Translations under genes and position numbers: made by a program
Notes under the pieces: model-generated
The model's database searches: none
Told to the model about the DNA's origin: nothing
Seen by the model: the letters and a program-made list of their open reading frames with translations, nothing else
NCBI GenBank assembly: GCA_029432815.1
Contig: JAROBA010000003.1
Location: 1 to 64,000 of the forward strand
Reading direction: 5' to 3'
Origin: Pontiellaceae bacterium B1224
GTDB lineage: Bacteria; Verrucomicrobiota; Kiritimatiellia; Kiritimatiellales; Pontiellaceae
DNA length: 64,000 bases
Shown here: piece after piece, positions 1 through 64,000 of the stretch
Numbering within the stretch: the stretch's first letter is position 1
Layout of the letters: each line of letters opens with the position of its first letter

Positions 1-2
1 CA

Positions 3-86
3 TTCCAGCATATGACGGCTCCGCGCGAGGTCATGAAAGAGACGCCGCATCGGGGAAAACGAACGGCTAAAGGACGCTTAAACTAG
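3..86 (+). CDS. C-terminal fragment of an unidentified protein (starts before window)
   Basis: An open frame runs in from the left edge and stops at TAG (84-86). It gives about 27 residues that are basic near the end (HRGKRTAKGR). I do not recognise the protein. The bases just after it contain a 'gctgacccct' stretch that resembles REP-type ends found near transposase genes, but one copy cannot prove this. It could also be non-coding. Confidence 0.25.
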   Translation, partial: FQHMTAPREVMKETPHRGKRTAKGRLN

Positions 87-153
87 CGCCATTCCGGGCT
101 GACCCCTATTTCCCGGATAGATATTTTCCAGGATCATTGCAAATGGATCGATT

Positions 154-678
154 ATGATGAAAATTACAATTCTTATGGCAATCCTGTCGTCAGTATTAGT
201 GTCCTGTAACACAGGAGAATACTCGGAGTTATCTGGTTCTTGGGCAGACTATTCTGTATTCGTGGAAATTTTAGATATAAATCCCACTGATCCGGAGACG
301 ATAATAAGTTCACAGACTTGTTTGACTTGTCTTTCCAGTCAGAACGATATACGTCTCATAGAAAAGATGGTTTATGATTACGATCAGAATTTATCAGGAA
401 GCACATTAGGGTATGGCTCCATTTATGTCTGTTCCGATAATGTGACTTATATTTATAAACTCGATAGTCAGCTTGCCCTCTCAATTGATGAATACATCAA
501 CAATAACAATATTCAGCAATTACATGTATATGAACCTCTAACCCGAGCCCTATTTACTAAAAGTAGAAATATAAGGGCTCGATATATGCCTCACGTTTTA
601 GAATGTGAGATCCCTAAACAGGAATTTGAGCAAATTATAGGACAAGTGATTTCGAAGCGCGTGGATTTTACGCGGTAA
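154..678 (+). CDS. small hypothetical lipoprotein
   Basis: A 174-residue protein with a lipoprotein signal peptide: a short basic start, a hydrophobic stretch at about residues 4-15 and the lipobox LVSC at about 15-18, so it is probably a lipid-anchored envelope protein. The mature part is polar and acidic, contains a CLTC pair near residue 52, and has no domain I recognise. The gene is clearly more A/T-rich than the housekeeping genes further right, which fits an acquired or fast-evolving accessory gene. No convincing Shine-Dalgarno precedes the double ATG; the second ATG (157) is equally possible. Its function is unknown. Confidence 0.6.
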   Translation: MMKITILMAILSSVLVSCNTGEYSELSGSWADYSVFVEILDINPTDPETIISSQTCLTCLSSQNDIRLIEKMVYDYDQNLSGSTLGYGSIYVCSDNVTYIYKLDSQLALSIDEYINNNNIQQLHVYEPLTRALFTKSRNIRARYMPHVLECEIPKQEFEQIIGQVISKRVDFTR

Positions 679-816
679 AACGCACGATTTTCATACCTGA
701 AGTTTATACCCACGCAGGTCACACGTAATGTCCATCTGGTTGAAATTTTGTCAACAGGGCAAATAATAGATTTACCTTTTTACTCTTTAAAATGATCAGG
801 AGGTTCTCATTCGAAT

Positions 817-960
817 ATGAAAAAGAAGCGAAACAGAATCATAGCCTTGGCTTGTGCAATCATTTTGGGAACAACTGCATTCGGCATTCACTTTGCAAGC
901 AAGCCGCACTTGCCTAAAACTTTTTGCGGAATATCACGTGCGCCTACTCTGGTACTCTGA
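817..960 (+). CDS. small basic single-helix protein (47 aa)
   Basis: A short frame of 47 codons preceded by a strong AGGAGG at 798-803, 13 bases before ATG. The product starts with a basic run (MKKKRNR), then a hydrophobic segment at about residues 8-28, then a short polar tail with one Cys. This could be a small membrane protein or the remnant of an exported protein. It lies between two lipoprotein genes in the same direction. I do not recognise it; the good ribosome site and the K/R-then-hydrophobic layout are the only support. Confidence 0.4.
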   Translation: MKKKRNRIIALACAIILGTTAFGIHFASKPHLPKTFCGISRAPTLVL

Positions 961-1048
961 TCCCTGTTTCATATCCGATCCCTCCACAGCCCGGATCACC
1001 TGATATTCGTGATTATTAGAGCCCCCCCCCAGAAATAAAAATGAAGAT

Positions 1049-1891
1049 ATGAATCAATCTGTTAAACTCATTGTAGAAAGCGGGGTCCTGTTTCTTCTTG
1101 CGGCTTTGCTTACGGCCTGTGCTTCCTCGTCCGACGCGATGGAAGCTAACCCCACCATTCCGCCAGAATTTGAAAAGGAACTCTTGGACGAAGATGGAGA
1201 GGTCTCCTTAAAAAATGCCATTGTTTATGACCTTCCCTCATATGTGTCCGCCGCAATCGACAGAAAGGGAACGGCTAATGTTTTGGTGGATGTTGAGCGT
1301 GGGCGAACAGCATTACATCTTGCGTGTTTGTTGGGTCATGAAACGAGTGTTCGAATTCTTCTGTCTCGTGGCGCAGATCCTGGCATTCGTGATGGCTTTG
1401 GATGTTTACCCATATCAATTGCCCGAGACCAATATCATGAAATGACTGAATGCAGTTCAGATATCTCTATGGAGGTAGTACATTATAAGAATATTTTGAA
1501 GATGCTGGCGATCCCTGAAGTGCCCTTGGAGCCCCGGACGGTTGAAGTAGAAAGCGCTGTGGCACTGGAGGTGTTCATTCAATTTTTGACGGCAATTCAT
1601 GACCGCTTTGCCGAAAGCGAAAGAATCTACTACCTGAAGGTCAACGGCAAGGATCCATCAACCCAAATGTTGGCAACCCTTCGAAAGACTGGCTTCCGCG
1701 TTCTTCCATCGTCCTCCGGACAATACAGTGCCGAAAATATAGAGGTCTGTCTTATGATGAAATGGACCTCAGATCTGGATGCGGACATCGAAATTTCCAT
1801 ACCTGATTTGCAATGGACCGGCACGTGTACCTATGCCTATGGCTATTGGATGTTTGATGGAATTGATTCCATCCACGCGGACAGATTTTAA
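1049..1891 (+). CDS. ankyrin-repeat lipoprotein
   Basis: A 280-residue protein with a lipoprotein signal peptide (hydrophobic core about residues 9-22, lipobox LTAC at 21-24). Residues about 80-135 contain ankyrin-type repeats: a G-R-T-A-L-H-L-A-C core followed by a helix ending L-L-S-R-G-A-D-P, then a second degenerate repeat. Such repeats are protein-binding surfaces, so this is likely an envelope-anchored interaction protein. The C-terminal half (about 150-280) has no recognised domain. It lies in the accessory left end of the window next to other small envelope proteins. The true partner is unknown. Confidence 0.7.
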   Translation: MNQSVKLIVESGVLFLLAALLTACASSSDAMEANPTIPPEFEKELLDEDGEVSLKNAIVYDLPSYVSAAIDRKGTANVLVDVERGRTALHLACLLGHETSVRILLSRGADPGIRDGFGCLPISIARDQYHEMTECSSDISMEVVHYKNILKMLAIPEVPLEPRTVEVESAVALEVFIQFLTAIHDRFAESERIYYLKVNGKDPSTQMLATLRKTGFRVLPSSSGQYSAENIEVCLMMKWTSDLDADIEISIPDLQWTGTCTYAYGYWMFDGIDSIHADRF

Positions 1892-2134
1892 ACAGTGAAA
1901 TAAGCGTCAGCCTGTACATTGAAATATTATGATTTCAACTTCGCACTATCCTGGTACGCTCGATGTTTAAAACCAGAGACTGCGCGGGGTGCGTTCACAC
2001 GGTGCCCATCCGGAGACGTTCAGCAAAACCATACCCCCGTACTGATCTTAACCTCGGTATCAGGAAGCGGCTTCATGAGCTCGGGACTGGTGAACAGGGC
2101 TCCCTGATCTGTTCCGATATTCGGAACGAAAAAA

Positions 2135-2158
2135 GGCGCCTCGCAGGGCGCCTTTTTT
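2135..2158. terminator. bidirectional intrinsic terminator
   Basis: GGCGCC (2135-2140), a 6-base loop, GGCGCC (2147-2152), with an A-run on the left and TTTTTT on the right. It sits downstream of the minus-strand gene at 2172-2495 and can also end plus-strand transcripts. Just upstream at 2111-2127 lies GTTCCGA-TAT-TCGGAAC, a 7-bp inverted repeat resembling the window-wide TTCCA/TGGAA palindrome with both arms changed symmetrically. Confidence 0.75.
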
Positions 2159-2171
2159 GTGTCTGCATACC

Positions 2172-2495
2172 TTATGCAGCTTTGTGCACCCGGATGGGGT
2201 GTTTATGTTTTTCCATTCCTTTGCTTGTATATTTCAGGAGCTCGTTTTGATCTCCTTTCTTGTCTTTATTCACGCGCCACATCAACAGCCCCTGGGCCGC
2301 GCCGGCCGAGGGGAAGATCACCAGCGAATCCATAAGAATATCGCCAAACGCCGGAGAACCCCCGGTCATCATCGGGGCCAACATGTAGGCCGCACCTGAT
2401 GATGCCGTGGAATACACGGAGCCCCACACCAAAGCACCTTTGGCGGTGGCTCCCCTCCACGTGTTACCGTTCTTATCTCGATGTTTTGTTTTCAT
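2172..2495 (-). CDS. small two-helix membrane protein, paralogue A
   Basis: A 107-residue protein with two predicted hydrophobic segments (about residues 18-42 and 55-73) and a basic, charged C-terminus. The segment GALVWGSVYSTASSGAAY matches GALLWAPLYSIGTTTAIYY in the next gene upstream (2543-2887) at the same place, and a second stretch (D-S-L-V-I-F-P-S / R-S-L-V-F-L-S-P) also aligns, so the two are tandem paralogues. Both start MKT and are separated by about 47 bases. A terminator follows at 2135-2158. I recognise no family; the size and tandem pairing could fit phage-like or envelope-stress proteins, but that is speculation. Confidence 0.6.
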   Translation of the reverse strand: MKTKHRDKNGNTWRGATAKGALVWGSVYSTASSGAAYMLAPMMTGGSPAFGDILMDSLVIFPSAGAAQGLLMWRVNKDKKGDQNELLKYTSKGMEKHKHPIRVHKAA

Positions 2496-2542
2496 TTTTC
2501 TTACCTGTTATTTTCCTTTTATTTGTTCTTTATGAACAAAAA

Positions 2543-2887
2543 TCAGGCATGCCTGTGCCGAAAATGGTCCGCCTCAGCAGGCGGTACGAAATGCGGCAGT
2601 TTCGGCAGGGCTGCCTTGCGGTTGCCTAGCTTTCTCATCAGCGGCATCCAGTTGAATACGAGCCAGCCGGCAACCTCTGCCAGAATGCAAATCGGCGAGA
2701 GGAAAACCAGAGACCGCACCAGCAGCTCTGAATAGGTGGCCGTGAGGGCGGCTTCATCACTGCGTAAGTAATAAATCGCAGTGGTTGTACCAATGGAGTA
2801 CAACGGAGCCCAAAGCAGGGCCCCCATTGCAATCGAATCGCACAGGTTCTTTTCGTTTTCTCGTTCTTTCAGTATTTCAGTTTTCAT
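2543..2887 (-). CDS. small two-helix membrane protein, paralogue B
   Basis: A 114-residue protein, the upstream member of a tandem pair with 2172-2495. It has a charged N-terminus (KERENEKN), hydrophobic helices at about residues 20-42 and 53-78, and a basic, His-rich C-terminal tail. It aligns along both helices with the downstream paralogue. A purine-rich AAGGAAAAAAA stretch just before ATG may serve as a weak ribosome site. Duplicated small membrane proteins of this sort are usually accessory. No function can be assigned. Confidence 0.6.
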   Translation of the reverse strand: MKTEILKERENEKNLCDSIAMGALLWAPLYSIGTTTAIYYLRSDEAALTATYSELLVRSLVFLSPICILAEVAGWLVFNWMPLMRKLGNRKAALPKLPHFVPPAEADHFRHRHA

Positions 2888-3739
2888 TGTTTTTTTTCCT
2901 TATGTGAAAAAATGATTTTTTCAACGCGGCAAAAGGTGGTTCAACCGCATGAGGGGAATGTGATGAAAGTGTTTGCGCTCGGTTAATAAGTCTTATATTT
3001 GACGGACTGTATTCCGATTGCTGATTGCAGCATGGAAGGGATATCCGATCAATTTAAGAATTAACGCTGGTGTAAACAGGAGCTTTGGTTTTGTAGTGAC
3101 GCAACTTTCTGTTCAGGACAGGCGGTCATGCATAATTCCATGCCGTTTGTCAGAAGCATCCACGACTGAGTCGCGCTACGGGCGGCGGCCCATGATATTT
3201 TCGGTATGCGAATAACTGATAGGAAGCCCTTGGAGAGGGTCGACGTTTTCATTATATATCTCGCGGTTTCTCATATACTTTTTATTTAGGACCAACATGG
3301 TCAGATTACGGATGCCTTATCGCATTTGGTGTGCCATAAATTACTGAATGATGTAAGTGATTGCAGGACAATGTGAAAAAAGTTTAGCTGAATTAGTTTC
3401 CGAAGTTGAAGCATTCATAATTGTTATAACAGCCCGAAATTTAAGCCAAAAATGAAATAATTACTGTTAGGAAATGGTTATGGAATACGCCTGATGCCAT
3501 TTTGCGGTATATTTACCATTATGGGGAAATACAGCTGAATAAGTGATGCAGTTGAACCGGCGGGGTGCAGGTTGCTTGCTCATTCCTTATTACAGATAAA
3601 AAAACCAAGGTGCTGAGGGAGTACTGTAGTAAGAAGGTTTTACAGGTTTTTGTATTAAAGCGCGGTGAATATATTTTTAAAATCTACAGGCATTGTATAA
3701 GAACTCCGCAGACTGCTGTATAGCGACAGGAGGATTAGA
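2888..3739. other. 852-base gene-poor interval
   Basis: I see no convincing gene. Two overlapping frames of about 63-65 codons (3018-3215 plus, 3061-3252 minus) lack ribosome sites and recognisable content. The stretch near 3016-3034 (ccgattgctgattgcag) resembles a dispersed 'attgctgattg' repeat seen again at about 15190. From about 3330 to 3700 the DNA is A/T-rich. It includes the left copy of a 25-bp direct repeat (3483-3507). Confidence 0.5.
3483..3507 (+). repeat. 25-bp direct repeat, left copy
   Basis: GAATAC-GCCTGATGCCAT-TTTGCGG matches 5528-5552 at 23 of 25 positions. The two copies bracket the TSP3-protein gene at 3740-5515 in the same orientation, which is what a duplication or an inserted cassette would leave. 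Confidence 0.6.
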
Positions 3740-5515
3740 ATGAAAATTACAATCATGCCAATAGTGGTCCTTGCTTCCATGCTGCACACAGCGAATGCCA
3801 CGTATGTCTTAAGCAATGAAGTGCAGATGATACAAATCGAATATTCCCGGGACCGGGGGCTTGCCGGAGATTATTCCGACGACACATTTTGGTACACGTT
3901 GGATTTCGAGACCAGCCTGCATGTCACATCCATACGCATGCAGACGCCCGGCGGAGTGGATGTGTCTTCCTCCAATGCAACAGTGAATGGTTCCTCCCTG
4001 AAATGGAGGATCTATGAAGCCGACACCGTGCCCTGGGATTCTCGGTTGGATGGTTTGCTCACCATGACATTCGAATTCGATGATGCCACTACCCAGTCGA
4101 CCATTTATCCGTATACGCACAATGATGGGAGTTCACCCATTCCGCCTTTTCCTGAGGAACCGCAGCTCGGCTGGCCGGATCCAATACATGGCTCATTTAA
4201 TCTTCAGCGGATTGCTCCGCTCAGGTGGCCGCCTCCGCCCGCAGCCGCCAATTTTCACACCTTCAAAAACAAGATATACAACGAGGACGATACGAATTTA
4301 GTCATCTATTCCTCTGGAGCCATCATCAATGTCGGCGGCGCCCCGCCGATTGATGGTCCCATGTCGACGCTTCAAACGCCCCCTTTTCTCCTGCGGCAGG
4401 GGCTACATGCCTTTTCGCAGTATTACGGATTTATTCGGGCGGTTTACAATGCCGACGGCATTCCTTGTGTTGCGACGAAACAGGCGGAGATTATGCATAA
4501 TTTTTACGTGTTCAGTCCCCGTGCCCGCTATGATGATTTTAATGACAATACGCTGCGTGCCGGACATTGGGACGATGTGTCGCCTCTGCCCGGAGCTGAG
4601 TTGACGAATGTGAACGAACGATTGGAATATCGATCGACCGGGATGGTTGGCACTATCGGAAAGAGCTGGTCGGGCCATCAATTGAGTGCAACGCAGAATT
4701 GGTCCGTCGCGGTGAATGCCACCATTCTGAACCAACTCCCTGATGTTGCATTAGTGCTTTCGGTCGAATCGGATCAGACCGCAGTCCACATGAAATTTGG
4801 CTATCGGAGTGAGTGGGGCATATCAGTGCTCAGTGAAGCCATCGATATTTCAGCGGGGACCAATCTCCATTCTCAACTCGACTATGCAATTGTCGAAAGC
4901 AATGAAACCCTCTGGATTGAATACGATGTTGATGCCCAGCGATTTTACACAAAAGTTTTTCAACGAGGACGGCCTGCCACGTTGGGCGTAATCGATGCGT
5001 CGGAAATGGGGTTTACATCTGAAACAGTTTTCGAAGCCATGCTGAACGTTGAAAACACCAATACGGTGGTGGCTGCTTCAGAGGTCTTTTTCGACGACTT
5101 TATGATCTGGTGGGGAGACGAATCCGGGCATCCCGGCGATTCCGATGACGATGGGCTACCCGATGACTGGGAAATGCAGTATTTTGGAAGCATTGATCAT
5201 CCTAATGCCCACGCGGATGCCGATGGCGATGCAGACACCGTGATCAATTGGAAGGAACTTTTGATGGGTTCGAATCCGACCAATAGCGCTTCGTTTCTCC
5301 AACTTTCCAATCCTTGGAAAACGACAGAAGGGTGGGGGCTGAACAGGGATGCCGAGACCGGACGGGTCTACTCCATCGAATGGACAGACCATCTGACGAA
5401 TGCGTTCCAATCATTGGAAGATGAAATCGTTCATCCGCAAGCCAGCTTCACCGATGCGGTTCATACGGCAGATTCGGCAGGTTTTTATATGCTGAATGTT
5501 GAACTGGATAATTAA
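3740..5515 (+). CDS. secreted protein with C-terminal TSP3-type calcium repeats
   Basis: A 591-residue exported protein. AGGAGG at 3729-3734 fixes the ATG. A Sec signal peptide (about residues 1-20, ending TANA) is followed by several hundred residues of beta-rich sequence with no family I recognise. Near residues 470-515 comes an Asp-rich block (DSDDDGLPDDWE...DADGDADTVINWKEL) typical of bacterial thrombospondin type-3 / EF-like calcium-binding repeats. A Kiritimatiellota/Verrucomicrobia-style tail with a 'SNPTNSASF' segment follows. It probably works at the cell surface or outside. The gene carries one exact TTCCA-N5-TGGAA palindrome (5405-5419, encoding FQSLE) and ends before a strong shared terminator. 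The substrate is unknown. Confidence 0.75.
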   Translation: MKITIMPIVVLASMLHTANATYVLSNEVQMIQIEYSRDRGLAGDYSDDTFWYTLDFETSLHVTSIRMQTPGGVDVSSSNATVNGSSLKWRIYEADTVPWDSRLDGLLTMTFEFDDATTQSTIYPYTHNDGSSPIPPFPEEPQLGWPDPIHGSFNLQRIAPLRWPPPPAAANFHTFKNKIYNEDDTNLVIYSSGAIINVGGAPPIDGPMSTLQTPPFLLRQGLHAFSQYYGFIRAVYNADGIPCVATKQAEIMHNFYVFSPRARYDDFNDNTLRAGHWDDVSPLPGAELTNVNERLEYRSTGMVGTIGKSWSGHQLSATQNWSVAVNATILNQLPDVALVLSVESDQTAVHMKFGYRSEWGISVLSEAIDISAGTNLHSQLDYAIVESNETLWIEYDVDAQRFYTKVFQRGRPATLGVIDASEMGFTSETVFEAMLNVENTNTVVAASEVFFDDFMIWWGDESGHPGDSDDDGLPDDWEMQYFGSIDHPNAHADADGDADTVINWKELLMGSNPTNSASFLQLSNPWKTTEGWGLNRDAETGRVYSIEWTDHLTNAFQSLEDEIVHPQASFTDAVHTADSAGFYMLNVELDN

Positions 5516-5527
5516 TAGATGGAAATA

Positions 5528-5552
5528 GAATAGGCCTGATGCCACTTTGCGG
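5528..5552 (+). repeat. 25-bp direct repeat, right copy
   Basis: This copy differs from 3483-3507 at two positions (C/G and T/C). It lies 12 bases after the stop codon of the TSP3 gene and upstream of the terminator at 5653-5675. Confidence 0.6.
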
Positions 5553-5652
5553 CCAGCTGCGTTCGGTGCTGAACATCCAGAGTTTGGAAATTTGGCTGCA
5601 GGCTATGCGCCGGGGGGGCTATTCGATTGGTGCTAATGCCGAGTATGAAAAA

Positions 5653-5675
5653 AGCCGGGTACGCCCGGCTTTTTT
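5653..5675. terminator. bidirectional terminator between convergent genes
   Basis: AGCCGGG (5653-5659), loop TACG, CCCGGCT (5664-5670), with AAAAA before and TTTTT after. It serves both the plus-strand gene ending at 5515 and the minus-strand exonuclease gene ending at 5678. Confidence 0.9.
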
Positions 5676-5677
5676 CA

Positions 5678-6271
5678 TTAAACGAGTCGATGCTCTTTAA
5701 AGGCGAGGTAGATCTTACGTCCGAGCCATGCGTCGGTGGCGGCATAGGTTTGCTGCGACTTAGTCAGCTTAGGACGGGCCCAGTTGGAGACCTGTTCTTT
5801 TTTCGAGATACGGAACCCGAAGAGAATGGCAGTGAGTCCCCTGAGCCCGAGGTTTTTAATCCGGGCTTCTTTGGCCGGTATGGCCAGCTCCACAAATCCA
5901 TTGGGATGGAAATCGGCCACATCCTGGAGCTCGGTCACATCGCGCTCCAATGCGACACCGGCTTTAATAATGTCGGGCGAAGAGAGCACTTTAAGGAGAT
6001 TCGGAGTGAGGCCGCACTGCTGGATCTGAAATAGATAGACATCCGTTTCGTTGGCCAGCTGAAGCAGGGATGGATCATAACTTTCACCCTTACGAAAGGC
6101 GGGGCGGGTTTCTGTATCAAATCCAAGCAGGCGTTCTTTCAGCAGCGTCGCGGCGGCGGCGTCCGCTTCGTCGGGTGTGTTAAGCAGGTGAATCGGGCCG
6201 TCGTAGGCCTTCATCGGAAGTTCATTAATCTCAGCTTTTGAAATGTGTTTCTTTTCGGGAAATATGCTCAT
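5678..6271 (-). CDS. DEDDy-type 3'-5' exonuclease domain protein (RNase D-like)
   Basis: A 197-residue protein that is essentially one DnaQ/RNase D-like 3'-5' exonuclease domain. The motifs are visible in order: Exo I G-F-D-T-E-T (about residue 49), Exo II around G-V-A-L-E-R-D-V (about 104), and Exo III Y-A-A-T-D-A-W (about 178), giving the DEDDy set. There is no HRDC domain as in true RNase D, so it belongs to the short 3'-5' exonuclease proteins that trim RNA or DNA ends. I chose the ATG at 6271 because AAAGAG lies 5 bases upstream; an in-frame start 15 codons earlier has weaker support. It shares a terminator with the convergent TSP3 gene. Confidence 0.85.
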   Translation of the reverse strand: MSIFPEKKHISKAEINELPMKAYDGPIHLLNTPDEADAAAATLLKERLLGFDTETRPAFRKGESYDPSLLQLANETDVYLFQIQQCGLTPNLLKVLSSPDIIKAGVALERDVTELQDVADFHPNGFVELAIPAKEARIKNLGLRGLTAILFGFRISKKEQVSNWARPKLTKSQQTYAATDAWLGRKIYLAFKEHRLV

Positions 6272-6335
6272 CGGTACTCTTTCTTGGAAAAATATCTGAG
6301 GGCAGGATAATTCCATCCTGTTGAATGTATAGAAA

Positions 6336-7100
6336 TCATTCTGTTTTTTTATTCTTTTTCCACTGATCAGTCACCCATAGCGACTGTTTTGCGAGGCCCA
6401 TCAGGATTTTACAGTCGGGAACGGTCAGCTTGCCGCGGGTGAAGATTCGGCGCAGCCCCATCATCATATGATCCAGTTTTTGATCGTGCGTGAACTCGGT
6501 TTCAATCATCATTTCCCGCCAGACATCGAACATCCGTTCGCGAATCTCGCTGTTGGCTTCTTCGGCCGTTTCTTCCGATGGTTGGAAAATTCCGGCCGCG
6601 CTGTACATTTCGTAGCAGCAGACATACACCGCGTGCGACAGGTTGAGCGAAGTGTAGAGCTCGCTCGACGGAATCTGGATGATATGGGTGCAGACCGCCA
6701 GCTCTTCGTTGGTCAGCCCTTTATCTTCGCGACCGAACACCAATGCAATTTTGTGGTCCTTCGCACTTTCGAGTCCGATGGGGGCGAACTCTTTCGGGGA
6801 GTAGGCAGTATCGCGGTAAAAACCGGTGCGGGCCGAAGTGGCCGCCACCACCGTGCAGTCAGCCACGGCTTCTTCCAATGTCTGGAACTCTTTACGGGCT
6901 TCGAGTTGCGCCTTGGCATTGCAGGAGAGTTTCCGAGCGTCGTCCCAGTCGGTCGTCTCGCGCGGCTTAACAATCGCCAGATCGGTAATGCCGTTATTAT
7001 TCATCGCCCGGCAAACCGATCCGATATTCCCGCCGAAGATCGGCTCAACGAGGACGATGCGGATGTTGCTTAGTAGGGTTATGTTTCTTTCTGTATTCAT
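6336..7100 (-). CDS. trmJ: TrmJ-like tRNA (cytidine/uridine-2'-O-)methyltransferase
   Basis: A 254-residue SPOUT-class methyltransferase. The SpoU/TrmH domain (about residues 10-165) shows the family motifs: VLVEPxxGGNIGSVCRAMNN near the start, then LVFGREDKGLTNEE (about 118-131), then the knot-forming IPSSELYTSLNLSHAV (about 140-155). A helical C-terminal extension as in TrmJ follows. The family methylates the 2'-hydroxyl at position 32 of tRNAs with S-adenosylmethionine. A longer frame begins at 7166, but its first 22 residues come from low-complexity DNA, so I use the ATG at 7100. One exact palindrome lies inside (6873-6887, encoding FQTLE). TrmH-family relatives are possible. Confidence 0.85.
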   Translation of the reverse strand: MNTERNITLLSNIRIVLVEPIFGGNIGSVCRAMNNNGITDLAIVKPRETTDWDDARKLSCNAKAQLEARKEFQTLEEAVADCTVVAATSARTGFYRDTAYSPKEFAPIGLESAKDHKIALVFGREDKGLTNEELAVCTHIIQIPSSELYTSLNLSHAVYVCCYEMYSAAGIFQPSEETAEEANSEIRERMFDVWREMMIETEFTHDQKLDHMMMGLRRIFTRGKLTVPDCKILMGLAKQSLWVTDQWKKNKKTE

Positions 7101-7137
7101 AATGAGAGGGAGAGTGGGGGATAGGGTGAGGGGGTGT

Positions 7138-7508
7138 CTACTTAATAAGCCAGTCATCGGCTCCATCGATCATTCGTACGAGTTGACCAATTATCCGATC
7201 ATATTCTTTATCCAGCCGTTGGAATGTCTCTTTATTAAAATTGGTACAGCGAAGTGAGAACTCCAACCATACCTGAGTTTCACAGGCTTCACAGATAGTT
7301 TTGCTATGAAGGCAGCTTTGTATCGGCGTTTTCTCCACGCTTCGGAAAGGTTTGCACAGACAGAGCGGGAGGAGCGTCGGATCTGATCTGTGAGTGAGAA
7401 TTTTTCCTCGGCCGGAAATGATTTTGTAAGTTCATAGAGTTCCATCGATTCATTAAAAGCATTCTGATAGACGTGTAAGTCCCTATGGCATTGAATTCGT
7501 TCACTCAT
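7138..7508 (-). pseudogene. four-helix-bundle protein (23S rRNA IVS-type), frameshifted
   Basis: Two overlapping minus-strand frames together spell one protein of the four-helix-bundle / S23 family, usually about 115-125 residues. The first part (from ATG 7508) gives YQNAFNESMELYELTKSFP, IRRSSRSVCANLSEAWRKRRY and AAFIAKLS. The second frame resumes with EACETQVWLEFSLRC and continues to DRIIGQLVRMID, the classic ending of the family. The switch falls near 7280-7300, consistent with a one-base loss. Known members occur inside 23S rRNA intervening sequences or as stand-alone genes of unclear role. It is either a pseudogene or a sequencing error; a functional programmed shift is not suggested by any slippery site. 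Confidence 0.8.
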
Positions 7509-7527
7509 GAGTCACCCGCTCTCCCCA

Positions 7528-8385
7528 TCACCCGTTCGCCCCCTCAGAGATATAACTGCGCAGCAGTTTTATCTCGTCCGCCCAAAGGGCGTCGTCGATT
7601 GTTTCCAACACCATCGGGATGCCGTCGAAGCGATCGTCGGCCATGATATATTTAAAAACGTCCAAGCCGAGGAAACCCTGTTCGAGGCTGTGGTGTCGGT
7701 CAACCCGGCTGCCCAGCTCCTTTTTAGATCCGTTCAGGTGCATGCCCTTCAGATATTTAAATCCCACGGTATTAGCAAAGTCATCAAAAACCGCAGTGCA
7801 GCTGTCGGTGGTGCTGAGGTCGTAGCCGGCAACGAAGCTGTGGCAGGTGTCGATACAGACTCCGACGCGGGTTTTGTCGTCCACCTGGTCTATGATCTCC
7901 GCGAGGTGATCGAACCGGAAACCGAGGTTGGAGCCCTGGCCGGCGGTATTTTCAAGCACGGCCGTTACGCCGGAGGTCTGGTCGAGCGTCCAGTTTATAG
8001 ATTCCGCAATCGTTGTAAGACATTCGGATTCGGAGACTTTTTTGAGGTGGCTGCCGGGATGAAAGTTGAGCCGGTCCAGCCCAAGCTGCTCGCAGCGCTG
8101 CATTTCATCGAGAAACGCCGCACGCGATTTTTCCAGTTTATCCGCTTCAGGATGCCCCAGATTAATCAGATAGGAGTCGTGGGGAAGAATCTGCTGTGGA
8201 CCAAATCCATGTTCAGCGCAATGGGCCTTAAACGCTTCAATGCTCGTATCAGTCAGAGGTTTGGCTACCCATTGGCGCTGGTTCTTTGTAAACAGCGCAA
8301 AGGCATTTGCCCCGATTTTTGCCGCATTCAGCGGGGCATTTTCCACACCACCAGCGGCGCTCACGTGTGCTCCGATATACTTCAT
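7528..8385 (-). CDS. nfo: endonuclease IV (AP endonuclease)
   Basis: A 285-residue protein, the exact usual length of Nfo. It cuts DNA 5' to abasic sites in base-excision repair using a trinuclear zinc centre in a TIM barrel. Visible motifs are GAHVSAAGG at the start, NFHPGSH (about 95), [12 protein letters not shown] (about 130), [11 protein letters not shown] (about 162), the [13 protein letters not shown] region (about 213) and PMVLET near the C-terminus; these carry the zinc His, Glu and Asp ligands. I chose the ATG at 8385 (MKYIGAHVS) because AGGA lies just upstream; the longer frame from 8424 adds 13 unlikely residues. It diverges from aceE, with about 325 bases between the two starts. 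Confidence 0.95.
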
Positions 8386-8711
8386 TCCATCCTGCTTTCG
8401 TTTGAAGAGCAGAGATAGAACCACATAATCCCGACGGGGAAAAGCCTCATCGAAAGGTTGCTTCCAAAGATTGGAAGATTATTGGCTTTGACAGCAGTTG
8501 ATGTTTTCCAATGATTGGAAAGGGTTGATTTTTTTGCAAATTGATAGATAAACGGGATGTTCGAGTGGATTCGGTAGGCTGAAAAAAACGAAATTCATGG
8601 CGAAATGCAGTAAACATGATAATTCTAAGCATGTTTTTTGACGTTTTGTTATTGAGTACTGGTTCGCTCCTATTTACATTTCACGCATTCTTAACCAGAG
8701 GAAGTATCAAT
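8386..8711. other. divergent intergenic region nfo / aceE with two palindromes
   Basis: This 326-base spacer holds the start regions of nfo (minus) and aceE (plus). It contains two exact copies of TTCCA-N5-TGGAA at 8462-8476 and 8506-8520, 44 bases apart, both more than 190 bases upstream of aceE. I see no clear -35/-10 pair. An open frame runs in from 8616 to aceE, but its first 32 codons have no ribosome site. Confidence 0.5.
8462..8520. repeat. two copies of the TTCCA-N5-TGGAA palindrome
   Basis: TTCCAAAGATTGGAA (8462-8476) and TTCCAATGATTGGAA (8506-8520). Both have perfect 6-bp arms TTCCAA/TTGGAA around a 3-base centre. They are members of the window-wide family described in the findings. 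Confidence 0.9.
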
Positions 8712-11360
8712 ATGGAACCAAGTAATCCGAATACTGAGAATATCGATTATGATAAACAGGACTGGCTCGATGCATTGGATGAAATGCTTGAAAATGAAGG
8801 GCCGGAACGCGTTAAGGATATTCTCCACGATCTCCAGGTAAATGCATTTCGCAAAGGTGTGCGACTGCCTTTTTCTGCAAACACCCCCTATATCAACACC
8901 ATTCCGCTGGAAGAACAGCCGGCCTATCCGGGCGACCGCGAAATGGAACGCCGCATTAAGTCGCTGATCCGCTGGAACGCCATGGCCATGGTGGTGAAAG
9001 CCAACCGCGAAGAAGACGGAATCGGCGGTCATATTTCCTCGTACCAATCGATTGCCACTATGTATGAGGTGGGTTTCAACCACTTTTTCCGCGGTCGCAC
9101 CGAAGATTTTCCGGGCGACCTCGTTTATTTTCAAGGTCACTCCTCGCCGGGGGTCTACGCGCGCGCTTACCTTGAAGGGCGTCTGACCGACGAACATCTT
9201 AAAAACTTCCGGCACGAGCTGCACGATACGCCCGGCCTTTCATCCTATCCGCATCCGTGGCTGATGCCCGACTTCTGGCAGTTCCCGACCGTATCTATGG
9301 GACTCGGCCCGATTACCGCCATTTATCACGCGCGTTATATTAAATATCTGGAAGACCGCGGACTCCGCGAACCGACCGATCAGCAGGTATACGCCTTCCT
9401 CGGCGACGGCGAAACCGATGAACCCGAATCGCTCGGCGCCCTCAAACTGGCTTCCCGTGAAAAGCTCGACAACCTCACCTTTGTGGTCAACTGCAACCTG
9501 CAGCGCCTCGATGGACCGGTCAGTGGTAACGGTAAAATTATCCAGGAATTGGAAGCCGCCTTCCGCGGCGCCGGTTGGAACGTGATTAAAGTGATCTGGG
9601 GCGATAGCTGGGATCCGTTGCTTGAAAATGACGAAGACGGCTTGCTGGTCAAACGCATGGGCGAAGTCGTTGACGGGCAGTATCAGAAATACACGGTAGA
9701 AGATGCCGACTATGTCCGTGAACATTTCTTCAACTCACCGGAACTCAAAAAGCTCGTAGAACATCTGTCCGATTCAGAGCTCAAACGCATGCGCCGCGGC
9801 GGCCACGATCCGGCCAAGGTGTATGCCGCCTATAAAGCCGCGCAGGAAACCAAAGGACGCCCAACGGTGATTCTTTCCAAAACGGTTAAAGGCTATGGTC
9901 TTGGAACGGCCGGGGAAGGGCAGAACATCACGCACTCCCAGAAAAAGATGGGCGAAGATTCGCTGCGTGAATTCCGCACCCGTTTCGGTCTGCCGATTTC
10001 CGATGAGGATATCGACAGCGTACCATTCTACCGCCCACCGGAAGACAGCCCGGAAATGCAATATCTGAAAGCCCGCCGCTCAGCGCTTGGCGGACACGTT
10101 CCAACGCGTCTGACAAACTTTACGCCGGTCGAAATGCCGGCCGATAAAATATTCCAGGAATTCGACAGCGGTTCTGAGCGCCCGGTTTCCACTACGATGG
10201 TTTTTGTCCGCGTGCTTTCAAAGCTGCTGTCCGATAAAAATATCGGCAAACTGATTGTTCCGATCGTCCCCGACGAAGCACGTACCTTCGGTATGGATGC
10301 ACTTTTCCGCCAGGTTGGAATTTATGCACACTCCGGCCAGCAGTATGAACCGGTCGATAAAGACAACCTGCTCTACTATAAGGAAGAGAAAGACGGTCAG
10401 ATTCTCGAAGAGGGCATCACCGAAGCCGGCGCATTCTCCTCGTTTGTTGCTGCGGGTACGGCCTATGCCAACCACAACATCAACACCATTCCGTTCTATA
10501 CCTACTATTCCATGTTCGGCTTCCAGCGTATTGGCGATTCCGCCTGGCTGGCGGGCGATTCCCGCTGTAAGGGCTTCCTGATGGGCGCCACCGCCGGTCG
10601 TACCACGCTGGCCGGCGAAGGACTGCAGCATCAGGACGGGCACGGACTCGTGCTGGCGCTGACCATTCCGAACCTGGTGGCGTACGATCCGGCCTATGCC
10701 TACGAGCTGGCGATTATCATCAAAGACGGCATCCGCCGTATGTATGTGGATAACGAACAGATCTTCTACTACATCACGCTGATGAACGCCAACTACGAGC
10801 AGCCGGCCATGCCGGAAGGTGCCGAAGAAGGTATCCTGAAAGGAATGTATAAGTTCCAATCATCGGAAAAAGCACAGGCGCAGATTCTCGGCTCCGGCGC
10901 CATCATGCCGGAGGCCGTCAAGGCCGCTGAACAGCTGAAAAAGAAATATAAAATCGAAACCAATGTGTGGTCGGTAACGAGTTACAAAAACCTGATCAAC
11001 GATGTGCTCGATGCAGATCGTGAAAAGGTGCGTAACGGGAATGAGGTAACGCCATATATTACCGAATGTCTCGCTGGAGAAACCGGTCCGGTGATTGCCG
11101 CTTCTGACTATATGAAGCTGCTGCCGACCTCGCTCTCGCAGGCGGTTCCGGGAGGTATTGTTGCGCTCGGTACCGATGGCTTCGGTCGTTCCGATGGCCG
11201 CCGTGCACTGCGTAAACATTTCGAAGTGGATGCCGATGCCATCACGTGGACGGTTCTGTCGACGTTGGCGGCCAAGGGTGAATTTGATAAAAAGAAACTG
11301 GATAAGGCCCGTAAGGATCTGGGCATCGATTCCGCCAAACCGAATCCGTTAGGAGAATAG
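8712..11360 (+). CDS. aceE: pyruvate dehydrogenase E1 component (homodimeric type)
   Basis: An 882-residue protein, close to the 887 of E. coli AceE. It decarboxylates pyruvate with thiamine diphosphate and passes the acetyl group to the lipoyl arm of E2. Motifs include GGHISSYQSIATMYEVGFNH (about 98-117), the thiamine-diphosphate site GDGETDEPES...NCNLQRLDGPV (about 232-275), and the transketolase-like Pyr domain with EGLQHQDGHG (about 637-646). The start at 8712 is chosen because GAGGAAG lies 8 bases upstream. aceF follows after 4 bases, so the two are co-transcribed and probably translationally coupled. No E3 (lpd) gene lies nearby. One one-mismatch palindrome occurs at 9540 and another at 10854. 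Confidence 0.97.
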   Translation: MEPSNPNTENIDYDKQDWLDALDEMLENEGPERVKDILHDLQVNAFRKGVRLPFSANTPYINTIPLEEQPAYPGDREMERRIKSLIRWNAMAMVVKANREEDGIGGHISSYQSIATMYEVGFNHFFRGRTEDFPGDLVYFQGHSSPGVYARAYLEGRLTDEHLKNFRHELHDTPGLSSYPHPWLMPDFWQFPTVSMGLGPITAIYHARYIKYLEDRGLREPTDQQVYAFLGDGETDEPESLGALKLASREKLDNLTFVVNCNLQRLDGPVSGNGKIIQELEAAFRGAGWNVIKVIWGDSWDPLLENDEDGLLVKRMGEVVDGQYQKYTVEDADYVREHFFNSPELKKLVEHLSDSELKRMRRGGHDPAKVYAAYKAAQETKGRPTVILSKTVKGYGLGTAGEGQNITHSQKKMGEDSLREFRTRFGLPISDEDIDSVPFYRPPEDSPEMQYLKARRSALGGHVPTRLTNFTPVEMPADKIFQEFDSGSERPVSTTMVFVRVLSKLLSDKNIGKLIVPIVPDEARTFGMDALFRQVGIYAHSGQQYEPVDKDNLLYYKEEKDGQILEEGITEAGAFSSFVAAGTAYANHNINTIPFYTYYSMFGFQRIGDSAWLAGDSRCKGFLMGATAGRTTLAGEGLQHQDGHGLVLALTIPNLVAYDPAYAYELAIIIKDGIRRMYVDNEQIFYYITLMNANYEQPAMPEGAEEGILKGMYKFQSSEKAQAQILGSGAIMPEAVKAAEQLKKKYKIETNVWSVTSYKNLINDVLDADREKVRNGNEVTPYITECLAGETGPVIAASDYMKLLPTSLSQAVPGGIVALGTDGFGRSDGRRALRKHFEVDADAITWTVLSTLAAKGEFDKKKLDKARKDLGIDSAKPNPLGE

Positions 11361-11364
11361 AATC

Positions 11365-12966
11365 ATGGCACTTGAATTTAAGCTTCCAGAGCTTGGAGAA
11401 AATATTGAATCCGGCGATGTAATCAACGTATTGGTTGCGGTCGGTGACGTTGTGACCGAAGGCCAGTCCCTCATCGAAATTGAAGCGGGAAAAGCCAGCA
11501 TGGAAATTCCGTCCCCGGCGGCGGGTACCATCAGCGCCATTCATGTTGCGCAAGGCGACACCATTGAAGTCGGCCAGCTGGCATTCAGCATCGATGACGG
11601 TGCATCTGCTCCTGCCGAACCGGCTGAAGAGAAGGAAGCACCGAAGGCAGAAGAAGCCGAAGCCCCCGCTCCTGAAGCGGCACCGGCTCCGTCCGCACCC
11701 GCAGCTGCGGGTGAAACGGTTGAATATAAACTTCCAGACCTTGGAGAAAATATTGAATCCGGCGACGTCATCAACGTACTGGTTGCCGAAGGCGACAGTG
11801 TGACCGAAGGGCAGTCGATGCTGGAAATTGAAGCCGGAAAAGCAAGCATGGAAATTCCTTCGCCTGTGGCCGGCACGATTTCAAAGGTTCACGTTGCGCA
11901 GGGCGATACTGTGGCTGTAGGCCAATTAGCCTTTACGATTGAATCAACCGGATCTGCTGCTCCGGCGGCCCCGGCAGCCCCTGCAGAAAAGCCGGCACCG
12001 GCATCTGCGGCCCCCGCCGCCCCCCCGGCCGCGTCGCGTGAGCCGGAACAGCCTGTTGTGGTTGCTCCGCCGCCGGCTCCCGCGCCGGAACCGGCCAAGC
12101 CGGTTCGCCCGGCGAATGCGGTTTCCGCAGCACCGAACGTGCGCCGCCTGGCTCGAGAGCTCGGTGTGGATATTCATCAGGTCAAGCCTTCGCGCGAAGG
12201 CGGTCGCATCAGTATGGAAGACGTGAAGAACCATGCGAAAGGTACCATCGAAAGCGGAGGTGGCGGCGGAAGCCGTCCGAGCGTTCAGGGGGCAACGCGG
12301 GTTGAAAAAATGTCCGCCATCCGCAAAGCAACCATGAACCACATGACGCATTGCTGGACCACTATCCCGCACGTTACGCAGCAGGACTGGGCGGACATCA
12401 CGCACATCGATATGCTCCGTAAGCAGTTTGCCAAAAAGGCCGAAGTGCATGGGGCCAAGCTGACCGTTACCGCGATTCTTGTTAAAGTGGTTGCGTCGGC
12501 GCTGAAAGCATTCCCGAACTTTAACTGCAGTATCGATACGGATAACGCGGAAATCATCTACAAGGATTTCTACAATATCGGCATTGCGGTTGATACCGAG
12601 AAGGGACTGATGGTTCCGGTCATCCGCGATGCGGATCAGAAAAATATGATTCAGCTTGCGCAGGACCTTGGTGGCATTGCCGCCAAAGCCCGCGAAGGTA
12701 AGATCGGTCTGGCGGATATGCAGGGGGGGACCTTCACGATCACCAATCTCGGTGGCATCGGCGGAACATTCTTTACCCCGATCGTCAATTCGCCGGAAGT
12801 GGCGATCCTCGGAGTGGGTCGTGCTGTGAAAGAAGGAGACAAGCTGCGCATGCCGCTGTCGCTTTCCTACGACCATCGCATCATCGACGGAGCCGATGGA
12901 GCCCGCTTCCTGCGTTGGATTGTGGAAGCGCTCGAAGAGCCGCTTTTGCTCGCCCTCGAAGGATAA
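11365..12966 (+). CDS. aceF: pyruvate dehydrogenase E2, dihydrolipoamide acetyltransferase
   Basis: A 533-residue E2 subunit that carries acetyl groups from E1 to CoA. Domains: lipoyl domain 1 (about 1-75), Ala/Pro-rich linker, lipoyl domain 2 (about 118-192), a second Ala/Pro linker, the E1/E3-binding domain (about 253-290, NVRRLARELGVD...GGRISMEDV), and the catalytic CAT domain (about 310-533) with the active-site YDHRIIDGADG near the end. Each lipoyl lysine sits in EAGKASMEIPSP, where the usual residue before Lys is Asp and here is Gly. The two lipoyl domains are near-identical at DNA level, including a one-mismatch palindrome in each (11384, 11732). A hairpin with a T-tract follows at 13044-13073. 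Confidence 0.96.
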   Translation: MALEFKLPELGENIESGDVINVLVAVGDVVTEGQSLIEIEAGKASMEIPSPAAGTISAIHVAQGDTIEVGQLAFSIDDGASAPAEPAEEKEAPKAEEAEAPAPEAAPAPSAPAAAGETVEYKLPDLGENIESGDVINVLVAEGDSVTEGQSMLEIEAGKASMEIPSPVAGTISKVHVAQGDTVAVGQLAFTIESTGSAAPAAPAAPAEKPAPASAAPAAPPAASREPEQPVVVAPPPAPAPEPAKPVRPANAVSAAPNVRRLARELGVDIHQVKPSREGGRISMEDVKNHAKGTIESGGGGGSRPSVQGATRVEKMSAIRKATMNHMTHCWTTIPHVTQQDWADITHIDMLRKQFAKKAEVHGAKLTVTAILVKVVASALKAFPNFNCSIDTDNAEIIYKDFYNIGIAVDTEKGLMVPVIRDADQKNMIQLAQDLGGIAAKAREGKIGLADMQGGTFTITNLGGIGGTFFTPIVNSPEVAILGVGRAVKEGDKLRMPLSLSYDHRIIDGADGARFLRWIVEALEEPLLLALEG

Positions 12967-12972
12967 TTCCAA

Positions 12973-13040
12973 CACGAAGGCAGGAAGGTCTCAAAGTTTA
13001 CGAACTGCGGATCTTGGTGCACTTAGTGTCTTAGTGTTTA
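12973..13040. repeat. dispersed imperfect inverted repeat ('cacgaagg / cttagtgtcttagtg' type)
   Basis: The spacer after aceF holds purine-rich 'cacgaaggcaggaagg' on the left and pyrimidine-rich 'cttggtgcacttagtgtc' and 'ttagtgttt' on the right, roughly complementary to one another. A related element sits between the two halves of the oligopeptide operon at about 25408-25505. Small MITE- or REP-like repeats of this kind are common in PVC genomes. Confidence 0.5.
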
Positions 13041-13043
13041 ATT

Positions 13044-13073
13044 ATGGCCATGGATTCAACCATGGCCATTTTT
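13044..13073 (+). terminator. perfect 10-bp hairpin plus T5 over the start of the next gene
   Basis: ATGGCCATGG (13044-13053), loop ATTCAA, CCATGGCCAT (13060-13069), then TTTT (13070-13073). It looks like an intrinsic terminator for aceEF, yet its left arm begins with the ATG of the DnaQ-like gene and its right arm contains that gene's second in-frame ATG (13062). It may instead control translation of that gene. Confidence 0.6.
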
Positions 13074-13643
13074 AATGCCCGTATCACGGTGCTGGACTAC
13101 GAAACCACCGGTTCGGTGCGGGGCTTTCCGACCGAACCGTGGCAGATCGGTATAGTTACACTGGATGGCGGAAAGGTGGATCCGGACACCATGTATGAAA
13201 GTCTCCTGCGAGTGGAGGCCAATCGGCCGTTTAATCCGCATGCGCCCGGACGTCATGCTTTGTTGCGCGATGAAATTGCCGTCGCTCCGACACCACAGGA
13301 GCTCTGGCTTCAGGTTCGGTCCCGCCTGACCGAGTTCCCGCTATGCGCCCACAATGTTGGAACCGAGAAAAAGTTTATTCGGTTGATGGCGCCGATGCAT
13401 CAGTTCGGGATCTGGATTGATACACTTCGCATTGCTCGCAAGGTGTGGCCGGGCTGTGCGTCGTATGCGCTGGATGACCTGATTGTTATGCTGGACCTCA
13501 AGCCGGAGATCGATGCGCTGTGTGACGGGAAAGAGGCTCACGACGCGCTTTATGATGCTGTGGCATCAGCCAAACTATTGGAGCACCTGCTCGCCCAGCC
13601 GGGGTGGGGCGAGGTTGCTGTTGATCAACTGGCAGGGATGTAG
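13044..13643 (+). CDS. DnaQ-like 3'-5' exonuclease (DEDDh)
   Basis: A 199-residue exonuclease of the DNA polymerase III epsilon / DnaQ superfamily. Exo I is L-D-Y-E-T-T-G (about residues 16-22), Exo II is in LCAHNVGTEKKFI (about 99-111), and the Exo III His is in EAHDALYDA (about 164-172), giving a DEDDh active site. It lacks polymerase-binding extensions, so it may be a stand-alone repair or RNA-processing nuclease. No Shine-Dalgarno is visible. Both possible ATGs (13044 and 13062) lie inside a perfect hairpin, so expression may be low or regulated. A dispersed repeat follows the stop codon. Confidence 0.8.
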   Translation: MAMDSTMAIFNARITVLDYETTGSVRGFPTEPWQIGIVTLDGGKVDPDTMYESLLRVEANRPFNPHAPGRHALLRDEIAVAPTPQELWLQVRSRLTEFPLCAHNVGTEKKFIRLMAPMHQFGIWIDTLRIARKVWPGCASYALDDLIVMLDLKPEIDALCDGKEAHDALYDAVASAKLLEHLLAQPGWGEVAVDQLAGM

Positions 13644-13697
13644 GTTGGGCCGGCTGTCCCAGCCGTCCGCGGCTTGCTGAGGACAGCAAGCCCTACC
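13641..13697. repeat. dispersed inverted repeat overlapping the aroG-type stop codon
   Basis: It runs from 'taggttgggccggctg' to 'gacagcaagccctacc'; the ends are complementary (gtaGGGC / GCCCtac), with internal G/C-rich arms. It fills the gap between two convergent genes and supplies the last codons and TAG of the DAHP synthase gene. It resembles the 'gtagggc...gccctac' repeats seen at 17546-17642 and 18187-18316, but only at its ends. Confidence 0.5.
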
Positions 13698-14718
13698 CTA
13701 AGAGCATCTTCTCTGTGGTTTCCCAGTCGATGCACTGATCGGTGATGGACAGGCCGTATTTCAAATCGCCGGAAATCTTCTGATTACCTTCTTCAATGAA
13801 GCTTTCAATCATCACGCCGGTAATCGGGCAGTCGTCCTTGGCGCGTTGTTCAAGGATGCTTTCCCACACCTTGACCTGATTTTGGGCCACTTTGCTGGCA
13901 TTCGCATGCGAACAGTCCACCATCAACGATTTTTCAAGGCCGGCGGCTTCCAGTTTGCAGGCCGCGTAGGTGACTTCCGGATATTGGAAATTAGGCTGTT
14001 TGCCCCCGCGCAGTACCAGATGGGTGTTCGGGTTGCCGGAGGTTTTCACCATGGCGGAATGACCATCCTGGTCAATCCCGAGAAAACTGTGCGCGTTGCT
14101 GGCGGACTCAATGGCGTTGATGGCAATTTCAATATTTCCGTCGGTGGCATTCTTGAAGCCGACCGGCATGGAGAGCCCGCTGGACATTTCGCGATGCGTC
14201 TGCGATTCCGTGGTACGGGCGCCGATGGCAGACCAGCTGACCAGATCGGCTGTGTATTGCGGAACGATCGGGTCCAAAAATTCGGTCGCGATCGGAAGGC
14301 CGAGCTTGGCGATATCCAGCAACAGTTTACGGGCGGCATAAAGGCCGTGTTCCATATCGCAGGAATTATCCAGTTTTGGATCGTTAATGAATCCCTTCCA
14401 GCCAATCGTGGTTCGCGGTTTTTCAAAATAGACGCGCATCACAATAAAGTAACGGTCTTTTACCTGTTCTGCGATAGCTGCCAGACGCTTGGCATAGTCC
14501 AGCGCTGCTTCAGGATCGTGGATGGAGCAGGGGCCGATCACGATCAGCAGGCGGTCATCACGCAGGTGGATGATATCACGGACGGTATCGCGGTCGGCCA
14601 GCACTTTGTTGGTCAGCTCAATGCCCAGCGGCAGCTCTTCTTTGAGCTTGGCCGGGGTGACCAGCTTCTTCAGTTCTTTTACGCGCAAATCTTCAGTCAG
14701 ATGGATGTCATTAGTCAT
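13693..14718 (-). CDS. aroG: 3-deoxy-7-phosphoheptulonate synthase, class I (AroF/G/H type)
   Basis: A 341-residue enzyme joining phosphoenolpyruvate and erythrose 4-phosphate in the first step of the shikimate pathway. Family motifs are all present: IGPCSIHDPEAALDYA (about 60-75), VYFEKPRTTIGWKG (about 97-110), AIGARTTESQTHREMSSGLSMPVGFKN (about 165-191) and the metal site VDCSHANASK (about 270). The N-terminal segment is the type that makes E. coli paralogues sensitive to Tyr, Phe or Trp, but I cannot tell which effector applies. Its C-terminus (MLLG) is encoded at the edge of a dispersed repeat. A degenerate palindrome lies at 13975. Which of aroF, aroG or aroH is the nearest relative is not certain. 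Confidence 0.93.
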   Translation of the reverse strand: MTNDIHLTEDLRVKELKKLVTPAKLKEELPLGIELTNKVLADRDTVRDIIHLRDDRLLIVIGPCSIHDPEAALDYAKRLAAIAEQVKDRYFIVMRVYFEKPRTTIGWKGFINDPKLDNSCDMEHGLYAARKLLLDIAKLGLPIATEFLDPIVPQYTADLVSWSAIGARTTESQTHREMSSGLSMPVGFKNATDGNIEIAINAIESASNAHSFLGIDQDGHSAMVKTSGNPNTHLVLRGGKQPNFQYPEVTYAACKLEAAGLEKSLMVDCSHANASKVAQNQVKVWESILEQRAKDDCPITGVMIESFIEEGNQKISGDLKYGLSITDQCIDWETTEKMLLG

Positions 14719-14744
14719 AAGGGGGCGGAATTAACCAGATTGCT

Positions 14745-16511
14745 TCAGTTTTTGGAAGTATCTTCTTGTTTGCTTTTTATGATGCGTTCCTGCCGGTCAC
14801 GCAGGATTTCCTTATTGGTCCAGACGCCGTAAGGATCTCGATAGGGAAGGCCGCGCGTGGTTTCGCGGATCATTTTTATTTCATGGTCCGGTAACGGAAT
14901 TGGAATGTCCTTTTCCTGCATGGCGGCGATGGTTCCGCCGCGCTGCCGTCCAACCGGATCGGTTTCGCCCACAAAGAAGCCGGCCTCCATCAAACCCGCG
15001 CGAACCGGGATCGCAGCGCAGTAGGTCAGCAGGACGGCGTCCGGTTTCATAACCGCTTTCAGCTTTCGAAAGAAATCAACCGTCCAGAGCTCGCTGTTGC
15101 GCTGGGTGGAAAAGGCGTCGAGAAAGACGAGGTCGAAGGTGGACGGGTTGAGTTTTGAAATCGTATAGCGCGCATCACCCCACAGAATCTGGATTGCCGA
15201 TTGCCGATTGCTGATTGCCAATTGATTTTCGTAGAGGTCTGACAGAATTTTTTTCCAATCATTGGAATCGGTTTCCAAGGTCTGGATATTTTTCGAGGCA
15301 GCGCCAACGACCCGGCGGTCCATTTCAAGGGCGGTGACCTGAAGATTGTTCGAGGAAGCAGATACAGTTTCCAGCGCAGTAAGGCTGTTGTATCCCAACC
15401 CAAAGCAAACATCCAGTAGTTGGATGTCTCCCAAAGTCAGCCGTTCTTTCAGTCTTCCTGGTACCAGATATTTTTCTTCGGCTTCCAGTCTTGCCCCGGC
15501 AGGTGTGTGGTAATGCTCTTTGTAGTCTTCATTCCAAAAAGTTACAGACCCATCTTCAGTCTCAACTGTTTTTAGATTTCCCTCAGTCTGCCCATCTCTC
15601 GGTCGCCCCCTCTCAAAAAGATCCCCTTGCCGCCATTCACGACAGGTCATTTGCTGAATGACATAATCCTTAAACTGGCCTTTAGCCATATGCCATCTGG
15701 GAGCAATCAGTTCTTCGTCCAGTGTGTCGGTGGTGAGCCGCATGATTGGGATGTTCGGCGGCATACGGCGGATGAAGTCCATCAGATGTTCGGCAAAATC
15801 TTGCTCCATTAATACGGGCAGAGGAGTGAGAGCATGCTCCAATGCGAGTGTGGTTCCTCTTTCAATATGCAGGTTATGGATCTTAACGGCGTCAATTGGG
15901 AGGGCGGCCAGCGTGTCGGCGGTTTGCTGAAAGTCCTCGGCGGTTTCGCCGGGCAGGCCGAGAATGGCGTGTGCCGCGACTTTGATTCCAAGCTCGTGCA
16001 GTTTTTTAATGGCTTCTGCGCTGGAGGCCCAGTCGTGACCGCGGTTAATCCGATCGAGCGTACGGTCGTGAACGGTTTGCACGCCCAGCTCCACCCAGAC
16101 CTCGATATGTTTGTTCAGCTCTACCAGAAAGTCGTAGGCCTGTGGAGTCAGGCAGTCCGGGCGGGTGCCGATACTGACGGCGGTAAAATCGAATGCATCC
16201 AATAAGGCCAGATATTTCGGTTGCTGGTTTTTTCCGAAGGTTGCGGAATAGGCCTGAATGTAGGCCATGTATTTCTTGGCGCCATAGCGATCCCGAGCAA
16301 AGCGGATCGCATCCTTCATTTGCTCTTCAACCGAGGATGCGCCGATGGTCTGTACGGCGGCGGAACCGCGCACGTTACAGAACGTGCACCCGCCGGAACC
16401 ATCGAGTTCCCGGTTTGGACAGCCCGTATTAAAATCGATCGGCACACGAAAGAGCGCATCACCATAGCGCTCCTTCATGTAGTCTTTGTATTGGAGATAG
16501 GGTTTCTTCAC
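14745..16511 (-). CDS. fusion: TIGR01212/YhcC-YtqA radical SAM protein + MnmC-type methyltransferase
   Basis: A 588-residue two-domain protein. Residues about 1-300 are a radical SAM enzyme of the YhcC/YtqA family related to Elp3: the cluster motif is C-x10-C-x2-C (CPNRELDGSGGCTFC, about 31-45), followed by ELGVQT and ILGLPGETAEDF. After a charged linker (about 305-325), residues about 326-555 form a class I methyltransferase of the MnmC(M)/DUF752 type: FWNEDYKEHYHTPAG, the SAM loop DVCFGLGYNS, FLDAFSTQRNSELW and TYCAAIPVRAGLMEAGF. MnmC(M) methylates nm5U34 in tRNA, so the fusion suggests that the radical SAM half acts on wobble uridine too. Residues about 428-440 are encoded by a dispersed repeat. 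One exact palindrome lies at 15253. Confidence 0.85.
   Translation of the reverse strand: MKKPYLQYKDYMKERYGDALFRVPIDFNTGCPNRELDGSGGCTFCNVRGSAAVQTIGASSVEEQMKDAIRFARDRYGAKKYMAYIQAYSATFGKNQQPKYLALLDAFDFTAVSIGTRPDCLTPQAYDFLVELNKHIEVWVELGVQTVHDRTLDRINRGHDWASSAEAIKKLHELGIKVAAHAILGLPGETAEDFQQTADTLAALPIDAVKIHNLHIERGTTLALEHALTPLPVLMEQDFAEHLMDFIRRMPPNIPIMRLTTDTLDEELIAPRWHMAKGQFKDYVIQQMTCREWRQGDLFERGRPRDGQTEGNLKTVETEDGSVTFWNEDYKEHYHTPAGARLEAEEKYLVPGRLKERLTLGDIQLLDVCFGLGYNSLTALETVSASSNNLQVTALEMDRRVVGAASKNIQTLETDSNDWKKILSDLYENQLAISNRQSAIQILWGDARYTISKLNPSTFDLVFLDAFSTQRNSELWTVDFFRKLKAVMKPDAVLLTYCAAIPVRAGLMEAGFFVGETDPVGRQRGGTIAAMQEKDIPIPLPDHEIKMIRETTRGLPYRDPYGVWTNKEILRDRQERIIKSKQEDTSKN
15189..15229. repeat. 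dispersed 'attgccgattgctgattg' repeat inside a coding region
   Basis: A short iterated stretch, attgccgattgccgattgc and then tgattgccaattg, lies in frame within the methyltransferase half of the fusion gene and encodes the low-complexity peptide NQLAISNRQSAIQ. Related sequence occurs near 3016 and around 23140. Confidence 0.6.
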
Positions 16512-16655
16512 GGCGGCGTATCATGCCGGTTCGCTAGTGAACGTCAAGGCGCATCAGATGGAGAAGGCACGGGATGAATGCCCTTGTTTTTCAGTGCCCG
16601 TAGAATTATATTTTGAACTCGTGCGGAGCGCATTTGATGAATGTGAGGTAGTGGT

Positions 16656-17525
16656 ATGAATGACTTTTTTAAAAGAATATTGCTGATTGTCGGAATGGTC
16701 GGTGCTGCGGGTCTCTCCGAGGCGGAGCTTCTTTATTCAGATTCGTTTGACGGGGGACTCACCAATTGGGTCGGGGAAGGGCCGACGCCCTCCATCGTGG
16801 ATGGTCAGTTGGATTTTAATGTGATCGACAGTGCCGGCACGATCTGGCTGAACCGGAAGTGGTCGGGTAATATTCAAATTGAATACGATGTGTTGATGCT
16901 GGGGTATCGAGATTTGAACGTTTTCTGGATGGCGACCGATCCGAATAACCCGGATGATTTTTTTGCGGCGGATCGATCCGATGGTGACTTCGGGAACTAT
17001 AACTCCATGGACTTATATTATGTAGGATATGGTGGAAACAGAAATGAGACTACGCGTGCGCGGAAATATTTCGACAATACACGGCCCATTCTTGAGGAGT
17101 ACACAACTCAGCCCTTTTTGCTGAATGGCGAGAATTCAACGTATCGCGTCCGTCTGGTTCAAGACGAGGGGGTGGCTGAATATTGGATCGACCAGAATGA
17201 CGGGCTTGGCATGCAGCAGGTATGGAGCTATGACGATAACACCGATCCCGATGGCAACGGTGATCCGTATACCGAAGGATATTTCGGGATCCGCGGAGCC
17301 AAAACCCATTATCGCATCGATAACGTAACCGTGACCGCCATCCCGGAGCCCAGCACTCTGCCTTTGATCGGGTTGGGAATATTCGGGGTCTACTTCTTCA
17401 GAGGAAAACGACTGAATCGAATCCGTAAAAATCAAACCGTAAAGTGTGACGTGGCACCGCAGTGTCCTTTGGCTTTTCAGAATGCGGAACAAAACGAAAC
17501 GTCACAGAAGAACGTGTTTTATTAA
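16656..17525 (+). CDS. PEP-CTERM anchored surface protein with an extra C-terminal tail
   Basis: A 289-residue exported protein. It has a signal peptide (about residues 1-23), a beta-rich body resembling a LamG/concanavalin-type fold (about 25-225), and then a canonical PEP-CTERM sorting signal: IPEPST at about 231-236, a hydrophobic helix, and basic residues (RGKRLNRIRK). Such signals are recognised by EpsH-type exosortases and mark proteins for the outer surface, often with exopolysaccharide. The unusual point is about 35 further residues after the basic cluster (two Cys, Asn/Gln-rich), where the family normally ends. It may be a read-through extension after loss of the original stop. A GAGGTAG ribosome site precedes ATG. 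No exosortase gene is in the window. Confidence 0.85.
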   Translation: MNDFFKRILLIVGMVGAAGLSEAELLYSDSFDGGLTNWVGEGPTPSIVDGQLDFNVIDSAGTIWLNRKWSGNIQIEYDVLMLGYRDLNVFWMATDPNNPDDFFAADRSDGDFGNYNSMDLYYVGYGGNRNETTRARKYFDNTRPILEEYTTQPFLLNGENSTYRVRLVQDEGVAEYWIDQNDGLGMQQVWSYDDNTDPDGNGDPYTEGYFGIRGAKTHYRIDNVTVTAIPEPSTLPLIGLGIFGVYFFRGKRLNRIRKNQTVKCDVAPQCPLAFQNAEQNETSQKNVFY

Positions 17526-17545
17526 TGGCCAGTTATTGGTCTAAA

Positions 17546-17642
17546 GTTGAAGGGCTGAATCGGTTGTAGAACGATACCTTTCAGCCGTGCGGCGGAGAGT
17601 GGCGGGAAGGATTCGCGAGCTCAACCGTTCCCACCCTACAAA
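17546..17642. repeat. REP-like element, left of the transposase gene
   Basis: It begins GTTGAAGGGCTGAA, has an internal 'cctttcagccgtgcggcgg' block and ends CTCAACCGTTCCCACCCTACAA. The same blocks occur in the same order and orientation at 18187-18316, on the other side of the RAYT gene. Confidence 0.75.
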
Positions 17643-17643
17643 T

Positions 17644-18183
17644 TTACAATCGTTTAAGAATCGCTTCAGGTGTCCCGAGGTACGGATAAGCCTCGGGCAC
17701 TGAACATAACCCCGCCCGCACCGGATTCATTTCCGTGTAACACCATTTGTCGGTGAGGCTTTCGTTGTGACGAAGCAATCGATCGAAAAACTCGCGTTGC
17801 CAGATGCCGCCCTCAATTCCTGCCCGATTCAGGCGTTGCTTGCTGGACGATTTCCAGCGTTGCATCAGCTTCGAGAGCTTTTGTTCGCGTTCCGTCATCG
17901 GCGCGGTGAGTAGATGCACGTGATCCGGCATGAAGCAGATCTGAGGGATGTTCCAATCGGTTGCGGCAGCGGATTTGATCAGCGATTCAAGTGTGATTTT
18001 TATAGCTGTGTTGTTGGTGAAGATATGCCGACGTTCAGCGCAGCAGGTGGTTACGAAATAGATGACGCTTTGGTTGTCGGGAATCCAGACCGGAATCCGT
18101 TTCAGGTGTTTGCGATCTGGGAGGCCGTTGGACATGAATGAATCATGGGTCGAAGGGCAGGACGGGTCAAGATTGCAGGGCAC
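17644..18183 (-). CDS. REP-associated tyrosine transposase (RAYT, Y1/HUH type)
   Basis: A 179-residue IS200-like single-strand transposase. The HUH motif is in CFMPDHVHLL (about residues 91-100), and the tyrosine helix is in KWCYTEMNPVRAGL (about 145-158), the hallmark ending of the RAYT family. Such enzymes are thought to mobilise REP palindromes rather than a classical insertion sequence. Here matching REP-like elements flank the gene directly on both sides (17546-17642 and 18187-18316), a typical 'REPtron'. An internal ATG (about residue 17, 18135) may be the true start, because the first 16 residues look random. The reading frame is intact, so it may be active. Confidence 0.88.
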   Translation of the reverse strand: MPCNLDPSCPSTHDSFMSNGLPDRKHLKRIPVWIPDNQSVIYFVTTCCAERRHIFTNNTAIKITLESLIKSAAATDWNIPQICFMPDHVHLLTAPMTEREQKLSKLMQRWKSSSKQRLNRAGIEGGIWQREFFDRLLRHNESLTDKWCYTEMNPVRAGLCSVPEAYPYLGTPEAILKRL

Positions 18184-18186
18184 AAA

Positions 18187-18316
18187 TTGTAGGGCTGAAA
18201 TGGTTGAGCTTGCGATACCTTTCAGCCGTACGGCGGAGTGGAGTGCCCGAACAGTTCAGGGTCCTTGGCGGGGTTCGGCGGGAAGGTCTCGTTGCTCAAC
18301 CGTTCCCGCCCTACAA
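18187..18316. repeat. REP-like element, right of the transposase gene
   Basis: TTGTAGGGCTGAA opens it and CTCAACCGTTCCCGCCCTACAA closes it, so the termini TTGTAGGG / CCCTACAA are inverted. The core 'cctttcagccgtacggcgg' matches the left copy. This copy carries about 35 extra bases in the middle (around 18243-18277). It abuts the end of the dihydroorotase gene. Confidence 0.75.
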
Positions 18317-18322
18317 CGAAAT

Positions 18323-19642
18323 CTACCGATCAAAAAGCAGGCGTTGGCCGCGGAGGGCGTCGTTGACCTGTCCGTTCTGATAAGCAATCTGTCCGTTCAC
18401 CAGCGTGGCGGCGATGGACGATTTGAAGGTGACGCCTTCAAAGGGCGACCAGCCGCATTTGTATTCAATGTTTTCTTTGGTGACGGTGGACGGCGCTTCA
18501 GTATCGATCAGGGTGAGGTCCGCCCAGTAGCCCTCGCGGATGAAGCCGCGTTCCAAGCATTGGAAAATTCGTGCGGGGTTATGCGCCGTCTTTTCGGCCA
18601 CCATTTCGAGCGGGAACAATTCCACGGCGGTCGTCATGGCGCTTTGGATGACCGGAAGGCCGGAGGGGGCCGAGCCGTAGTTATTCAGCTTTTCTTCATA
18701 GAGATGTGGCGCGTGGTCGGTGCCGATCGTATCAATGACGCCATCAATGACCGCCTGACGGATGGCGGCGCGGTCGGCGGGTGTTTTGATGGACGGGTTG
18801 CATTTAATGAACGCGCCTTTTTCGTCGTAGTCATCGGACGAAAACCACAGCATATGCGGGCAGGCTTCGCCGGTGATTTTTTTGCCTGAAACGGGACCAG
18901 CCTTGAACAGATCGAGTTCTTTGGCGGTGGTCAGATGCAGCACGTGGATCTGGGAGTTATATTTCGTGGCGAGCTCAACGGCGAGGGCGGTGGAGCGGTA
19001 GCATGCTTCCTCGGAACGGATTTTCCAATGTTCGGAAAAGGGGATGGCTTCGCCGTACTTTTCGCGGGCGGCCTTTTCGTTTTCACGAATGGTGTTGGTG
19101 TCTTCGCAGTGTAGGGAAATCGGGACTTCGATTTTTCCGAAAATGTTTTCCAGCTGTTCGGTGCGGTCGACGAGGAGTCCGCCGGTAGAGGCGCCCATAA
19201 ACAGTTTCACGCCGCAGATGGATTTTGGGTCCATCGCCAGCAGTTCGTCGATGTTGTTGTTGGATGCGCCGAGGTGGAAGGAATAGTTGGTGACACAGCG
19301 GGTGGCGGCCAGTGCAAATTTGTCTTCGATGACCGCATTGGTGATGGCAGCGGGTTTGGTGTTGGGCATCTCCATAATAGAGGTGACGCCGCCGGCTACG
19401 GCGGCGCGGGTTTCGGAATGGAGGGTTGCTTTCTGTTCAAGGCCCGGTTCGCGACAGTGTACGTGACAGTCGATCATACCCGGAAGCAATGCTTTCCCGG
19501 CGGCATCGATGACGGTATCGGCCGCCTGATCAGTCAGGCTGGAGTCTATTTTTTCGATTCGCCCGTTTTTAATGAAAACATCAGCGGGGCGGGTTTCACC
19601 CTCGTTCACGAGATTGGCATTGGTAAGCAGTATTGTTTGCAT
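18323..19642 (-). CDS. pyrC: dihydroorotase (class I, PyrC/PyrX type)
   Basis: A 439-residue amidohydrolase that closes carbamoyl-aspartate to dihydroorotate in pyrimidine synthesis. The metal motif is DCHVHCREPG (about residues 57-66), followed by EMPNTKPAA, HCED (about 177) and GTDHAPH (about 300), as in class I dihydroorotases. Related allantoinases share some of these motifs, but the REPG context and the presence of pyrE in the window favour dihydroorotase. The start at 19642 (MQTILLTNANLV) is used because the 12 extra residues of the longer frame lack support. One exact palindrome (18551, FQCLE) and one near copy (19023) lie inside. Confidence 0.9.
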   Translation of the reverse strand: MQTILLTNANLVNEGETRPADVFIKNGRIEKIDSSLTDQAADTVIDAAGKALLPGMIDCHVHCREPGLEQKATLHSETRAAVAGGVTSIMEMPNTKPAAITNAVIEDKFALAATRCVTNYSFHLGASNNNIDELLAMDPKSICGVKLFMGASTGGLLVDRTEQLENIFGKIEVPISLHCEDTNTIRENEKAAREKYGEAIPFSEHWKIRSEEACYRSTALAVELATKYNSQIHVLHLTTAKELDLFKAGPVSGKKITGEACPHMLWFSSDDYDEKGAFIKCNPSIKTPADRAAIRQAVIDGVIDTIGTDHAPHLYEEKLNNYGSAPSGLPVIQSAMTTAVELFPLEMVAEKTAHNPARIFQCLERGFIREGYWADLTLIDTEAPSTVTKENIEYKCGWSPFEGVTFKSSIAATLVNGQIAYQNGQVNDALRGQRLLFDR

Positions 19643-19816
19643 GCGGGGCAATCTATGCAAGCCGTTGCTTAGATGCAAGGAAGGGCAGAATAAAATAGAG
19701 TGGTATTATTTTCCATTTGGCACGAATCCTATCAGGAGCCGTGCAATGGCGGGGTTAAACCCTGAATCTGCTTAAAATCGAGGTAGATTTCGTCATTAAT
19801 CCGGTATTTGGAAAAT

Positions 19817-19843
19817 AGGCCCGCTTTTGGCCTGCCTTTTTTG
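19817..19843 (+). terminator. possible intrinsic terminator without an upstream gene
   Basis: AGGCC (19817-19821), loop of seven bases, GGCCT (19829-19833), then GCCTTTTTTG. The stem is only 5 bp. It is upstream of the tpiA promoter candidate. Confidence 0.45.
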
Positions 19844-19894
19844 TGTTTTCGCCTTTGCGTATCTGCAGGGGTTTCGCTAGATTCCACCTTCTTT

Positions 19895-19924
19895 TTGAAC
19901 AAATGTGAATGTTTACCTTAGAAT
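19895..19924 (+). promoter_or_regulatory. candidate sigma-70 promoter of tpiA
   Basis: TTGAAC (19895-19900), 18-base spacer, TAGAAT (19919-19924). Transcription would start near 19931, about 17 bases before the tpiA ATG, with GGAG in between. This is a motif match by eye only. Confidence 0.4.
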
Positions 19925-19947
19925 TTCAACAAAACGGAGATTGCTAG

Positions 19948-20703
19948 ATGAGAAAGAAAATTATTGCAGGCAACTGGAAAATGAATAAAACCGTCGAAGA
20001 AGCGGTTGAGTTGGCTAACAATATCAAACAGGAACTCGGTGACTGCACTGAAGTTGACGTGGTCCTCTGCCCTCCGTTTACGGCCCTTAAATCGGTCAGC
20101 GACATTATTTCCGAAACGCAGGTTGCAGTCGGCTCCCAGAATATGTCTTCCGAAGACGAAGGCGCATATACTGGCGAAATCTGCCACACCATGCTGAAAG
20201 AGCTCTTCGTTCGTTACGTCATTCTCGGCCACAGCGAACGCCGCGAGTATTACAAAGAAAATGATTTCTGGATCAACAAAAAGGTGATCAAGGCACTCGA
20301 AAAGAACCTGCGCCCCATCCTTTGTGTTGGTGAAAAGCTGGAAGAACGTGAAAACGGAACAACCGAAAAAGTGGTTGAAGTACAGGTTCGCGAAGGTCTG
20401 AAAGACGTTCCGGCATCGGCTTATACTGAACTCGTGATTGCATACGAGCCGGTCTGGGCAATCGGAACCGGTAAAGTGGCAACGGCTCAGCAGGCGCAGG
20501 ACGTACATGCTTTCATTCGCGGTATTGTGAAGGATATGGTCGGTGCGGAAGCAGCGGACGCGGTTCGCATTCAGTACGGCGGATCCATGAAACCGGGCAA
20601 CGCTCCGGAACTGCTCGCTATGCCCGACATCGACGGCGGATTGATTGGCGGCGCTGCGCTGGACGCGACTTCGTTCGCGGGCATCGTTAAAGCCGGCATG
20701 TAA
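19948..20703 (+). CDS. tpiA: triose-phosphate isomerase
   Basis: A 251-residue TIM-barrel enzyme that interconverts dihydroxyacetone phosphate and glyceraldehyde 3-phosphate in glycolysis. AGNWKMN at the N-terminus carries catalytic Lys11. GHSERR (about 95-100) carries the catalytic His, AYEPVWAIGTGK (about 166-177) carries the catalytic Glu and the mobile loop, and YGGSM and the GGAALD phosphate-binding loop follow near the end. The length is standard. ACGGAG precedes ATG by 8 bases. secG follows 100 bases later, a common pairing in bacterial glycolysis/sec clusters. A small TGCGGC-AAA-GCCGCA hairpin lies right after the stop codon. Confidence 0.97.
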   Translation: MRKKIIAGNWKMNKTVEEAVELANNIKQELGDCTEVDVVLCPPFTALKSVSDIISETQVAVGSQNMSSEDEGAYTGEICHTMLKELFVRYVILGHSERREYYKENDFWINKKVIKALEKNLRPILCVGEKLEERENGTTEKVVEVQVREGLKDVPASAYTELVIAYEPVWAIGTGKVATAQQAQDVHAFIRGIVKDMVGAEAADAVRIQYGGSMKPGNAPELLAMPDIDGGLIGGAALDATSFAGIVKAGM

Positions 20704-20705
20704 TA

Positions 20706-20795
20706 TTGCGGCAAAGCCGCATGGTCGACGGTCTGAAGGTCGAAAGTTCCGAGTCTCGACCATCGACAGCTGGACCTTCGACTATAAGTATAAAG
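20706..20795. repeat. dispersed inverted repeat in the tpiA-secG spacer
   Basis: TGCGGC-AAA-GCCGCA (about 20707-20721) is followed by 'ggtcgacggtctgaaggtcg' and its imperfect complement 'ctcgaccatcgacagctgg' / 'accttcgac'. The arms fold back on each other. It is another member of the small dispersed repeat set that fills operon spacers in this window. Confidence 0.5.
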
Positions 20796-20803
20796 GAATT
20801 AGT

Positions 20804-21199
20804 ATGATTTTTCTCAAAGCACTGTTTATTGTAATTCTGGTTCTCTGCTGCCTGATGCTGATCGGCCTCGTGTTGCTGCAGAAGTCCAAGAGCGAAGGCC
20901 TTGGTCTGGCATTCGGTGCCGGCGCCGGGGAATCGCTGTTCGGTGCCCGCGCCGGTAATGTTCTTTCCAGAGCAACGGTCGTGATCGGCTGTGTATTCAT
21001 GGCATCGGCTCTTGTGCTCGGTATGCTGTTTGCCCAGCAGGACAGAACGCTGATGGATGGCGTGGAGAGCGAGTTGGTGATTCCGGCTGCTGAGCAATCG
21101 GCTCCCATTCAGGGGCTCGACCTCGGAACACCGGAAACACAGCCCATTGCTGTTGAGGAAGATATCGTTATTGATGTTCCTGCTCAAGCGGCCGAATAA
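20804..21199 (+). CDS. secG: preprotein translocase subunit SecG
   Basis: A 131-residue membrane protein, the accessory subunit of the SecYEG channel. It has two hydrophobic helices (about residues 2-24 and 55-75) joined by the conserved loop LLQKSKSEGLGLAFGAG...ESLFGARAGNVLSR, the clearest SecG signature. The acidic C-terminal tail (about 80-131) is longer than in E. coli SecG. AAGGA lies 7 bases before the ATG at 20804; an in-frame extension back to 20645 would be read out of tpiA in another frame and is not real. Confidence 0.92.
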   Translation: MIFLKALFIVILVLCCLMLIGLVLLQKSKSEGLGLAFGAGAGESLFGARAGNVLSRATVVIGCVFMASALVLGMLFAQQDRTLMDGVESELVIPAAEQSAPIQGLDLGTPETQPIAVEEDIVIDVPAQAAE

Positions 21200-21222
21200 C
21201 AATTGATCCTTATCTTTTCTGA

Positions 21223-23106
21223 ATGAGGTTTAAACCTCCAGTGTATAGACTCCTCTCAGCCGCCTTGGCGGGTTTTGCGGGGAGTCTTTTTCTATTCGGG
21301 TGCGGTGGAAAGTCATCGGACAAACTTCCAGAGACTGGAAGTGAGACGGTCTATTATTCCCAAACCAATCCAATTCGCGGGCTGGACCCGGCATCGGCTG
21401 GTGAGGTTTCCTCTTCGCTCGCGATTGCCCGCATTTACGAAGGTCTGCTTGAGTACGATTATCTCGAACGGCCGTATAAGGTGAAACCGTTACTGGCGGA
21501 AGCGATGCCCGAAGTTTCGGACGACGGTCTCGTTTATACCTTTAAAATCCGCAAGGGCATCTACTTCCATGACGATCCGTGTTTCCCTGATGGGAAAGGG
21601 CGTGAGCTGGTGGCGGAAGATTTCATCTATTCCATCAAACGCGTGGCCGATGTAAAAAATGTTTCGTCTGGATTCTGGGCCTATAACAACCGGATTCTCG
21701 GCATTAACGATTTTCATGAAGCATCGAAAGGGAAAGAGCCGACCGACTACGCGGCCAATGTTGAAGGCCTTCAGGCGCTGGATGATTACACGCTGCAGAT
21801 TTCGCTGACCGATCCCTATCCGCAACTGCTCTATATTCTGGCTATGCACTACGCCTTCGCGGTACCACACGAGGCGGTCGATTTTTACGGTCAGGATTTG
21901 GTCAACCATCCGGTGGGAACCGGTCCCTATGAACTGGTGGACTGGCGTCGGAATTCCCGCATTGAATTTGAGCGCAGTCCGAAATGGAAGGAGACCGGCC
22001 GTGTGGAAAACTATCCATCCAAAGGCACACCGGAACAGGAAGCTGCTGGACTGCTGAAAGATGCCGGTGAGCAGCTGCCCTTCATTGATCGCATGGTGCA
22101 GTATGTCATTGAAGATCAGACAACATCCTGGATGATGTTTCTCTCCGGTCAGTTAGGCGCTTCGGTCATTTCGCGCGATAACTGGGACGAGGTGATCACC
22201 GGTGATAGGAAACTGAACGATTCGTTGGGTGAACGTGGAATCGGGTTGATCTCTGCTCCGACACTCGATGTGTACTATATCGGCTTTAACTGGGATGATC
22301 CAACCGTGGGCCAAAGTGCTGATCCCGAACAGAACGAGCGGCATAAAAAACTGCGGCAGGCCCTGAGCTGTGCCTACGATTTTGATCAGATGAATCAGTT
22401 TATGAATTACCGCCTCCATCCGCTGGGCGGCCCGATTCCGCAACCGCTGGCCGGCAGTTTAAAGAAGCCTTCGCCGTATGCATTCAATCTGGAAAAAGCG
22501 AAACAGCTGTTGGTCGAAGCGGGCTATCCGGAAGGGATCGATCCGGAAACGGGAAAACGGCTGGAACTTGCGATTGAGCTCGGCAGCGCGGATTCCAATA
22601 CCCGCCAGCGTATGGAGCTGATGGCCGATATGTATCAGAAGATCGGCATTGTATTAAAAGCGTCCTACAACACGTGGCCGGCCTTTATTGAAAAAATGAA
22701 CCGCCGTCAGGGGCAGATGTTTCAGCTGGGCTGGGTGGCGGACTATCCTGATGCCGAGAACTTCCTGCAGCTGTTCTACAGCAAAAACGAATCTCCGGGA
22801 CCGAACCATTCCAACTATCGGAATGCTGAGATCGACAAAATGTATGAGCAGATCCGAACCATGCAGGATACGCCGGAGCGCACAGCGATTTACGAGGAAA
22901 TGGCGGAAATCATTGTGGAGGATTCTCCGTGGATTTACCTGTTCCAACCGATGAGCTATGCGCTCAAACACAGCTGGCTGGAAAATTATATCCCGCACGA
23001 TTTCCCGTATGGAATGGGCAAGTATCGGCGCGTTAATACTGAAACACGCGAGCATTGGTTCGATTCGTACGACGACACCAAACTCGATATGACGGGGCGG
23101 GAATGA
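21223..23106 (+). CDS. oligopeptide ABC transporter, substrate-binding lipoprotein (SBP family 5)
   Basis: A 627-residue periplasmic binding protein of the OppA/DppA family. A lipoprotein signal (hydrophobic about 8-26, FGC at about 25-27) is followed by the family start NPIRGLDPASAGEVSSSLAIARIYEGLLEYD. Further matches are the ATDF-like LVAEDFIYSIKRVAD (about 128) and the typical C-terminal repeats (N-E-S-P-G-P-N-H-S-N-Y-R-N-A-E-I-D-K-M-Y, about 525). It delivers peptides or similar ligands to the permeases encoded next. It is the first gene of the five-gene importer operon. It is larger than OppA (about 540), with insertions. An exact palindrome encodes part of the linker after the lipobox (21326). 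Confidence 0.92.
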   Translation: MRFKPPVYRLLSAALAGFAGSLFLFGCGGKSSDKLPETGSETVYYSQTNPIRGLDPASAGEVSSSLAIARIYEGLLEYDYLERPYKVKPLLAEAMPEVSDDGLVYTFKIRKGIYFHDDPCFPDGKGRELVAEDFIYSIKRVADVKNVSSGFWAYNNRILGINDFHEASKGKEPTDYAANVEGLQALDDYTLQISLTDPYPQLLYILAMHYAFAVPHEAVDFYGQDLVNHPVGTGPYELVDWRRNSRIEFERSPKWKETGRVENYPSKGTPEQEAAGLLKDAGEQLPFIDRMVQYVIEDQTTSWMMFLSGQLGASVISRDNWDEVITGDRKLNDSLGERGIGLISAPTLDVYYIGFNWDDPTVGQSADPEQNERHKKLRQALSCAYDFDQMNQFMNYRLHPLGGPIPQPLAGSLKKPSPYAFNLEKAKQLLVEAGYPEGIDPETGKRLELAIELGSADSNTRQRMELMADMYQKIGIVLKASYNTWPAFIEKMNRRQGQMFQLGWVADYPDAENFLQLFYSKNESPGPNHSNYRNAEIDKMYEQIRTMQDTPERTAIYEEMAEIIVEDSPWIYLFQPMSYALKHSWLENYIPHDFPYGMGKYRRVNTETREHWFDSYDDTKLDMTGRE

Positions 23107-23116
23107 TGATGCTTCG

Positions 23117-23245
23117 CAATAGATTTTTGATTTTTGATTTCGGATTGCCGATTTGCGGGTCTGCGACGCCTCTTTCTGAAAAAGGCCAACGCCGCCTGAG
23201 TTCTGCAATTCAAAATTCAAAAATCAAAATTCAGCAATCGGGGTT
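23117..23245. repeat. dispersed inverted repeat between the binding protein and permease genes
   Basis: The left arm 'agatttttgatttttgattt' with 'cggattgccgatt' and the right arm 'aattcaaaattcaaaaatc' with 'agcaatcgg' are imperfect complements around a G/C-rich centre. It breaks the otherwise tight operon. Read-through must cross a potential long stem-loop. Confidence 0.55.
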
Positions 23246-23248
23246 GTC

Positions 23249-24523
23249 ATGCTGAAATATATTCTCAGACGTTTATTGCAGATGATTCCGACGGTGATCG
23301 GGGTGATTCTTGTGACGTTTGCACTGTTCAATATTGTGCCGAACGATTTGGCGGCCATTGCCCTCGGAAAAAACGTGACGCTCGAAATGCTCGAAAATTT
23401 TGATGAGCTGCGCGGACTGAACAAGCCGCTCTTTTTCGGGACCCGTGCTGAAGTCCGTGCGTACGAGGATCTTGATCTGGGTGAAAATGCCGGGCGCTGG
23501 CGCAACTGGACCAACGCTGTGTGGTCGGCGGAAACAGGAACCGTTACCATTCAGCCTGGTTCGGAAATTGATCCGCTGGCCTTTGAGCTCAAAGATGACG
23601 TCGAGTACGAATGGGTGCTGAAATACCGCGGCGAAGGCATCCTGGCCGGACAGGAACTTTCTTCCAAGGATTGGAAAACCGCAAAAGTCCGTTTCCAGGG
23701 ATTGGAAAGCGGCGCGTTTATAACCGATCTCCAATCGTTCGAAATCAAAAAGCTTAAACTGCGTCGTATCGTTCGCAATCCGTTCGACTCGCAGCTCTTT
23801 TTCTATATCGGTCAATTGTTTCATGGTCAGCTCGGAGATTCCGAGCATTTCAAGCAACCCGTTTCCAAGCTGTTGCTCGATGGGATTCCTCCATCGCTTT
23901 CGCTGATGATTCCGATCTTTTTTATCGGGCTGATTGTCTCCGTAAGTCTGTCGCTGGTGTGCGCCTTTTTCCGCAATCAGTTTCTCGACCGCTTTCTGGT
24001 AGTGACGGCCGTTGCGCTGATGAGCATCAACTATCTGGTCTTCATCATTGTTGGGCAGTATTTCCTTGCCTACAAACAGGGGCTGTTCCCGGTGTGGGGC
24101 TATGAGTCGGCTAAATATATCGTGCTCCCGGCCATCATCGGGATCGTGAGCGGGCTGGGTTCGAATATCCGTTTTTACCGCACGATCATGCTGGACGAAA
24201 TGTATAAGGATTACGTCCGAACGGCTTTTGCGAAAGGCGTTTCCAAACCGCGCGTGCTGTTTGTGCATGTGTTGAAAAATGCGATGATCCCCATCATTAC
24301 CAATGTCGTGATTGCGATCCCTTTCCTTTATACCGGCTCGCTCCTGCTCGAAAAATTCTTCGGTATTCCCGGGCTGGGCTATCTCGGTGTAACGGCGGTG
24401 CTGTCGTCGGACATCGATGTCGTGCGGGCTCTGGTTTTAATCGGCGCGCTGATGTTCGTGGTCGCGAATCTGCTCACCGATATTTGTTATGCCGCCGCTG
24501 ATCCACGGGTGAAATTGAAATAA
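23249..24523 (+). CDS. oligopeptide ABC transporter permease (OppB/DppB family) with large periplasmic insertion
   Basis: A 424-residue inner-membrane permease. The N-terminal helix MLKYILRRLLQMIPTVIGVILVTFALF is typical of OppB/DppB. The binding-protein-dependent transport domain (about 215-420) has six helices and the EAA loop around YVRTAFAKGVSKPRVLFVHVLKNAMIPII. The usual length is about 305-330. The extra roughly 115 residues (about 62-178) replace the short periplasmic stretch after helix 1, are predicted soluble, and include two exact palindromes (23662, 23693). Its stop overlaps the next start by one base (24523), so it is coupled to the OppC gene. Substrate specificity cannot be read from sequence. 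Confidence 0.9.
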   Translation: MLKYILRRLLQMIPTVIGVILVTFALFNIVPNDLAAIALGKNVTLEMLENFDELRGLNKPLFFGTRAEVRAYEDLDLGENAGRWRNWTNAVWSAETGTVTIQPGSEIDPLAFELKDDVEYEWVLKYRGEGILAGQELSSKDWKTAKVRFQGLESGAFITDLQSFEIKKLKLRRIVRNPFDSQLFFYIGQLFHGQLGDSEHFKQPVSKLLLDGIPPSLSLMIPIFFIGLIVSVSLSLVCAFFRNQFLDRFLVVTAVALMSINYLVFIIVGQYFLAYKQGLFPVWGYESAKYIVLPAIIGIVSGLGSNIRFYRTIMLDEMYKDYVRTAFAKGVSKPRVLFVHVLKNAMIPIITNVVIAIPFLYTGSLLLEKFFGIPGLGYLGVTAVLSSDIDVVRALVLIGALMFVVANLLTDICYAAADPRVKLK

Positions 24524-25404
24524 TGAAGAACAAATCACAGAGCCTTTGGGGCGATGCCTGGCGCCGATTGAAAAAGAACCGGCTGGCTATGTTCTGCCTG
24601 GGACTGGTGATCTTTTTCACTCTGTTGGCAGTCTACGGCGAGATTGTCTATCGCTATTATGAAATTAAGGATGTGGCATCGCCGTATTCACTGACTAATC
24701 TGGACATCGCCTACGAGGCACCGAGTTCCAGACATTGGATGGGAACCGACGGGCTGGGGCGCGATGTGATGGCGCGGTTGGTGCAAGGCGTTCGTATTGC
24801 TTATAAAGTCGGCATCATCACTTCCATGATTGCGATTCCGATCGGCGTGATACTCGGCTGTTTGGCCGGGTTCTTCGGCGGGAAAGTGGACGATTTTATT
24901 GTCTGGCTTTATTCCACCTTCGCCTCCATGCCCGGACTACTTTTCATTCTGGCGATTGCGATGGTCGTTCCGGATCAGGGACTGCTCGGCGTTTATCTGG
25001 GCATTGGTCTGACCACCTGGGTGGGCTTGTGCCGACTGGTTCGCGGCGAGGTGATGAAGCATAAAGAACAAACCTATGTGCAAGCCGCCAAAGCGCTGGG
25101 GCTCGGTTCGGGACGGATTATGTTTAAGCACATTCTGCCGAACATCTCCCACGTGATCATCGTCACCTTTTCGCTCCGGTTTCCGGCGGCGGTCGGTACA
25201 GAGGTCATCATGAGTTTTCTGGGCATCGGTGTGCAGGGCGAGCCCTCGTGGGGGCTGATGATTGATTCCGCGCGCATGCGCCTCTGGCAGGGCATGTGGT
25301 GGGAAATGACCTTTGTGACGATCGCTCTCTTTTTATTGGTGCTGGCCTTTAACCTGTTGGGCGATGCCCTGCGCGACGCTTTGGACCCTCGGCTCAATGA
25401 TTAA
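24523..25404 (+). CDS. oligopeptide ABC transporter permease (OppC/DppC family)
   Basis: A 293-residue inner-membrane permease partner of the preceding gene. An N-terminal helix (about 22-45), the OppC-typical HWMGTDGLGRDVMARLVQGVRIA (about 71-93), and the transport domain with the EAA loop YVQAAKALGLGSGRIMFKHILPN (about 186-208) are all present. It ends with the usual GDALRDALDPRL. Its ATG overlaps the stop of the upstream permease gene. A dispersed repeat separates it from the ATPase genes. Confidence 0.94.
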   Translation: MKNKSQSLWGDAWRRLKKNRLAMFCLGLVIFFTLLAVYGEIVYRYYEIKDVASPYSLTNLDIAYEAPSSRHWMGTDGLGRDVMARLVQGVRIAYKVGIITSMIAIPIGVILGCLAGFFGGKVDDFIVWLYSTFASMPGLLFILAIAMVVPDQGLLGVYLGIGLTTWVGLCRLVRGEVMKHKEQTYVQAAKALGLGSGRIMFKHILPNISHVIIVTFSLRFPAAVGTEVIMSFLGIGVQGEPSWGLMIDSARMRLWQGMWWEMTFVTIALFLLVLAFNLLGDALRDALDPRLND

Positions 25405-25407
25405 GAT

Positions 25408-25505
25408 ATCAAACACAAAGGCTCGAAGGGCACGAAGTGCAAAAGGTGTGACAGCATTACTTAGTGAACTTTGCGCCTTAAGCGAGTGTGCGAGCGGGTG
25501 TTAAA
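25408..25505. repeat. dispersed inverted repeat between permease and ATPase genes
   Basis: 'acacaaaggctcgaaggg' with 'cacgaagtgc' is followed by 'ttagtgaactttgcgcctta'; the two halves are imperfect complements. It is the same type as the element after aceF (12973-13040) and sits just before the oppD-type start. Confidence 0.5.
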
Positions 25506-25509
25506 AAAA

Positions 25510-26310
25510 ATGAGTAAGTCGGATAACATTCTGGAAGTGAAGAAGCTCCAAATCCATTTTGGACATGGCGACGATGCCGTGCGTGCGGTGGACGGTGTCA
25601 GCTTTCACGTGGCGCGCGGCGAGACGCTGGCGCTGGTGGGTGAAAGTGGCAGCGGTAAAAGCATCAGTGCGCTTGCATTAACTAAGCTCACCCCGCGGGC
25701 GGCGATCTATGCGGGCGGTCAGGTGCTGTTCAATCAAACGGATATGCTTTTGTTGTCGGAACGTGATTTGCGCGCTATTCGCGGCAGTCAGATTTCGTAT
25801 ATTTTTCAGGAGCCGATGTCATCCTTCAATCCGGTGTTTACCATCGGATGGCAGATTGAAGAGGCGCTGAAGCTGCATCGCAAAGGAGTTGATCGTAAAG
25901 CCGAAGTGGAGCGCCTGCTTAAACTGGTGCATCTGCCGCAGCGAATGGCCGTTGCCTATCCGCATGAAATGAGCGGTGGTCAGCTGCAGCGTTGCATGAT
26001 TGCGATGGCGCTGGCCTGCGATCCCGAACTGCTGGTGGCCGACGAACCCACCACGGCGCTTGATGTGACTGTGCAGCGGGAAATTCTTAATCTGCTGGCC
26101 GAGCTGAGCCGGAAGGTGAATCTATCGGTTCTCATGATTACGCATAACTTCGGAATCGTTTCCGACCTTGCCGATCGTGTTTGTGTGATGAAGAAAGGCA
26201 GGATTGTTGAAGAAGGCGAGACTCGTCAGGTGCTGGACGACCCGCAGCATGACTACACCAAACAGCTTATGGCCGCCGTCCCTCGCCTTCGTCCCAAGGA
26301 ATTTAAATAG
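25510..26310 (+). CDS. oligopeptide ABC transporter ATP-binding protein (OppD/DppD family)
   Basis: A 266-residue ATPase that powers the importer. Walker A is GESGSGKS (about 43-50), the Q-loop is in YIFQEPMSSFNPV (about 96-108), the signature is MSGGQLQRCMIAMAL (about 154-168), Walker B is LLVADEPTTALD (about 175-186) and the switch His is in MITHNFG (about 208). It ends soon after the ATPase core and lacks the long C-terminal OppD extension (families usually run to about 320). The ATG at 25510 is preferred; a TTG-initiated frame from 25471 would run through the dispersed repeat. The next ATPase gene follows in 5 bases. Confidence 0.93.
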   Translation: MSKSDNILEVKKLQIHFGHGDDAVRAVDGVSFHVARGETLALVGESGSGKSISALALTKLTPRAAIYAGGQVLFNQTDMLLLSERDLRAIRGSQISYIFQEPMSSFNPVFTIGWQIEEALKLHRKGVDRKAEVERLLKLVHLPQRMAVAYPHEMSGGQLQRCMIAMALACDPELLVADEPTTALDVTVQREILNLLAELSRKVNLSVLMITHNFGIVSDLADRVCVMKKGRIVEEGETRQVLDDPQHDYTKQLMAAVPRLRPKEFK

Positions 26311-26315
26311 AAAAA

Positions 26316-27083
26316 ATGGATAAGTTGCTGTCAGTTGAAATGTTGAATGTCGTTTATGGCAAAGGGAAGGATTCCGTTCATGCTGTGAAGGATGTGACTT
26401 TCTATATCAAACCCGGCGAGATTTTCGGGCTTGTTGGCGAAAGCGGGTGCGGTAAAAGTTCGCTGGGGAAAGCCGTTATTCGTCTGACCGATCCAACCTC
26501 TGGAACAATTGATTTTAATGGAACCGATGTAGCATCGCTGAAAGGAAAAGCACTGAAGACCTATCGGCAGGAAGTGCAGATGGTTTTTCAGGATCCCTAC
26601 GGTTCGCTCAACCCGCGCATGAAAGTGGGCAGTGCCATTGTGGACGTGCTTCAAGTTCATAAGATTGGAAACAATACGATGGAGCGGCGGGCGCGGGTTA
26701 CCGAACTTTTTGAAGCGGTGGGACTGGAGCCTGATTGGGCCTGGCGCTATCCGCATGAATTTTCCGGCGGTCAGCGGCAGCGCATCTGTATTGCCCGCGC
26801 CCTGGCGCTGAACCCGGATTTGCTGGTGGCCGATGAACCGGTTTCGGCGCTGGACGTTTCCGTACAGGCCGAGATTCTCCAACTATTGGAAAAACTGCGT
26901 GCCAGCCGTCAGCTGGCCTTCCTTTTTGTCAGTCATGATCTGGCCGTGGTCCGCAATGTCTGCGACCGGGTCGCCGTGATGTATAACGGCGAAATTGTTG
27001 AGATGGGCAACGTTGCCGATGTGATCGACAATCCGCAGCACGAATACACCCGCAAGCTTCTTGAAGCGGTTCCTTCTTTTTAA
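26316..27083 (+). CDS. oligopeptide ABC transporter ATP-binding protein (OppF/DppF family)
   Basis: A 255-residue second ATPase, forming a heterodimer with the preceding one. Walker A is GESGCGKSS (about 42-50), the Q-loop is MVFQDPYGSLNPRM (about 89-102), the signature is FSGGQRQRICIARAL (about 149-163), Walker B is LLVADEPVSALDVS (about 169-182) and the H-switch is FVSHDLAVV (about 204-212). It also lacks the C-terminal OppF extension. This completes a full importer: binding lipoprotein, two permeases, two ATPases. A one-mismatch palindrome lies at 26877. Confidence 0.93.
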   Translation: MDKLLSVEMLNVVYGKGKDSVHAVKDVTFYIKPGEIFGLVGESGCGKSSLGKAVIRLTDPTSGTIDFNGTDVASLKGKALKTYRQEVQMVFQDPYGSLNPRMKVGSAIVDVLQVHKIGNNTMERRARVTELFEAVGLEPDWAWRYPHEFSGGQRQRICIARALALNPDLLVADEPVSALDVSVQAEILQLLEKLRASRQLAFLFVSHDLAVVRNVCDRVAVMYNGEIVEMGNVADVIDNPQHEYTRKLLEAVPSF

Positions 27084-27107
27084 ACAGCAGTCCCGGAGCA
27101 TTTTTTC

Positions 27108-27431
27108 ATGGAACTCAAAAACGTACGGGTCAAAAAAAGATTCCTCACATGCCGAACCTGCGAGACGGAATTTTTCGGCTATTCGGAGGCCTCGGGCGAG
27201 GATGCTGACAAGCTGTTTGAATGCGACGACTGCGGCGCTATCTTTTCGCTCGCCAGGGGACAATCTGTAGATGACCACATCAAAGGCATATACTGCCCCG
27301 ATTGCGACGCACCGCTGGAGGAGAGTCTGGTGGAAAAAACTTCAGCAGGCATTTGCCCCATGTGCGAAGACCGCGACTATTACGGTACCGGCGAAGCGGA
27401 AGAGACAGAGCTCGAAACGTACAGGCTTTAA
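27108..27431 (+). CDS. small protein with two CxxC-pair zinc sites
   Basis: A 107-residue soluble protein with four CxxC knuckles: C15/C18 and C39/C42, then C63/C66 and C83/C86. This spacing predicts two zinc-ribbon-like modules, each formed by a consecutive pair of knuckles. The C-terminus is acidic. I do not recognise a named family. It follows the transporter operon by 24 bases and may be co-transcribed with it by read-through. CGGAG lies 12 bases before the start. Such proteins often bind nucleic acid or other proteins, but nothing here shows which. Confidence 0.65.
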   Translation: MELKNVRVKKRFLTCRTCETEFFGYSEASGEDADKLFECDDCGAIFSLARGQSVDDHIKGIYCPDCDAPLEESLVEKTSAGICPMCEDRDYYGTGEAEETELETYRL

Positions 27432-27464
27432 CCAGCGAGTTTGCCGTTCTTGGTGAGCATCTAT

Positions 27465-27479
27465 TTCCAATGTTTGGAA
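27465..27479. repeat. TTCCA-N5-TGGAA palindrome, intergenic copy
   Basis: TTCCAATGTTTGGAA, 34 bases after the zinc protein gene. It is the last exact copy before a 15.7-kb stretch with none. Confidence 0.9.
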
Positions 27480-27670
27480 AAAGAGCGTGCAGCTAGGCTG
27501 ATCCACCATCTAAAGATGGAATTGTTCTTTGGTGTAAAAGATTCGTTTTTATTGAAATATTTCTAAAAAAGGAATAAACAGGACAGTGCTGATTCATTAA
27601 TTTGAACATGTTTTTCAGAAGTAACTTGTTTGATAAAACGAACTTACTAACCCGAACGCGGAGCGTCACC

Positions 27671-28720
27671 ATGCCTCAGAAAAAGGTATCGACTGGGTGT
27701 AATGCGAAGCATGGCATTGAACAACCTGCTGATTCCTCCAAAATTTCGAACAATCAGACAAGCCAGCTCCTGTTGCAGAAGCAATACCGGGAGTTGACGA
27801 GCAGGCATCTCGGTGACCTCCGCCAATCCCTTTTTTCCGAGCTTACAGGACTCCATTTTCACATTCACTGGGAATCACTCCATCCAACGGCCCCCAAGGA
27901 TGCACATTCCATCGCGTGTTCTGTTTGCTGCGGTTTAACTAATGGCGTCCCGAAGCCTCATTGCGATGTATTAGGAGCACTGCATCTGGAGAAATCCCGG
28001 CGCGCAGGTGCGAGCGGCCATCGGTTCAGGTGTGGGGCAGGGGTTAGCAACTACTGGTTTCCCATCACAATTCGAGGATTGGTCATAGGTATTGCATTTG
28101 TTCAGGCGCTCGATAAAAGCAGCCAGATTCTAAGGCAGCACATGTGGGATGACCCCAAAAATAATACTGTTCCGCTCCTCAGTCGGGCCGAATTTGACCA
28201 CGCTGCACACTTGCTGCGATTTATTGCCCAGAGTGCCGAAACTGCTACCTTAGCTGAGTTGAATCAGCTGGATGTGAAACAGGTACGTGAGGCGATGAGC
28301 TCACTGCAACAGGAACAAGACCGCTTGAACGAACACATCCAACGTCTGTTACCTAAGCAGAATCAGCTGTCTGGAAGTCACCACAATTCGTCGCCCCTGC
28401 TTGTGAAACGCATGCTCGACTATATTCACCAGCACCATGCGGAACCGATCACGCTCCTGGAATGTGCCCGCGTCCACGGCCACAACGCCTCCTATTTATC
28501 CAATCTCTTTTCGCAAACTGTCGGCCTGCCATTCAAAGCCTATCTTACCGAACTGCGTCTGGAAAAATCCAAGGAGCTTCTTGGAGATCCTGATCAGAAT
28601 ATAAATGAGATTGCACAAGCAGTAGGCTATGCCAGCGCCAATCGCTTCAGGCTTGCCTTCAAGAAGCAGACTGGGCTTTCTCCCAGTCACTGGCGCGAAA
28701 CCATGCGCCCCTCTCCATAA
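27671..28720 (+). CDS. AraC-family transcription regulator with a PocR sensory domain
   Basis: A 349-residue regulator. Residues about 40-200 form a PocR-type ligand domain with Cys-rich motifs CSVCCGLTNGVPKPHC and later HRFRCGAGVSNYWFPI, which in relatives may bind a small molecule or metal. A short coiled linker (about 205-240) follows, then a C-terminal AraC double helix-turn-helix (about 250-349: LVKRMLDYIHQHH...GHNASYLSNLFSQTVGLPFKAYLTELRLEKSKELL...VGYASANRFRLAFKKQTGLSPSHWR). GGAG 7 bases before 27671 supports that ATG over the frame starting at 27602. It is next to, and reads toward, a giant secreted-protein gene whose upstream region carries an 18-bp direct repeat (28832-28869), a likely operator. 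Confidence 0.9.
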   Translation: MPQKKVSTGCNAKHGIEQPADSSKISNNQTSQLLLQKQYRELTSRHLGDLRQSLFSELTGLHFHIHWESLHPTAPKDAHSIACSVCCGLTNGVPKPHCDVLGALHLEKSRRAGASGHRFRCGAGVSNYWFPITIRGLVIGIAFVQALDKSSQILRQHMWDDPKNNTVPLLSRAEFDHAAHLLRFIAQSAETATLAELNQLDVKQVREAMSSLQQEQDRLNEHIQRLLPKQNQLSGSHHNSSPLLVKRMLDYIHQHHAEPITLLECARVHGHNASYLSNLFSQTVGLPFKAYLTELRLEKSKELLGDPDQNINEIAQAVGYASANRFRLAFKKQTGLSPSHWRETMRPSP

Positions 28721-28831
28721 CCAGGATATCCCGCGCAAAGGTGTAGAGAAAGTAGAGCTGCAGTTCTTTGCCGCTTAGAGTGAGGCAGTTTAATCCCCCG
28801 CGTCTTCGGATTGCCCCAAACCCAAAAAAAC

Positions 28832-28869
28832 GCACGCTATCCCAAACTTTTGCACGCTATGCGAAACTT
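28832..28869 (+). promoter_or_regulatory. direct-repeat operator candidate for the AraC/PocR regulator
   Basis: GCACGCTATCCCAAACTT (28832-28849) and GCACGCTATGCGAAACTT (28852-28869) match at 16 of 18 positions, in direct orientation with a 20-base period (two helical turns). This is the geometry of AraC-family half-sites. They lie 77-114 bases before the ATG of the giant protein gene. I see no confident -35/-10 pair downstream. Confidence 0.6.
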
Positions 28870-28945
28870 GTTTTTGCGAGCAAAATGTCTTTGTTCGAAA
28901 GGGACTCAGTACTCCCATTTTAGTGCTAATAGCAGAGGGATCATT

Positions 28946-31900
28946 ATGAAAATAAAAACCAAATCACCATTCGTTATTCGTCATATGGCCTTCCTTTTGT
29001 TTGCTTCCTTACTGCTGTTCATTGTTCCGCGAGCGCTTGCTCAGACCGATTGGGGCTCGGCATTGCAGTTTGATGGGACCGATGATTATGTCGAATCCAG
29101 CGGTATCAATCTGGCAAACTCTTCCTTCACCATCGAAGCATTGATCAAGCGGGATAGCATAGGGACATCTGATTGCATTATTGGTCAAGGAACCGCTGCG
29201 GCTAACATGGGGCTGCACTTTGCATTCCGGGCTAATAATGTGTTTACCCTTGCCTTTTATTCTGACGATTTAAACACGGCCGATACGTATACTGACTATG
29301 GCTGGCATCACTGGGCAGGTACCTATGACATAAGTGGAAGGGTTCGGAGTCTCTATAGGGACGGAATACTGGTTGCGAATGACATAGCCACTGCTAATTA
29401 TAAAGGTTTGGGACCTTTGCGCATTGGAAGCCGTTCGTTCGATGCTGATTATATATTTGCAGGACAGATTGATGAAGTTCGCATCTGGAATGTGGCGCGA
29501 ACGGATGCGGAGATTAAAGCCAATATGACACAACCACTTTCCGGAGACGAATCCGGACTTATTGCTTACTACCGATTAGATGAAGAAGCAGGTAGTGTGG
29601 CATATGATAATTCCTCCAACAATTTTGATGGAACGCTGGTCAATGGCCCAGATTGGGTTGCTTCGTCCGCACCTTTCTTAACGCTGCCAGCGGATAATTT
29701 CACCCCCACCACGGCCAGATTGAATGCCTTGATCAATCCCAATGGGAGATCAACTGACGCTTGGTTCGAATGGGGTACGAACACAACCTTTGGCTGCAGT
29801 ACGCAAATAGTGAATTTGGGCGGCGGAACTAACGTTGTACCAATAACTGCTGCACTTACAGGATTGATTCCACAACTGACCTATCACTTTCGCGCCGTAG
29901 CATCCAACAGTCTTGGTGTTGCATATGGCCAATCAAAAACCTTTAGTCTCTGGGAAGCAACTAATCTGGTCGATAGCGGGGCCGGATCCTTGCGTAACCT
30001 GATCGCCATTGCGGATGCAGGATCAGCTATTATCGTGACCAACATCGGCACCCTCACGCTGACCAGTGGAGAACTTATAATCAATAAAGATCTCAGCATC
30101 GTGGGGCCGGGCGCTGATCTATTCGCCATCAGCGGAAATAACAGCAGCCGAGTCTTTAATATTGCCAACGGTGCTGCCGTCAACATTTCGGGCCTGACCA
30201 TTCGAGACGGGCGCAGCCCCGTCAGCCAGCCGGGAGGCGGCATTTACAACAACGGAACTCTGACCTTGAAGGATTGCAGTGTAATAGCCAATCACGCCGG
30301 TGATGGTAGCACTGGCGGTGCTGGAGGCAATGGTGGAGGTATATACAATCACACTTCCGGAATCTTCACGGCTAACCGTTGCACATTCAGCGGTAACTAC
30401 AGCGGTAACGGTGGAACCGGTTCTAACGGAGGAAACGCTTCCGGGGGGAGTGGAAATGATGGAGGCGACGGTGGGGACGGTGGTAATGGTGGGAACGGTG
30501 GCGCGGTTTACTCCACTGGAATTCAACTCACTCTGGACTCTTCTACGCTGAGTGGAAATTTTACCGGCTCAGGTGGTACTGGAGGAAAGGGAGGAAATGG
30601 CGGGTGGGGTGCAATCAGCGGCGGTGATGGTGGCGATGGTGGCGATGGCGGCGACGGCGGCGACGGCGGCGGCATTTTCGCCAATGGTATTGTGAAGTTT
30701 GAAAGTAGCACGGTAAGCGGCAATCTGGTCGGCAACGGTGGAAACGGTGGCGGTAGCGGATGGGGTGCAGAGGGCGGATTGTCGGATGGCAGTTCCGGTT
30801 CATCAGGCACCAGCGGTGTTGCAGGAGATGGCGGCGGAGTGAACAATCAGCTCGGTGCTCAGGCGCAACTTGTGAATACGATAGTAGCTTTGAATGTCGA
30901 TTCCTCCGGCCCCGACGACGTTGCAGGGACATTCACATCCCTCGGCCATAACCTTATCGGTAATACGATTGGGAGCTCCGGCTTTGGATCGGGTGATTTG
31001 CTCAATACAAATCCTATGCTTGGTTCACTGGCTGATAACGGCGGCTCAACGTTGACGCTGACGCCTTTGCCGGACAGTCCGGTTATCAATTCGGGCGACA
31101 ACGCGTATGCGACTACGACGGATCAGCGTGGGTTACCTCGCATAGCTGCCGGCCAGACAGATATTGGTGCCGTTGAATATCAATACTGGCCTATGGTCAC
31201 GACGTTACCGGCCAGCGAGGTTAGTGCCACCGGAGCGGTTGCCTGTGCAACTTTGCACGGTACAGTGAACCCGGATGGGCCCATTCCTACGACGGCTTGG
31301 TTTGAGTGGGAAGCCGGTATTGGTGAGGGATACTCCCGTCGAACACCTTCCTTCTCTATCGGGACCGGCACCACTGCCGTTCCTGTTACAGCTGAGTTGA
31401 CCGGACTCTCCGCAGATGTAACGTATCGCTATCGGCTGGTAGCCACGAATTCAATCAATTGCATTGTCAACGGTGCTGAGATGTGTTTCTGGGCTCCCCT
31501 TGTGAGCCTTTTTGGAGAGAATTCTCTAATCGGGACCTGTTATGATCCGTTCGTGGATCCCGGCGCATTTGTTAACAGCTCGGCGGCCCAAATTGCTGCG
31601 GGGTCTAGTCACTGTCTGGCCCTTAAAACGGATGGCGGAGTCGTCGGTTGGGGATCAAACGATTTCGGTGAGACCACCATCCCTCAGATTGCACGTAGCA
31701 ACATTGTGGCGATTGCTGCAGGAGGTTCTGAGTATGAAAGCCTAAGTTTGGCACTCAAAGCCGATGGCGGTGTCGTGGGCTGGGGAGCTAATTATTACGC
31801 TATTCCATCGGCCGCCACCAGCAACATCGTGGCGATCACCGCTGGTGGAACTTATTTTGGGTGCTTTGGTCTTGCCCTTAACACGAGTGGAGGAGTGGTG

Positions 31901-34156
31901 GCTTGGGGTGAAATTCCCTCAGTCCCCTCGACTGCGACCAATAATGTAGTCGCGATTGCCGCGGCAGGCGAAGATTTCGAAGGGTTTGGTCTGGCACTTA
32001 AAGAAAATGGAGGCGTTGTGAGCTGGGGGCAAAGCTATTCCGGAGCGACAGCTATTCCTGAGGAAGCAACCAGCAACGTCGTGGCGATAGCTGCGGGTGG
32101 AAGTTATTATGGTGGCTTCGGTCTGGCGCTCAAGACGAGTGGCGGAGTTATCGGTTGGGGTGAAAATTATTTTGGTCAGATCAGCATACCCTCAAGCGCG
32201 ACGAATGACGTCATAGCTATTGCTGCTGGGCCGACGCACAGCCTGGCACTTAAGAGTAATGGAGAGGTGGTAGGTTGGGGCGCAAACCAGCACGGCCAAA
32301 CCACCATTCCTCCAGATGCTACCACTGATGTGATTGCGATTGCGGCGGGAGGCAACGATGCTAGAGGCTTCAGTCTGGCGCTTAAAGCCGATGGTAGAGT
32401 TATTGGCTGGGGGTATAACTATGATGGAGTGACCTCTATACCCGATTCATTAACCGTACCCAATACTGGCAATCCAGTTATTAGTGGTTTTGTAGATGTA
32501 CATGTTCCAGGGATCTACACGTTGACGTACTCATCAACTAATGTATATGGAGCTGTGGGGCTGGCCACACGAATCGTGGAGATCATCCCAACGACCCCGC
32601 TCGTCAGTACGCGTTTGACCACAGAGGTGAGTTCCTCCGGGGCGAGGCTTTATGGCGTAGTGAATCCACGAGGTGCTGATACCGACGCATGGTTTGAATA
32701 TGGACTGTCGACGAAATATGGCAACAGTACGACCCCTGTACATCTCGTTGGAGTACCCGCTGCAGATCAAGATATCATTAGCTCCCTTGAGGACCTGCTT
32801 CCCTGGATGACCTATCATTACCGGGCGGTCGCTTCGAACAGCCTGGGTCGGATTAACGGTCCGGACATGACCTTTACTTTAGAGGGGCCTTTTGGTGCTG
32901 CCCCAGTGTTGTTGGCGTTGAGTGACATTATTCTGTCGCAAGGCGATGAAACGGGTATTTCTCTCACGATGTCTCCCCTTGGGCTGGAGGTGAGGGTTGC
33001 CTGTGATAACCCTGTTCTGTTGCCAGCGGGCAGTCTCGCGCTCAGCAGCTCCGGCTCCGGCGGTTGGCTGAATATTTCTCCAGACCCCGCGCATTCCGGT
33101 TCTGCTCGGATCAGGGTGACGGTCAGCGACGGTATGTATGCAGCCAGCCAGACCTTTACCCTGACGGTTACTCCATACGATACCGATCCGGATCGGCTGC
33201 TTTATATCGAAGATGCGCAGTTGGTATCCGGCGAGGCTTGGCGATTCCGCATGATGGATTATGGTTCGGCATCGACCAATTATTTGGTGGAATACCGGCC
33301 AGACCTTTCTCCAACCAACAGCTGGAGTCCTGCTGCCAATACCATCGATCTGGGCAACGGTTTATACGAGGTTGATATCGGATCGTATCCAGATGATGCC
33401 GGATTCTACCGAATCAGAGGATTTCGTGGCATGTCGGCAGGGCTTAGCTCGGCGGATGTCAGCGGGGACGAGGGATCGCTTGTCGGCCCGGTGGTCGTGT
33501 TCAATGGTATTCATACTGGCACAATCAATTATTCCTGGACCGATTTGACGGGGATATCTTACTCGGGAAGTGTGGATGTCGCCGGCACCACGGCTGTCAT
33601 TCCTATGCCGGTGATCGACAATATTGGAATCGATCAGATTCAGCATCTCACGTTGCAAATTCAAGTGGGAACCGGCTACGCCCTTGGCGAGACAGGTTCA
33701 GGAACCGTAACTATCGAGGAAAATGATGCAGAGTGGCTGGGTGTTTTGCGCGGCGAACAATCCTCGCTCGGTTTTGTTTTGAAAATCCAGCAAACGGACG
33801 GCTGCCTCCAGGGTGAAATTCAGAGTAAGGGCTTTGGATTTTTCCCGACTAATACGCTGGTGGAATTGAGCTTTACGGAGAATGACTTCCATGTCGTGGC
33901 AACAAACATTCCGTTGCCGTCCCTGGTTGGAAGCCCAGTATTCAGCACACTCCACTATCTGGATCTACGGCTGGACGCGAGCAATGGTGAAATGAATCAG
34001 ACCGTTGATGAGTCCTTGATTCAGGGGGTGGCAACCATGGTCAGTGTAGTGCCGGGACGACCGGAACTGGATACTGTGATCTCCAACATGTTCCGTTTGG
34101 CAAAAACACCTACGCCTGCATCCACAAATGAAGTCCCTCTTTATTCCGCACCTTAG
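28946..34156 (+). CDS. giant secreted multidomain protein (LamG, beta-helix, Fn3-like, 7-blade RCC1 propeller)
   Basis: A 1736-residue exported protein; AGAGGG 5 bases before 28946 sets the start, and a signal peptide spans about 1-32. In order: a LamG/concanavalin-like domain (about 33-215); an Fn3-like module (about 250-335); a right-handed beta-helix with Gly/Asp-rich loops (about 340-745, ending with the DNGGSTLTLTPLPDSPVINSG motif); a second Fn3-like module (about 750-845); an Ig-like (DUF5011-type) domain split by seven RCC1-type repeats (about 851-1215); a third Fn3-like module (about 1218-1310); cadherin-like and Calx-beta-like segments to about 1600; and an unknown C-terminus. It probably acts outside the cell, in binding polymers or surfaces. 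It lies 20 bases upstream of its likely partner gene. No exact palindrome copies occur. Confidence 0.85.
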   Translation: MKIKTKSPFVIRHMAFLLFASLLLFIVPRALAQTDWGSALQFDGTDDYVESSGINLANSSFTIEALIKRDSIGTSDCIIGQGTAAANMGLHFAFRANNVFTLAFYSDDLNTADTYTDYGWHHWAGTYDISGRVRSLYRDGILVANDIATANYKGLGPLRIGSRSFDADYIFAGQIDEVRIWNVARTDAEIKANMTQPLSGDESGLIAYYRLDEEAGSVAYDNSSNNFDGTLVNGPDWVASSAPFLTLPADNFTPTTARLNALINPNGRSTDAWFEWGTNTTFGCSTQIVNLGGGTNVVPITAALTGLIPQLTYHFRAVASNSLGVAYGQSKTFSLWEATNLVDSGAGSLRNLIAIADAGSAIIVTNIGTLTLTSGELIINKDLSIVGPGADLFAISGNNSSRVFNIANGAAVNISGLTIRDGRSPVSQPGGGIYNNGTLTLKDCSVIANHAGDGSTGGAGGNGGGIYNHTSGIFTANRCTFSGNYSGNGGTGSNGGNASGGSGNDGGDGGDGGNGGNGGAVYSTGIQLTLDSSTLSGNFTGSGGTGGKGGNGGWGAISGGDGGDGGDGGDGGDGGGIFANGIVKFESSTVSGNLVGNGGNGGGSGWGAEGGLSDGSSGSSGTSGVAGDGGGVNNQLGAQAQLVNTIVALNVDSSGPDDVAGTFTSLGHNLIGNTIGSSGFGSGDLLNTNPMLGSLADNGGSTLTLTPLPDSPVINSGDNAYATTTDQRGLPRIAAGQTDIGAVEYQYWPMVTTLPASEVSATGAVACATLHGTVNPDGPIPTTAWFEWEAGIGEGYSRRTPSFSIGTGTTAVPVTAELTGLSADVTYRYRLVATNSINCIVNGAEMCFWAPLVSLFGENSLIGTCYDPFVDPGAFVNSSAAQIAAGSSHCLALKTDGGVVGWGSNDFGETTIPQIARSNIVAIAAGGSEYESLSLALKADGGVVGWGANYYAIPSAATSNIVAITAGGTYFGCFGLALNTSGGVVAWGEIPSVPSTATNNVVAIAAAGEDFEGFGLALKENGGVVSWGQSYSGATAIPEEATSNVVAIAAGGSYYGGFGLALKTSGGVIGWGENYFGQISIPSSATNDVIAIAAGPTHSLALKSNGEVVGWGANQHGQTTIPPDATTDVIAIAAGGNDARGFSLALKADGRVIGWGYNYDGVTSIPDSLTVPNTGNPVISGFVDVHVPGIYTLTYSSTNVYGAVGLATRIVEIIPTTPLVSTRLTTEVSSSGARLYGVVNPRGADTDAWFEYGLSTKYGNSTTPVHLVGVPAADQDIISSLEDLLPWMTYHYRAVASNSLGRINGPDMTFTLEGPFGAAPVLLALSDIILSQGDETGISLTMSPLGLEVRVACDNPVLLPAGSLALSSSGSGGWLNISPDPAHSGSARIRVTVSDGMYAASQTFTLTVTPYDTDPDRLLYIEDAQLVSGEAWRFRMMDYGSASTNYLVEYRPDLSPTNSWSPAANTIDLGNGLYEVDIGSYPDDAGFYRIRGFRGMSAGLSSADVSGDEGSLVGPVVVFNGIHTGTINYSWTDLTGISYSGSVDVAGTTAVIPMPVIDNIGIDQIQHLTLQIQVGTGYALGETGSGTVTIEENDAEWLGVLRGEQSSLGFVLKIQQTDGCLQGEIQSKGFGFFPTNTLVELSFTENDFHVVATNIPLPSLVGSPVFSTLHYLDLRLDASNGEMNQTVDESLIQGVATMVSVVPGRPELDTVISNMFRLAKTPTPASTNEVPLYSAP

Positions 34157-34176
34157 AAGCGTAAAGGAGTCCAACT

Positions 34177-37083
34177 ATGAAAACACTGAATCCGATTATA
34201 AAAATAGACGAATCACGAAATGCATTAAAGAGGCGGATCCCGGCATTGCCCATTCACTTCTGCATTATGTCTTTCGAGATTAAAACTGTTCTTTTTTGTT
34301 TTCTTTGCATGATGACCCTGGCCACTGCCTTTGGCCAAATCAACTACAGTAATGAAACGAATGTTGCCGATAACGTAAAGCAAATGCTCTATTGGTCAGA
34401 TGCTCAATCAACGAACAAAAACGTTGCGGCATTTCGCTACAAGGTACTGCTCTACACGAATGAATTGGGCGGAGTTCGGGCGAATACTCCGAATATGATA
34501 AACCTCTATGGAGAAAATGAACGGGATCGATCTCATGAAGCAGAGCAGCATCTTAAGCTCGGGCTGGAGAACAATCCCTCCAGCGTAATTCTGGGCGGTC
34601 TCCTCCTCGATATCTACTATGACCGTGCCGTAGCAGAAAATATTTTTGCCCGAAACGCATGGGTGGATGCTGAGGTAATTCCTTTTGATATCACGCCGGT
34701 TCCTCCGAATTTTGTAATCGATTCACAAATATCAGCTTACGTATCGGTATTATCATTATATGAAAATGCATTCGCCACCTATGCCGCTGTGCTGACCAAT
34801 CAGCTCAATACAGGCACCTCTTTGGACGGACCCTTGGGCTATCGGGTTTTCCGACAACGGGTACCGGAAAGGAGCCTTACGCCCGGGAACTATCTCAGTA
34901 ACGGGGTGCCAACGTCCGTCATTGGCGAAACGGGACCGCTCTTCAGTGGTTACAAAGACCTTGTGTTGCTATACGGAATTCTACGCGATCAGGCTCGCGT
35001 AGCTAACTCGCTGACACGATTATACATTGCGCGCGGTTGGGTGACTGATCTTGCTGATGCCAAAACTCTTGTTACCAGAAATCAACGCTATCTCTTCCTT
35101 CATGGAAACTTGCTGCGAGGAATCTTTCCGGACCTTGATATCAGCTCCGTCGATCCTGCTTCGGGCTTGGCTGAAGCTGAGAGCAGTTGGCAAAAAGAGT
35201 TGTCAGAACTCGAACAGCTCCGACAGCTTATTGAAGGTGAGGCAAATGTGCTCGGGTTCGCCCCGGATTTCCTGATGCTGATCGGCAAGCAGTCCACGTA
35301 CTTCGACTCGTTCGATTCATATAAAAGCCTGCTGGACCCCGGCAAAGCGTCTTCTCGATTAAAACTGGCGATGGATGCGCTTGCCGATGCGCGAGATGCT
35401 GAAGAGGACTACCATGGGTTTCAAGAGCAATTGACGAGCCAGTTGGAGGATATCACAGACTCCGCAGGTGACCGACTTAGCGAAATTGTTGGTGAGTATC
35501 CTTATCCCGGTGGAGGCGATGACACACCACAGGAAGGAAGCGAAGCGTGGTTACAACAAAACAGCATCGAGATTGCCAAACTTCAGATTGAAAGAAACAA
35601 AACAGAAATCGCCAACCTCAAGCAGGAAATTCAGATCGAAATCGATCGTCGGGCGCAGGAAGAGGGCATCAACAACGCCATAGCATCTGTTCAGATTGAC
35701 TATGGCAACAAACAGGCGGGTCTAACGGAAAGTATTGGGCATATTGAAGCGGCTCAGAAACTTTGTGATGCCGCGGCTGAAGCGGCCGGCGCGGATTGGA
35801 CAAGTCCCTGGAGTGCGGGTGCCGATCTGGCAAATGGTGTTGCACAAGCTGCCGCCGAAGAAATGAAAGGCCAGCTTAATGCAGAGAAAGAGCGGCTGGG
35901 TGGACAGGAAGCTGCCGAGATCACTTCGCTGAACGATGATCTTCTGGATATAAACAGTAAGGCCCTTATAAAAAATCTTTGGCTTCGGATGAACACGCTT
36001 GCCATAGATTCTCAGGAAGCTGCGCTTCAGTTGACGCAGGAGCGGGGCCGTCTTTCGGCGCTTGCTCGTGAAAAAGAGCAGCTCGAAGTACGTATCGCTG
36101 AAAGCGACGCTTCGTTATCCGGGCGCTACTTTGCTGATCCGTCACATCGCTTGAATATGCGATCTGAACAGGTACGGGCAAATCTACATTTTACGGAAGC
36201 GAGGAAATGGCTGTTTTTCATGATGCGTGCGTTGGAATACAAATGGAATGAAACCTTTGAGACAACCTATCCAGGAAACGATGGCTGGGAATGGAATAGC
36301 TGGAGCGTCTTTGAACTGCGTAACGCCGAAGAACTTGAAAGCTTCTATAACGCAATGGTTACCTTCGATGATGGACATACTCTCATACCGGATGATTATT
36401 ATGATTGGTTTTCGATACGGGAAAATTTCTTCGGTTATATCGATGATCCGAGTGCAACATATGCGGATCCCGTCACCAAAGCTCCCGTCGATGCCATTCA
36501 GGCCTTCCGAAGCGAGCTGAGTTTGCTGACAACCTCCAACCCAGGATATGTCACGCTCGAATTCAGTACCGTTCGTTCGGGAGGATCTTCTGGAACCTTT
36601 TTCAGAGGGCCGAGATTCAACCCAGACACTGGCGGCATCATCGAGAAAGGAACTTACCTGGACAAGATAGAGTGGATGAAGGTCAACCTACCCGGCGATC
36701 ACCCTTCAGGCGTCGAGTCGCTTGGCGGTAGTCTTCGATACGGTGGTACGAGCTATATTCGGAATCCCGAGCACGGAGGTTATGACCCACTCAAACCAGA
36801 CCGTCTAACGGATGAGTTTTCTTCCTTTAGCTCCCGCTTTTGGTTTGGTTCCGGTGGTGAGTGGCAGTTCACAGATGAACAGACGGCCACGATCACTATG
36901 ACCTTAAGCGAACAAGAACGCACGCCTCCCTCCGTTCAGGAAATAAATGTTTTCAAGGAGCGGAGTGTTGCTACCTCAAAATGGACATTGCTCATTCCAA
37001 TCGAAGGGGCTGCGAGCGTTGATATCGATAATCTGAACGACGTGGAAATCGAATTCTTCCACCAAGCGTTCACTAGACAGTAA
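34177..37083 (+). CDS. exported coiled-coil protein, partner of the giant protein
   Basis: A 968-residue protein of no family I recognise. AAAGGAG 7 bases before ATG fixes the start. A long basic N-region precedes a hydrophobic core (about residues 36-52, ending TAFGQ), a plausible extended signal peptide. The middle (about 390-690) is helical with heptad-like Glu/Lys/Leu runs (for example IERNKTEIANLKQEIQIEID) and an Ala-rich stretch, predicted coiled coil. The C-terminal quarter is beta-rich with many Gly, Ser and aromatic residues. The helical core followed by a beta-rich end loosely recalls large secreted toxins, but no diagnostic motif supports that. Its 20-base spacing from the giant gene indicates one operon. 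Confidence 0.75.
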   Translation: MKTLNPIIKIDESRNALKRRIPALPIHFCIMSFEIKTVLFCFLCMMTLATAFGQINYSNETNVADNVKQMLYWSDAQSTNKNVAAFRYKVLLYTNELGGVRANTPNMINLYGENERDRSHEAEQHLKLGLENNPSSVILGGLLLDIYYDRAVAENIFARNAWVDAEVIPFDITPVPPNFVIDSQISAYVSVLSLYENAFATYAAVLTNQLNTGTSLDGPLGYRVFRQRVPERSLTPGNYLSNGVPTSVIGETGPLFSGYKDLVLLYGILRDQARVANSLTRLYIARGWVTDLADAKTLVTRNQRYLFLHGNLLRGIFPDLDISSVDPASGLAEAESSWQKELSELEQLRQLIEGEANVLGFAPDFLMLIGKQSTYFDSFDSYKSLLDPGKASSRLKLAMDALADARDAEEDYHGFQEQLTSQLEDITDSAGDRLSEIVGEYPYPGGGDDTPQEGSEAWLQQNSIEIAKLQIERNKTEIANLKQEIQIEIDRRAQEEGINNAIASVQIDYGNKQAGLTESIGHIEAAQKLCDAAAEAAGADWTSPWSAGADLANGVAQAAAEEMKGQLNAEKERLGGQEAAEITSLNDDLLDINSKALIKNLWLRMNTLAIDSQEAALQLTQERGRLSALAREKEQLEVRIAESDASLSGRYFADPSHRLNMRSEQVRANLHFTEARKWLFFMMRALEYKWNETFETTYPGNDGWEWNSWSVFELRNAEELESFYNAMVTFDDGHTLIPDDYYDWFSIRENFFGYIDDPSATYADPVTKAPVDAIQAFRSELSLLTTSNPGYVTLEFSTVRSGGSSGTFFRGPRFNPDTGGIIEKGTYLDKIEWMKVNLPGDHPSGVESLGGSLRYGGTSYIRNPEHGGYDPLKPDRLTDEFSSFSSRFWFGSGGEWQFTDEQTATITMTLSEQERTPPSVQEINVFKERSVATSKWTLLIPIEGAASVDIDNLNDVEIEFFHQAFTRQ

Positions 37084-37132
37084 TTCACATAAACCAATTC
37101 TTTTCCCTGCAAGGAGATCACGGCGGAGGGGA

Positions 37133-38368
37133 TCACTCCTCAAACGTCCGCAAGGCCTTGATGCGCTCGAGAACGGGCGGGTGGGAATATTCCAGGAATA
37201 CCTTGAGCGGGTGGGGTGTCAGGTTGGAGAGGTTGTCGACGGACAGCTTCTTAAGGGCCTCGATCATTTTTCCGGGTGCCTGGGTGGTTTCGGCGGCGTA
37301 GGCGTCGGCCTCGAACTCGTGCTTGCGCGAGAGCAGGTTGCCGAGCAGGTTCAGGATCATGCTGATGGGGGCGTAGAGGAAGCCGAAGAAAATGAGCCCG
37401 GCGTAGAGCGGGGTGCCTTCAATGCCGAACGCGGCGTAGAGTCCGCCTTTGGTGATGAAGAGCGAGAGAATGAAAAACATGAGGAGGCTGGAGGCCATCG
37501 AAATGATGATGCCTTTCTTGATATGGCCGCGTTTGCTATGGCCCACCTCGTGCGCCAGCACGCCGACGAGCTCTTCGGTGGAGTGATTTTCAATCAGTGT
37601 ATCAAACAAAGCGATGCGTTTGGTTTTTCCAAACCCTGTAAAAAAGGCATTCGATTTGGTGGAGCGTTTGGAGCCGTCGATCTTGAAGATACCGCTGATG
37701 GTGAATTGCTGGGAGGCGGCATAATCTTCGATGGCGGAGCGGAGTTCGCCGTCTTCGAGCGGGGTGAATTTATTGAAGAGCGGCAGAATGGCGACCGGGG
37801 CAATGAACATGACAAAGAGCTGGATGACGCTCAATGCGCCCCAGGCCCAGAGCCACGCGTAGGCCACGGACGAAAAGATCCAGAGCACGAGCGCGAAAAT
37901 CGGTGCGCCGAGCAGGGCGGTCAGCAGGAGTCCCTTCAGCAGATCCACGACGAAAGTTTTAGCCGTAGTTTTATTGAATCCGAATTTTTCTTCGAGGACG
38001 AAGGTATTATAGATGCTGAACGGCAGGCCGACGACCTGGCTGATCAGGATGAGGAGTCCGCCAAAGACCAGACCTTGCAGGATCATATGTTCGGAGGTGG
38101 CTTGTGCAATATCGTTGATCCATCGAAAGCCGCCGAGCAGGATGAATGCAATAGTGAGCGGCAGCATGATGCCGGACTGGATCTGCTCGAAGCGGGTGGT
38201 CTCTTTTAAATAGCGCTGAGACTCGGCATATTTCTCGTCGTCATAGATTCCATGAAACTCATCCGGAATCTGGGTGGAGACATTCCGTACGTTGAGCGTT
38301 TCAACAATCAGCGAGAGCAGCCAGTTGAAAACCAGCAGTGCTAAAATAAAAATCAGGTAACCGTTCAT
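37133..38368 (-). CDS. M48-family CAAX-type membrane metalloprotease (Ste24-like)
   Basis: A 411-residue multi-pass membrane protein. The zinc site HEVGH (about 270-274) and the downstream Glu in RKHEFEADAYA (about 350) are the M48A signature. The N-terminal family stretch runs from PDEFHGIYDDEKYAESQRYL to FGFNKTTAKTFVVDLLKG. About six to seven hydrophobic helices surround a cytosolic or lumen-facing active site. Eukaryotic relatives process prenylated proteins; bacterial ones are thought to clear damaged membrane proteins, with substrates mostly unknown. It converges on the 968-residue protein gene with about 50 bases between stops. The gene shows no exact palindrome copies. Confidence 0.92.
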   Translation of the reverse strand: MNGYLIFILALLVFNWLLSLIVETLNVRNVSTQIPDEFHGIYDDEKYAESQRYLKETTRFEQIQSGIMLPLTIAFILLGGFRWINDIAQATSEHMILQGLVFGGLLILISQVVGLPFSIYNTFVLEEKFGFNKTTAKTFVVDLLKGLLLTALLGAPIFALVLWIFSSVAYAWLWAWGALSVIQLFVMFIAPVAILPLFNKFTPLEDGELRSAIEDYAASQQFTISGIFKIDGSKRSTKSNAFFTGFGKTKRIALFDTLIENHSTEELVGVLAHEVGHSKRGHIKKGIIISMASSLLMFFILSLFITKGGLYAAFGIEGTPLYAGLIFFGFLYAPISMILNLLGNLLSRKHEFEADAYAAETTQAPGKMIEALKKLSVDNLSNLTPHPLKVFLEYSHPPVLERIKALRTFEE

Positions 38369-38393
38369 AAATTAAATCCTTTTGTTGTATTGG

Positions 38394-38418
38394 CCGCAAA
38401 GGAGCCCCTTCTTTGCGG
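38394..38418. terminator. 8-bp hairpin between two minus-strand genes
   Basis: CCGCAAAG (38394-38401) and CTTTGCGG (38411-38418) enclose a 9-base loop. It lies between the HEAT-protein stop and the M48 start. No T-run follows on the minus strand, so a factor-dependent terminator, RNA-stability hairpin or protein site is equally possible. Confidence 0.4.
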
Positions 38419-38439
38419 AGATATAACTGACCACGAATA

Positions 38440-41400
38440 CTAGAGGGGGTTCATTTCTTTTAAAAGCGAGAATCGGATCAGGTCGCCGTTGATCACCAGA
38501 TAGACCTTTGCCTGTTCTTCATTCACCCACATATCCATGCTGTTAAAATATAAGTTCGGCACCCACATGACGGGTTCAAAGGCGAACTTCGAAATGTCGT
38601 ATAGACCGATGACTGTTGCTTGTTTCTCTTCATCATATTTCGCGGCCCATGAGAGGCCTTCGGTTGCGGTCGCTTGCAGGGGGCGGTAGGTCAAATCCTC
38701 CAACGGCCAAAAGATGCCTGCGAGTGTCCGAGCCTTTCCAGTGCTTGGATCAACTGCGAAGTATGTCCTTTCTTTGGTTTCTTTGTCCCATATACCGACC
38801 AGAAAAGCCTCAAGATGGTCCAAATACGCGATGATATAAAAGTTTTCTACCGGAAGCGGAACAGGGTGTTCCTCGCGGTTAACCAAATCGAATAGGACCA
38901 AGGATTCCCCTCGGTGTCCGCTATTTTTTTTCGCGATGATCCATTCCCCATTTGAAGAGGTGATGGCGCGTGCATAACGGCCTTCAAGAAGCTTCTCAGG
39001 TTCGCTATTTGTGGAATACAACCAAAGTCCGTCGTCGTCGCCAATGTCGCCCGTGCGGATCAGTCCATGTGGCGTCGTACATTTCCATGGTGCAGGATGA
39101 TACTCAAGGCTTTGGGGAAGATCCGCCCGCGCGCCAACAATATTGCATGCAGCGGGCTGATCAATCACTGCTCCGACTGCGCCGGTAAACGAATGCCAGC
39201 GCGAGAGATCTCTATTGACTTCCAGCAGAACCCTTGTGTCATCGCCCCCGCTCCATACCGCTTGGGCTTTTTTATCAAATCTGGGGTGAAGAATTTCAAA
39301 GCCCTCAAGCATATCGATGCCGTGGTACCGCAACGTCAGGGGTTTCACACGTCTAATTTCATGGAATCGTTCAATGAGCCGACTATAGATGGGGGCGTGT
39401 TCCAGTTCTTCACTAGGATTGTTAATGTGAACGATGCACCCGTTGGTTGGCGTGAGGAATGCGTATTCATAAATACCTCTTTGGGTGCTGACCCCTGCAT
39501 CAAAGGCGGGAAGCTCATTAATTCGATTCCTTTTGATGAAGTCGGTGAAACGCGCAACTTCGTTGGTAGTGAGGGCGCGGCTAGCAAATCGATTGGGCCC
39601 TGATAAATTATATAGGGTTCCTGAAATCCCGTGTACCGTTATCGCAGTGCCGTAGGAACGGCTGAAGGGAGAGGATAGTAAATACACTTCATCCGGAGGA
39701 TTTTCATCGTTCATCCCGAGGATTTCGGGGATCTCTTCTTCAACGAAAAATGGTCTATTTGAATCATCCGGATCGAAATCGCCGTATTGGGCGCCCGAAA
39801 TAATTCGCTCATTTGGGTGAAGTCGTTCGCGGGCGCGGCGGGCGGGCTGGGAATCGTTGGCCCAAAGATATCGATCCACCGCGAGTGCGAGCGTTTTCTG
39901 TTCCGGGTCGTAAAGGTTTATCACGAGGTTGATCGGTAGTTCCATCCGGTTCAGGCGCGCGCAAGCCAGTAAGAGGGTTTGAAGGTCTGGTTCCGTGGTT
40001 CGTAGAATACGTTCCGCAGACTCGGCATTTTCTTGAATGACCGTCGCGATGGCGGACGAAAATCCACTTCCGTTCGATAAAACAGTGAGCGCGTTTTGTT
40101 GTCGGTCTCGAAGTTGATGGCATTGGTTGAGCGCGATTTTGATCTGATCGGCAGTTGGGAGGGGGGCTTGGATAGCTGCGAGAATCAGCTCGTCGTTCAC
40201 CGCTTTGGACCAATCGGAAACAATCTCACGGATTGTGTTGGCGGTATCGGGATCGGTGGCTTCTAATTGATCGGCGTAGAAAAGAAGCGCTGGCGTGACC
40301 GGATGCTCATGATTGAAGCGTTCGTTCCATGGTGAGTCCATGAAAGAACCGATGGCATAGGCGGTCGTTTCGCGGTCGGCAGGCCGTTTTGTGGCGTAGA
40401 TTTCTACGCTCGTTGCAATCTCATACAGGCTGAAACCGCCGAGTTCGTGTATCGCGGAAATTACATGGTCTTTCGCGCTGGCATCTATTTCCCGGTCAAG
40501 GGCTTTTCGCAGGGCGGGAAGTGCATTGGTGGCTCCTTGGAATGCCAATGCATCGGCGGCGCTCGCGACTGCACGATCATCTTCGTTTAGCAATATCCAG
40601 ATTAAACCGGTCACGCTTTCAGGGATTCGGACCTCTTTCAGATTGAAAATTAGACTAAGTCGGCAGAGGAAGTGGTCGACCCATCTTGGCTCCGACAGCC
40701 AGGGCAGGAGCGGGCGCAGTGCATCTGCGCGTGGAGAATCGTCATTGAAATAGGAGAGACAAAGCACCGCATTGGTGTGAGCGATGCGATTTTTCTGGTC
40801 AATATATTGCGTCACGATGGGAATTAATTGGTCAGGATCATCCGCGATATGATCCGCAAGAAGTTGTGTCATACGGTGACTCAATTGAGGTTCGGTTGTT
40901 AGCAGATGTGTGAACCATTCTTCACGCCCTTCCCAAGGGGCATCCAGCATGACTTTGCATGCATCTGCTCGGGGGGAATCGGGAAGGTTTTTATTTTCAG
41001 CAATGGTAATTAACTGCGTTCGGATTTCAGCACGCTCTTCTTGCTCCGCCTTTTCGTAGAGTATGATCAAGGCATGCGTTTGAACATGGGGTTCATCGCT
41101 GGAGGCATGTGTACATAGGATGGTCTTGGCCGTGGGCCAATCCAACTCAGCGAGCCATTCGAGGGGATCGTCGTCGGTTAGATATTCCCCATTAAAATGG
41201 AAAGCCTTCGCTTGTTGAATCAACTGTGGGCGGAGATATTGGCCGCGTTGCATCAACCATTGTGCGATCTCTTCCCGATCATCGGTGTCGTAAAATTCCG
41301 CATCCATCCCTTTTTGATAGAGTTCGTAAACGGCGTCCTGAATATCGGGGGTATCATCAAGAAATTCGAGAATGCTGGTGAGAGCTCCGGGATAGATTTC

Positions 41401-41718
41401 GCAGGCGGCGAGGATTTCGTGTTGTTCCTCGATCGACGGTTTGGATGTGTCTTTGTCTTCGTATTGATGAATGCGGATGCGGCTTTCGTTGCGCCATTTT
41501 TTCAGGAGGCCGAGCGGGGTCGAATCCTCTTCGGGGTTGGGGACGGGGAACAGGCGTTCTCTCGGCAGGTCTTCCCAGTAGGGGGCGGGTGCGGGTTCGT
41601 TGAGAAGGGCAACGAATAGGTTGGTTTGAGCCTGATGAAGATCGGTATCGATCTGAGGTTCCGCTCTCGTGAGAATGGGTAGAAGCATTAACAGTGAACC
41701 TATCAACGAGAGCTTCAT
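38440..41718 (-). CDS. large exported HEAT-repeat protein
   Basis: A 1092-residue protein with a signal peptide (about 1-19, ending TRAEP). The first roughly 550 residues are helical and repetitive, with HEAT-like units such as AVASAADALAFQGATNALPALRKALDRE and AKDHVISAIHELGG. The C-terminal half (from about 650) is beta-rich, with repeated W-S/G-D-D and T/S-N-G-E-W-I patterns that may form a propeller (for example SSNGEWIIAKKNSG). HEAT plus propeller suggests a periplasmic or surface scaffold. I recognise no named family. It is the last gene of a minus-strand run after rnc, starting 8 bases after it. Two degenerate palindromes only (38736 and none exact). Confidence 0.75.
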   Translation of the reverse strand: MKLSLIGSLLMLLPILTRAEPQIDTDLHQAQTNLFVALLNEPAPAPYWEDLPRERLFPVPNPEEDSTPLGLLKKWRNESRIRIHQYEDKDTSKPSIEEQHEILAACEIYPGALTSILEFLDDTPDIQDAVYELYQKGMDAEFYDTDDREEIAQWLMQRGQYLRPQLIQQAKAFHFNGEYLTDDDPLEWLAELDWPTAKTILCTHASSDEPHVQTHALIILYEKAEQEERAEIRTQLITIAENKNLPDSPRADACKVMLDAPWEGREEWFTHLLTTEPQLSHRMTQLLADHIADDPDQLIPIVTQYIDQKNRIAHTNAVLCLSYFNDDSPRADALRPLLPWLSEPRWVDHFLCRLSLIFNLKEVRIPESVTGLIWILLNEDDRAVASAADALAFQGATNALPALRKALDREIDASAKDHVISAIHELGGFSLYEIATSVEIYATKRPADRETTAYAIGSFMDSPWNERFNHEHPVTPALLFYADQLEATDPDTANTIREIVSDWSKAVNDELILAAIQAPLPTADQIKIALNQCHQLRDRQQNALTVLSNGSGFSSAIATVIQENAESAERILRTTEPDLQTLLLACARLNRMELPINLVINLYDPEQKTLALAVDRYLWANDSQPARRARERLHPNERIISGAQYGDFDPDDSNRPFFVEEEIPEILGMNDENPPDEVYLLSSPFSRSYGTAITVHGISGTLYNLSGPNRFASRALTTNEVARFTDFIKRNRINELPAFDAGVSTQRGIYEYAFLTPTNGCIVHINNPSEELEHAPIYSRLIERFHEIRRVKPLTLRYHGIDMLEGFEILHPRFDKKAQAVWSGGDDTRVLLEVNRDLSRWHSFTGAVGAVIDQPAACNIVGARADLPQSLEYHPAPWKCTTPHGLIRTGDIGDDDGLWLYSTNSEPEKLLEGRYARAITSSNGEWIIAKKNSGHRGESLVLFDLVNREEHPVPLPVENFYIIAYLDHLEAFLVGIWDKETKERTYFAVDPSTGKARTLAGIFWPLEDLTYRPLQATATEGLSWAAKYDEEKQATVIGLYDISKFAFEPVMWVPNLYFNSMDMWVNEEQAKVYLVINGDLIRFSLLKEMNPL

Positions 41719-41726
41719 AGGGTCAT

Positions 41727-42434
41727 TTAATCATTACCCTTATTCGCACTGAGTTCTTCCAGTGCCTGGAGGGCTGCTTTGCGTTCGCCTTCGCGTTTGC
41801 TGCCGGCTTGCGCGGTCCATGATTTTCCGCAGGCGGTTACTTTGACGGTGAAGAGGCGGTCGTGTTCGGGGCCGGCGGTTTCAATGGTTTCGTATGCGGG
41901 GATGCCGTGTCCCTGGCTTTGTGCGAGTTCCTGGAGGGCACCTTTTGGATTGGCTTTTTTGACGGGAGCTTCCTGGAGTTCTCCAAGCTCTGGAATAAAG
42001 ACGGTTTTGAAAATCTTATTGGCCGCGCGGGCGCCACCATCCATCCAGGCCGCTCCGATGATGGCTTCGACGGCATCGGCCAGGTTGGAAGCGCGTTCGG
42101 CCCCGCCGTTTTTACGTTCACCCACGCCGAGACGAAGGAATTCGCTGATGCCGATGGTGGCACCGATCTGCGCCAGCTTGCGATCCTGGGTGAGGCGGCT
42201 GCGCAGTTTGGACATATCGCCTTCGCGGGCGTCCGGATTGTTTTTGAAAAGGTATTCGGCCGAAATCAGGCTGAGCACGGCATCGCCCAGATATTCGAGG
42301 CGCTGGTTGTCGTCGTCGAGCTCGTCGTTTTCGTAGCGGAACGAGGGGTGGGTTACGGCGAGCTCGAGCAGCGCTTTTTTTCTGAAGCGGTAGCCGATGG
42401 CCTGTTCGAGTTTTTTGTAGGGTGAGCTGATCAA
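41727..42434 (-). CDS. rnc: ribonuclease III
   Basis: A 235-residue dsRNA-specific endonuclease of rRNA and mRNA processing. The RNase III domain (about 5-150) contains the signature NQRLEYLGDAVLSL (about 41-54) and the second acidic cluster DAVEAIIGAAWMDGG. A double-stranded RNA-binding domain follows (about 160-230, NPKGALQELAQSQGHGIPAYE...TAQAGSKREGERKAALQALEEL). The most sensible start is TTG at 42434-42432, which overlaps the TGA of the upstream methyltransferase gene (TTGA), giving the standard length; the longer frame adds 52 Pro/Arg-rich residues antisense-like in character. Translational coupling is likely. One-mismatch palindromes occur at 41757 and 41981. Confidence 0.9.
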   Translation of the reverse strand: MISSPYKKLEQAIGYRFRKKALLELAVTHPSFRYENDELDDDNQRLEYLGDAVLSLISAEYLFKNNPDAREGDMSKLRSRLTQDRKLAQIGATIGISEFLRLGVGERKNGGAERASNLADAVEAIIGAAWMDGGARAANKIFKTVFIPELGELQEAPVKKANPKGALQELAQSQGHGIPAYETIETAGPEHDRLFTVKVTACGKSWTAQAGSKREGERKAALQALEELSANKGND

Positions 42435-43315
42435 AACGGTGCCGCCGTTCCGATTTTGGTATTGATGGCGGCTTCGGCAATGGAGCGGCCGTCGATCAGT
42501 TTCGGTTGGATGCGCGGGCGCCAGTGCCGGCGTCGGCTGCGGACGAGCAGCTGGTGTCCCGGAATGAATTCCAGTTTGGAAAGCAGCCACATGAACGGGA
42601 AGGCGAGGCTGGCCAGGCTGTAAAGCTGCCGATAGCGGGAGAGGTCGGCCTGTGCCACATTTTCACGGACGAGCCAGCTGGGGACGGGGATGATGGGTTT
42701 CTGCATCAATTCCCCGATGCAGGCGGCGCTTTCCAGAAATCCGTTGGAATAGACGATGGTTTCGGGAACGTCGTAGCCGTCTTTCAGTTTATCGAACAGC
42801 TCCTGAACTTTATAGCCTCTGCGTTTGGCGTTCCGATTCAGCGGAGAGAGACCGAAGAGGGTTTTAAACAGAGCGGTCAGGCTGAGGGGTGCCCGCCGGG
42901 TTTCGGTGATGACCACCCAGCCGTCGTTGCGCAGCACGCGGTGGCATTCGTGGAGAAATTCGTAGTCGTCCGTAAAATATTTCAGGGCCCCGACGATGAT
43001 CAGGCGATCGAAGGAGTTGTCTTCGAAGGGGAGTTTTTCTTCATGCAACAGGCTGATATTTTCGGTCAGGCTATAGGAAACCGAGTCGAAGGCTTCCCGG
43101 GTTGGAACGGCGGTTTTCCAGCTGCCGCCCAGCGTACGCAGCTGCGCGCTGATGGTGCCGTCGCCTTCGCTGATTTCCAGGCATTGGAAATTCAGGGTGG
43201 TGCCGATGGCCTTTTTCAGGCGATCGAGTTTTTTGCTGCGGCGAAGTGAGCGGGTCAGCAGTTTTTCCTGCCAGACGCGCACTTCGGTTTCTAAATTGTT
43301 ATCCGGTTCCCTCAT
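42431..43315 (-). CDS. class I SAM-dependent methyltransferase of unknown target
   Basis: A 294-residue protein. The central Methyltransf_11-like fold shows LNFQCLEISEGDGTISAQL (motif I region, about 40-58), EEKLPFEDNSFDRLIIVGALKYFTDD (motif post-I/II, about 93-118) and LHECHRVLRNDGWVVITE (motif III, about 121-138). The glycine-rich loop is altered (EISEGDG instead of D-x-G-x-G-x-G). The C-terminal part (about 190-260) has hydrophobic segments, suggesting a lipid or quinone-like substrate, but this is inference. Its TGA overlaps the rnc TTG. An exact palindrome encodes FQCLE at 43175, inside motif I. Confidence 0.75.
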   Translation of the reverse strand: MREPDNNLETEVRVWQEKLLTRSLRRSKKLDRLKKAIGTTLNFQCLEISEGDGTISAQLRTLGGSWKTAVPTREAFDSVSYSLTENISLLHEEKLPFEDNSFDRLIIVGALKYFTDDYEFLHECHRVLRNDGWVVITETRRAPLSLTALFKTLFGLSPLNRNAKRRGYKVQELFDKLKDGYDVPETIVYSNGFLESAACIGELMQKPIIPVPSWLVRENVAQADLSRYRQLYSLASLAFPFMWLLSKLEFIPGHQLLVRSRRRHWRPRIQPKLIDGRSIAEAAINTKIGTAAPF

Positions 43316-43349
43316 AGGTCTGGGAATATAGGTGGAGCGGGGCGGCGGA

Positions 43350-44639
43350 TTAAAGTCTATTCATGCCTGAAATTCCGGTCGCTGTTGCTTCGGTCACTTT
43401 CAGGGGCACCACTTGGCCTTGCATATCTTCCAGTCCCTGGAACTCGGCGGGAATGTAGTGGCGGGAATAGCCGGTGGCAGTTCCGTCTTTCACCCGTTCC
43501 ACCAGGACGTCGACTTCCAATCCCTGGAACTGACGATGGTAGTTGACGGCCAAGTCTTCTCCGAGTTCGCGGAGTCGTTCACTTCGTTCCGTGGCCAGCG
43601 CACCGTTGATCTGATTGCCCATTTTGGCGGCCATGGTTTTGGGGCGGGGGGAATAGGTGAAAACGTGCATCTGTGAGAACCCGACTTTTTTGCAGAAGGC
43701 ATAGGATTCGTCAAAATAGGTGTCGGTTTCGCCGGGAAAGCCGACGATGACATCGGTGGTGAAGGCCGGGTTGTCCAGCGCGGCACGGGCGCGTTCGACG
43801 GCATCGTAGTATTCGGCGGCGGTGTAGCCGCGGCGCATGGCGTGCAGCACGGCATCGGAACCGGACTGCAGGGAAAGGTGCAGGTGCGGCATAATGTTGG
43901 GGGACGATGCCCAGACATCGAGCAGCTCATCGGTCAGCTCGCCCGGATGCAGGCTGGAAAGGCGGATTCTTCCAATGTCTGGAATCTGAATCAGGTTTCG
44001 CAGCATGTCCGCCAGCGAGGAGTCGCGGCCGCGTCCGTAGAGCCCGACACTCACCCCCGTGACGACAATTTCGCGGTAGCCGGCTTCGGTGAGCGCGGTG
44101 GCTTCGCGGACGGCATCTTCGATGGCTTTATCGCGCGGTTCTTTGCGAAGCTGCGGGATGATACAGAAAGAGCAGCCGATATCGCAGCCGTCCTGCACCT
44201 TAAGAAAGGCGCGGGTATGATCGCCGAAGCGCGAAATGGTGAAGGTGTCTGTTTCAATTCCGGCTACGCCATGCTGCCTGGGCATGGCCAGAGAATCGAG
44301 CTGCTCGGCTAGGCGCTGCAGCCAATCGGCTCCGGCGGGGACGCGGAAAATCGGGTCCTGATCGATCTGCGTCAGCTCGTCGGTGGCGGCACAGCCCGTG
44401 ACGATGACGTGGGCGAGCGGGTTGTTGCGTTGCATTTTGCGGATGGTCTGGCGCGATTTCTGAGCGGCCGCCGCCGTGACGCCGCAGGTGTGAACCACAA
44501 TGATATCGGCATCGTCAGACGCCTCGGTTTTGTTCAGGCCGTACCGTTCCAGCAACTGTTCGATTTGCTGGGCATCGTATTGGTTGACTTTACAGCCCAG
44601 AACATTAACGAGATAGGTTTGAAGATTTTCGGAATGCAT
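43350..44639 (-). CDS. mtaB: tRNA methylthiotransferase MtaB (radical SAM)
   Basis: A 429-residue methylthiotransferase that converts t6A to ms2t6A next to the anticodon of certain tRNAs. The N-terminal UPF0004 domain has LGCKVNQYDA (Cys 16), VVHTCGVT (about 49-56) and VTGCAA (about 80-85), the three Cys of one cluster. The radical SAM motif CDIGCSFC (about 151-158) holds the other. A TRAM domain ends the protein. NQYDA and GVT point to MtaB rather than MiaB or RimO. Three exact palindromes lie in it (43428, 43515, 43970), the densest cluster in any gene here. It diverges from nrfH. Confidence 0.93.
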   Translation of the reverse strand: MHSENLQTYLVNVLGCKVNQYDAQQIEQLLERYGLNKTEASDDADIIVVHTCGVTAAAAQKSRQTIRKMQRNNPLAHVIVTGCAATDELTQIDQDPIFRVPAGADWLQRLAEQLDSLAMPRQHGVAGIETDTFTISRFGDHTRAFLKVQDGCDIGCSFCIIPQLRKEPRDKAIEDAVREATALTEAGYREIVVTGVSVGLYGRGRDSSLADMLRNLIQIPDIGRIRLSSLHPGELTDELLDVWASSPNIMPHLHLSLQSGSDAVLHAMRRGYTAAEYYDAVERARAALDNPAFTTDVIVGFPGETDTYFDESYAFCKKVGFSQMHVFTYSPRPKTMAAKMGNQINGALATERSERLRELGEDLAVNYHRQFQGLEVDVLVERVKDGTATGYSRHYIPAEFQGLEDMQGQVVPLKVTEATATGISGMNRL

Positions 44640-44682
44640 GATATGAGTACCTCAGGTTCGAAAGGGTTGAATCTCTTACGTG

Positions 44683-44697
44683 TTCCAAGGATTGGAA
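44683..44697. repeat. TTCCA-N5-TGGAA palindrome upstream of mtaB
   Basis: TTCCAAGGATTGGAA lies 44 bases before the mtaB start. A one-mismatch copy, TTCCAAACCTTGGAG, follows at 44760-44774, toward nrfH. Both are in the mtaB-nrfH divergent spacer. Confidence 0.9.
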
Positions 44698-44810
44698 TCA
44701 AGCGGATTTTCTGTGCTTATTGAAATCAGGTTTAAATAAGGATTCGCCGAGTTTAATCCTTCCAAACCTTGGAGGGTTCCGGCACTGTGCGTAATTGTGA
44801 GTAAAGGGAG

Positions 44811-44816
44811 TATAAT
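44811..44816 (+). promoter_or_regulatory. candidate -10 box of the nrfHA promoter
   Basis: A perfect TATAAT 53 bases before nrfH. No good -35 stands 16-18 bases upstream, which fits an activator-dependent promoter. I do not see a clear FNR site; the degenerate palindrome at 44760-44774 is centred about 52 bases upstream of the expected start site. Confidence 0.4.
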
Positions 44817-44868
44817 AGGCGGGTTTAAGGGCCCGTGTTTTGTGACTTCCAATTAAGGGGTTAAGAGG

Positions 44869-45378
44869 ATGTTGAGTAAAAAGGCACTAATTCTGGCCGC
44901 CATGCTGGGTTTATTAATAGGTACCGGTGCGTTTACGTTCCGGTATGCCGAAGGGCTTTCCTATTTCAGTACAGATCCGGCCGCCTGTGCTAACTGTCAT
45001 ATTATGAATCCGCAATATGACTCCTGGCAGAAATCCAGCCATCATCATGTGGCCGGTTGCGTGGATTGCCATCTGCCGCACGACTTCATTGGCAAATACA
45101 TCGCGAAAGCGGAGAACGGTTGGCACCACTCCAAAGGGTTCACGATGCAGGACTTTCATGAGCCGATCATCATTAAGGGAAAGAATAAAAAGATCCTGCA
45201 GCACAATTGCGTTGGGTGTCATGAAGACACCGTTCACGAAATGTTCAGGCAGGATATAACCAATCCGGATGCAGTCAGTTGTGTGCATTGTCATGCGTCG
45301 GTGGGCCATGGGACCTTGCCGACCAATATCGGCGGAGCAGATTTAGGAGAGAAACGGGAAAGGGAAAACCATGAATAA
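44869..45378 (+). CDS. nrfH: NrfH, tetrahaem quinol dehydrogenase of nitrite reductase
   Basis: A 169-residue NapC/NirT-type cytochrome c with one N-terminal membrane helix (about 5-25). Four CxxCH haem sites start at C40, C64, C114 and C138. It takes electrons from membrane quinol and passes them to NrfA in respiratory ammonification. The conserved Met after the first haem ([10 protein letters not shown]) matches the Met ligand seen in NrfH. AAGGGG lies 8 bases before ATG. It overlaps nrfA by 8 bases, so the two are coupled. No cytochrome c maturation genes lie nearby. Confidence 0.95.
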
Positions 45379-46795
45379 ACTAAAGAGCAAAAAGGGAAGC
45401 GCCGGGATATTTATCGGACTCATCATTGTTGTGGCCATTGCCTCCGCCTTGGTTACGGCACTGCTGACGAATATATTCGAACGTAAAGTTGAGGCTAAGG
45501 ACCGCTATGTGCGGGTGGTTGAGGTGACAGAAGATACCACCGACCCAGCGGTTTGGGGCAAAAACTGGCCGAAACAATACGACAGTTATAAGCGCACGGC
45601 GATCAGCACCCGCACCCGTTTTGGTGGACATGGTGGCAGCGAAGCCCTTCCTGAAGAAAAGATTGAGCGCGATCCGTGGCTTAAGCGCATGTTTTTGGGC
45701 TATGCCTTTTCCATCGATTATCGCGACCGTCGTGGACATGCCTTTATGCTGACCGATCAGGAAAGTACCGAACGTCTGACGAAGCCGCAGTCGGGTTCCT
45801 GCATGCACTGCCACGCTTCCATCATGCCGGTTTATCGTGAACTTGGAGATGGTGACGCGCTGGTGGGGATGGAAATGACGCATAAGATGCCGTATGAGGA
45901 ACTGAATAAGATGGTTCATGATATGGGGCACGGTCATTCTGTTTCCTGTGTGGATTGTCACGTTCCGGAAAGCATGCAGTTACGCGTAACCCGCCCGGCC
46001 TTCATTGTCGGCCTGCAACGACTTGCTGAATCTGATGCGCCGGTTCCGGCCATTCCCTCAATCGATATCTGGCGTCAAGGTTCGCGTTCTGAACCATACG
46101 ATCCCAATGTTGATGCGACTCGTGGAGAAATGCGCTCATTCGCCTGCGGGCAGTGTCACGTGGAATATTATTGTTCCAGCGCGATGCCGCTTACATTTCC
46201 ATGGGGCAACGGTTTGACCATGGACGATGAAGAACAGTTCTGGAACGAAACCGAAATGCATGGAGAGCGATTCTACGATTACAAGCACAAAGAATCCGGT
46301 GCCGAAATTCTCAAGGCCCAGCATCCTGAATTCGAGCTCTGGAGTCAGGGCATTCACGCCCGAAGCGGAGTTTCCTGTGCCGATTGCCACATGCCTTATA
46401 TGCGCGATGGGGCATCAAAAGTGTCTGATCACTGGGTACGCAGTCCGCTGTTGAATGTCAATCGGGCCTGTCAGGTGTGTCATCACATTCCTGAAAGTGA
46501 AATTCTGGCCCGGGTGGATTCCATTCAGCAGAAAAACTTTGATCTGCTGCAGCGCGGCGGTGCCGCCCTGATGGATCTGCTGGATGCCGTGAATGCCGCC
46601 AAGGAAGCCGGCGCAACTCCTGAACAGCTGAAACCGGCGTTGGAAATGCAACGCAAGGCGCAGTGGCGTCTGGATTATATTGCAGCGGAAAACTCTATGG
46701 GATTCCATGCGCCGCAGGAAGCCGCCCGTATTTTGGGCGAAGCGGCCGACTATGCCCGTCAGGGTCAGGTGGAAGCGCTTAAGCTTGTGAAATAA
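45371..46795 (+). CDS. nrfA: NrfA, pentahaem cytochrome c nitrite reductase (CxxCH-type active haem)
   Basis: A 474-residue periplasmic enzyme that reduces nitrite to ammonium with six electrons. The N-terminal anchor helix (about 12-35) is followed by [15 protein letters not shown], a conserved NrfA block. Five haem motifs are present: CMHCH (C144), [22 protein letters not shown] and CQVCH. The first, which binds the catalytic haem, is CxxCH; in E. coli and many others it is CxxCK with Lys as ligand, so this is the less common His-type. The Tyr of VEYYC and the His in [11 protein letters not shown] fit the active site. An intrinsic terminator follows at 46825-46856. Confidence 0.94.
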
Positions 46796-46800
46796 CATTT

Positions 46801-46815
46801 TTCCATTCCTTGGAA
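46801..46815. repeat. TTCCA-N5-TGGAA palindrome after nrfA
   Basis: TTCCATTCCTTGGAA, six bases after the nrfA stop; A/T-runs extend the arms to TTTTTCCA / TGGAAAAA. It is the only exact copy whose centre breaks the R...Y rule. Confidence 0.9.
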
Positions 46816-46824
46816 AAAAATATG

Positions 46825-46856
46825 GAGGTGTCCTGCTTGGCGGGGCGCCTCTTTTG
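46825..46856 (+). terminator. intrinsic terminator of nrfHA
   Basis: GAGGTGTCC (46825-46833) pairs with GGGCGCCTC (46843-46851) with two G-U pairs across a 9-base loop, then TTTTGT. Confidence 0.75.
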
Positions 46857-46958
46857 TATATAAAACCCAAGGGTTTGATGAGTTTCCAATGGACGGATTC
46901 GGGGGGCTATGAAAAGCTGTAGCCCGTATTGATGAATAATTTTGAAACGGGAGAAGGT

Positions 46959-47534
46959 ATGAAGCAGGAAGAAGTTTTTAAAATCTTTAAAGAAACCGGT
47001 GCATTGCTGACCGGACATTTTGAGCTACGATCGGGATTGCACAGCAACCAGTTTTTTCAATGTGCGCTGGTACTGCAGTATCCGCGTATTGCCGGGCAGC
47101 TTTGCGAAGCGCTCGTGGAAAAAATGAAGGCAGAACTCCAGAATCTGGAAGTCGACACCGTGATTGCTCCGGCCATGGGCGGGATCACGATTGGACATGA
47201 TGTTGCGCGTGCGCTGGGGGTTCGCTTTATTTTTGTTGAAAAAGAGGACAATAAGCTGGTGTTGCGTCGCTTTAAAATTAAGCCGGGCGAGCGCTTTGTG
47301 ATTGCCGAAGATGTGGTGACCCGTGGCGGTCGCGTGCAGGAAACGGTTGATATTGTTGAAGAAAACGGAGGCGAGGTTGCTGCGATCGGCATTCTGGTGA
47401 ACCGCAGCGGCGGAAAAGCAGCATTTAACGCTCCGCTGATCAGTCTGCTTGATATTGAGCCGATCACATACGATCCGGCCGATTGCCCGCTCTGTAAAGA
47501 AGGGTTGGAGCTGGTTCATCCGGGCAGTAAATAA
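46959..47534 (+). CDS. pyrE: orotate phosphoribosyltransferase
   Basis: A 191-residue enzyme that joins orotate and PRPP to give OMP in pyrimidine synthesis. The PRPP-binding motif is VIAEDVVTRGGRVQETVDIVE (about 111-131), preceded by the conserved FIFVEKEDNKLVLRR and by the early HFELRSGLHSNQFFQCALVL. GGGAGAAGG just before 46959 fixes the ATG; a TTG-initiated frame 10 codons longer is less likely. It works two steps after the dihydroorotase encoded at 18323-19642. A one-mismatch palindrome (47136) encodes LQNLE. Confidence 0.93.
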   Translation: MKQEEVFKIFKETGALLTGHFELRSGLHSNQFFQCALVLQYPRIAGQLCEALVEKMKAELQNLEVDTVIAPAMGGITIGHDVARALGVRFIFVEKEDNKLVLRRFKIKPGERFVIAEDVVTRGGRVQETVDIVEENGGEVAAIGILVNRSGGKAAFNAPLISLLDIEPITYDPADCPLCKEGLELVHPGSK

Positions 47535-47616
47535 TTTGATTCATCGCTTTGACTTGTTCAACGTGAGCGAGTAGGTTACGAAGCTTGTTTTTTAGAAATT
47601 GAATAGGAGGTTGCCT

Positions 47617-48333
47617 GTGTCGCATCCGTTAGAACCGATTTATGCCTTGCAGAAGAAGGATCGTAAACTGATTAAACTCATGCGGGAACTCCGCGATATC
47701 CCGCAGCGTAAGAGCGACATAGAAGCGCAGCTCAGCGGTTCGAAGAAAAAGCTCGAAATGGCGCTCGATAGTAGAAAGCACACCGAAGCCACGCTGAAAG
47801 AGCAGGAGCTTGAGGTGGCAAGCCTTAAAGAAAAGGTTACCAAATATAAAAATCAGCAGATGGAAGCTCAGACGAACGAGCAATACCGCGCTTTCGTAAA
47901 AGAAATCGGTACCGTTGAGGATGAGATTAAAGCTCTTGAGGAAAAGGAGATCCAGCTGATGGAAAACCTTGAATCAGGCAAGGCCATTGTTGCTGAACGC
48001 GAAGAAAAGCTTGGCGGGGAAAAAGCCGGTATTGCTGACGAGCTGGCTGAACTTGACGAGCGCGCGGAATATCTTCAGGAAAAAATCGAAGGCATGAAAG
48101 CCGATCGAAACCGTGCAGCTGCCGGTTGCGACAAAGCGTTGCTTCAGAAGTACAGCCGGATTCTGAATAATAAAAAGGACTTTGCAGTTGTGCTTGTTGA
48201 ACCGGGCGGACATTGCGGAGGCTGCCACATGAAGCTTCCGCCGCAGGTCACGAATGATGCGCGTAATCCGACTAAAATTGTTGCATGCAACTTCTGCGGT
48301 CGCATCGTTTATAATCCGCCGGAACGAGGATAA
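47617..48333 (+). CDS. coiled-coil protein with C-terminal C4 zinc ribbon (CdsZ / zf-RING_7 type)
   Basis: A 238-residue protein. Residues about 10-180 form a long heptad-rich antiparallel coiled coil with many Glu/Lys. The end carries a C4 zinc ribbon: C-G-G-C (about 206-209) and C-N-F-C (about 225-228), followed by GRIVYNP. This matches the widespread 'C4-type zinc ribbon domain' family, whose members have been linked to flagellar or secretion chaperoning and nucleic-acid binding; no role is proven here. AGGAGG lies 6 bases before GTG at 47617, which I take as the start. RNase P RNA follows directly, a neighbour arrangement seen in several bacteria. Confidence 0.85.
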   Translation: MSHPLEPIYALQKKDRKLIKLMRELRDIPQRKSDIEAQLSGSKKKLEMALDSRKHTEATLKEQELEVASLKEKVTKYKNQQMEAQTNEQYRAFVKEIGTVEDEIKALEEKEIQLMENLESGKAIVAEREEKLGGEKAGIADELAELDERAEYLQEKIEGMKADRNRAAAGCDKALLQKYSRILNNKKDFAVVLVEPGGHCGGCHMKLPPQVTNDARNPTKIVACNFCGRIVYNPPERG

Positions 48334-48406
48334 GACCGTTTTAAGCAGTTAAATTTTAGGTGCTAAGTCGCTTAAAACTTAACTCTTGAAACTTAAAAAC
48401 TTTTTT

Positions 48407-48757
48407 CAGGCAGGGTGTATCGGTCGCTCTCCGTTTCGGCGGGGGGAGGAAAGTCCGGACTCCGCAGGGCAGGACGTCCCGTGGTTAACGCGGGAACTCA
48501 TGTGCCAGATCGCATGGGATGGAAAGTGCCGCAGAAAATATACCGCCATGTCCGCTTTGCGGGTGTGGTAAGGGTGAAATGGTGGTGGTAAGAGCCCACC
48601 GGGCCAGAGGCAACGATGGTCGCATGGTAAACCCCGTCCGGAGCAAGATCAAATAGGGAACAAGGAACGGCCCGTTCCGCTTGAGTTCCGGGTTGAACGC
48701 ACTAGATAAATGACTGACACCGTAAGGTGAACAGAATCCGGCTTACCGCCCTGCCTG
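48407..48757 (+). ncRNA. rnpB: RNase P RNA, bacterial class A
   Basis: The catalytic RNA that matures tRNA 5' ends. Conserved blocks are visible in order: GAGGAAAGTCCGGACTCC (about 48447), AGAGCCCACCGG (about 48591), AAACCCCGTCCGGAGCAAGA (about 48630), ATAAATGACTG (about 48706) and ACAGAATCCGGCTTA (about 48731). The terminal helix P1 pairs CAGGCAGGG (48407-48415) with CCCTGCCTG (48749-48757). The length of about 350 nt is usual. A T-rich stretch follows without a clear hairpin of its own. Confidence 0.96.
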
Positions 48758-48787
48758 TCTTTTCTTTTTCTGCTTCAGGAAGGGCTC

Positions 48788-49453
48788 TTACTGCTTTGGA
48801 AATTTTCCCTTCTTAATGACCTCGTACGCCAGCCGATCCAGGGCTTTCCCGTTGGGAAGTTCCAGCTTGTTTTTTATATTGATCCGGTGTGTGTCTACGG
48901 TATTCCGACTGATCTTTAGATGTTCACTGATGGTTACGGTGTCGAGGCCTTCACCGATCAGTTTGAAGATATCCATTTCGCGGTTGGAGAGGGTATCTAT
49001 CAAGCTTCTGGGCCTGTTACTGTGGCCTTGAATTTTTCTGAGAATTCGTCGTTTGGATTCCGGAGTAAAATACAGTTCGCCGGATAGAATTGTGCGAATT
49101 GCACTCTTCAAGGATGCCGGAGGCGATGTCTTCATCACATATCCATTGGCGCCTACGGCCGCTGTTCGTTCGGCAAACAGTTTTTCCTCAGACATGGTAT
49201 AGACCAGCACGAGCAGTTTGGGATATAGCTTTTTAACCTGCTCAATTAAAAAAGTACCATCGGAGTCGCCAAGTGATAAATCGACAATCACGATGTCTGG
49301 AAGTTTTTCCTGCAGTTTGAGGAGTGCTTCTTCAACAGAGGATGCGACCGCTATTATCTCAAGATCGTCTTCGGTTGCCAGCAGCGTCTTTAAACCGTCG
49401 TGTATGATGGGATGGTCATCAATGACCATAATTTTACTTGTTTCATTCTTCAT
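48788..49453 (-). CDS. NarL/FixJ-type response regulator (orphan)
   Basis: A 221-residue two-component regulator. The receiver domain (about 7-125) has the acidic pair in VIDDHP, the phosphoacceptor Asp in IVIVDLSLGD (about 58) and the conserved Thr/Lys further on (VYTMSEEK, YVMKTSPP). The LuxR-type helix-turn-helix follows (about 150-215: LSNREMDIFKLIGEGLDTVTISEHLKISRNTVDTHRINIKNKL). No histidine kinase is encoded nearby, so its partner is elsewhere. Nitrate/nitrite regulators belong to this family and nrfHA lies 2 kb away, but that link is only suggestive. Confidence 0.9.
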   Translation of the reverse strand: MKNETSKIMVIDDHPIIHDGLKTLLATEDDLEIIAVASSVEEALLKLQEKLPDIVIVDLSLGDSDGTFLIEQVKKLYPKLLVLVYTMSEEKLFAERTAAVGANGYVMKTSPPASLKSAIRTILSGELYFTPESKRRILRKIQGHSNRPRSLIDTLSNREMDIFKLIGEGLDTVTISEHLKISRNTVDTHRINIKNKLELPNGKALDRLAYEVIKKGKFPKQ

Positions 49454-49575
49454 AGCTTAGTGTCTTACCCCTTAGTACCGCAGGGTAAGATAAATAAAAT
49501 GAAGGTAAAAAAGAAGAGCTATTTTATGCCAAGAGCAGATCAGGTTTGTAAGCGAGGTTGTTTGTTGGTGTTTAA

Positions 49576-50577
49576 TTAAACCTTTTTTACGGGCTCTGGA
49601 AGCAGGCCTTTGATCAGGACTGCCAGCAATAGGACTGCCCAGATTAGATCTGGGCCGGAGTGACCACCATCGGTGTGGCAGACCTGCTCCTGAATACCCA
49701 GCGTTGGAGAGAAAAAATTCATGATCGTTCCGGCGGCGAGAGCGCACAGCGTGAGTGCCACTAAGAAGACGATCAGCTGTTTCTTTCCGATGATCTGCCA
49801 AAGCGTGGTCAGAGTGGCGGCATTGGTGGCCGGCCCTGTAATCAGAAAAACGAGCGCCGCTCCCGGAGAAAGACCGGCTTTAATAAATGCCAGGGCAATG
49901 GGGACCGAGGCCGAAGAACAGACATAAAGCGGAATGCCGATGATCAGCATCAACAGCATGGCATAGGGTGAATCGCCGAGGGAGTCGGCAAAAAAATCGG
50001 AGGGAATCAGCCCGCTGATGATGCCGGAAATAATAATGCCAAGAATCATGGCTTTGGAAATATTCCGCGGAAGAGAGATAAATCCATATTTTAACATCCT
50101 GATCAGGATCGGTTGCGGATTCGCCGATATAGATTCATCGTTGGACTCCTCTTGCGTGTCATCCGGAGCGGGAACCGCCGCCACTGCGGTGCCGCAGATG
50201 ATTCCTGATGCAAAGGCTGCCAGTGCCCTGAAGACTGCAAAAATCCAACCAAGCAGGGCATAGGTAACCAGCAGGCTATCTACCCCTGTTTGGGGAGTGG
50301 ATGCCAGAAATGAGGCGGTTGCACCTCGGCTGGCACCGTGTTTTCTGAGGGATGCAGCCAGCGGGATGACCCCGCATGAGCAGATGGGCATGGGAACGCC
50401 AAGCAGAGCGGCCTTGACGGATCCTGCAAGGTCTTTGCCCCCGAGGTGCCGCCGTACATAATCGCGGGAGATCAATGTGGACAGAATTCCCGCCATTAAA
50501 AAGCCGAATAGCAGGTACGGAGCCATCTCGACCGTTACGAGCCAGATTTCATTCAAAATATTAAGCAATAGTTCCAT
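49576..50577 (-). CDS. DUF318/ArsP-type permease (SO_0444-like)
   Basis: A 333-residue inner-membrane protein with about eight hydrophobic helices. The family signature is PMPICSCGVIPLAASLRKHGASRGA (about 62-86), with the paired STPQTGVDSLL and later VPIALAFIKAGLSPGAALVFLITGPATN. A soluble acidic loop (about 138-155) divides the two halves. Relatives export organoarsenicals or copper/zinc; the CSC motif fits soft-metal binding. No arsenic or metal regulator is adjacent, so the substrate is open. The gene precedes the orphan response regulator on the same strand but with about 120 bases between them. Confidence 0.87.
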   Translation of the reverse strand: MELLLNILNEIWLVTVEMAPYLLFGFLMAGILSTLISRDYVRRHLGGKDLAGSVKAALLGVPMPICSCGVIPLAASLRKHGASRGATASFLASTPQTGVDSLLVTYALLGWIFAVFRALAAFASGIICGTAVAAVPAPDDTQEESNDESISANPQPILIRMLKYGFISLPRNISKAMILGIIISGIISGLIPSDFFADSLGDSPYAMLLMLIIGIPLYVCSSASVPIALAFIKAGLSPGAALVFLITGPATNAATLTTLWQIIGKKQLIVFLVALTLCALAAGTIMNFFSPTLGIQEQVCHTDGGHSGPDLIWAVLLLAVLIKGLLPEPVKKV

Positions 50578-50648
50578 AGTTCAAACCTAGGCAGGATGCT
50601 TATATTTTGCCTCAATAGGCTCAAGCCTTATCGAGAAGAAATCGAGGT

Positions 50649-51152
50649 CTAAATGACCCCTTCGCGGCCTAGTTCGCGGAAAATACGCTCAACTTCGGAA
50701 TGGGCGACCTCGATGAACTCTTCAAAGTCGGCCGTGTTCTGACCGGTAGGGTCGGGGATATCGCGGATATTTTCGGGTTCGCCGCTTTGCAGGTATTCCA
50801 TCATCCGGAAAATTTTATTTGCAGCCTTTGGAAACCGTTCGGTCAGCTCGTCTTTCTGCCATTGTTCCATGACGAGGATCGCGTCGGCATTTTTCACCAG
50901 CTTAGGGGTAAACTTGCTAGAGCTGTGTGCGCCGAGGCTGAATCCATGGATGCGGGCGACGTGTTTGACGACCGCGTTGGCCGAACTGCCGTTGCGGGCG
51001 CGCACGCCGGCGGAGAGGATCTTAATTTTTTTGCGGGCGTAAGGATAATGATCCTTCAAATACTGCCGCATATATCCATCCAGATAGGCGCTGCGCGTTA
51101 TGTTTGCTTTGCATGCCACCACGATCGTAAATTTTTTATCAAATAAACCCAT
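50649..51152 (-). CDS. low-molecular-weight protein-tyrosine-phosphatase-like protein with altered P-loop
   Basis: A 167-residue protein. The P-loop is VACKANITRSA (about 13-23), keeping the C-x5-R-S core (Cys15, Arg21, Ser22) but replacing the usual G and second C (CxGNxCRSP) by A and T. The general-acid motif is D-I-P-D-P-T-G (about 139-145), as expected. The remainder follows the family: SAGVRARNGSSANAVVKHVARIHGFSLGAHSS. It may be a phosphatase of tyrosine or arginine in exopolysaccharide control, or an arsenate-reductase relative. I prefer ATG 51152 (MGLFDKK); a GTG 13 codons upstream is possible. Confidence 0.82.
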   Translation of the reverse strand: MGLFDKKFTIVVACKANITRSAYLDGYMRQYLKDHYPYARKKIKILSAGVRARNGSSANAVVKHVARIHGFSLGAHSSSKFTPKLVKNADAILVMEQWQKDELTERFPKAANKIFRMMEYLQSGEPENIRDIPDPTGQNTADFEEFIEVAHSEVERIFRELGREGVI

Positions 51153-51237
51153 GGCAGAAAGATAGCGGGGTCGACATGAACACGCAAACACCAGAATGAA
51201 GAATGTTCAGCTCATATACTATAACCTCCCTTTTTAG

Positions 51238-51282
51238 TTCCAGACCTTGGAACTTTTTGGCAGGCTGTTCCAACGATTGGAA
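51238..51282. repeat. paired TTCCA-N5-TGGAA palindromes upstream of the first MuiA gene
   Basis: TTCCAGACCTTGGAA (51238-51252) and TTCCAACGATTGGAA (51268-51282), centres exactly 30 bases apart (about three helical turns), ending 24 bases before the ATG at 51307. This is the tightest exact pair in non-coding DNA here. Confidence 0.92.
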
Positions 51283-51306
51283 CATGGGGAAGGATGGGAG
51301 CTCATT

Positions 51307-52980
51307 ATGGTTGGATTAATTGCTGTTGCCGCGCTGGCGGTTTCGTCGCAGGTAACGGATGTGACGGTCTACAGCGACCGCGCGCAGGTTACACGAACCG
51401 CAGATGTTCAGTTGAAACCGGGAATGAATCAACTGGTTTTTGATGAGCTGCCCGAAGCGATCGACTCCCGCGGGATTCAGGTGGATGGTCTGGGCGCTGC
51501 GGTGGTGCTGGATGTTCGCTATAGGGTTGAAAACCTAGAGGACATTTCTAAGGAAATCTGGAAGGAATTCTATGCGAAGGAGGAAGCGTTGCGTCTTGAA
51601 ATCGAGGCGGTTGGCCAGCGCATTGAAGCATTTCGTACATCGAAGGAATTTCTGAAGAAGATCAGTTCCAAGGTGACGTCTCCTCGTCCGGAAGAGGGCG
51701 AGCCAGAGCTGGATCCGCAAAGCTGGAAGCGCATGCTCGATATGCATCTCACCCGCCGCATGGCGTACGATGCCGAAATCCGCAAAGCCGAAAAGGAGCT
51801 GAAAGCCCTTCAGAAAAAACTTTCAAAAGTGCAGGCGGACCTGAAGAACGCAGGGGCCCGGCGGGTTCGTCAGCGCCGCGTGGTGGAAATTGATGTTGAA
51901 GCCACGGAGGCCGGTAAAGCGCAGCTTAAGCTTTCTTATCTGGTTCGTGGCCCCGGCTGGACGCCGGCCTATGACGTGCGCGTGGATACCGAGCAGCGCC
52001 GGATGGGGCTGACGTACTATGCAATGGTTCGGCAAAATACAGGAGAGGACTGGTCGGACGTCGCCGTAAAACTCTCAACGGCCAACCCGGGGCAGGGCGG
52101 TCAGCACCCTGAACTGCAGCCCTGGCGCATTCAACCGGTTGCGGTTCGCGTATCCAAGGTTCACCGTTATCCGCAGAATTATAATGTTGAAACCGGTCAG
52201 CGCACCGCGCCTGTTGTTAAGCCTTATGATGTGGAGTCCGGGCAAGTCCAAATCGATGCAAAATTTGTTGAATATAGCGAGGGGGCTCTGGAGGAGTTGG
52301 GTTTCGATTGGAGTGTATACGGTCGAAACAAAGCAACAACCAGCAACCAGGGAACCGCGGTGGTTTTCGAGATTAAGAGCCGGAGCGAAATTGCGAGCGA
52401 TAATGTCGAGCATCGCGTAACGATCGGCAACCGGCTGCTGCCGGCTCATTTTCGCTATTCAACGGTTCCGAAAAACGATGCGACCGCCTTTCTGAAAGCC
52501 CGGACAACGAATGCAAGCGACTATCCATTCCTGGCGGGGAAGGCCAATATCTTTTTGGATGGCGGTTATGTGGCGTCGTCCGACCTGGAGCTGGTTCCAC
52601 CGGGCGAAGATTTCTGGGTGTTTCTCGGCGTGGATCAGGGTATGAAGGTCGAACATAAGCTCATTAAACGTTATGAAAGCAGCGAAGGCTTCCTCAGGAA
52701 AAAAGTACGCTACACCTATGAATATTTACTGACGGTGAAAAATACGCATGACAAACCGGAGGAATTCATTATCTGGGACCGGCTTCCGATTTCTGAAAAT
52801 GAAGAGGTTGAGGTGAAGCTGTTGGAACCGGACTATTCCTCCAACACCGAGGCGCTCACGCTCGATGATTCGCAGCGGCTTCAATGGTTCCAGACATTGG
52901 AACCCGGCGAAGAACGAAAGATTCCCTTCAGCTTCTACATCGAAATGCCCAAGGGCATGAAGGTTGAAGGTGTGAACTGA
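51307..52980 (+). CDS. MuiA-family (DUF4139/DUF4140) protein with a secretin-like insert
   Basis: A 557-residue protein of the mucoidy-inhibitor A family. A short hydrophobic N-terminus is followed by DUF4140 (about 15-110, SSQVTDVTVYSDRAQVTRTA), a coiled-coil hairpin (about 85-190) and DUF4139 (about 200-555, LSYLVRGPGWTPAYDVRVD...FWVFLGVDQGMKVEHKL...). Unlike its tandem copy, it contains residues about 311-341 with the secretin-type phrase VQIDAKFVEYSEGALEELGFDW, the core strand pattern of type II secretion outer-membrane secretins. GGGAG precedes ATG. Two palindromes lie upstream and one near the end (52888). Function in the family is not established. Confidence 0.87.
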   Translation: MVGLIAVAALAVSSQVTDVTVYSDRAQVTRTADVQLKPGMNQLVFDELPEAIDSRGIQVDGLGAAVVLDVRYRVENLEDISKEIWKEFYAKEEALRLEIEAVGQRIEAFRTSKEFLKKISSKVTSPRPEEGEPELDPQSWKRMLDMHLTRRMAYDAEIRKAEKELKALQKKLSKVQADLKNAGARRVRQRRVVEIDVEATEAGKAQLKLSYLVRGPGWTPAYDVRVDTEQRRMGLTYYAMVRQNTGEDWSDVAVKLSTANPGQGGQHPELQPWRIQPVAVRVSKVHRYPQNYNVETGQRTAPVVKPYDVESGQVQIDAKFVEYSEGALEELGFDWSVYGRNKATTSNQGTAVVFEIKSRSEIASDNVEHRVTIGNRLLPAHFRYSTVPKNDATAFLKARTTNASDYPFLAGKANIFLDGGYVASSDLELVPPGEDFWVFLGVDQGMKVEHKLIKRYESSEGFLRKKVRYTYEYLLTVKNTHDKPEEFIIWDRLPISENEEVEVKLLEPDYSSNTEALTLDDSQRLQWFQTLEPGEERKIPFSFYIEMPKGMKVEGVN

Positions 52981-53033
52981 GCGGGACTGTTTTAAGTGAA
53001 TCGGTTATTAGCAAATTTTGACAGGGGATTGAT

Positions 53034-54662
53034 ATGACAGGATTAATACTTGCAACCGCATTGGCGGTTTCTTCGCAGGTGACGGATGTCACGGTCTATA
53101 ATGACCGGGCGCAGGTGGTCCGCACGGCAGACGTGGAACTGAAGTCAGGAATCAACACCATTCGGTTTGAGGAATTGCCGTCCTCGGTCGATGCTCGCGG
53201 AATTCAGGTCGAAGGCTCCGGTGCGGCAACGGTGCTGGATATGCGCTTTAAAATCGAAAATTATGAAGCCGTTCCGCAGGCCGTTTGGCAGGAGCTCTAC
53301 GATCGGGAAGAAGCGTTAAACGAAGAGCGTGCCGCGGTGGAACAGCGCAAGGCCGCCTATCAGGAATCGAAGGAATTCCTGCTTAAAATCAGTTCTAAGG
53401 TCACCTCCACGAATCAGAAAGAGGGTTCGGATAAGCTGAATCCCGAAAGCTGGGAACAGATGCTGGACATGTATCTGGAGCAGCAGATGGCTTACGATGC
53501 TGATATTCGCAAGGCCGCACTGGAGATCAAAGCCATCGACGAAAAACTCAACAAGATTCGTGCCGATATAAAAACGACGGGCGCCAGCCGCAACAAGCAG
53601 CGGCGTGTCGTGGAAGTGGATGTGGAAATGGTCGACCCGGGCCCGGTGGAGCTCCGACTTTCCTATCTCGTGCGCGGTCCCACCTGGATGCCGACCTATG
53701 ATGTGCGCGTGGACACCGAAACCCGCCGGATGGAGGTCAAAAGCTTTGCGCTGATCCGCCAGAACACCGGGGAAGACTGGAAAGACATCACGCTTAAACT
53801 TTCCACGGCCAGTCCCAATCTCGGCGGCCAGCACGCCACGTTGCAACCATGGCGCCTCCGCATGGTTGAGGAATCGGACAATGCGCCTTGGCACAGAAAC
53901 AAGGCACCGAGCACGAGTAACCTGTATAATTCGTACGCGGATAATGCCTTTGAGTCGGTCAGTACCGGAGTCCTCTCTACTATGGGAGGAGCCCCTGCCG
54001 TTATGGTGATGCGGGAGGCTACAACGAGCCGACAGGGCACGGCCGTGGTATTTACGCCGACGGGGGTCAGCACGGTTGAGTCCGACAATGTCGAACATCG
54101 GGTGGCGGTTTCGAGCGCGATGCTGCCCTCGTCCTTCCGCTATTCCGTGGTACCAAAACTCGATGCGCATGCCTACCTGAAAGCAAAGGCAGTGAACACG
54201 AGCGGCCACCCGTTCCTTGCGGGCAACGCAAACATATTTCTTGATGGCAGCTATGTTACCACATCAAGCCTGTCGCTGGTTCCGCCGGAAGAGGAGTTCT
54301 GGGTGTTCCTGGGAGTGGACGCGGGAATGACGGTGGAGTATAAGCTGCTGAAGCGCTATAAGAGCGGCGAGGGGCGCAGGGATCGCACGACGCGGCACAC
54401 CTTCGAATATTTGATTAAAATTAAAAACACGCATGCCAATGCCGAGGAATTCATTGTGTGGGATCAGCTCCCCATCTCCAGCAACGAGGATATCGAAGTA
54501 AAACTGCTGGAACCCGACTATTCCAAGGATACCGATTCGCTGAAGATCGACGACGAACAGCGCATCAGCTGGTTCCAAACCTTGGAACCCGGGGCGGAAT
54601 GGGAGATTCCTTTCAGCTTCTATGTGGATGCACCTAAAGAGATGAAGATCGACGGTCTTTAA
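53034..54662 (+). CDS. MuiA-family (DUF4139/DUF4140) protein, tandem paralogue
   Basis: A 542-residue paralogue of the preceding protein along its whole length: SSQVTDVTVYNDRAQVVRTA at the start, coiled-coil region (about 90-180), then LSYLVRGPTWMPTYDVRVD and FWVFLGVDAGMTVEYKL. The region corresponding to the secretin-like insert is replaced by a Ser/Ala/Met-rich loop (about 290-330). AGGGG lies 8 bases before ATG. Both copies keep a palindrome at the homologous site encoding WFQTLEPG (here 54573-54587), though the centre bases differ. Its TAA directly abuts the dapF ATG. Confidence 0.87.
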   Translation: MTGLILATALAVSSQVTDVTVYNDRAQVVRTADVELKSGINTIRFEELPSSVDARGIQVEGSGAATVLDMRFKIENYEAVPQAVWQELYDREEALNEERAAVEQRKAAYQESKEFLLKISSKVTSTNQKEGSDKLNPESWEQMLDMYLEQQMAYDADIRKAALEIKAIDEKLNKIRADIKTTGASRNKQRRVVEVDVEMVDPGPVELRLSYLVRGPTWMPTYDVRVDTETRRMEVKSFALIRQNTGEDWKDITLKLSTASPNLGGQHATLQPWRLRMVEESDNAPWHRNKAPSTSNLYNSYADNAFESVSTGVLSTMGGAPAVMVMREATTSRQGTAVVFTPTGVSTVESDNVEHRVAVSSAMLPSSFRYSVVPKLDAHAYLKAKAVNTSGHPFLAGNANIFLDGSYVTTSSLSLVPPEEEFWVFLGVDAGMTVEYKLLKRYKSGEGRRDRTTRHTFEYLIKIKNTHANAEEFIVWDQLPISSNEDIEVKLLEPDYSKDTDSLKIDDEQRISWFQTLEPGAEWEIPFSFYVDAPKEMKIDGL

Positions 54663-55457
54663 ATGAAAATCCCTTTTACAAAAATGCACGGTGCCGGCAA
54701 CGACTTTATGGTGGTCGATGACCGGGCACTTACGTTCCCGTTGGACGATGCCGCATTCGTTGAATCCATCGCGGCGCGCCGCACCGGTGTCGGCTGCGAT
54801 GGCATTCTGCTGATCCAGCCTTCGGAAATTGCGGACTTCCGCATGCGCTTTATTAATCCCGACGGCGGGGAAGTGGACATGTGCGGAAATGGCGCGCGCT
54901 GCATTGCCCGCCGGGCTTTTGATCTGGGACTGGCCCCTTATGAAATGACCATTGAAACCGGGGCTGGTTTGGTGCAGGCCGCGGTGCAGGGGAAAATGAT
55001 CCGTCTTGAACTGACAGATCCGACCGACCTTCGGCTTGGATTGGAAGCCGGACTTGAATGGGCTGTTGATTTTGTGAACACGGGGGTTCCGCATGCGGTG
55101 GCTTGGGTGGTTGATCTACAGGCGTTGGAACTTCCAAAGGTTGGAAGAATATTACGTGAACATGTTCTTTTTGCTCCAGCAGGGACTAATGCTGATTTTG
55201 CGAAAGTGGAAGCCGACGGAACGCTTTCTGTCCGCACCTACGAGCGTGGGGTGGAGGCCGAAACGCTGGCCTGTGGAACCGGAGCAGCGGCGGTTGCAGT
55301 CATCGCCGCCGAAAAGGGGTGGGTCAACTTGCCTGTCACCGTGCATTGCGCCGGCGGCTTCGATTTGGTAATTGATTCAGTTCAGGGAAGAACCTCGCTG
55401 ACAGGCGGCGCGGTAACTGTTTTTGAAGGGACGGTCGAATATGGAAATCGGGTTTAG
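54663..55457 (+). CDS. dapF: diaminopimelate epimerase
   Basis: A 264-residue PLP-independent racemase converting LL- to meso-diaminopimelate for lysine and peptidoglycan. The two catalytic Cys lie in DMCGNGARC (about 71-79) and ACGTGAAA (about 203-210). The start KMHGAGNDF and the NPDGGEVDMCGNG block are diagnostic. The ATG follows the stop of the MuiA-type gene without a gap. The gene's end overlaps folK by 17 bases. An exact palindrome (55132) encodes LPKVG in a surface-loop region. Confidence 0.95.
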   Translation: MKIPFTKMHGAGNDFMVVDDRALTFPLDDAAFVESIAARRTGVGCDGILLIQPSEIADFRMRFINPDGGEVDMCGNGARCIARRAFDLGLAPYEMTIETGAGLVQAAVQGKMIRLELTDPTDLRLGLEAGLEWAVDFVNTGVPHAVAWVVDLQALELPKVGRILREHVLFAPAGTNADFAKVEADGTLSVRTYERGVEAETLACGTGAAAVAVIAAEKGWVNLPVTVHCAGGFDLVIDSVQGRTSLTGGAVTVFEGTVEYGNRV

Positions 55458-55947
55458 CCTCGGTTCGAATCTTTACAACCGGAAACGGCTGCTGATGCAG
55501 GCGAAAAATCTGCTGTTGTCGGCACCGCGTACGAAGTTTGTTGATCAATCACCGATTTATGAAACGACACCGGTGGATGTGAAACCGGAATATCAGGATA
55601 TGGCATATCTCAATTCCATCGTGGTGGTTGAAAGCGAACTTCCGCTGGAAAGCTGGCTTTCCTATATCGGCAAAATTGAAACTAACCTCGGGCGAGAACG
55701 TAATGAAGCAGATCGCAACGCGCCGCGGCCGATTGATGTGGACATCATTTATGCCGGGGAAATGATCATCGATAGCGGTGGGCTGGAAGTGCCGCACCCG
55801 CGCTGGGCCGAGCGTCGCTTTGTGGTTCAGCCGCTATGCGATGTGCGGCCGGAAATGACGTTGCCCGAAGCGAGCAAAACAGTCTCGCAGATTCTCAACG
55901 CGTTGCCGCCGGATCACGGCTTAAGCATTTTTGACGAACGGTGGTAA
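55441..55947 (+). CDS. folK: 2-amino-4-hydroxy-6-hydroxymethyldihydropteridine pyrophosphokinase
   Basis: A 168-residue HPPK that activates the pterin for folate synthesis. The family signature DRNAPRPIDVDIIYAGE (about 96-112) contains the Mg-binding Asp pair. FSLGSNLYNRKRLLMQA opens it and VPHPRWAERRFVVQPL closes the active-site region. I use the ATG at 55441 (MEIGFSLGSN), which overlaps dapF; a start six codons earlier lacks support. The following gene begins in the TAATG of its stop. Confidence 0.92.
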   Translation: MEIGFSLGSNLYNRKRLLMQAKNLLLSAPRTKFVDQSPIYETTPVDVKPEYQDMAYLNSIVVVESELPLESWLSYIGKIETNLGRERNEADRNAPRPIDVDIIYAGEMIIDSGGLEVPHPRWAERRFVVQPLCDVRPEMTLPEASKTVSQILNALPPDHGLSIFDERW

Positions 55948-56333
55948 TGGATATGGTTTATCACGATGATTACGATGCGAAATTTAAAATCTGGGCGGAG
56001 AACCCGAAGGTGGTCGCCTGTCCAAAACCGAAAAACTTTCCTGTTTTTAAAGCTAGGCGGTTTGATTCTTATGAGGAATTCAAAGCATGGAAGTCGGAGC
56101 TGATTGACTCGATTGCTGCCCAGGGAGGGCTTCAATTTCATTTGGCTGTTGCAGGTCTGCCAAGGTTTGATGAGGTTGAACCGCGTGGAGTTCTGCATCC
56201 AACGGAGAATGGAACGCAGGTTAAGTGTTTGAATATTGATGATTTATTGGTCACCAAAGAAACGGTTGCTCGCGGGAAAGATGAGGATGATATTAAATTC
56301 CTCAAGGCCAAAAAAGAGGCTCAGAACAAATGA
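55947..56333 (+). CDS. hypothetical protein, C-terminus resembling nucleotidyltransferase-like (DUF6036-type) proteins
   Basis: A 128-residue soluble protein, coupled on both sides: ATG overlaps the folK TAA by one base and its TGA overlaps the panB ATG (ATGA). The C-terminal stretch KCLNIDDLLVTKETVARGKDEDDIKFLKA (written here as two parts, residues about 95-105 and 106-123) is typical of the last helices of MNT/DUF6036-like proteins. The N-terminal nucleotidyltransferase core is not present, and the middle is unfamiliar. It may be a stand-alone remnant of a toxin-like protein captured into the cofactor operon. Confidence in function is low, but coding is well supported by the overlaps. Confidence 0.6.
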   Translation: MDMVYHDDYDAKFKIWAENPKVVACPKPKNFPVFKARRFDSYEEFKAWKSELIDSIAAQGGLQFHLAVAGLPRFDEVEPRGVLHPTENGTQVKCLNIDDLLVTKETVARGKDEDDIKFLKAKKEAQNK

Positions 56334-57118
56334 AATGGACGGCGGCAAAGCTTAAGGCCTTTAAGGGCGAAAAGAAAATAACGATGGTCACCGCGTATGA
56401 CGCGCTTACGGCGTCGTTGGTGGATGACGTGGGGGTTCCCGCAATACTGGTTGGTGATTCGCTGGGCATGACGGTGCTGGGCTATGAAACCACGCTGCCG
56501 GTCAGTATGGATGAAATGCTCCATCATACCTCGGCTGTTTCGCGCGGGGTGCAGAATGCGCTGGTGATTGCAGACATGCCGTTTATGTCGTACCAGCCGT
56601 CGCTGGCCATGGGGCTCGAAAATGCAGGGCGTTTTTTGAAAGAAGCGCATGCCGATGCCGTGAAGGTGGAAGGCGGGGCCATGCGTGCCGAGCTGATTGA
56701 TTCGCTCGTGAAAAATGGCATTCCAGTTTTGGGACATATTGGTCTGACTCCGCAGAGTGTGAAAGAGATGGGTTACAAAGTGCAGGGTAAAACCTCGGAG
56801 CAGGCGCGTAAGCTGATGGACGATGCCATGGCGGTTGAACAGGCCGGCGCTTTTGCCATTGTGCTGGAATGTGTTCCCCCGGAGCTTGGCGAAATGATTT
56901 CCAGCGCGCTCTCAATTCCAACCATTGGAATCGGTGCGGGTGTCGGGTGCGATGGTCAGGTGCTGGTCTTTACTGATTTGCTGGGTATCAGCAATAAGCC
57001 GGTTCCGAAGTTTGTAAAAAAATATGCACATCTGAACGGGATCATTGCCGAGGCGCTCACGGCTTATAAAAATGAAGTCGAAGGGGGTACCTTTCCCGAC
57101 GACGAACATACCTATTAG
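56330..57118 (+). CDS. panB: 3-methyl-2-oxobutanoate hydroxymethyltransferase
   Basis: A 262-residue enzyme that makes ketopantoate for pantothenate and CoA. Motifs: ITMVTAYDALTASL (about 17-30), VGDSLGMTVLGYETTLPVSMDEMLHH (about 42-67), VKVEGG (about 110) and GHIGLTPQ (about 134-141), with catalytic Glu in ECVP (about 180). The ATG overlaps the preceding stop. panC lies 1.4 kb downstream in the same run, with satD-like and DUF3307 genes between. An exact palindrome (56916) encodes IPTIG in the conserved IPTIGIGAG motif. Confidence 0.96.
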   Translation: MKWTAAKLKAFKGEKKITMVTAYDALTASLVDDVGVPAILVGDSLGMTVLGYETTLPVSMDEMLHHTSAVSRGVQNALVIADMPFMSYQPSLAMGLENAGRFLKEAHADAVKVEGGAMRAELIDSLVKNGIPVLGHIGLTPQSVKEMGYKVQGKTSEQARKLMDDAMAVEQAGAFAIVLECVPPELGEMISSALSIPTIGIGAGVGCDGQVLVFTDLLGISNKPVPKFVKKYAHLNGIIAEALTAYKNEVEGGTFPDDEHTY

Positions 57119-57128
57119 GAATCCGAAT

Positions 57129-57782
57129 ATGCATGCTGTTCTGACAGGCGACATTGTGGGGTCTTCAACGCTTTCTCCGGAGGAGCACCGGAAGATGGTG
57201 GGTATTGTTAAATCGGTGCCCCAGGTGTTTCCGGATGCCGTGGTCGGTGCCGTCGATTTTTTTAGCGGCGACAGTTGGCAACTGTTGCTGACGGATTCTA
57301 AAGCATTGTTGCTGGTGGTGCTGTATGTGCGGGCCAGCCTCAAACGCGAAAAGGACTTTACCGTGGATAGCCGAATTTCGATTGCCTGGGGCGGGGTTGA
57401 TATGAAACAGGTGAATTTGGAGCGGATGTCGGAATCCACCGGCGAACTTTTTACCGTTTCCGGGCGCGCGCTGGCCGGACTCAAGAAGAATACACGGATG
57501 TGTTTTACTGCTTTAGATGACGAGTGTCTGACGATGTCTGTTGGAGCTGCTGTTGAGTTGCTTGATGTATTGGTCCGGCAGTGGAGCAGGGAGCAGGCGC
57601 GTGCTGTTGCGGAATCTCTTCGAGGCAGAACCCAGACGGAAATAGCCGAGGAACTTGCGGTCAGCCAGTCTTCCATCAACAAGTCGTTACAGGCGGCGCA
57701 TTGGACCGAAATTTTATCTGCACAGAATTTAATCCATAGCGCGATGATGCTGACCTTAACCAAAAATCACCCCGCAGGGTGA
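57129..57782 (+). CDS. SatD-family protein with C-terminal helix-turn-helix
   Basis: A 217-residue protein. The N-terminal SatD signature is MHAVLTGDIVGSS (1-13), followed by a body of about 120 residues. The C-terminal part (about 155-200) looks like a sigma-70-region-4 / LuxR-type HTH: SLRGRTQTEIAEELAVSQSSINKSL. AGGA 8 bases before ATG 57129 supports this start over a longer frame that overlaps panB. The last residues (KNHPAG) and TGA are encoded in the first unit of a 29-base tandem repeat. SatD-like genes commonly precede DUF3307 membrane-protein genes, as here. Its molecular role is not known. Confidence 0.82.
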   Translation: MHAVLTGDIVGSSTLSPEEHRKMVGIVKSVPQVFPDAVVGAVDFFSGDSWQLLLTDSKALLLVVLYVRASLKREKDFTVDSRISIAWGGVDMKQVNLERMSESTGELFTVSGRALAGLKKNTRMCFTALDDECLTMSVGAAVELLDVLVRQWSREQARAVAESLRGRTQTEIAEELAVSQSSINKSLQAAHWTEILSAQNLIHSAMMLTLTKNHPAG

Positions 57783-57842
57783 TAATTTATAAAAATCACC
57801 CCGCAGGGTGATAATTTGTAGGAATCACTAGGCGGGGTGATT
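57762..57842 (+). repeat. 2.5 tandem hairpin repeats between satD-like and DUF3307 genes
   Basis: The 27-base unit starting AAAAATCACCCCGCAGGG occurs identically at 57762-57788 and 57791-57817. Each contains a 7-bp stem ATCACCC / GGGTGAT with loop CGCA. A diverged third unit (57822-57842, AATCAC...GTGATT) follows. The first hairpin contains the satD-like stop. It could act as an RNA stability/terminator element or as a protein-binding site. Confidence 0.85.
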
Positions 57843-57857
57843 TCAGGGGAACGTGAA

Positions 57858-58559
57858 ATGAAAGAAGCCATAATCGTGCTGATATCGGCTCATTTTATTA
57901 CTGATTTCATGCTTCAGCCGGACTGGCTTCAACAGCGAAAAGGGAAACTCTGGGCCAATCTGATTCATGCAGAATTTGTTGCCTTGCTCGGATATCTATT
58001 GCTACAGCAGTGGACGGCCTGGATGCCGGTGCTCCTGATCTTTGCCTTCCATTCTGGTATTGATGCAGTTAAGCAGCGTTGCAACGATACCAGCCGTTCC
58101 TTCTGTGTGGATCAATCTTTTCATTTAGTCTCGATTCTTTTCGTTGTTTGGATTTGCCGAAAGCTGGGATGGATGGCGGACTTTACGGGAAAGGGGCTGA
58201 CGTGGATGATATTAATTGCCGGGTTTGCGGTGTGCGTTCCCGGTGCCGGTTTTCTGATAGGAAAAGTGGCGGAAAAATTACAGGAAGAGAATAACCTGGC
58301 CGAAAAAATAAACGGGCTTAAAAACGGTGGCAAGCTGATCGGGCAACTGGAGCGCGCATTAATATTTCTACTGATCATGATTGGCCAGCCGGGCGGAATC
58401 GGATTTCTGGTGGCGGCAAAATCGATCCTTCGATTCGGCGAGGCTAAAGACGATCAGAAGCTGGCGGAATATGTCTTGATCGGCACGCTGCTGAGTTTCG
58501 GACTGGCGATTGCCGCCGCCACGATAACAAGAAGCCTCCTTGAGGGTATGCGACGATGA
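57858..58559 (+). CDS. DUF3307-family membrane protein
   Basis: A 233-residue multi-pass protein. The start IVLISAHFITDFMLQPDWLQQRKG is the DUF3307 signature (H-F-x-x-D-F-x-x-Q). Five to six hydrophobic segments follow, with a charged loop around residues 140-165. The C-terminal KSILRFGEAKDDQKLAEYVLIGTLLSF is also typical. Nothing is established about its activity; consistent pairing with SatD suggests a joint membrane/regulator module. I use ATG 57858 (MKEAIIV). Its stop overlaps the panC start in ATGA. Confidence 0.85.
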   Translation: MKEAIIVLISAHFITDFMLQPDWLQQRKGKLWANLIHAEFVALLGYLLLQQWTAWMPVLLIFAFHSGIDAVKQRCNDTSRSFCVDQSFHLVSILFVVWICRKLGWMADFTGKGLTWMILIAGFAVCVPGAGFLIGKVAEKLQEENNLAEKINGLKNGGKLIGQLERALIFLLIMIGQPGGIGFLVAAKSILRFGEAKDDQKLAEYVLIGTLLSFGLAIAAATITRSLLEGMRR

Positions 58560-59401
58560 AGATTATTAAATCACCTGAAGAGATGCAGCGGATCGCGCTG
58601 GATCTGAAGCGTTCAGGAAAAACGATCGGCTTTGTGCCGACCATGGGCTTTTTGCATGAAGGCCACCTTTCCTTGATGCGCGTGGCCCGATCGCAGTGCG
58701 ATGTGCTGGTAGTCAGTATTTTTGTGAATCCGACCCAGTTTGGACCGAACGAAGATCTGGATGCATATCCGCGCGACTTTGAGCGCGATGAGCAGCTTTG
58801 TGAAAGCGAATTGGCGGATATTGTCTTTTATCCAGAGTCTGGAAATATGTTTGCTGGCGATGCCAGTGTCTGGGTGGATGAGGATGCGTTGTCCGGTGTG
58901 TTATGCGGTGAATCCAGACCGGGGCATTTCCGAGGCGTATGTACAGTGGTGGCGAAGCTGTTTAATCTGGTACAACCCGATCTTGCGGTCTTCGGCGAAA
59001 AGGATGCCCAGCAGCTCCGGATTATCGAACGCATGGTGCGCGACCTGAATTTTCCTGTGCAGATCATTCGCGGCCCGATTATTCGCGAGGCCGATGGTCT
59101 GGCTATGAGTTCGCGGAATAAATACCTTACTGCAGAGCAGCGGAAAAATGCATTGTGTCTCAGGAAAGCTCTGGACTTGGCCTCTGAGAGAATGGCAAAG
59201 GGGGAGCGAAGAGTTTCCAATCTTCGGAAGTCCATGGTTGATCTGATCGATGCGGTGCCCGAAGCGGAAGTTGACTACATTGAGTTCGCGGATGACGGAA
59301 CGCTGGAGCCGCTCAAGAACATATCGGGCAGGACTCTCGTGGCACTTGCCGTTAAATTCGGTGCAACCCGCTTAATTGACAATGCAGTTTTGATTCCGTA
59401 G
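58556..59401 (+). CDS. panC: pantothenate synthetase
   Basis: A 281-residue ligase that joins pantoate and beta-alanine with ATP. HIGH-type motif MGFLHEGHLSLM (about 29-40), SIFVNPTQFGPNEDLDAYPR (about 54-73), FGEKDAQQL (about 146-154) and the KMSKS-like SSRNKYL (about 182-188) are present. The ATG overlaps the DUF3307 stop by the ATGA pattern. This completes panB and panC in one transcription unit; panD is not in the window. A one-mismatch palindrome lies at 58830 and another at 59215. Confidence 0.96.
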   Translation: MKIIKSPEEMQRIALDLKRSGKTIGFVPTMGFLHEGHLSLMRVARSQCDVLVVSIFVNPTQFGPNEDLDAYPRDFERDEQLCESELADIVFYPESGNMFAGDASVWVDEDALSGVLCGESRPGHFRGVCTVVAKLFNLVQPDLAVFGEKDAQQLRIIERMVRDLNFPVQIIRGPIIREADGLAMSSRNKYLTAEQRKNALCLRKALDLASERMAKGERRVSNLRKSMVDLIDAVPEAEVDYIEFADDGTLEPLKNISGRTLVALAVKFGATRLIDNAVLIP

Positions 59402-59455
59402 TAAGCTCTGTTAGAGACGGTTGCAAACCCGCTTACTTTTTTTGGATAATTTTGT

Positions 59456-59483
59456 TTGAAAGCCATGAGCGCATCATTACATT
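59456..59483 (+). promoter_or_regulatory. candidate promoter of tRNA-Cys
   Basis: TTGAAA (59456-59461), 16-base spacer, TACATT (59478-59483); a start near 59490 would give a short leader before the tRNA at 59506. Matched by eye. Confidence 0.45.
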
Positions 59484-59505
59484 GGTGTCCGCTTTTGAAA
59501 CAAAA

Positions 59506-59579
59506 GGTGCGGTAGCCAAGCGGTTAGGCAGTGGATTGCAAATCCATCTAGATCGGTTCGACTCCGATCCGCACCTCCA
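59506..59579 (+). tRNA. tRNA-Cys (GCA), CCA encoded
   Basis: A full cloverleaf: acceptor GGTGCGG (59506-59512) pairs with CCGCACC (59569-59575), discriminator T, encoded CCA (59577-59579). The anticodon arm TGGAT-TGCAAAT-CCA carries GCA. The T-arm GATCGGTTCGACTCCGATC is perfect. Confidence 0.96.
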
Positions 59580-59617
59580 TTTTTTCAGGTCCATTAATCG
59601 ATAACCAGGAGAAGAAT

Positions 59618-60001
59618 ATGTCGGTTCCACAAGATCTGTTCTACGCAAAGACCCACGAATGGGTCGACCTCAATGACGGCATTGCGACAGTAGGCATCAC
59701 TGACTTTGCTCAGAGCCAGCTTTCGGATCTGACATTTGTTGAACTCCCGGAAGTCGGCACCATGTTCGAGGCGGGTGATGAAGCCGCCGTGGTGGAATCC
59801 GTTAAAGCTGCGGCGGATGTCTATGCACCCGTCGGTGGCGAAGTGATCGAAGTGAATATGGATCTCGAAGATAATCCGGAACTCATCAACAACGATTCCT
59901 TCGGTAAAGGCTGGATCTTTAAAATCAAGGTCAATAACGAAGCCGAAGTGGATGATATGATGGATGCAGATTCCTACGAGGAACTCTGTCCAGCTGATTA
60001 A
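59618..60001 (+). CDS. gcvH: glycine cleavage system H protein
   Basis: A 127-residue lipoyl carrier protein that shuttles the aminomethyl group in glycine cleavage. The lipoyl lysine is in VVESVKAAADVYAPVGGEV (about residue 64), and the start FYAKTHEWV and TFVELPEVG are standard. AGGAG lies 7 bases upstream. The other gcv genes are not here; instead lipB follows, whose enzyme would octanoylate this protein and AceF. A palindrome and a strong terminator follow the stop. Confidence 0.96.
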   Translation: MSVPQDLFYAKTHEWVDLNDGIATVGITDFAQSQLSDLTFVELPEVGTMFEAGDEAAVVESVKAAADVYAPVGGEVIEVNMDLEDNPELINNDSFGKGWIFKIKVNNEAEVDDMMDADSYEELCPAD

Positions 60002-60004
60002 TTT

Positions 60005-60019
60005 TTCCAATCATTGGAA
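60005..60019. repeat. TTCCA-N5-TGGAA palindrome after gcvH
   Basis: TTCCAATCATTGGAA, 4 bases after the gcvH stop and 5 bases before the terminator stem. It is the consensus form found four times in the window (5405, 15253, 60005, 63054). Confidence 0.92.
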
Positions 60020-60024
60020 AATCG

Positions 60025-60048
60025 AGGAGGACGCTGTCCTCCTTTTTT
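60025..60048 (+). terminator. intrinsic terminator of gcvH
   Basis: AGGAGGAC (60025-60032), loop GCT, GTCCTCCT (60036-60043), then TTTTT. It lies only 10 bases before the lipB ATG. Confidence 0.88.
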
Positions 60049-60057
60049 GTTTTAACT

Positions 60058-60759
60058 ATGAATGCATGGTCCGTCAGTTTTAATGAGCCCGTCCATTATC
60101 AGCAAGGGCTTGATATCCAACGCCGTTTGCTTAAGGCGCGACAGGAAAACCTGATTCCGGATACGGTTCTGATTCTGCAGCACACTCCGACGGTTACGCT
60201 GGGAAATCGCGGCCGCGCAAACTATCTGCTGAAGACTGAAGAGGAATACCGAGAACTGGGCATCGATCTGTTTCATGCCGAGCGTGGAGGTGATGTCACG
60301 TTCCATGGACCGGGACAATGGGTGCTTTATCCAATACTGTATCTTGGTGGCAACGAAGCGGATTCCCATGGCTACCTTTCCAATCTCGAAGAAATCGCCA
60401 TCCGCACGCTGGGCGACTACGATATCAAAGGCTTCCGCCGCGAAGGTAAATCCGGGGCATGGACGGATGCCGGCAAGATTGCCGCCATCGGCTTCCGCCT
60501 GAAAAAGTGGGTTTCTTTTCATGGCATGAGTTTCAACGTCAGCAACGATCTGATGGGTTTTAACACCATTGTCCCGTGCGGTCTGGTGGGCGAGCCGGTG
60601 GCATCGCTGAAGACTATTCTCGGAGACGGCTGCCCGGCAATGTCGACAGTGCGCGATTCGTTACTGAACCATTTTTCCAACGTCTGTAATCGAGAGTTGG
60701 AAAGGTTCGAGCTGGAAGGCGATCTGCCGGATCTACTTAACGATTTAATTAAAGGTTAA
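60058..60759 (+). CDS. lipB: octanoyltransferase (lipoate biosynthesis)
   Basis: A 233-residue enzyme that moves octanoyl from acyl carrier protein to lipoyl domains. RGGDVTFHGPGQ (about 76-87) is the LipB signature. GKIAAIGFRLKKWVSFHG (about 139-156) carries the catalytic Lys, and VPCGLVG (about 178-184) carries the catalytic Cys. The expected substrates GcvH and AceF are both encoded in the window; lipA is not seen. The gene begins directly after the gcvH terminator, so either read-through or an internal promoter is required; I see no clear Shine-Dalgarno apart from the terminator stem itself. Confidence 0.95.
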   Translation: MNAWSVSFNEPVHYQQGLDIQRRLLKARQENLIPDTVLILQHTPTVTLGNRGRANYLLKTEEEYRELGIDLFHAERGGDVTFHGPGQWVLYPILYLGGNEADSHGYLSNLEEIAIRTLGDYDIKGFRREGKSGAWTDAGKIAAIGFRLKKWVSFHGMSFNVSNDLMGFNTIVPCGLVGEPVASLKTILGDGCPAMSTVRDSLLNHFSNVCNRELERFELEGDLPDLLNDLIKG

Positions 60760-60765
60760 TTTCTA

Positions 60766-61110
60766 ATGAGTGATATTCCAAACTGTCCGAAATGTAATTC
60801 AGAATATGCCTACGAAGATCAGGATATGCTGGTCTGTCCCGACTGCGGGCATGAATGGGTTCCTTCCTCCGAAGTTGCCGAAACTGCTGAGGATGGGCTT
60901 GTGGTGCTCGACGCCAATGGCAATGCGTTGGCGGATGGCGATTCTGTAACCGTCGTTAAAGGACTCAAGGTTAAAGGCGCTCAGTCCGATCTGAAAGTCG
61001 GCACCAGAGTCAAAAGCATCCGCCTCTGCGAAGGGGACCACAACATCGATTGCAAGATCCCCGGTTTCGGCGCCATGAAGCTGAAGTCCGAGTTCGTTAA
61101 GAAGGCGTAG
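60766..61110 (+). CDS. PhnA/YjdM-family zinc-ribbon protein
   Basis: A 114-residue small protein. The N-terminal zinc ribbon has CPKC (7-10) and CPDC (24-27), followed by the PhnA domain (about 45-112: [28 protein letters not shown] and [17 protein letters not shown]). The length and pattern match YjdM/PhnA of E. coli, whose link to phosphonates is historical and whose role is not known. It starts 6 bases after lipB and is probably co-transcribed. Confidence 0.9.
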
Positions 61111-61149
61111 CCTTTTTGTGATGTATAGGAAATAAATTTTTAATGGTGA

Positions 61150-61665
61150 ATGGGTAAAGAAATGACGTCTGCAGGTGAGCACCCCAATTCGGGTGAAATA
61201 GAATCCAAACACAGTTCCTCGGATGAAACCCTCTCCTTTTTAAACAGCCTTCCGCAAATTAATAAACCAAAGCCCAAACTCAGTGTCCTTGATGAACATT
61301 TGGCTTTTCTGAGCAGTCTGCCGCGGATTAATTCAAACCCCGTCACTGGCGATCCGGTTCCTGTGATCGAACCGGTCTTGGAAGTGACACCGGAACATGT
61401 TCCGGCAAACAGTCCGCCGAAAAAGAAAAAGGCCCGCCGGAAGGTAAAGAAAAAGAGTCAACAGCAGTTGATGAAGGAAGAAAAGAACCGGCTTGAGAAA
61501 GAACGGGCTGACGCCAAGCGAATTGAAATGCAGAAAAAGCGGCAAGAGGCAGAAGAGCGCGAAAGAAGAATTGCTCTGGAGCAGGAGCGTTTAAATCAGC
61601 AGGCCCTGCAGAAGGAAAAAGAAAAGCCCAAGCAGTCCATTTTTAGAAAGCTGGTCGGTGCATAA
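61150..61665 (+). CDS. hypothetical Lys/Glu-rich coiled-coil protein with an internal repeat
   Basis: A 171-residue cytosolic protein. Two short repeats open it: DETLSFLNSLPQIN (about 25-38) and DEHLAFLSSLPRIN (about 48-61). A basic cluster KKKKARRKVKKK (about 91-102) leads into a long charged helix (about 105-160) of Glu/Arg/Lys heptads. It ends IFRKLVGA. I do not recognise it. The duplicated LxFLxSLPxIN segment looks like a short linear binding motif. Confidence 0.6.
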   Translation: MGKEMTSAGEHPNSGEIESKHSSSDETLSFLNSLPQINKPKPKLSVLDEHLAFLSSLPRINSNPVTGDPVPVIEPVLEVTPEHVPANSPPKKKKARRKVKKKSQQQLMKEEKNRLEKERADAKRIEMQKKRQEAEERERRIALEQERLNQQALQKEKEKPKQSIFRKLVGA

Positions 61666-61714
61666 TCAGCTCGGATAAGAATCTCATTAACGTCGTTCTT
61701 GCAGGTGCGCTCTC

Positions 61715-62482
61715 TTAGAAGTCCTTATCCTCGTTCCATTGCGCAACCTGCGCCAGGGCATGATGCGCGGTCAGGTCGATATGAATCGGGGTGAGGGCGA
61801 CGTAGCCGGATTCCACTACGCGAACATCGGTATCCTTGTTGTCGTCCAGTAGGTCGAGGTCGCCATCCAGCCAGTAGTAGCGGTTGCCACGCGGGTCGCG
61901 ATGCTCGGAAAACTTTTCGATGAATCTGGACCGTCCCATGCGCGCGGCTTTCATTCCCCTGATTTTACTGAGCGGCAGGTTGGGAATGTTGACGTTCAGC
62001 AATGTGCCCGTGGGCAATGGATTTTCGGTAAATTTCTTTACGACTTCTGCGGCAACATGGGCGGCGGTTTCCCAGAGTGGGTCGCTGTAGGTGCAGAGCG
62101 AGATGGCAATGGCTGGCGTGCCGAGTACGACTGCTTCGCTGGCTGCGGAAACGGTCCCGGAATAGAGGACGCTGATCCCGGTGTTGGAGCCGAAATTGAT
62201 TCCGCTGACCACCAGATCGGGCGGATTGTCTTTGTGCAGAAAGCTGATCGCCAGTTTAACGCAGTCGGCCGGAGTTCCATCCACGGCGATCCCAAAAGGG
62301 CGACCGTCTTTTTCAACGGGCACCGTACGGATCGGATCGAAGATGGTGATGGAATGACCGGTGGCGCTGCGCTCGGTGTCGGGAGCAACAACATGCAGGT
62401 CGCCCATTCCGCTTAGAGCTTGATGGAGGACTCCAATGCCGGGGGCATGAATTCCGTCGTCGTTGGAGAGTAGGATTTTCAT
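61715..62482 (-). CDS. surE: 5'/3'-nucleotidase SurE
   Basis: A 255-residue metal-dependent survival phosphatase. MKILLSNDDGIHAPGI at the start carries the metal Asp pair, VAPDTERSATGHSIT (about 33-47) and VSGINFGSNTG (about 90-100) are diagnostic, and YSGTVSAASEAV follows. It removes phosphate from nucleoside monophosphates and is often near stationary-phase genes. It diverges from rsmE, with about 80 bases between starts. Confidence 0.95.
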   Translation of the reverse strand: MKILLSNDDGIHAPGIGVLHQALSGMGDLHVVAPDTERSATGHSITIFDPIRTVPVEKDGRPFGIAVDGTPADCVKLAISFLHKDNPPDLVVSGINFGSNTGISVLYSGTVSAASEAVVLGTPAIAISLCTYSDPLWETAAHVAAEVVKKFTENPLPTGTLLNVNIPNLPLSKIRGMKAARMGRSRFIEKFSEHRDPRGNRYYWLDGDLDLLDDNKDTDVRVVESGYVALTPIHIDLTAHHALAQVAQWNEDKDF

Positions 62483-62562
62483 GGATTAAATATGATGGCA
62501 TGAAAACCAAACTGCAAGAATGGATGATTGCATCCATCGGTCGCTCTATTCATGCTGTACGG

Positions 62563-63336
62563 ATGAATTTGATTATTCTCCAACCATTGGAAGTGGATGC
62601 GGAAAACTGTGCGGTCTTATCGGACGAGCGGGCACAACATATTCGCAAGGTATTGAAAGCGGAGGTCGGCAAAGAGCTGAAGATCGGGCTGTTGAACGGG
62701 CCGCTTGGAATTGGAACCGTCCAAACATTGGAAAACCAAACGGTTGAACTCAGTTGCATTTTTAAAGAAGAAATGCCGCCCAAGCCCCGAATTGATCTGT
62801 TGCTTGCCATGCCGCGTCCGAAAGTGCTGAAACGCATGTGGGCCCAGCTGGCGGCGCTCGGAGTGGGACGGATTGTACTTTTGCGTGCAGAAAAGGTGGA
62901 ACGCTATTATTTTGACAGTCATGTGGTTGAACCGGGGTTTTATAACAAGCTTTTGATCGAAGGGCTGCAGCAGGCGTGTTGCACGCGCCTGCCGGACGTG
63001 CAGGTAGAGCCGCTCTTTAAACCGTTTGTAGAGGATCGGCTGGAATGTGAGTTTTCCAATCATTGGAAACTGCTGGCGGATCCGTCCGGTGAAAAGCGAC
63101 TCCGCAATTTCCAGCCATTGTCCTCCTTCGCCAAGGCTCCGGCGGATCTTCGAGAAAAAAGCCGTCGTATACTGCTGGCCATTGGGCCGGAGGGCGGCTG
63201 GACATCCTATGAGCGGGAGATGCTCAAAGACCGGGGATTTGAATTGATTGGAATGGGAGATCGTATTCTGCGAACGGATACGGCAACAATGGGGCTTCTT
63301 TCGGTATTAAATGAGTTGTTTGGGAGTGACAGATGA
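62563..63336 (+). CDS. rsmE: 16S rRNA m3U1498 methyltransferase
   Basis: A 257-residue SPOUT methyltransferase. The N-terminal RNA-binding part has RAQHIRKVLKAEVG (about 25-38). The C-terminal knot has LLAIGPEGGWTSYEREML (about 203-220) and GDRILRTDTATMGLLSVLNE (about 229-248). Residues about 185-200 contain SFAKAPADLREKSRR, a peptide encoded by a dispersed 'ttcgccaaggctccggcgg' repeat inserted in frame. I use ATG 62563. An exact palindrome (63054, SNHWK) and two near copies (62578, 62719) lie inside. Its TGA overlaps the pgpA start. Confidence 0.92.
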   Translation: MNLIILQPLEVDAENCAVLSDERAQHIRKVLKAEVGKELKIGLLNGPLGIGTVQTLENQTVELSCIFKEEMPPKPRIDLLLAMPRPKVLKRMWAQLAALGVGRIVLLRAEKVERYYFDSHVVEPGFYNKLLIEGLQQACCTRLPDVQVEPLFKPFVEDRLECEFSNHWKLLADPSGEKRLRNFQPLSSFAKAPADLREKSRRILLAIGPEGGWTSYEREMLKDRGFELIGMGDRILRTDTATMGLLSVLNELFGSDR

Positions 63337-63782
63337 AAAATTTTATTAAGTGGATCGCGATTGGGTTTGGAACCGGATTGAGCCCTATTATGCCGGGAAC
63401 GGTGGGCACATTGGTTGGACTTCCGCTGACCTGGGGACTGATGCAGGTGCCTTCGGTTGGGGCTCAGGTCATAATCTGTATTGCGCTGACGCTTCTGTCT
63501 ATTCCCATTTGTGAAGTGGCGGAAAAGGTGATTGGCGGAAAAGATCCGGGTTGCATTGTGGCGGATGAATATCTGACGCTGCCGATTACGGTAATTGGCT
63601 TAACCTCACCGTGGGCAATGCTGAGCGGGTTTGTTCTGCACCGTATTTTCGACATCACCAAACCGCCGCCGATTAAACAGCTTCAGCACATTCACGGCGG
63701 GTTCGGGATTACGATCGATGATTTTCTGGCCGCACTGATTGCGCTCGGCCTGAATCATCTTCTTTTCCGGTTTATAGGCTAA
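63333..63782 (+). CDS. pgpA: phosphatidylglycerophosphatase A
   Basis: A 149-residue inner-membrane lipid phosphatase for phosphatidylglycerol synthesis. The start GFGTGLSPIMPGTVGTLVGLPL is diagnostic, DPGCIVADEYLTLPI (about 69-83) carries the conserved D-E pair, and FDITKPPPIKQLQHIHGGFGITIDD (about 105-129) is the second signature. It overlaps rsmE by 4 bases. Its TAA overlaps the stop of the convergent gene. Confidence 0.95.
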   Translation: MKNFIKWIAIGFGTGLSPIMPGTVGTLVGLPLTWGLMQVPSVGAQVIICIALTLLSIPICEVAEKVIGGKDPGCIVADEYLTLPITVIGLTSPWAMLSGFVLHRIFDITKPPPIKQLQHIHGGFGITIDDFLAALIALGLNHLLFRFIG

Positions 63783-64000
63783 TTTTGTTCAACATACTGT
63801 ATGAGAGCCTGGAAGTCCTCGTTCTGCCGCAACGTGTCGAACTCATCTTCGTTCATATAATTCAGTGCCTGACTCGGATCGGTCAGCTGTGATGCCCGCT
63901 GGAAAGCAAGAATTGCAGCTTTGTCGTTGCCCAGTTTAACTTCAACCCTTGCCAGCACTTGATATAGTGTGGCTTCGTTTTTGATTTCTGCGGTCAGACG
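63779..64000 (-). CDS. C-terminal part of a TPR-like protein (runs off the window)
   Basis: 73 residues are visible, read from the right edge to TAG (63781-63779), overlapping the pgpA stop. The sequence LYQVLARVEVKLGNDKAAILAFQRASQLTDPSQALNYMNED has the helix-turn-helix spacing of a tetratricopeptide repeat. The rest of the gene lies beyond the window, so family and function cannot be set. Confidence 0.7.
   Translation of the reverse strand, partial: RLTAEIKNEATLYQVLARVEVKLGNDKAAILAFQRASQLTDPSQALNYMNEDEFDTLRQNEDFQALIQYVEQN

Follow-up and report, generated by a model that had tools for sequence, protein, structure and literature searches.

Architecture of the fusion gene

The window analyzed here is the 64,000-nucleotide stretch at positions 1 to 64,000 of contig JAROBA010000003.1 from Pontiellaceae bacterium B1224. 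An open reading frame for 588 amino acids on its minus strand joins, in frame, a radical SAM enzyme to an MnmC-type methyltransferase in one chain, as the initial annotation had read it without giving the strand. The features of the locus are as follows:

14745..16511, minus strand: mnmL-mnmC2 fusion gene, 588 amino acids, GTG start, stop codon at 14747-14745; frame kept in relatives
15612..16499, minus strand: radical SAM half, TIGR01212 (MnmL/YtqA) with PF16199 as C-terminal part, residues 5-300
16377..16421, minus strand: C31-x10-C42-x2-C45, predicted [4Fe-4S] ligands, unchanged in every one of the 61 fused proteins compared
15564..15611, minus strand: linker, residues 301-316; its sequence and length vary, and model confidence is lowest here
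14907..15563, minus strand: MnmC2-like methyltransferase half, residues 317-535 (start at about 317)
15387..15413, minus strand: SAM-binding motif DVCFGLGYN, residues 367-375, with G371 and G373 invariant
15084..15119, minus strand: DAFS(x5)ELW motif, residues 465-476; its counterpart in Aquifex MnmC2 is DAFSPYKNPELW
14748..14906, minus strand: C-terminal tail, residues 536-588, with D559 invariant; the tail is shared with Aquifex MnmC2
13693..14718, minus strand: DAHP-synthase-like gene, 26 bases downstream of the fusion gene and a syntenic neighbor in relatives
18323..19678, minus strand: dihydroorotase-like gene; most relatives have it immediately upstream of the fusion gene

Both family assignments made earlier hold. 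Residues 5-300 score 254 bits against TIGR01212 (cut-off 180), which NCBIfam names “tRNA modification radical SAM protein MnmL/YtqA”, and the cysteines have the spacing that had been given. Weak matches to HemZ and coproporphyrinogen oxidase are also obtained in NCBIfam. In a fold search, the predicted radical SAM half was nearest to Elp3 proteins (structural Z about 18-24.5), Elp3 being another radical SAM enzyme that acts at C5 of wobble uridine U34.

Residues 428-531 match PF05430 (DUF752) at 93.6 bits, the Pfam gathering score being 22. The MnmC2 model NF033855 matches residues 327-526 at 107.7 bits, below its equivalog-domain cut-off of 136 (NCBIfam); due to this score, the half is termed MnmC2-like and a common function is inferred. 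The best solved relative is the DUF752 protein MnmC2 of Aquifex aeolicus (3vyw; E 4e-29, residues 310 to 561 aligned), on which the predicted methylase half superposes with Z 31.6 and rmsd 2.2 over 260 residues. The two have the fold, the DAFS..ELW motif and the C-terminal tail in common, whereas the Aquifex enzyme stands alone, without an attached MnmL. A Pfam scan of the fusion protein gave no PF06962 (MnmM) domain, and the FAD oxidase model TIGR03197 was absent among its best 25 family matches in NCBIfam.

Sixty-one fused proteins, 34-84% identical to that of the window, were aligned; their methylase motifs are nearly invariant and their linkers variable. The two-domain model predicted from this set has pLDDT 92 and pTM 0.91, and is confident almost throughout. 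Two fused proteins (L129:445-2280, plus strand; L164:2369-4387, plus strand) retain the radical SAM cysteines and have lost DAFS..ELW from the methylase half, which suggests that methylation may have been lost in both.

The conserved neighbors, dihydroorotase-like and DAHP-synthase-like, were considered as a hint to function and are uninformative. Note that the dihydroorotase-like and fusion genes adjoin directly in most relatives, unlike in the window, where positions 16656-18183 between them hold a REP-type transposase-like open reading frame and the gene of a protein whose C-terminus is PEP-CTERM-like.

Distribution and descent in Verrucomicrobiota

The fusion was sought in 387 genomes drawn from the phylum Verrucomicrobiota, a survey of the kind proposed in the initial annotation, and 75 of them carry the chain. 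It is further present in nine named genome records (one truncated by a contig end), including Pontiella sulfatireligans F21 and two isolates of Pontiellaceae; within the genus and family, it is missing only from a few fragmentary genomes. Because the same open-frame fusion recurs across so many genomes, it is real, and a frameshift or assembly error joining two genes is ruled out.

TIGR01212 was found in 95 of the 387 genomes, PF05430 in 121 with the threshold at E 0.001 (some 115 once marginal matches are set aside) and MnmM in 61. The first two coincide in 82 of the 95 TIGR01212 genomes, in one open frame in 75 and as separate genes in seven, and MnmM occurs in none of these 82. Fisher's exact p for the co-occurrence of TIGR01212 and PF05430 is 1.8e-42, a value inflated by common descent. 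Where the genes lie apart (family f18 and genomes G317 and G235), both are kept. The two halves of the fused proteins diverge in step (r 0.86 over 1830 pairs).

In a tree of TIGR01212 proteins, with E. coli YhcC as the reference, the radical SAM halves of the fused proteins all fall into a single group that also takes in 12 unfused proteins. A 100/100 branch parts this group from YhcC and a further eight unfused proteins; the YhcC branch is long and its exact placement unsure. Of the earlier label “YhcC/YtqA-type”, the family membership stands; “YhcC-type” was dropped because E. coli YhcC and the nearest TIGR01212 proteins make up a separate clade, across the 100/100 branch from the window's protein. 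The fusion helps to separate the MnmL clade from YhcC, both of which carry the TIGR01212 name. No clear PF05430 methylase is present in the eight genomes of the phylum that fall with YhcC (one marginal match, E 4e-4), and five of them have MnmM.

Several unfused MnmL proteins nest within the fused group, and a separate methylase gene is kept in 7 of the 12 genomes with unfused proteins, as is expected after fission. In the other five (MnmL at L092, L093, L094, L095 and L096; genomes G250, G302, G335, G352 and G158), neither a PF05430 nor a PF06962 methylase was found, and these genomes might stop at nm5U. The methylase halves of the fusion cluster away from bifunctional MnmC and from a set of TGT-fused methylases (see below), although the deepest split in this quick tree is weakly supported.

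Proposed role at the wobble uridine

In the known pathway, MnmC converts cmnm5U to nm5U with FAD and nm5U to mnm5U with SAM (PMC3648344), and the methylase of B. subtilis is MnmM (PMC9976899). In a 2025 review (PMC12548931), MnmL is listed alongside MnmC under nm5s2U and MnmM under mnm5s2U, with reference to Jaroch et al. 2024; ytqA is also cited for the synthesis of mnm5s2U in an eLife paper (PMC12245174). Together with the NCBIfam name, these sources make the role of MnmL already known and the proposal of the initial annotation for it not new. What is added to the known pathway is the pairing of MnmL with an MnmC2-type methylase instead of MnmM. No description of this pairing was found in the literature searched, which did not take in Jaroch et al. 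2024 or Kitamura et al. 2012; the abstract of the former reportedly mentions fusion proteins within the pathway.

In Bacillus subtilis and Streptococcus, ytqA is a single gene beside mnmM (the ytqA-ytqB operon in Bacillus). Those MnmL proteins and the one described here share TIGR01212 above its cut-off and, by inference, the same place in the mnm5s2U pathway; here, however, the methylase joined to MnmL belongs to an unrelated family, and the genome lacks mnmM. The bifunctional MnmC of E. coli is likewise a single chain for cmnm5U to nm5U and nm5U to mnm5U, the two steps assigned here to the fusion, but has an FAD oxidase C-terminal to its methylase where the fusion has a radical SAM enzyme N-terminal to it.

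The genome from which the window comes (97% complete) has MnmE, MnmG and MnmA. A second PF05430 protein beyond the fusion, an MnmM (PF06962) and an MnmC oxidase domain (TIGR03197, at E 1e-8) were sought in it and not found; FAD oxidoreductases are present in it. The check proposed earlier, for mnmE and mnmG with a separate mnmC absent, thus came out positive, and with this gene content no candidate other than the fused protein was found for the conversion of cmnm5U to mnm5U.

We consider it quite probable that the fusion protein completes the wobble-uridine modification started by MnmE-MnmG (and MnmA). MnmEG would make cmnm5(s2)U34. The MnmL half, with its [4Fe-4S] cluster and SAM, would generate a 5′-deoxyadenosyl radical that abstracts a hydrogen from the CH2 which cmnm5U owes to glycine; after a one-electron oxidation, hydrolysis of the imine would free the glycine-derived unit, probably glyoxylate, so that nm5U34 remains. 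With a second SAM, the amine would then be methylated by the MnmC2 half, giving mnm5U34. Both reactions are assigned from the families, and the detailed radical chemistry is our proposal.

This role is backed by the domains, the motifs, the fusion across many lineages, the gene content and the exclusion of MnmM. Fusion, co-occurrence and gene content likewise support the part that the initial annotation had given the radical SAM half in forming the aminomethyl group. Against the role stand the methylase score under the NF033855 cut-off, the five MnmL-clade genomes without either methylase family and the degraded methylase motifs of two fused genomes. Furthermore, MnmEG can produce nm5U directly from ammonium (PMC3936742), in which case the methylase alone could suffice.

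The fusion bears on the product of MnmL. MnmL is consistently partnered by an nm5U methylase, MnmM-type in Bacillus and MnmC2-type here, which favors nm5U; if MnmL made mnm5U directly, such a methylase would not be needed. Pairing with an unrelated methylase, exclusive of MnmM, supports nm5U as the product, and the coupled chain argues that MnmL removes the carboxymethyl group rather than decarboxylating cmnm5U to mnm5U. Such a HemN-like decarboxylation, with the methylase half working in parallel on nothing but the ammonium-derived nm5U of MnmEG, seems unlikely. It has the appeal of one-step chemistry, the HemZ and coproporphyrinogen oxidase matches would fit it, and MnmL persists beside a degraded methylase in two genomes and without a methylase in five. 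Matches of the HemZ type are, however, common to many radical SAM families, MnmL has been assigned to nm5s2U in print, and an nm5U methylase is coupled in 82 of the 87 genomes with TIGR01212 off the YhcC side (not all of them placed in the tree).

It is also unlikely that the radical SAM half acts on another target and that the fusion merely joins two tRNA enzymes. The TIGR01212 family may cover more than one function: both YhcC and MnmC are present in E. coli, and since the two coexist, YhcC must have another target. The fused proteins and YhcC lie on opposite sides of the 100/100 branch, however, and a clear PF05430 methylase is lacking from all eight genomes of the phylum that group with YhcC, although with the long branch the placement of YhcC is unsure. 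Installation of the C5 group by the radical SAM half itself, without need for MnmEG, as the likeness to Elp3 (the best structural relative, Z about 18-24, and active at the same C5) might suggest, is highly improbable given MnmE and MnmG in the genome, about 18% identity to Elp3 and the missing Elp3 acetyltransferase half.

The fusion offers a single protein in which the MnmL reaction can be tested. For annotation, a genome without the MnmC oxidase and MnmM need not be without mnm5U.

Mirror-image and TGT-linked methylases

Among 20 MnmM loci examined in the same phylum, nine have an MnmC1-like FAD oxidase beside or fused to MnmM:

L147:2047-3690, plus strand: MnmC1-like oxidase and MnmM fused
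L139:2142-3818, plus strand: MnmC1-like oxidase and MnmM fused
L131, L132, L133, L134, L138, L143 and L145: MnmC1-like oxidase directly upstream of MnmM

In L147 both domains were confirmed (NCBIfam and Pfam), the oxidase scoring under its MnmC1 cut-off. This is the mirror arrangement of the MnmL-MnmC2 fusion: such pairs (L147, L139, L131, L132) are likewise fused or adjacent two-step units, inferred to serve the same modification, but the opposite family is chosen for both steps. It is fairly likely that the two reactions leading from cmnm5U34 to mnm5U34 behave as modules that can be exchanged (MnmL with an MnmC-type methylase, or an MnmC1-like FAD step with MnmM, each pair occurring as one chain) and that in Kiritimatiellales, as in many other lineages of the phylum, MnmL-MnmC2 alone forms mnm5U. 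On the genome data, the pairing of MnmL with an MnmC-type methylase appears to stand in for the usual enzymes across a large part of Verrucomicrobiota.

PF05430 frames of 640-760 amino acids were at first candidates for bifunctional MnmC, which is true for the three tested in family f57. Outside f57, each of the 17 loci fetched for a long PF05430 frame (about 675-760 amino acids in the region fetched) encodes a TGT followed by a C-terminal MnmC2-like methylase:

L171-L182 and L186-L190 (e.g. L172:8716-10803, minus strand): TGT-MnmC2-like fusions in 17 Verrucomicrobiota genomes

The TGT part lies above the bacterial tRNA-guanine transglycosylase equivalog cut-off in three of three loci scanned. 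TGT inserts preQ1, an aminomethyl base, at tRNA position 34, and MnmC2 methylates an aminomethyl base at position 34; as both are tied to such a base, N-methylated preQ1 is the obvious guess. By this analogy, we hypothesize that the TGT-fused methylase may N-methylate the preQ1 aminomethyl group at that position. Nothing of the kind, as a nucleoside in tRNA, was found in the literature searched, and this fusion seems more novel than the MnmL-MnmC2 pairing. Its predicted model has pTM 0.56. Most TGT-fused methylases carry a DPFSxKTD..LW motif, and L126, L127 and L128 are unfused relatives of them.

Follow-up and report, generated by a model that had tools for sequence, protein, structure and literature searches.

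Does a short direct repeat between the gene for an AraC-family regulator and the gene for a very large exported protein act as the operator of that regulator? An earlier note on the 64-kb stretch of DNA analysed here (the window) had described two half-sites between these genes and had read them as an AraC-type operator bound by the next-door protein. The two copies are present exactly as described, 16/18 identical at a period of exactly 20, and both take the form GCAC-N7-(C/G)AAACTT (Table 1). We consider the repeat a candidate AraC-type direct-repeat operator of the adjacent regulator, with a probability of roughly 0.78, because it is unique, has a format like that of the Rob and SoxS sites, and falls in a block that is kept beside the orthologous regulator of a relative (genome G004).

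Table 1. Coordinates of the features around the direct repeat, as positions in the window
Feature	Positions	Strand	Details
AraC-family regulator, 349 aa	27671..28720	+	PocR-like sensor, predicted long helix, AraC domain with two helix-turn-helix motifs
39-bp block kept 3' of the orthologous regulator in G004	28824..28862	+	31/39 identical; starts with a tract of seven A
Distal half-site, GCAC-N7-CAAACTT	28832..28849	+	GCACGCTATCCCAAACTT
Proximal half-site, GCAC-N7-GAAACTT	28852..28869	+	GCACGCTATGCGAAACTT
Leader with presumed promoter	28870..28945	+	No sigma-70 consensus promoter or terminator found
Large exported protein, 1736 aa, presumed target	28946..34156	+	Signal peptide, LamG, choice-of-anchor Q, RCC1 repeats
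968-aa partner protein, no family assigned	34177..37083	+	20-bp gap 3' of the large gene

The repeat is rare and most likely intergenic

The repeat lies 111 bp 3' of the regulator's stop codon and 76 bp 5' of ATG 28946. Judged by eye on its signal peptide, the large gene most likely starts at this ATG, so the repeat would be intergenic; the reading frame that opens at TTG 28811 and crosses the repeat is an unlikely gene start because the signal peptide begins at 28946. A coding N-terminal extension over the repeat was rejected, as the frames of the window and G004 (by eye) were similar over about four residues at most and the 5' part of the conserved block has a stop in the matching G004 frame. 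An RNA element, terminator or attenuator was rejected, as the fold z-score was -0.29 and neither a terminator-like site nor an Rfam match up to E 1 was found.

We scanned for pairs of 18-mers with at least 16 matching positions at a period of 18-24. The repeat was the sole pair of its type in the window (n=1), and the same scan found none in 60 first-order Markov simulations of the window (mean 0.0), none in 11 AraC-type paralog loci of the own genome and none in the 15-kb G004 locus L031. The earlier note had named random occurrence of the half-site through the genome as the finding that would speak against an operator. What we found was different: in the own genome (5.38 Mb), nothing else matches the half-site perfectly or with one mismatch, and its three half-sites with two mismatches all lie within open reading frames. 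At up to three mismatches, the reversed control pattern had 123 matches and the half-site 98 (the two window copies counted), which speaks against enrichment genome-wide. Nor is it enriched in three relatives at this limit, since the reversed control gave the higher count in each (G004, 86 against 164; G021, 101 against 131; G002, 36 against 73). A genome-wide regulon was rejected, as pattern searches of the own genome gave no second operator without mismatch.

Seven A directly precede the CGCAC of the first half-site, and the core word of the window's intergenic region is AAACTTTTGCAC. The first half-site contains CCCAAA, and the same word recurs 20 bp further upstream (window 28810-28829), where a degenerate third half-site is possible.

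The adjacent regulator and its relatives

The regulator gene starts at ATG 27671, with an in-frame TTG at 27602. Of the name PocR-AraC regulator, under which the protein had been introduced, the second part stood: the C-terminal domain was over the Pfam cut-off (HTH_18, PF12833, 3.1e-21), and all 15 matches of a PDB sequence search were to this C-terminal part and to AraC-type domains (best 3.2e-15). The first part did not stand as a family assignment, as the PocR sensor (PF10114) reached 16.2 bits in the regulator (E 0.0091) and 17.4 bits in the G004 ortholog, below the Pfam cut-off of 23.9, and NF047788 gave 64.3 bits against a cut-off of 500. By its sequence, the sensor resembles PocR, and we call it PocR-like only. 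The long helix between the domains is predicted in a low-confidence structure model (mean pLDDT 63.7, pTM 0.40; 77-84 over residues 211-260 of the modelled part).

With the first 283 residues as query, regulator matches were found in 2/28 genus genomes, the own genome and G004. The two proteins are 58% identical over their whole length, and the DNA-binding part is better kept (79/109 identical) than the sensor (87/155). A search of the class (E up to 1e-8) found the regulator in 3/345 genomes, namely these two and a distant homolog in G321. A profile search of the phylum returned the own genome alone among the 387 genomes drawn, G004 and G321 being evidently outside the draw, and no match was found in plasmids at E up to 1e-20. 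Three distant AraC relatives from a contig search were left out of the comparison. Autoregulation was rejected, as the best scores of the repeat against the regulators' upstream regions were 6.5 to 8 and shuffles of longer stretches average 7.8.

Part of the repeat is kept beside the G004 ortholog

In a best-match scan of the two intergenic regions 3' of the regulators, the block listed in Table 1, whose counterpart begins 32 bp after the stop codon of the G004 ortholog, scored 19, compared with a mean of 7.8 (sd 1.0, maximum 12.5) for 300 dinucleotide shuffles of both regions. As further controls, the 11 paralog loci scored at most 11.5, and the regions 5' of large-gene homologs in five genomes scored at most 12. 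No other result speaks as strongly for an operator of the adjacent regulator as the G004 block; the block comes from one ortholog pair, in which part of the repeat is kept, and the footprint is a single comparison because G004 has the only close ortholog. The core pattern CAAACTTnTGCACnCTATGC, drawn up after both sequences had been seen, occurs without mismatch once in the own genome, once in G004 and in none of the other 26/28 genus genomes. With two mismatches, it was found in G010, G019 and G022, inside reading frames (12 of the 30 returned loci viewed).

Two of the four boxes of the G004 site are degenerate: the distal half-site has GTCC in place of the GCAC box and keeps CCAAACTT, and the proximal half-site keeps GCAC-CTATGC and has lost AAACTT. 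The conserved core therefore spans the end of the first half-site and the start of the second, and the phase of the monomer site is thus ambiguous; a single 20-bp site, CAAACTTnTGCACnCTATGC at 28843-28862, is possible instead of a tandem pair. The earlier note had proposed a search for GCACGCTAT-N3-AAACTT at orthologous loci. Taken literally, this search fails in G004, where the two sites differ from the pattern at 4 and 6 positions and are for that reason also missed at up to three mismatches.

A chance repeat, or a neutral tandem duplication without function, is highly improbable. Two copies with two base differences could come from one 20-bp slippage, and the full repeat is absent in G004, as a neutral origin would allow; such an origin leaves the conserved block in G004 unexplained. 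It is unlikely that the repeat serves a different regulator or that the adjacent one represses at it. The genomes that hold the core are the same 2/28 that hold the regulator, which argues for the adjacent protein. In favour of repression, PocR was made a repressor by promoter redesign, as quoted from PMC11264322. In favour of activation, G004 has a -10-like TATACT at a distance of 19 bp from the end of the conserved core, where an activator overlapping the -35 would need it.

Comparison with known operators

In the parts of PMC4514859 that we draw on, the Rob site is quoted as GCAC-N7-CAA and the SoxS site as GCAC-N7-TAAA. The window half-site has the same GCAC box, an A-rich second box and the same 7-bp gap; unlike these sites, which are quoted as single motifs, it occurs twice in tandem and its second box runs on as AAACTT. 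This format and the G004 block together support the operator reading of the earlier note. The operators of XylS/Pm (TGCA-N6-GGNTA-N6, repeated) and MekR (CACC-N5-CTTCAA-N6, repeated), as quoted in the same source, resemble the repeat in having two tandem half-sites, each made of two short boxes about one turn apart. They differ in their box sequences and in a period of 21 (summed from the quoted spacings) against 20, and the window operator is a candidate known from sequence alone. For MtlR, an A-tract next to the first repeat is quoted (PMC4514859).

SphR of Pseudomonas aeruginosa is quoted as binding 15-bp half-sites that are 6-8 bp apart, with a period of 21-23 (PMC3900636). The window shares with it two direct-repeat half-sites and very few predicted sites per genome; the sequence is another, and SphR has three promoters and the period of 21-23 against 20. 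The earlier note gave about 20-21 bp as the period of AraC-family sites; the 20 of the window is near the 21-23 of the quoted examples and just below it. The PocR operators of Salmonella (Pcob and Ppdu) are described as two boxes, one of 20 bp and one of 48 bp, separated by 52 bp, a layout that its authors, as quoted, term distinctive within the AraC family (PMC11264322). The window regulator is like PocR in joining a PocR-type sensor to an AraC domain (the resemblance to NF047788 being far below the cut-off), and its presumed site is unlike these operators in being a short tandem pair.

PMC3162504 mentions none of binding site, direct repeat, palindrom-, motif and operator. Among the matches listed in the AraC literature on Kiritimatiell- and Verrucomicrobi-, no title concerned the regulator-operator system described here. 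Overall, the repeat has the direct-repeat layout of AraC/XylS sites (half-sites of about 15-18 bp, period of about 20-23 bp), and a site is kept beside the only close ortholog, before a different gene.

An unlikely alternative: a mobile-element end

In some insertion sequences, the transposase binds tandem subterminal repeats of about 20-22 bp, and the window repeat might be a solitary remnant of such an end. We regard this as very unlikely. What favours it is an element-like end in G012, present in four copies, with 22-bp repeats and similar words (AAACTTCAACGCAC); three of the copies are near contig ends and one is directly upstream of a large-gene homolog. The copies lie at C164:82-119, C310:7405-7442, C311:74-111 (L106) and C106:10729-10766, and this element-like end is absent from the other 27 genus genomes.

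An insertion sequence would be marked by copies in the genome or by a place beside a transposase. The window repeat, however, is a single copy at 0 or 1 mismatch, and five IS21-type loci (four in G004 and one in G012), in stretches that probably cover one end each, lack its words. IS21-type ends were rejected, as the examined loci do not match the repeat. The own genome has three IstB-type matches, the best of them (38.4 bits) over positions 95-195 only; they are probably other ATPases. In addition, 31/39 identity next to orthologous regulators, in intergenic DNA that has otherwise diverged, is not what one would expect of a remnant.

The presumed target genes differ between relatives

The 968-aa gene is presumably co-transcribed with the large gene, and its product matched neither a Pfam nor an NCBIfam family. 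Homologs were found in 6/58 genomes searched (own included); the other five are genus members (G002, G004, G009, G012 and G021), with proteins 46-52% identical. In all five, a large-protein homolog adjoins the 968-aa homolog (the 968-aa gene is split across contigs in G012 and G009). Four of these five assemblies (59 to 94% complete) gave no regulator match. In the fifth, G004, the regulator is on a different contig from the secreted pair and is followed by a gene for a 156-aa lipoprotein-like protein. These arrangements weaken the proposal of the earlier note that regulator and targets form one unit.

The lipoprotein-like gene (L031 6962-7432) has five further matches in G004, whereas a search of the other 27 genus genomes (E up to 0.001) gave none. 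Its start residues are like those of the large protein (MKTRTKW, L031 6962-6986, and MKIKTKS, window 28946-28970), and the proteins otherwise look unrelated; the likeness could be accidental or left over from a common 5' end. A half-site with one mismatch, GCACGCCATCGGAAACTT, was among the matches listed for G021 (C2:1314001-1314018, about L033 16002-16019), a genome in which the regulator is missing. This half-site, 3.7 kb downstream of the 968-aa homolog, is probably a chance match, since it is inside a predicted reading frame.

A gene that we take to be phosphopentomutase (deoB) follows the 968-aa homolog in G021, G004 and G009; in G012 another gene takes this place, and the G002 contig stops inside the gene. 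The 968-aa gene is present once in the own genome, whose deoB homolog is on another contig; the last 278 bp of that contig upstream of deoB do not (by eye) show the secreted pair. The N-terminal 234 residues of the large protein, LamG included, matched none of the genus loci compared (E up to 1e-4). We infer that the secreted-protein operon moved behind the regulator in this lineage.

A lead comes from G321, which belongs to another family of the class. Its distant regulator homolog (24% identical in the sensor) is followed by a gene for a secreted protein of 958 aa, one stretch of which is weakly similar (E 0.001). The sequence CACGGTTATTCCAAAGTTCCGACGGTT, with a 20-bp period, lies 21 bp after the regulator's stop, and a period-20 pair of ACGGTT flanks CCAAAGTT. 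In a gapped comparison, 4/300 mononucleotide shuffles scored as high; the ungapped score of 7.5 was at chance level, and the period-20 self-match of 11/18 was within the shuffles (mean 9.0, maximum 14). As a third footprint, this is suggestive only, a lead and not proof.

Proposed mechanism and implications

We propose that the AraC-family regulator, whose gene lies just upstream, binds the two repeats as an operator made of tandem half-sites. Each 20-bp half-site would hold one DNA-binding domain, which would contact GCAC-CTAT and then, about one helical turn further, AAACTT; the two domains would follow each other head to tail along the same face of the DNA. From there, the regulator would bring RNA polymerase to a weak promoter located between 28870 and about 28905 and thereby switch on the genes for the large secreted protein and its 968-aa partner, with a small molecule that the PocR-like domain would sense as the controlling signal. 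Both activation and control by a ligand are plausible.

Judging from the relatives, the conserved unit may be the regulator with its operator, with a changing target gene. We tentatively suggest, at somewhat less than even odds, a portable sensor-operator cassette that is kept together as the secreted-protein gene behind it is exchanged: the 1736-aa LamG/RCC1 and 968-aa genes here, a small lipoprotein in G004 and a 958-aa secreted protein in G321. Under the same tentative suggestion, the operon captured here would be the one beside deoB in several relatives.

The repeat gives an orphan regulator from a little-studied group of bacteria a concrete candidate operator, and predicts that one dedicated local regulator switches the expression of a very large secreted protein. 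The mechanism would be a textbook one, an ordinary type of gene switch; the twist is that the gene behind it differs between two bacteria. It may also be a modest case of a regulator and its operator staying paired when the target gene behind them changes.
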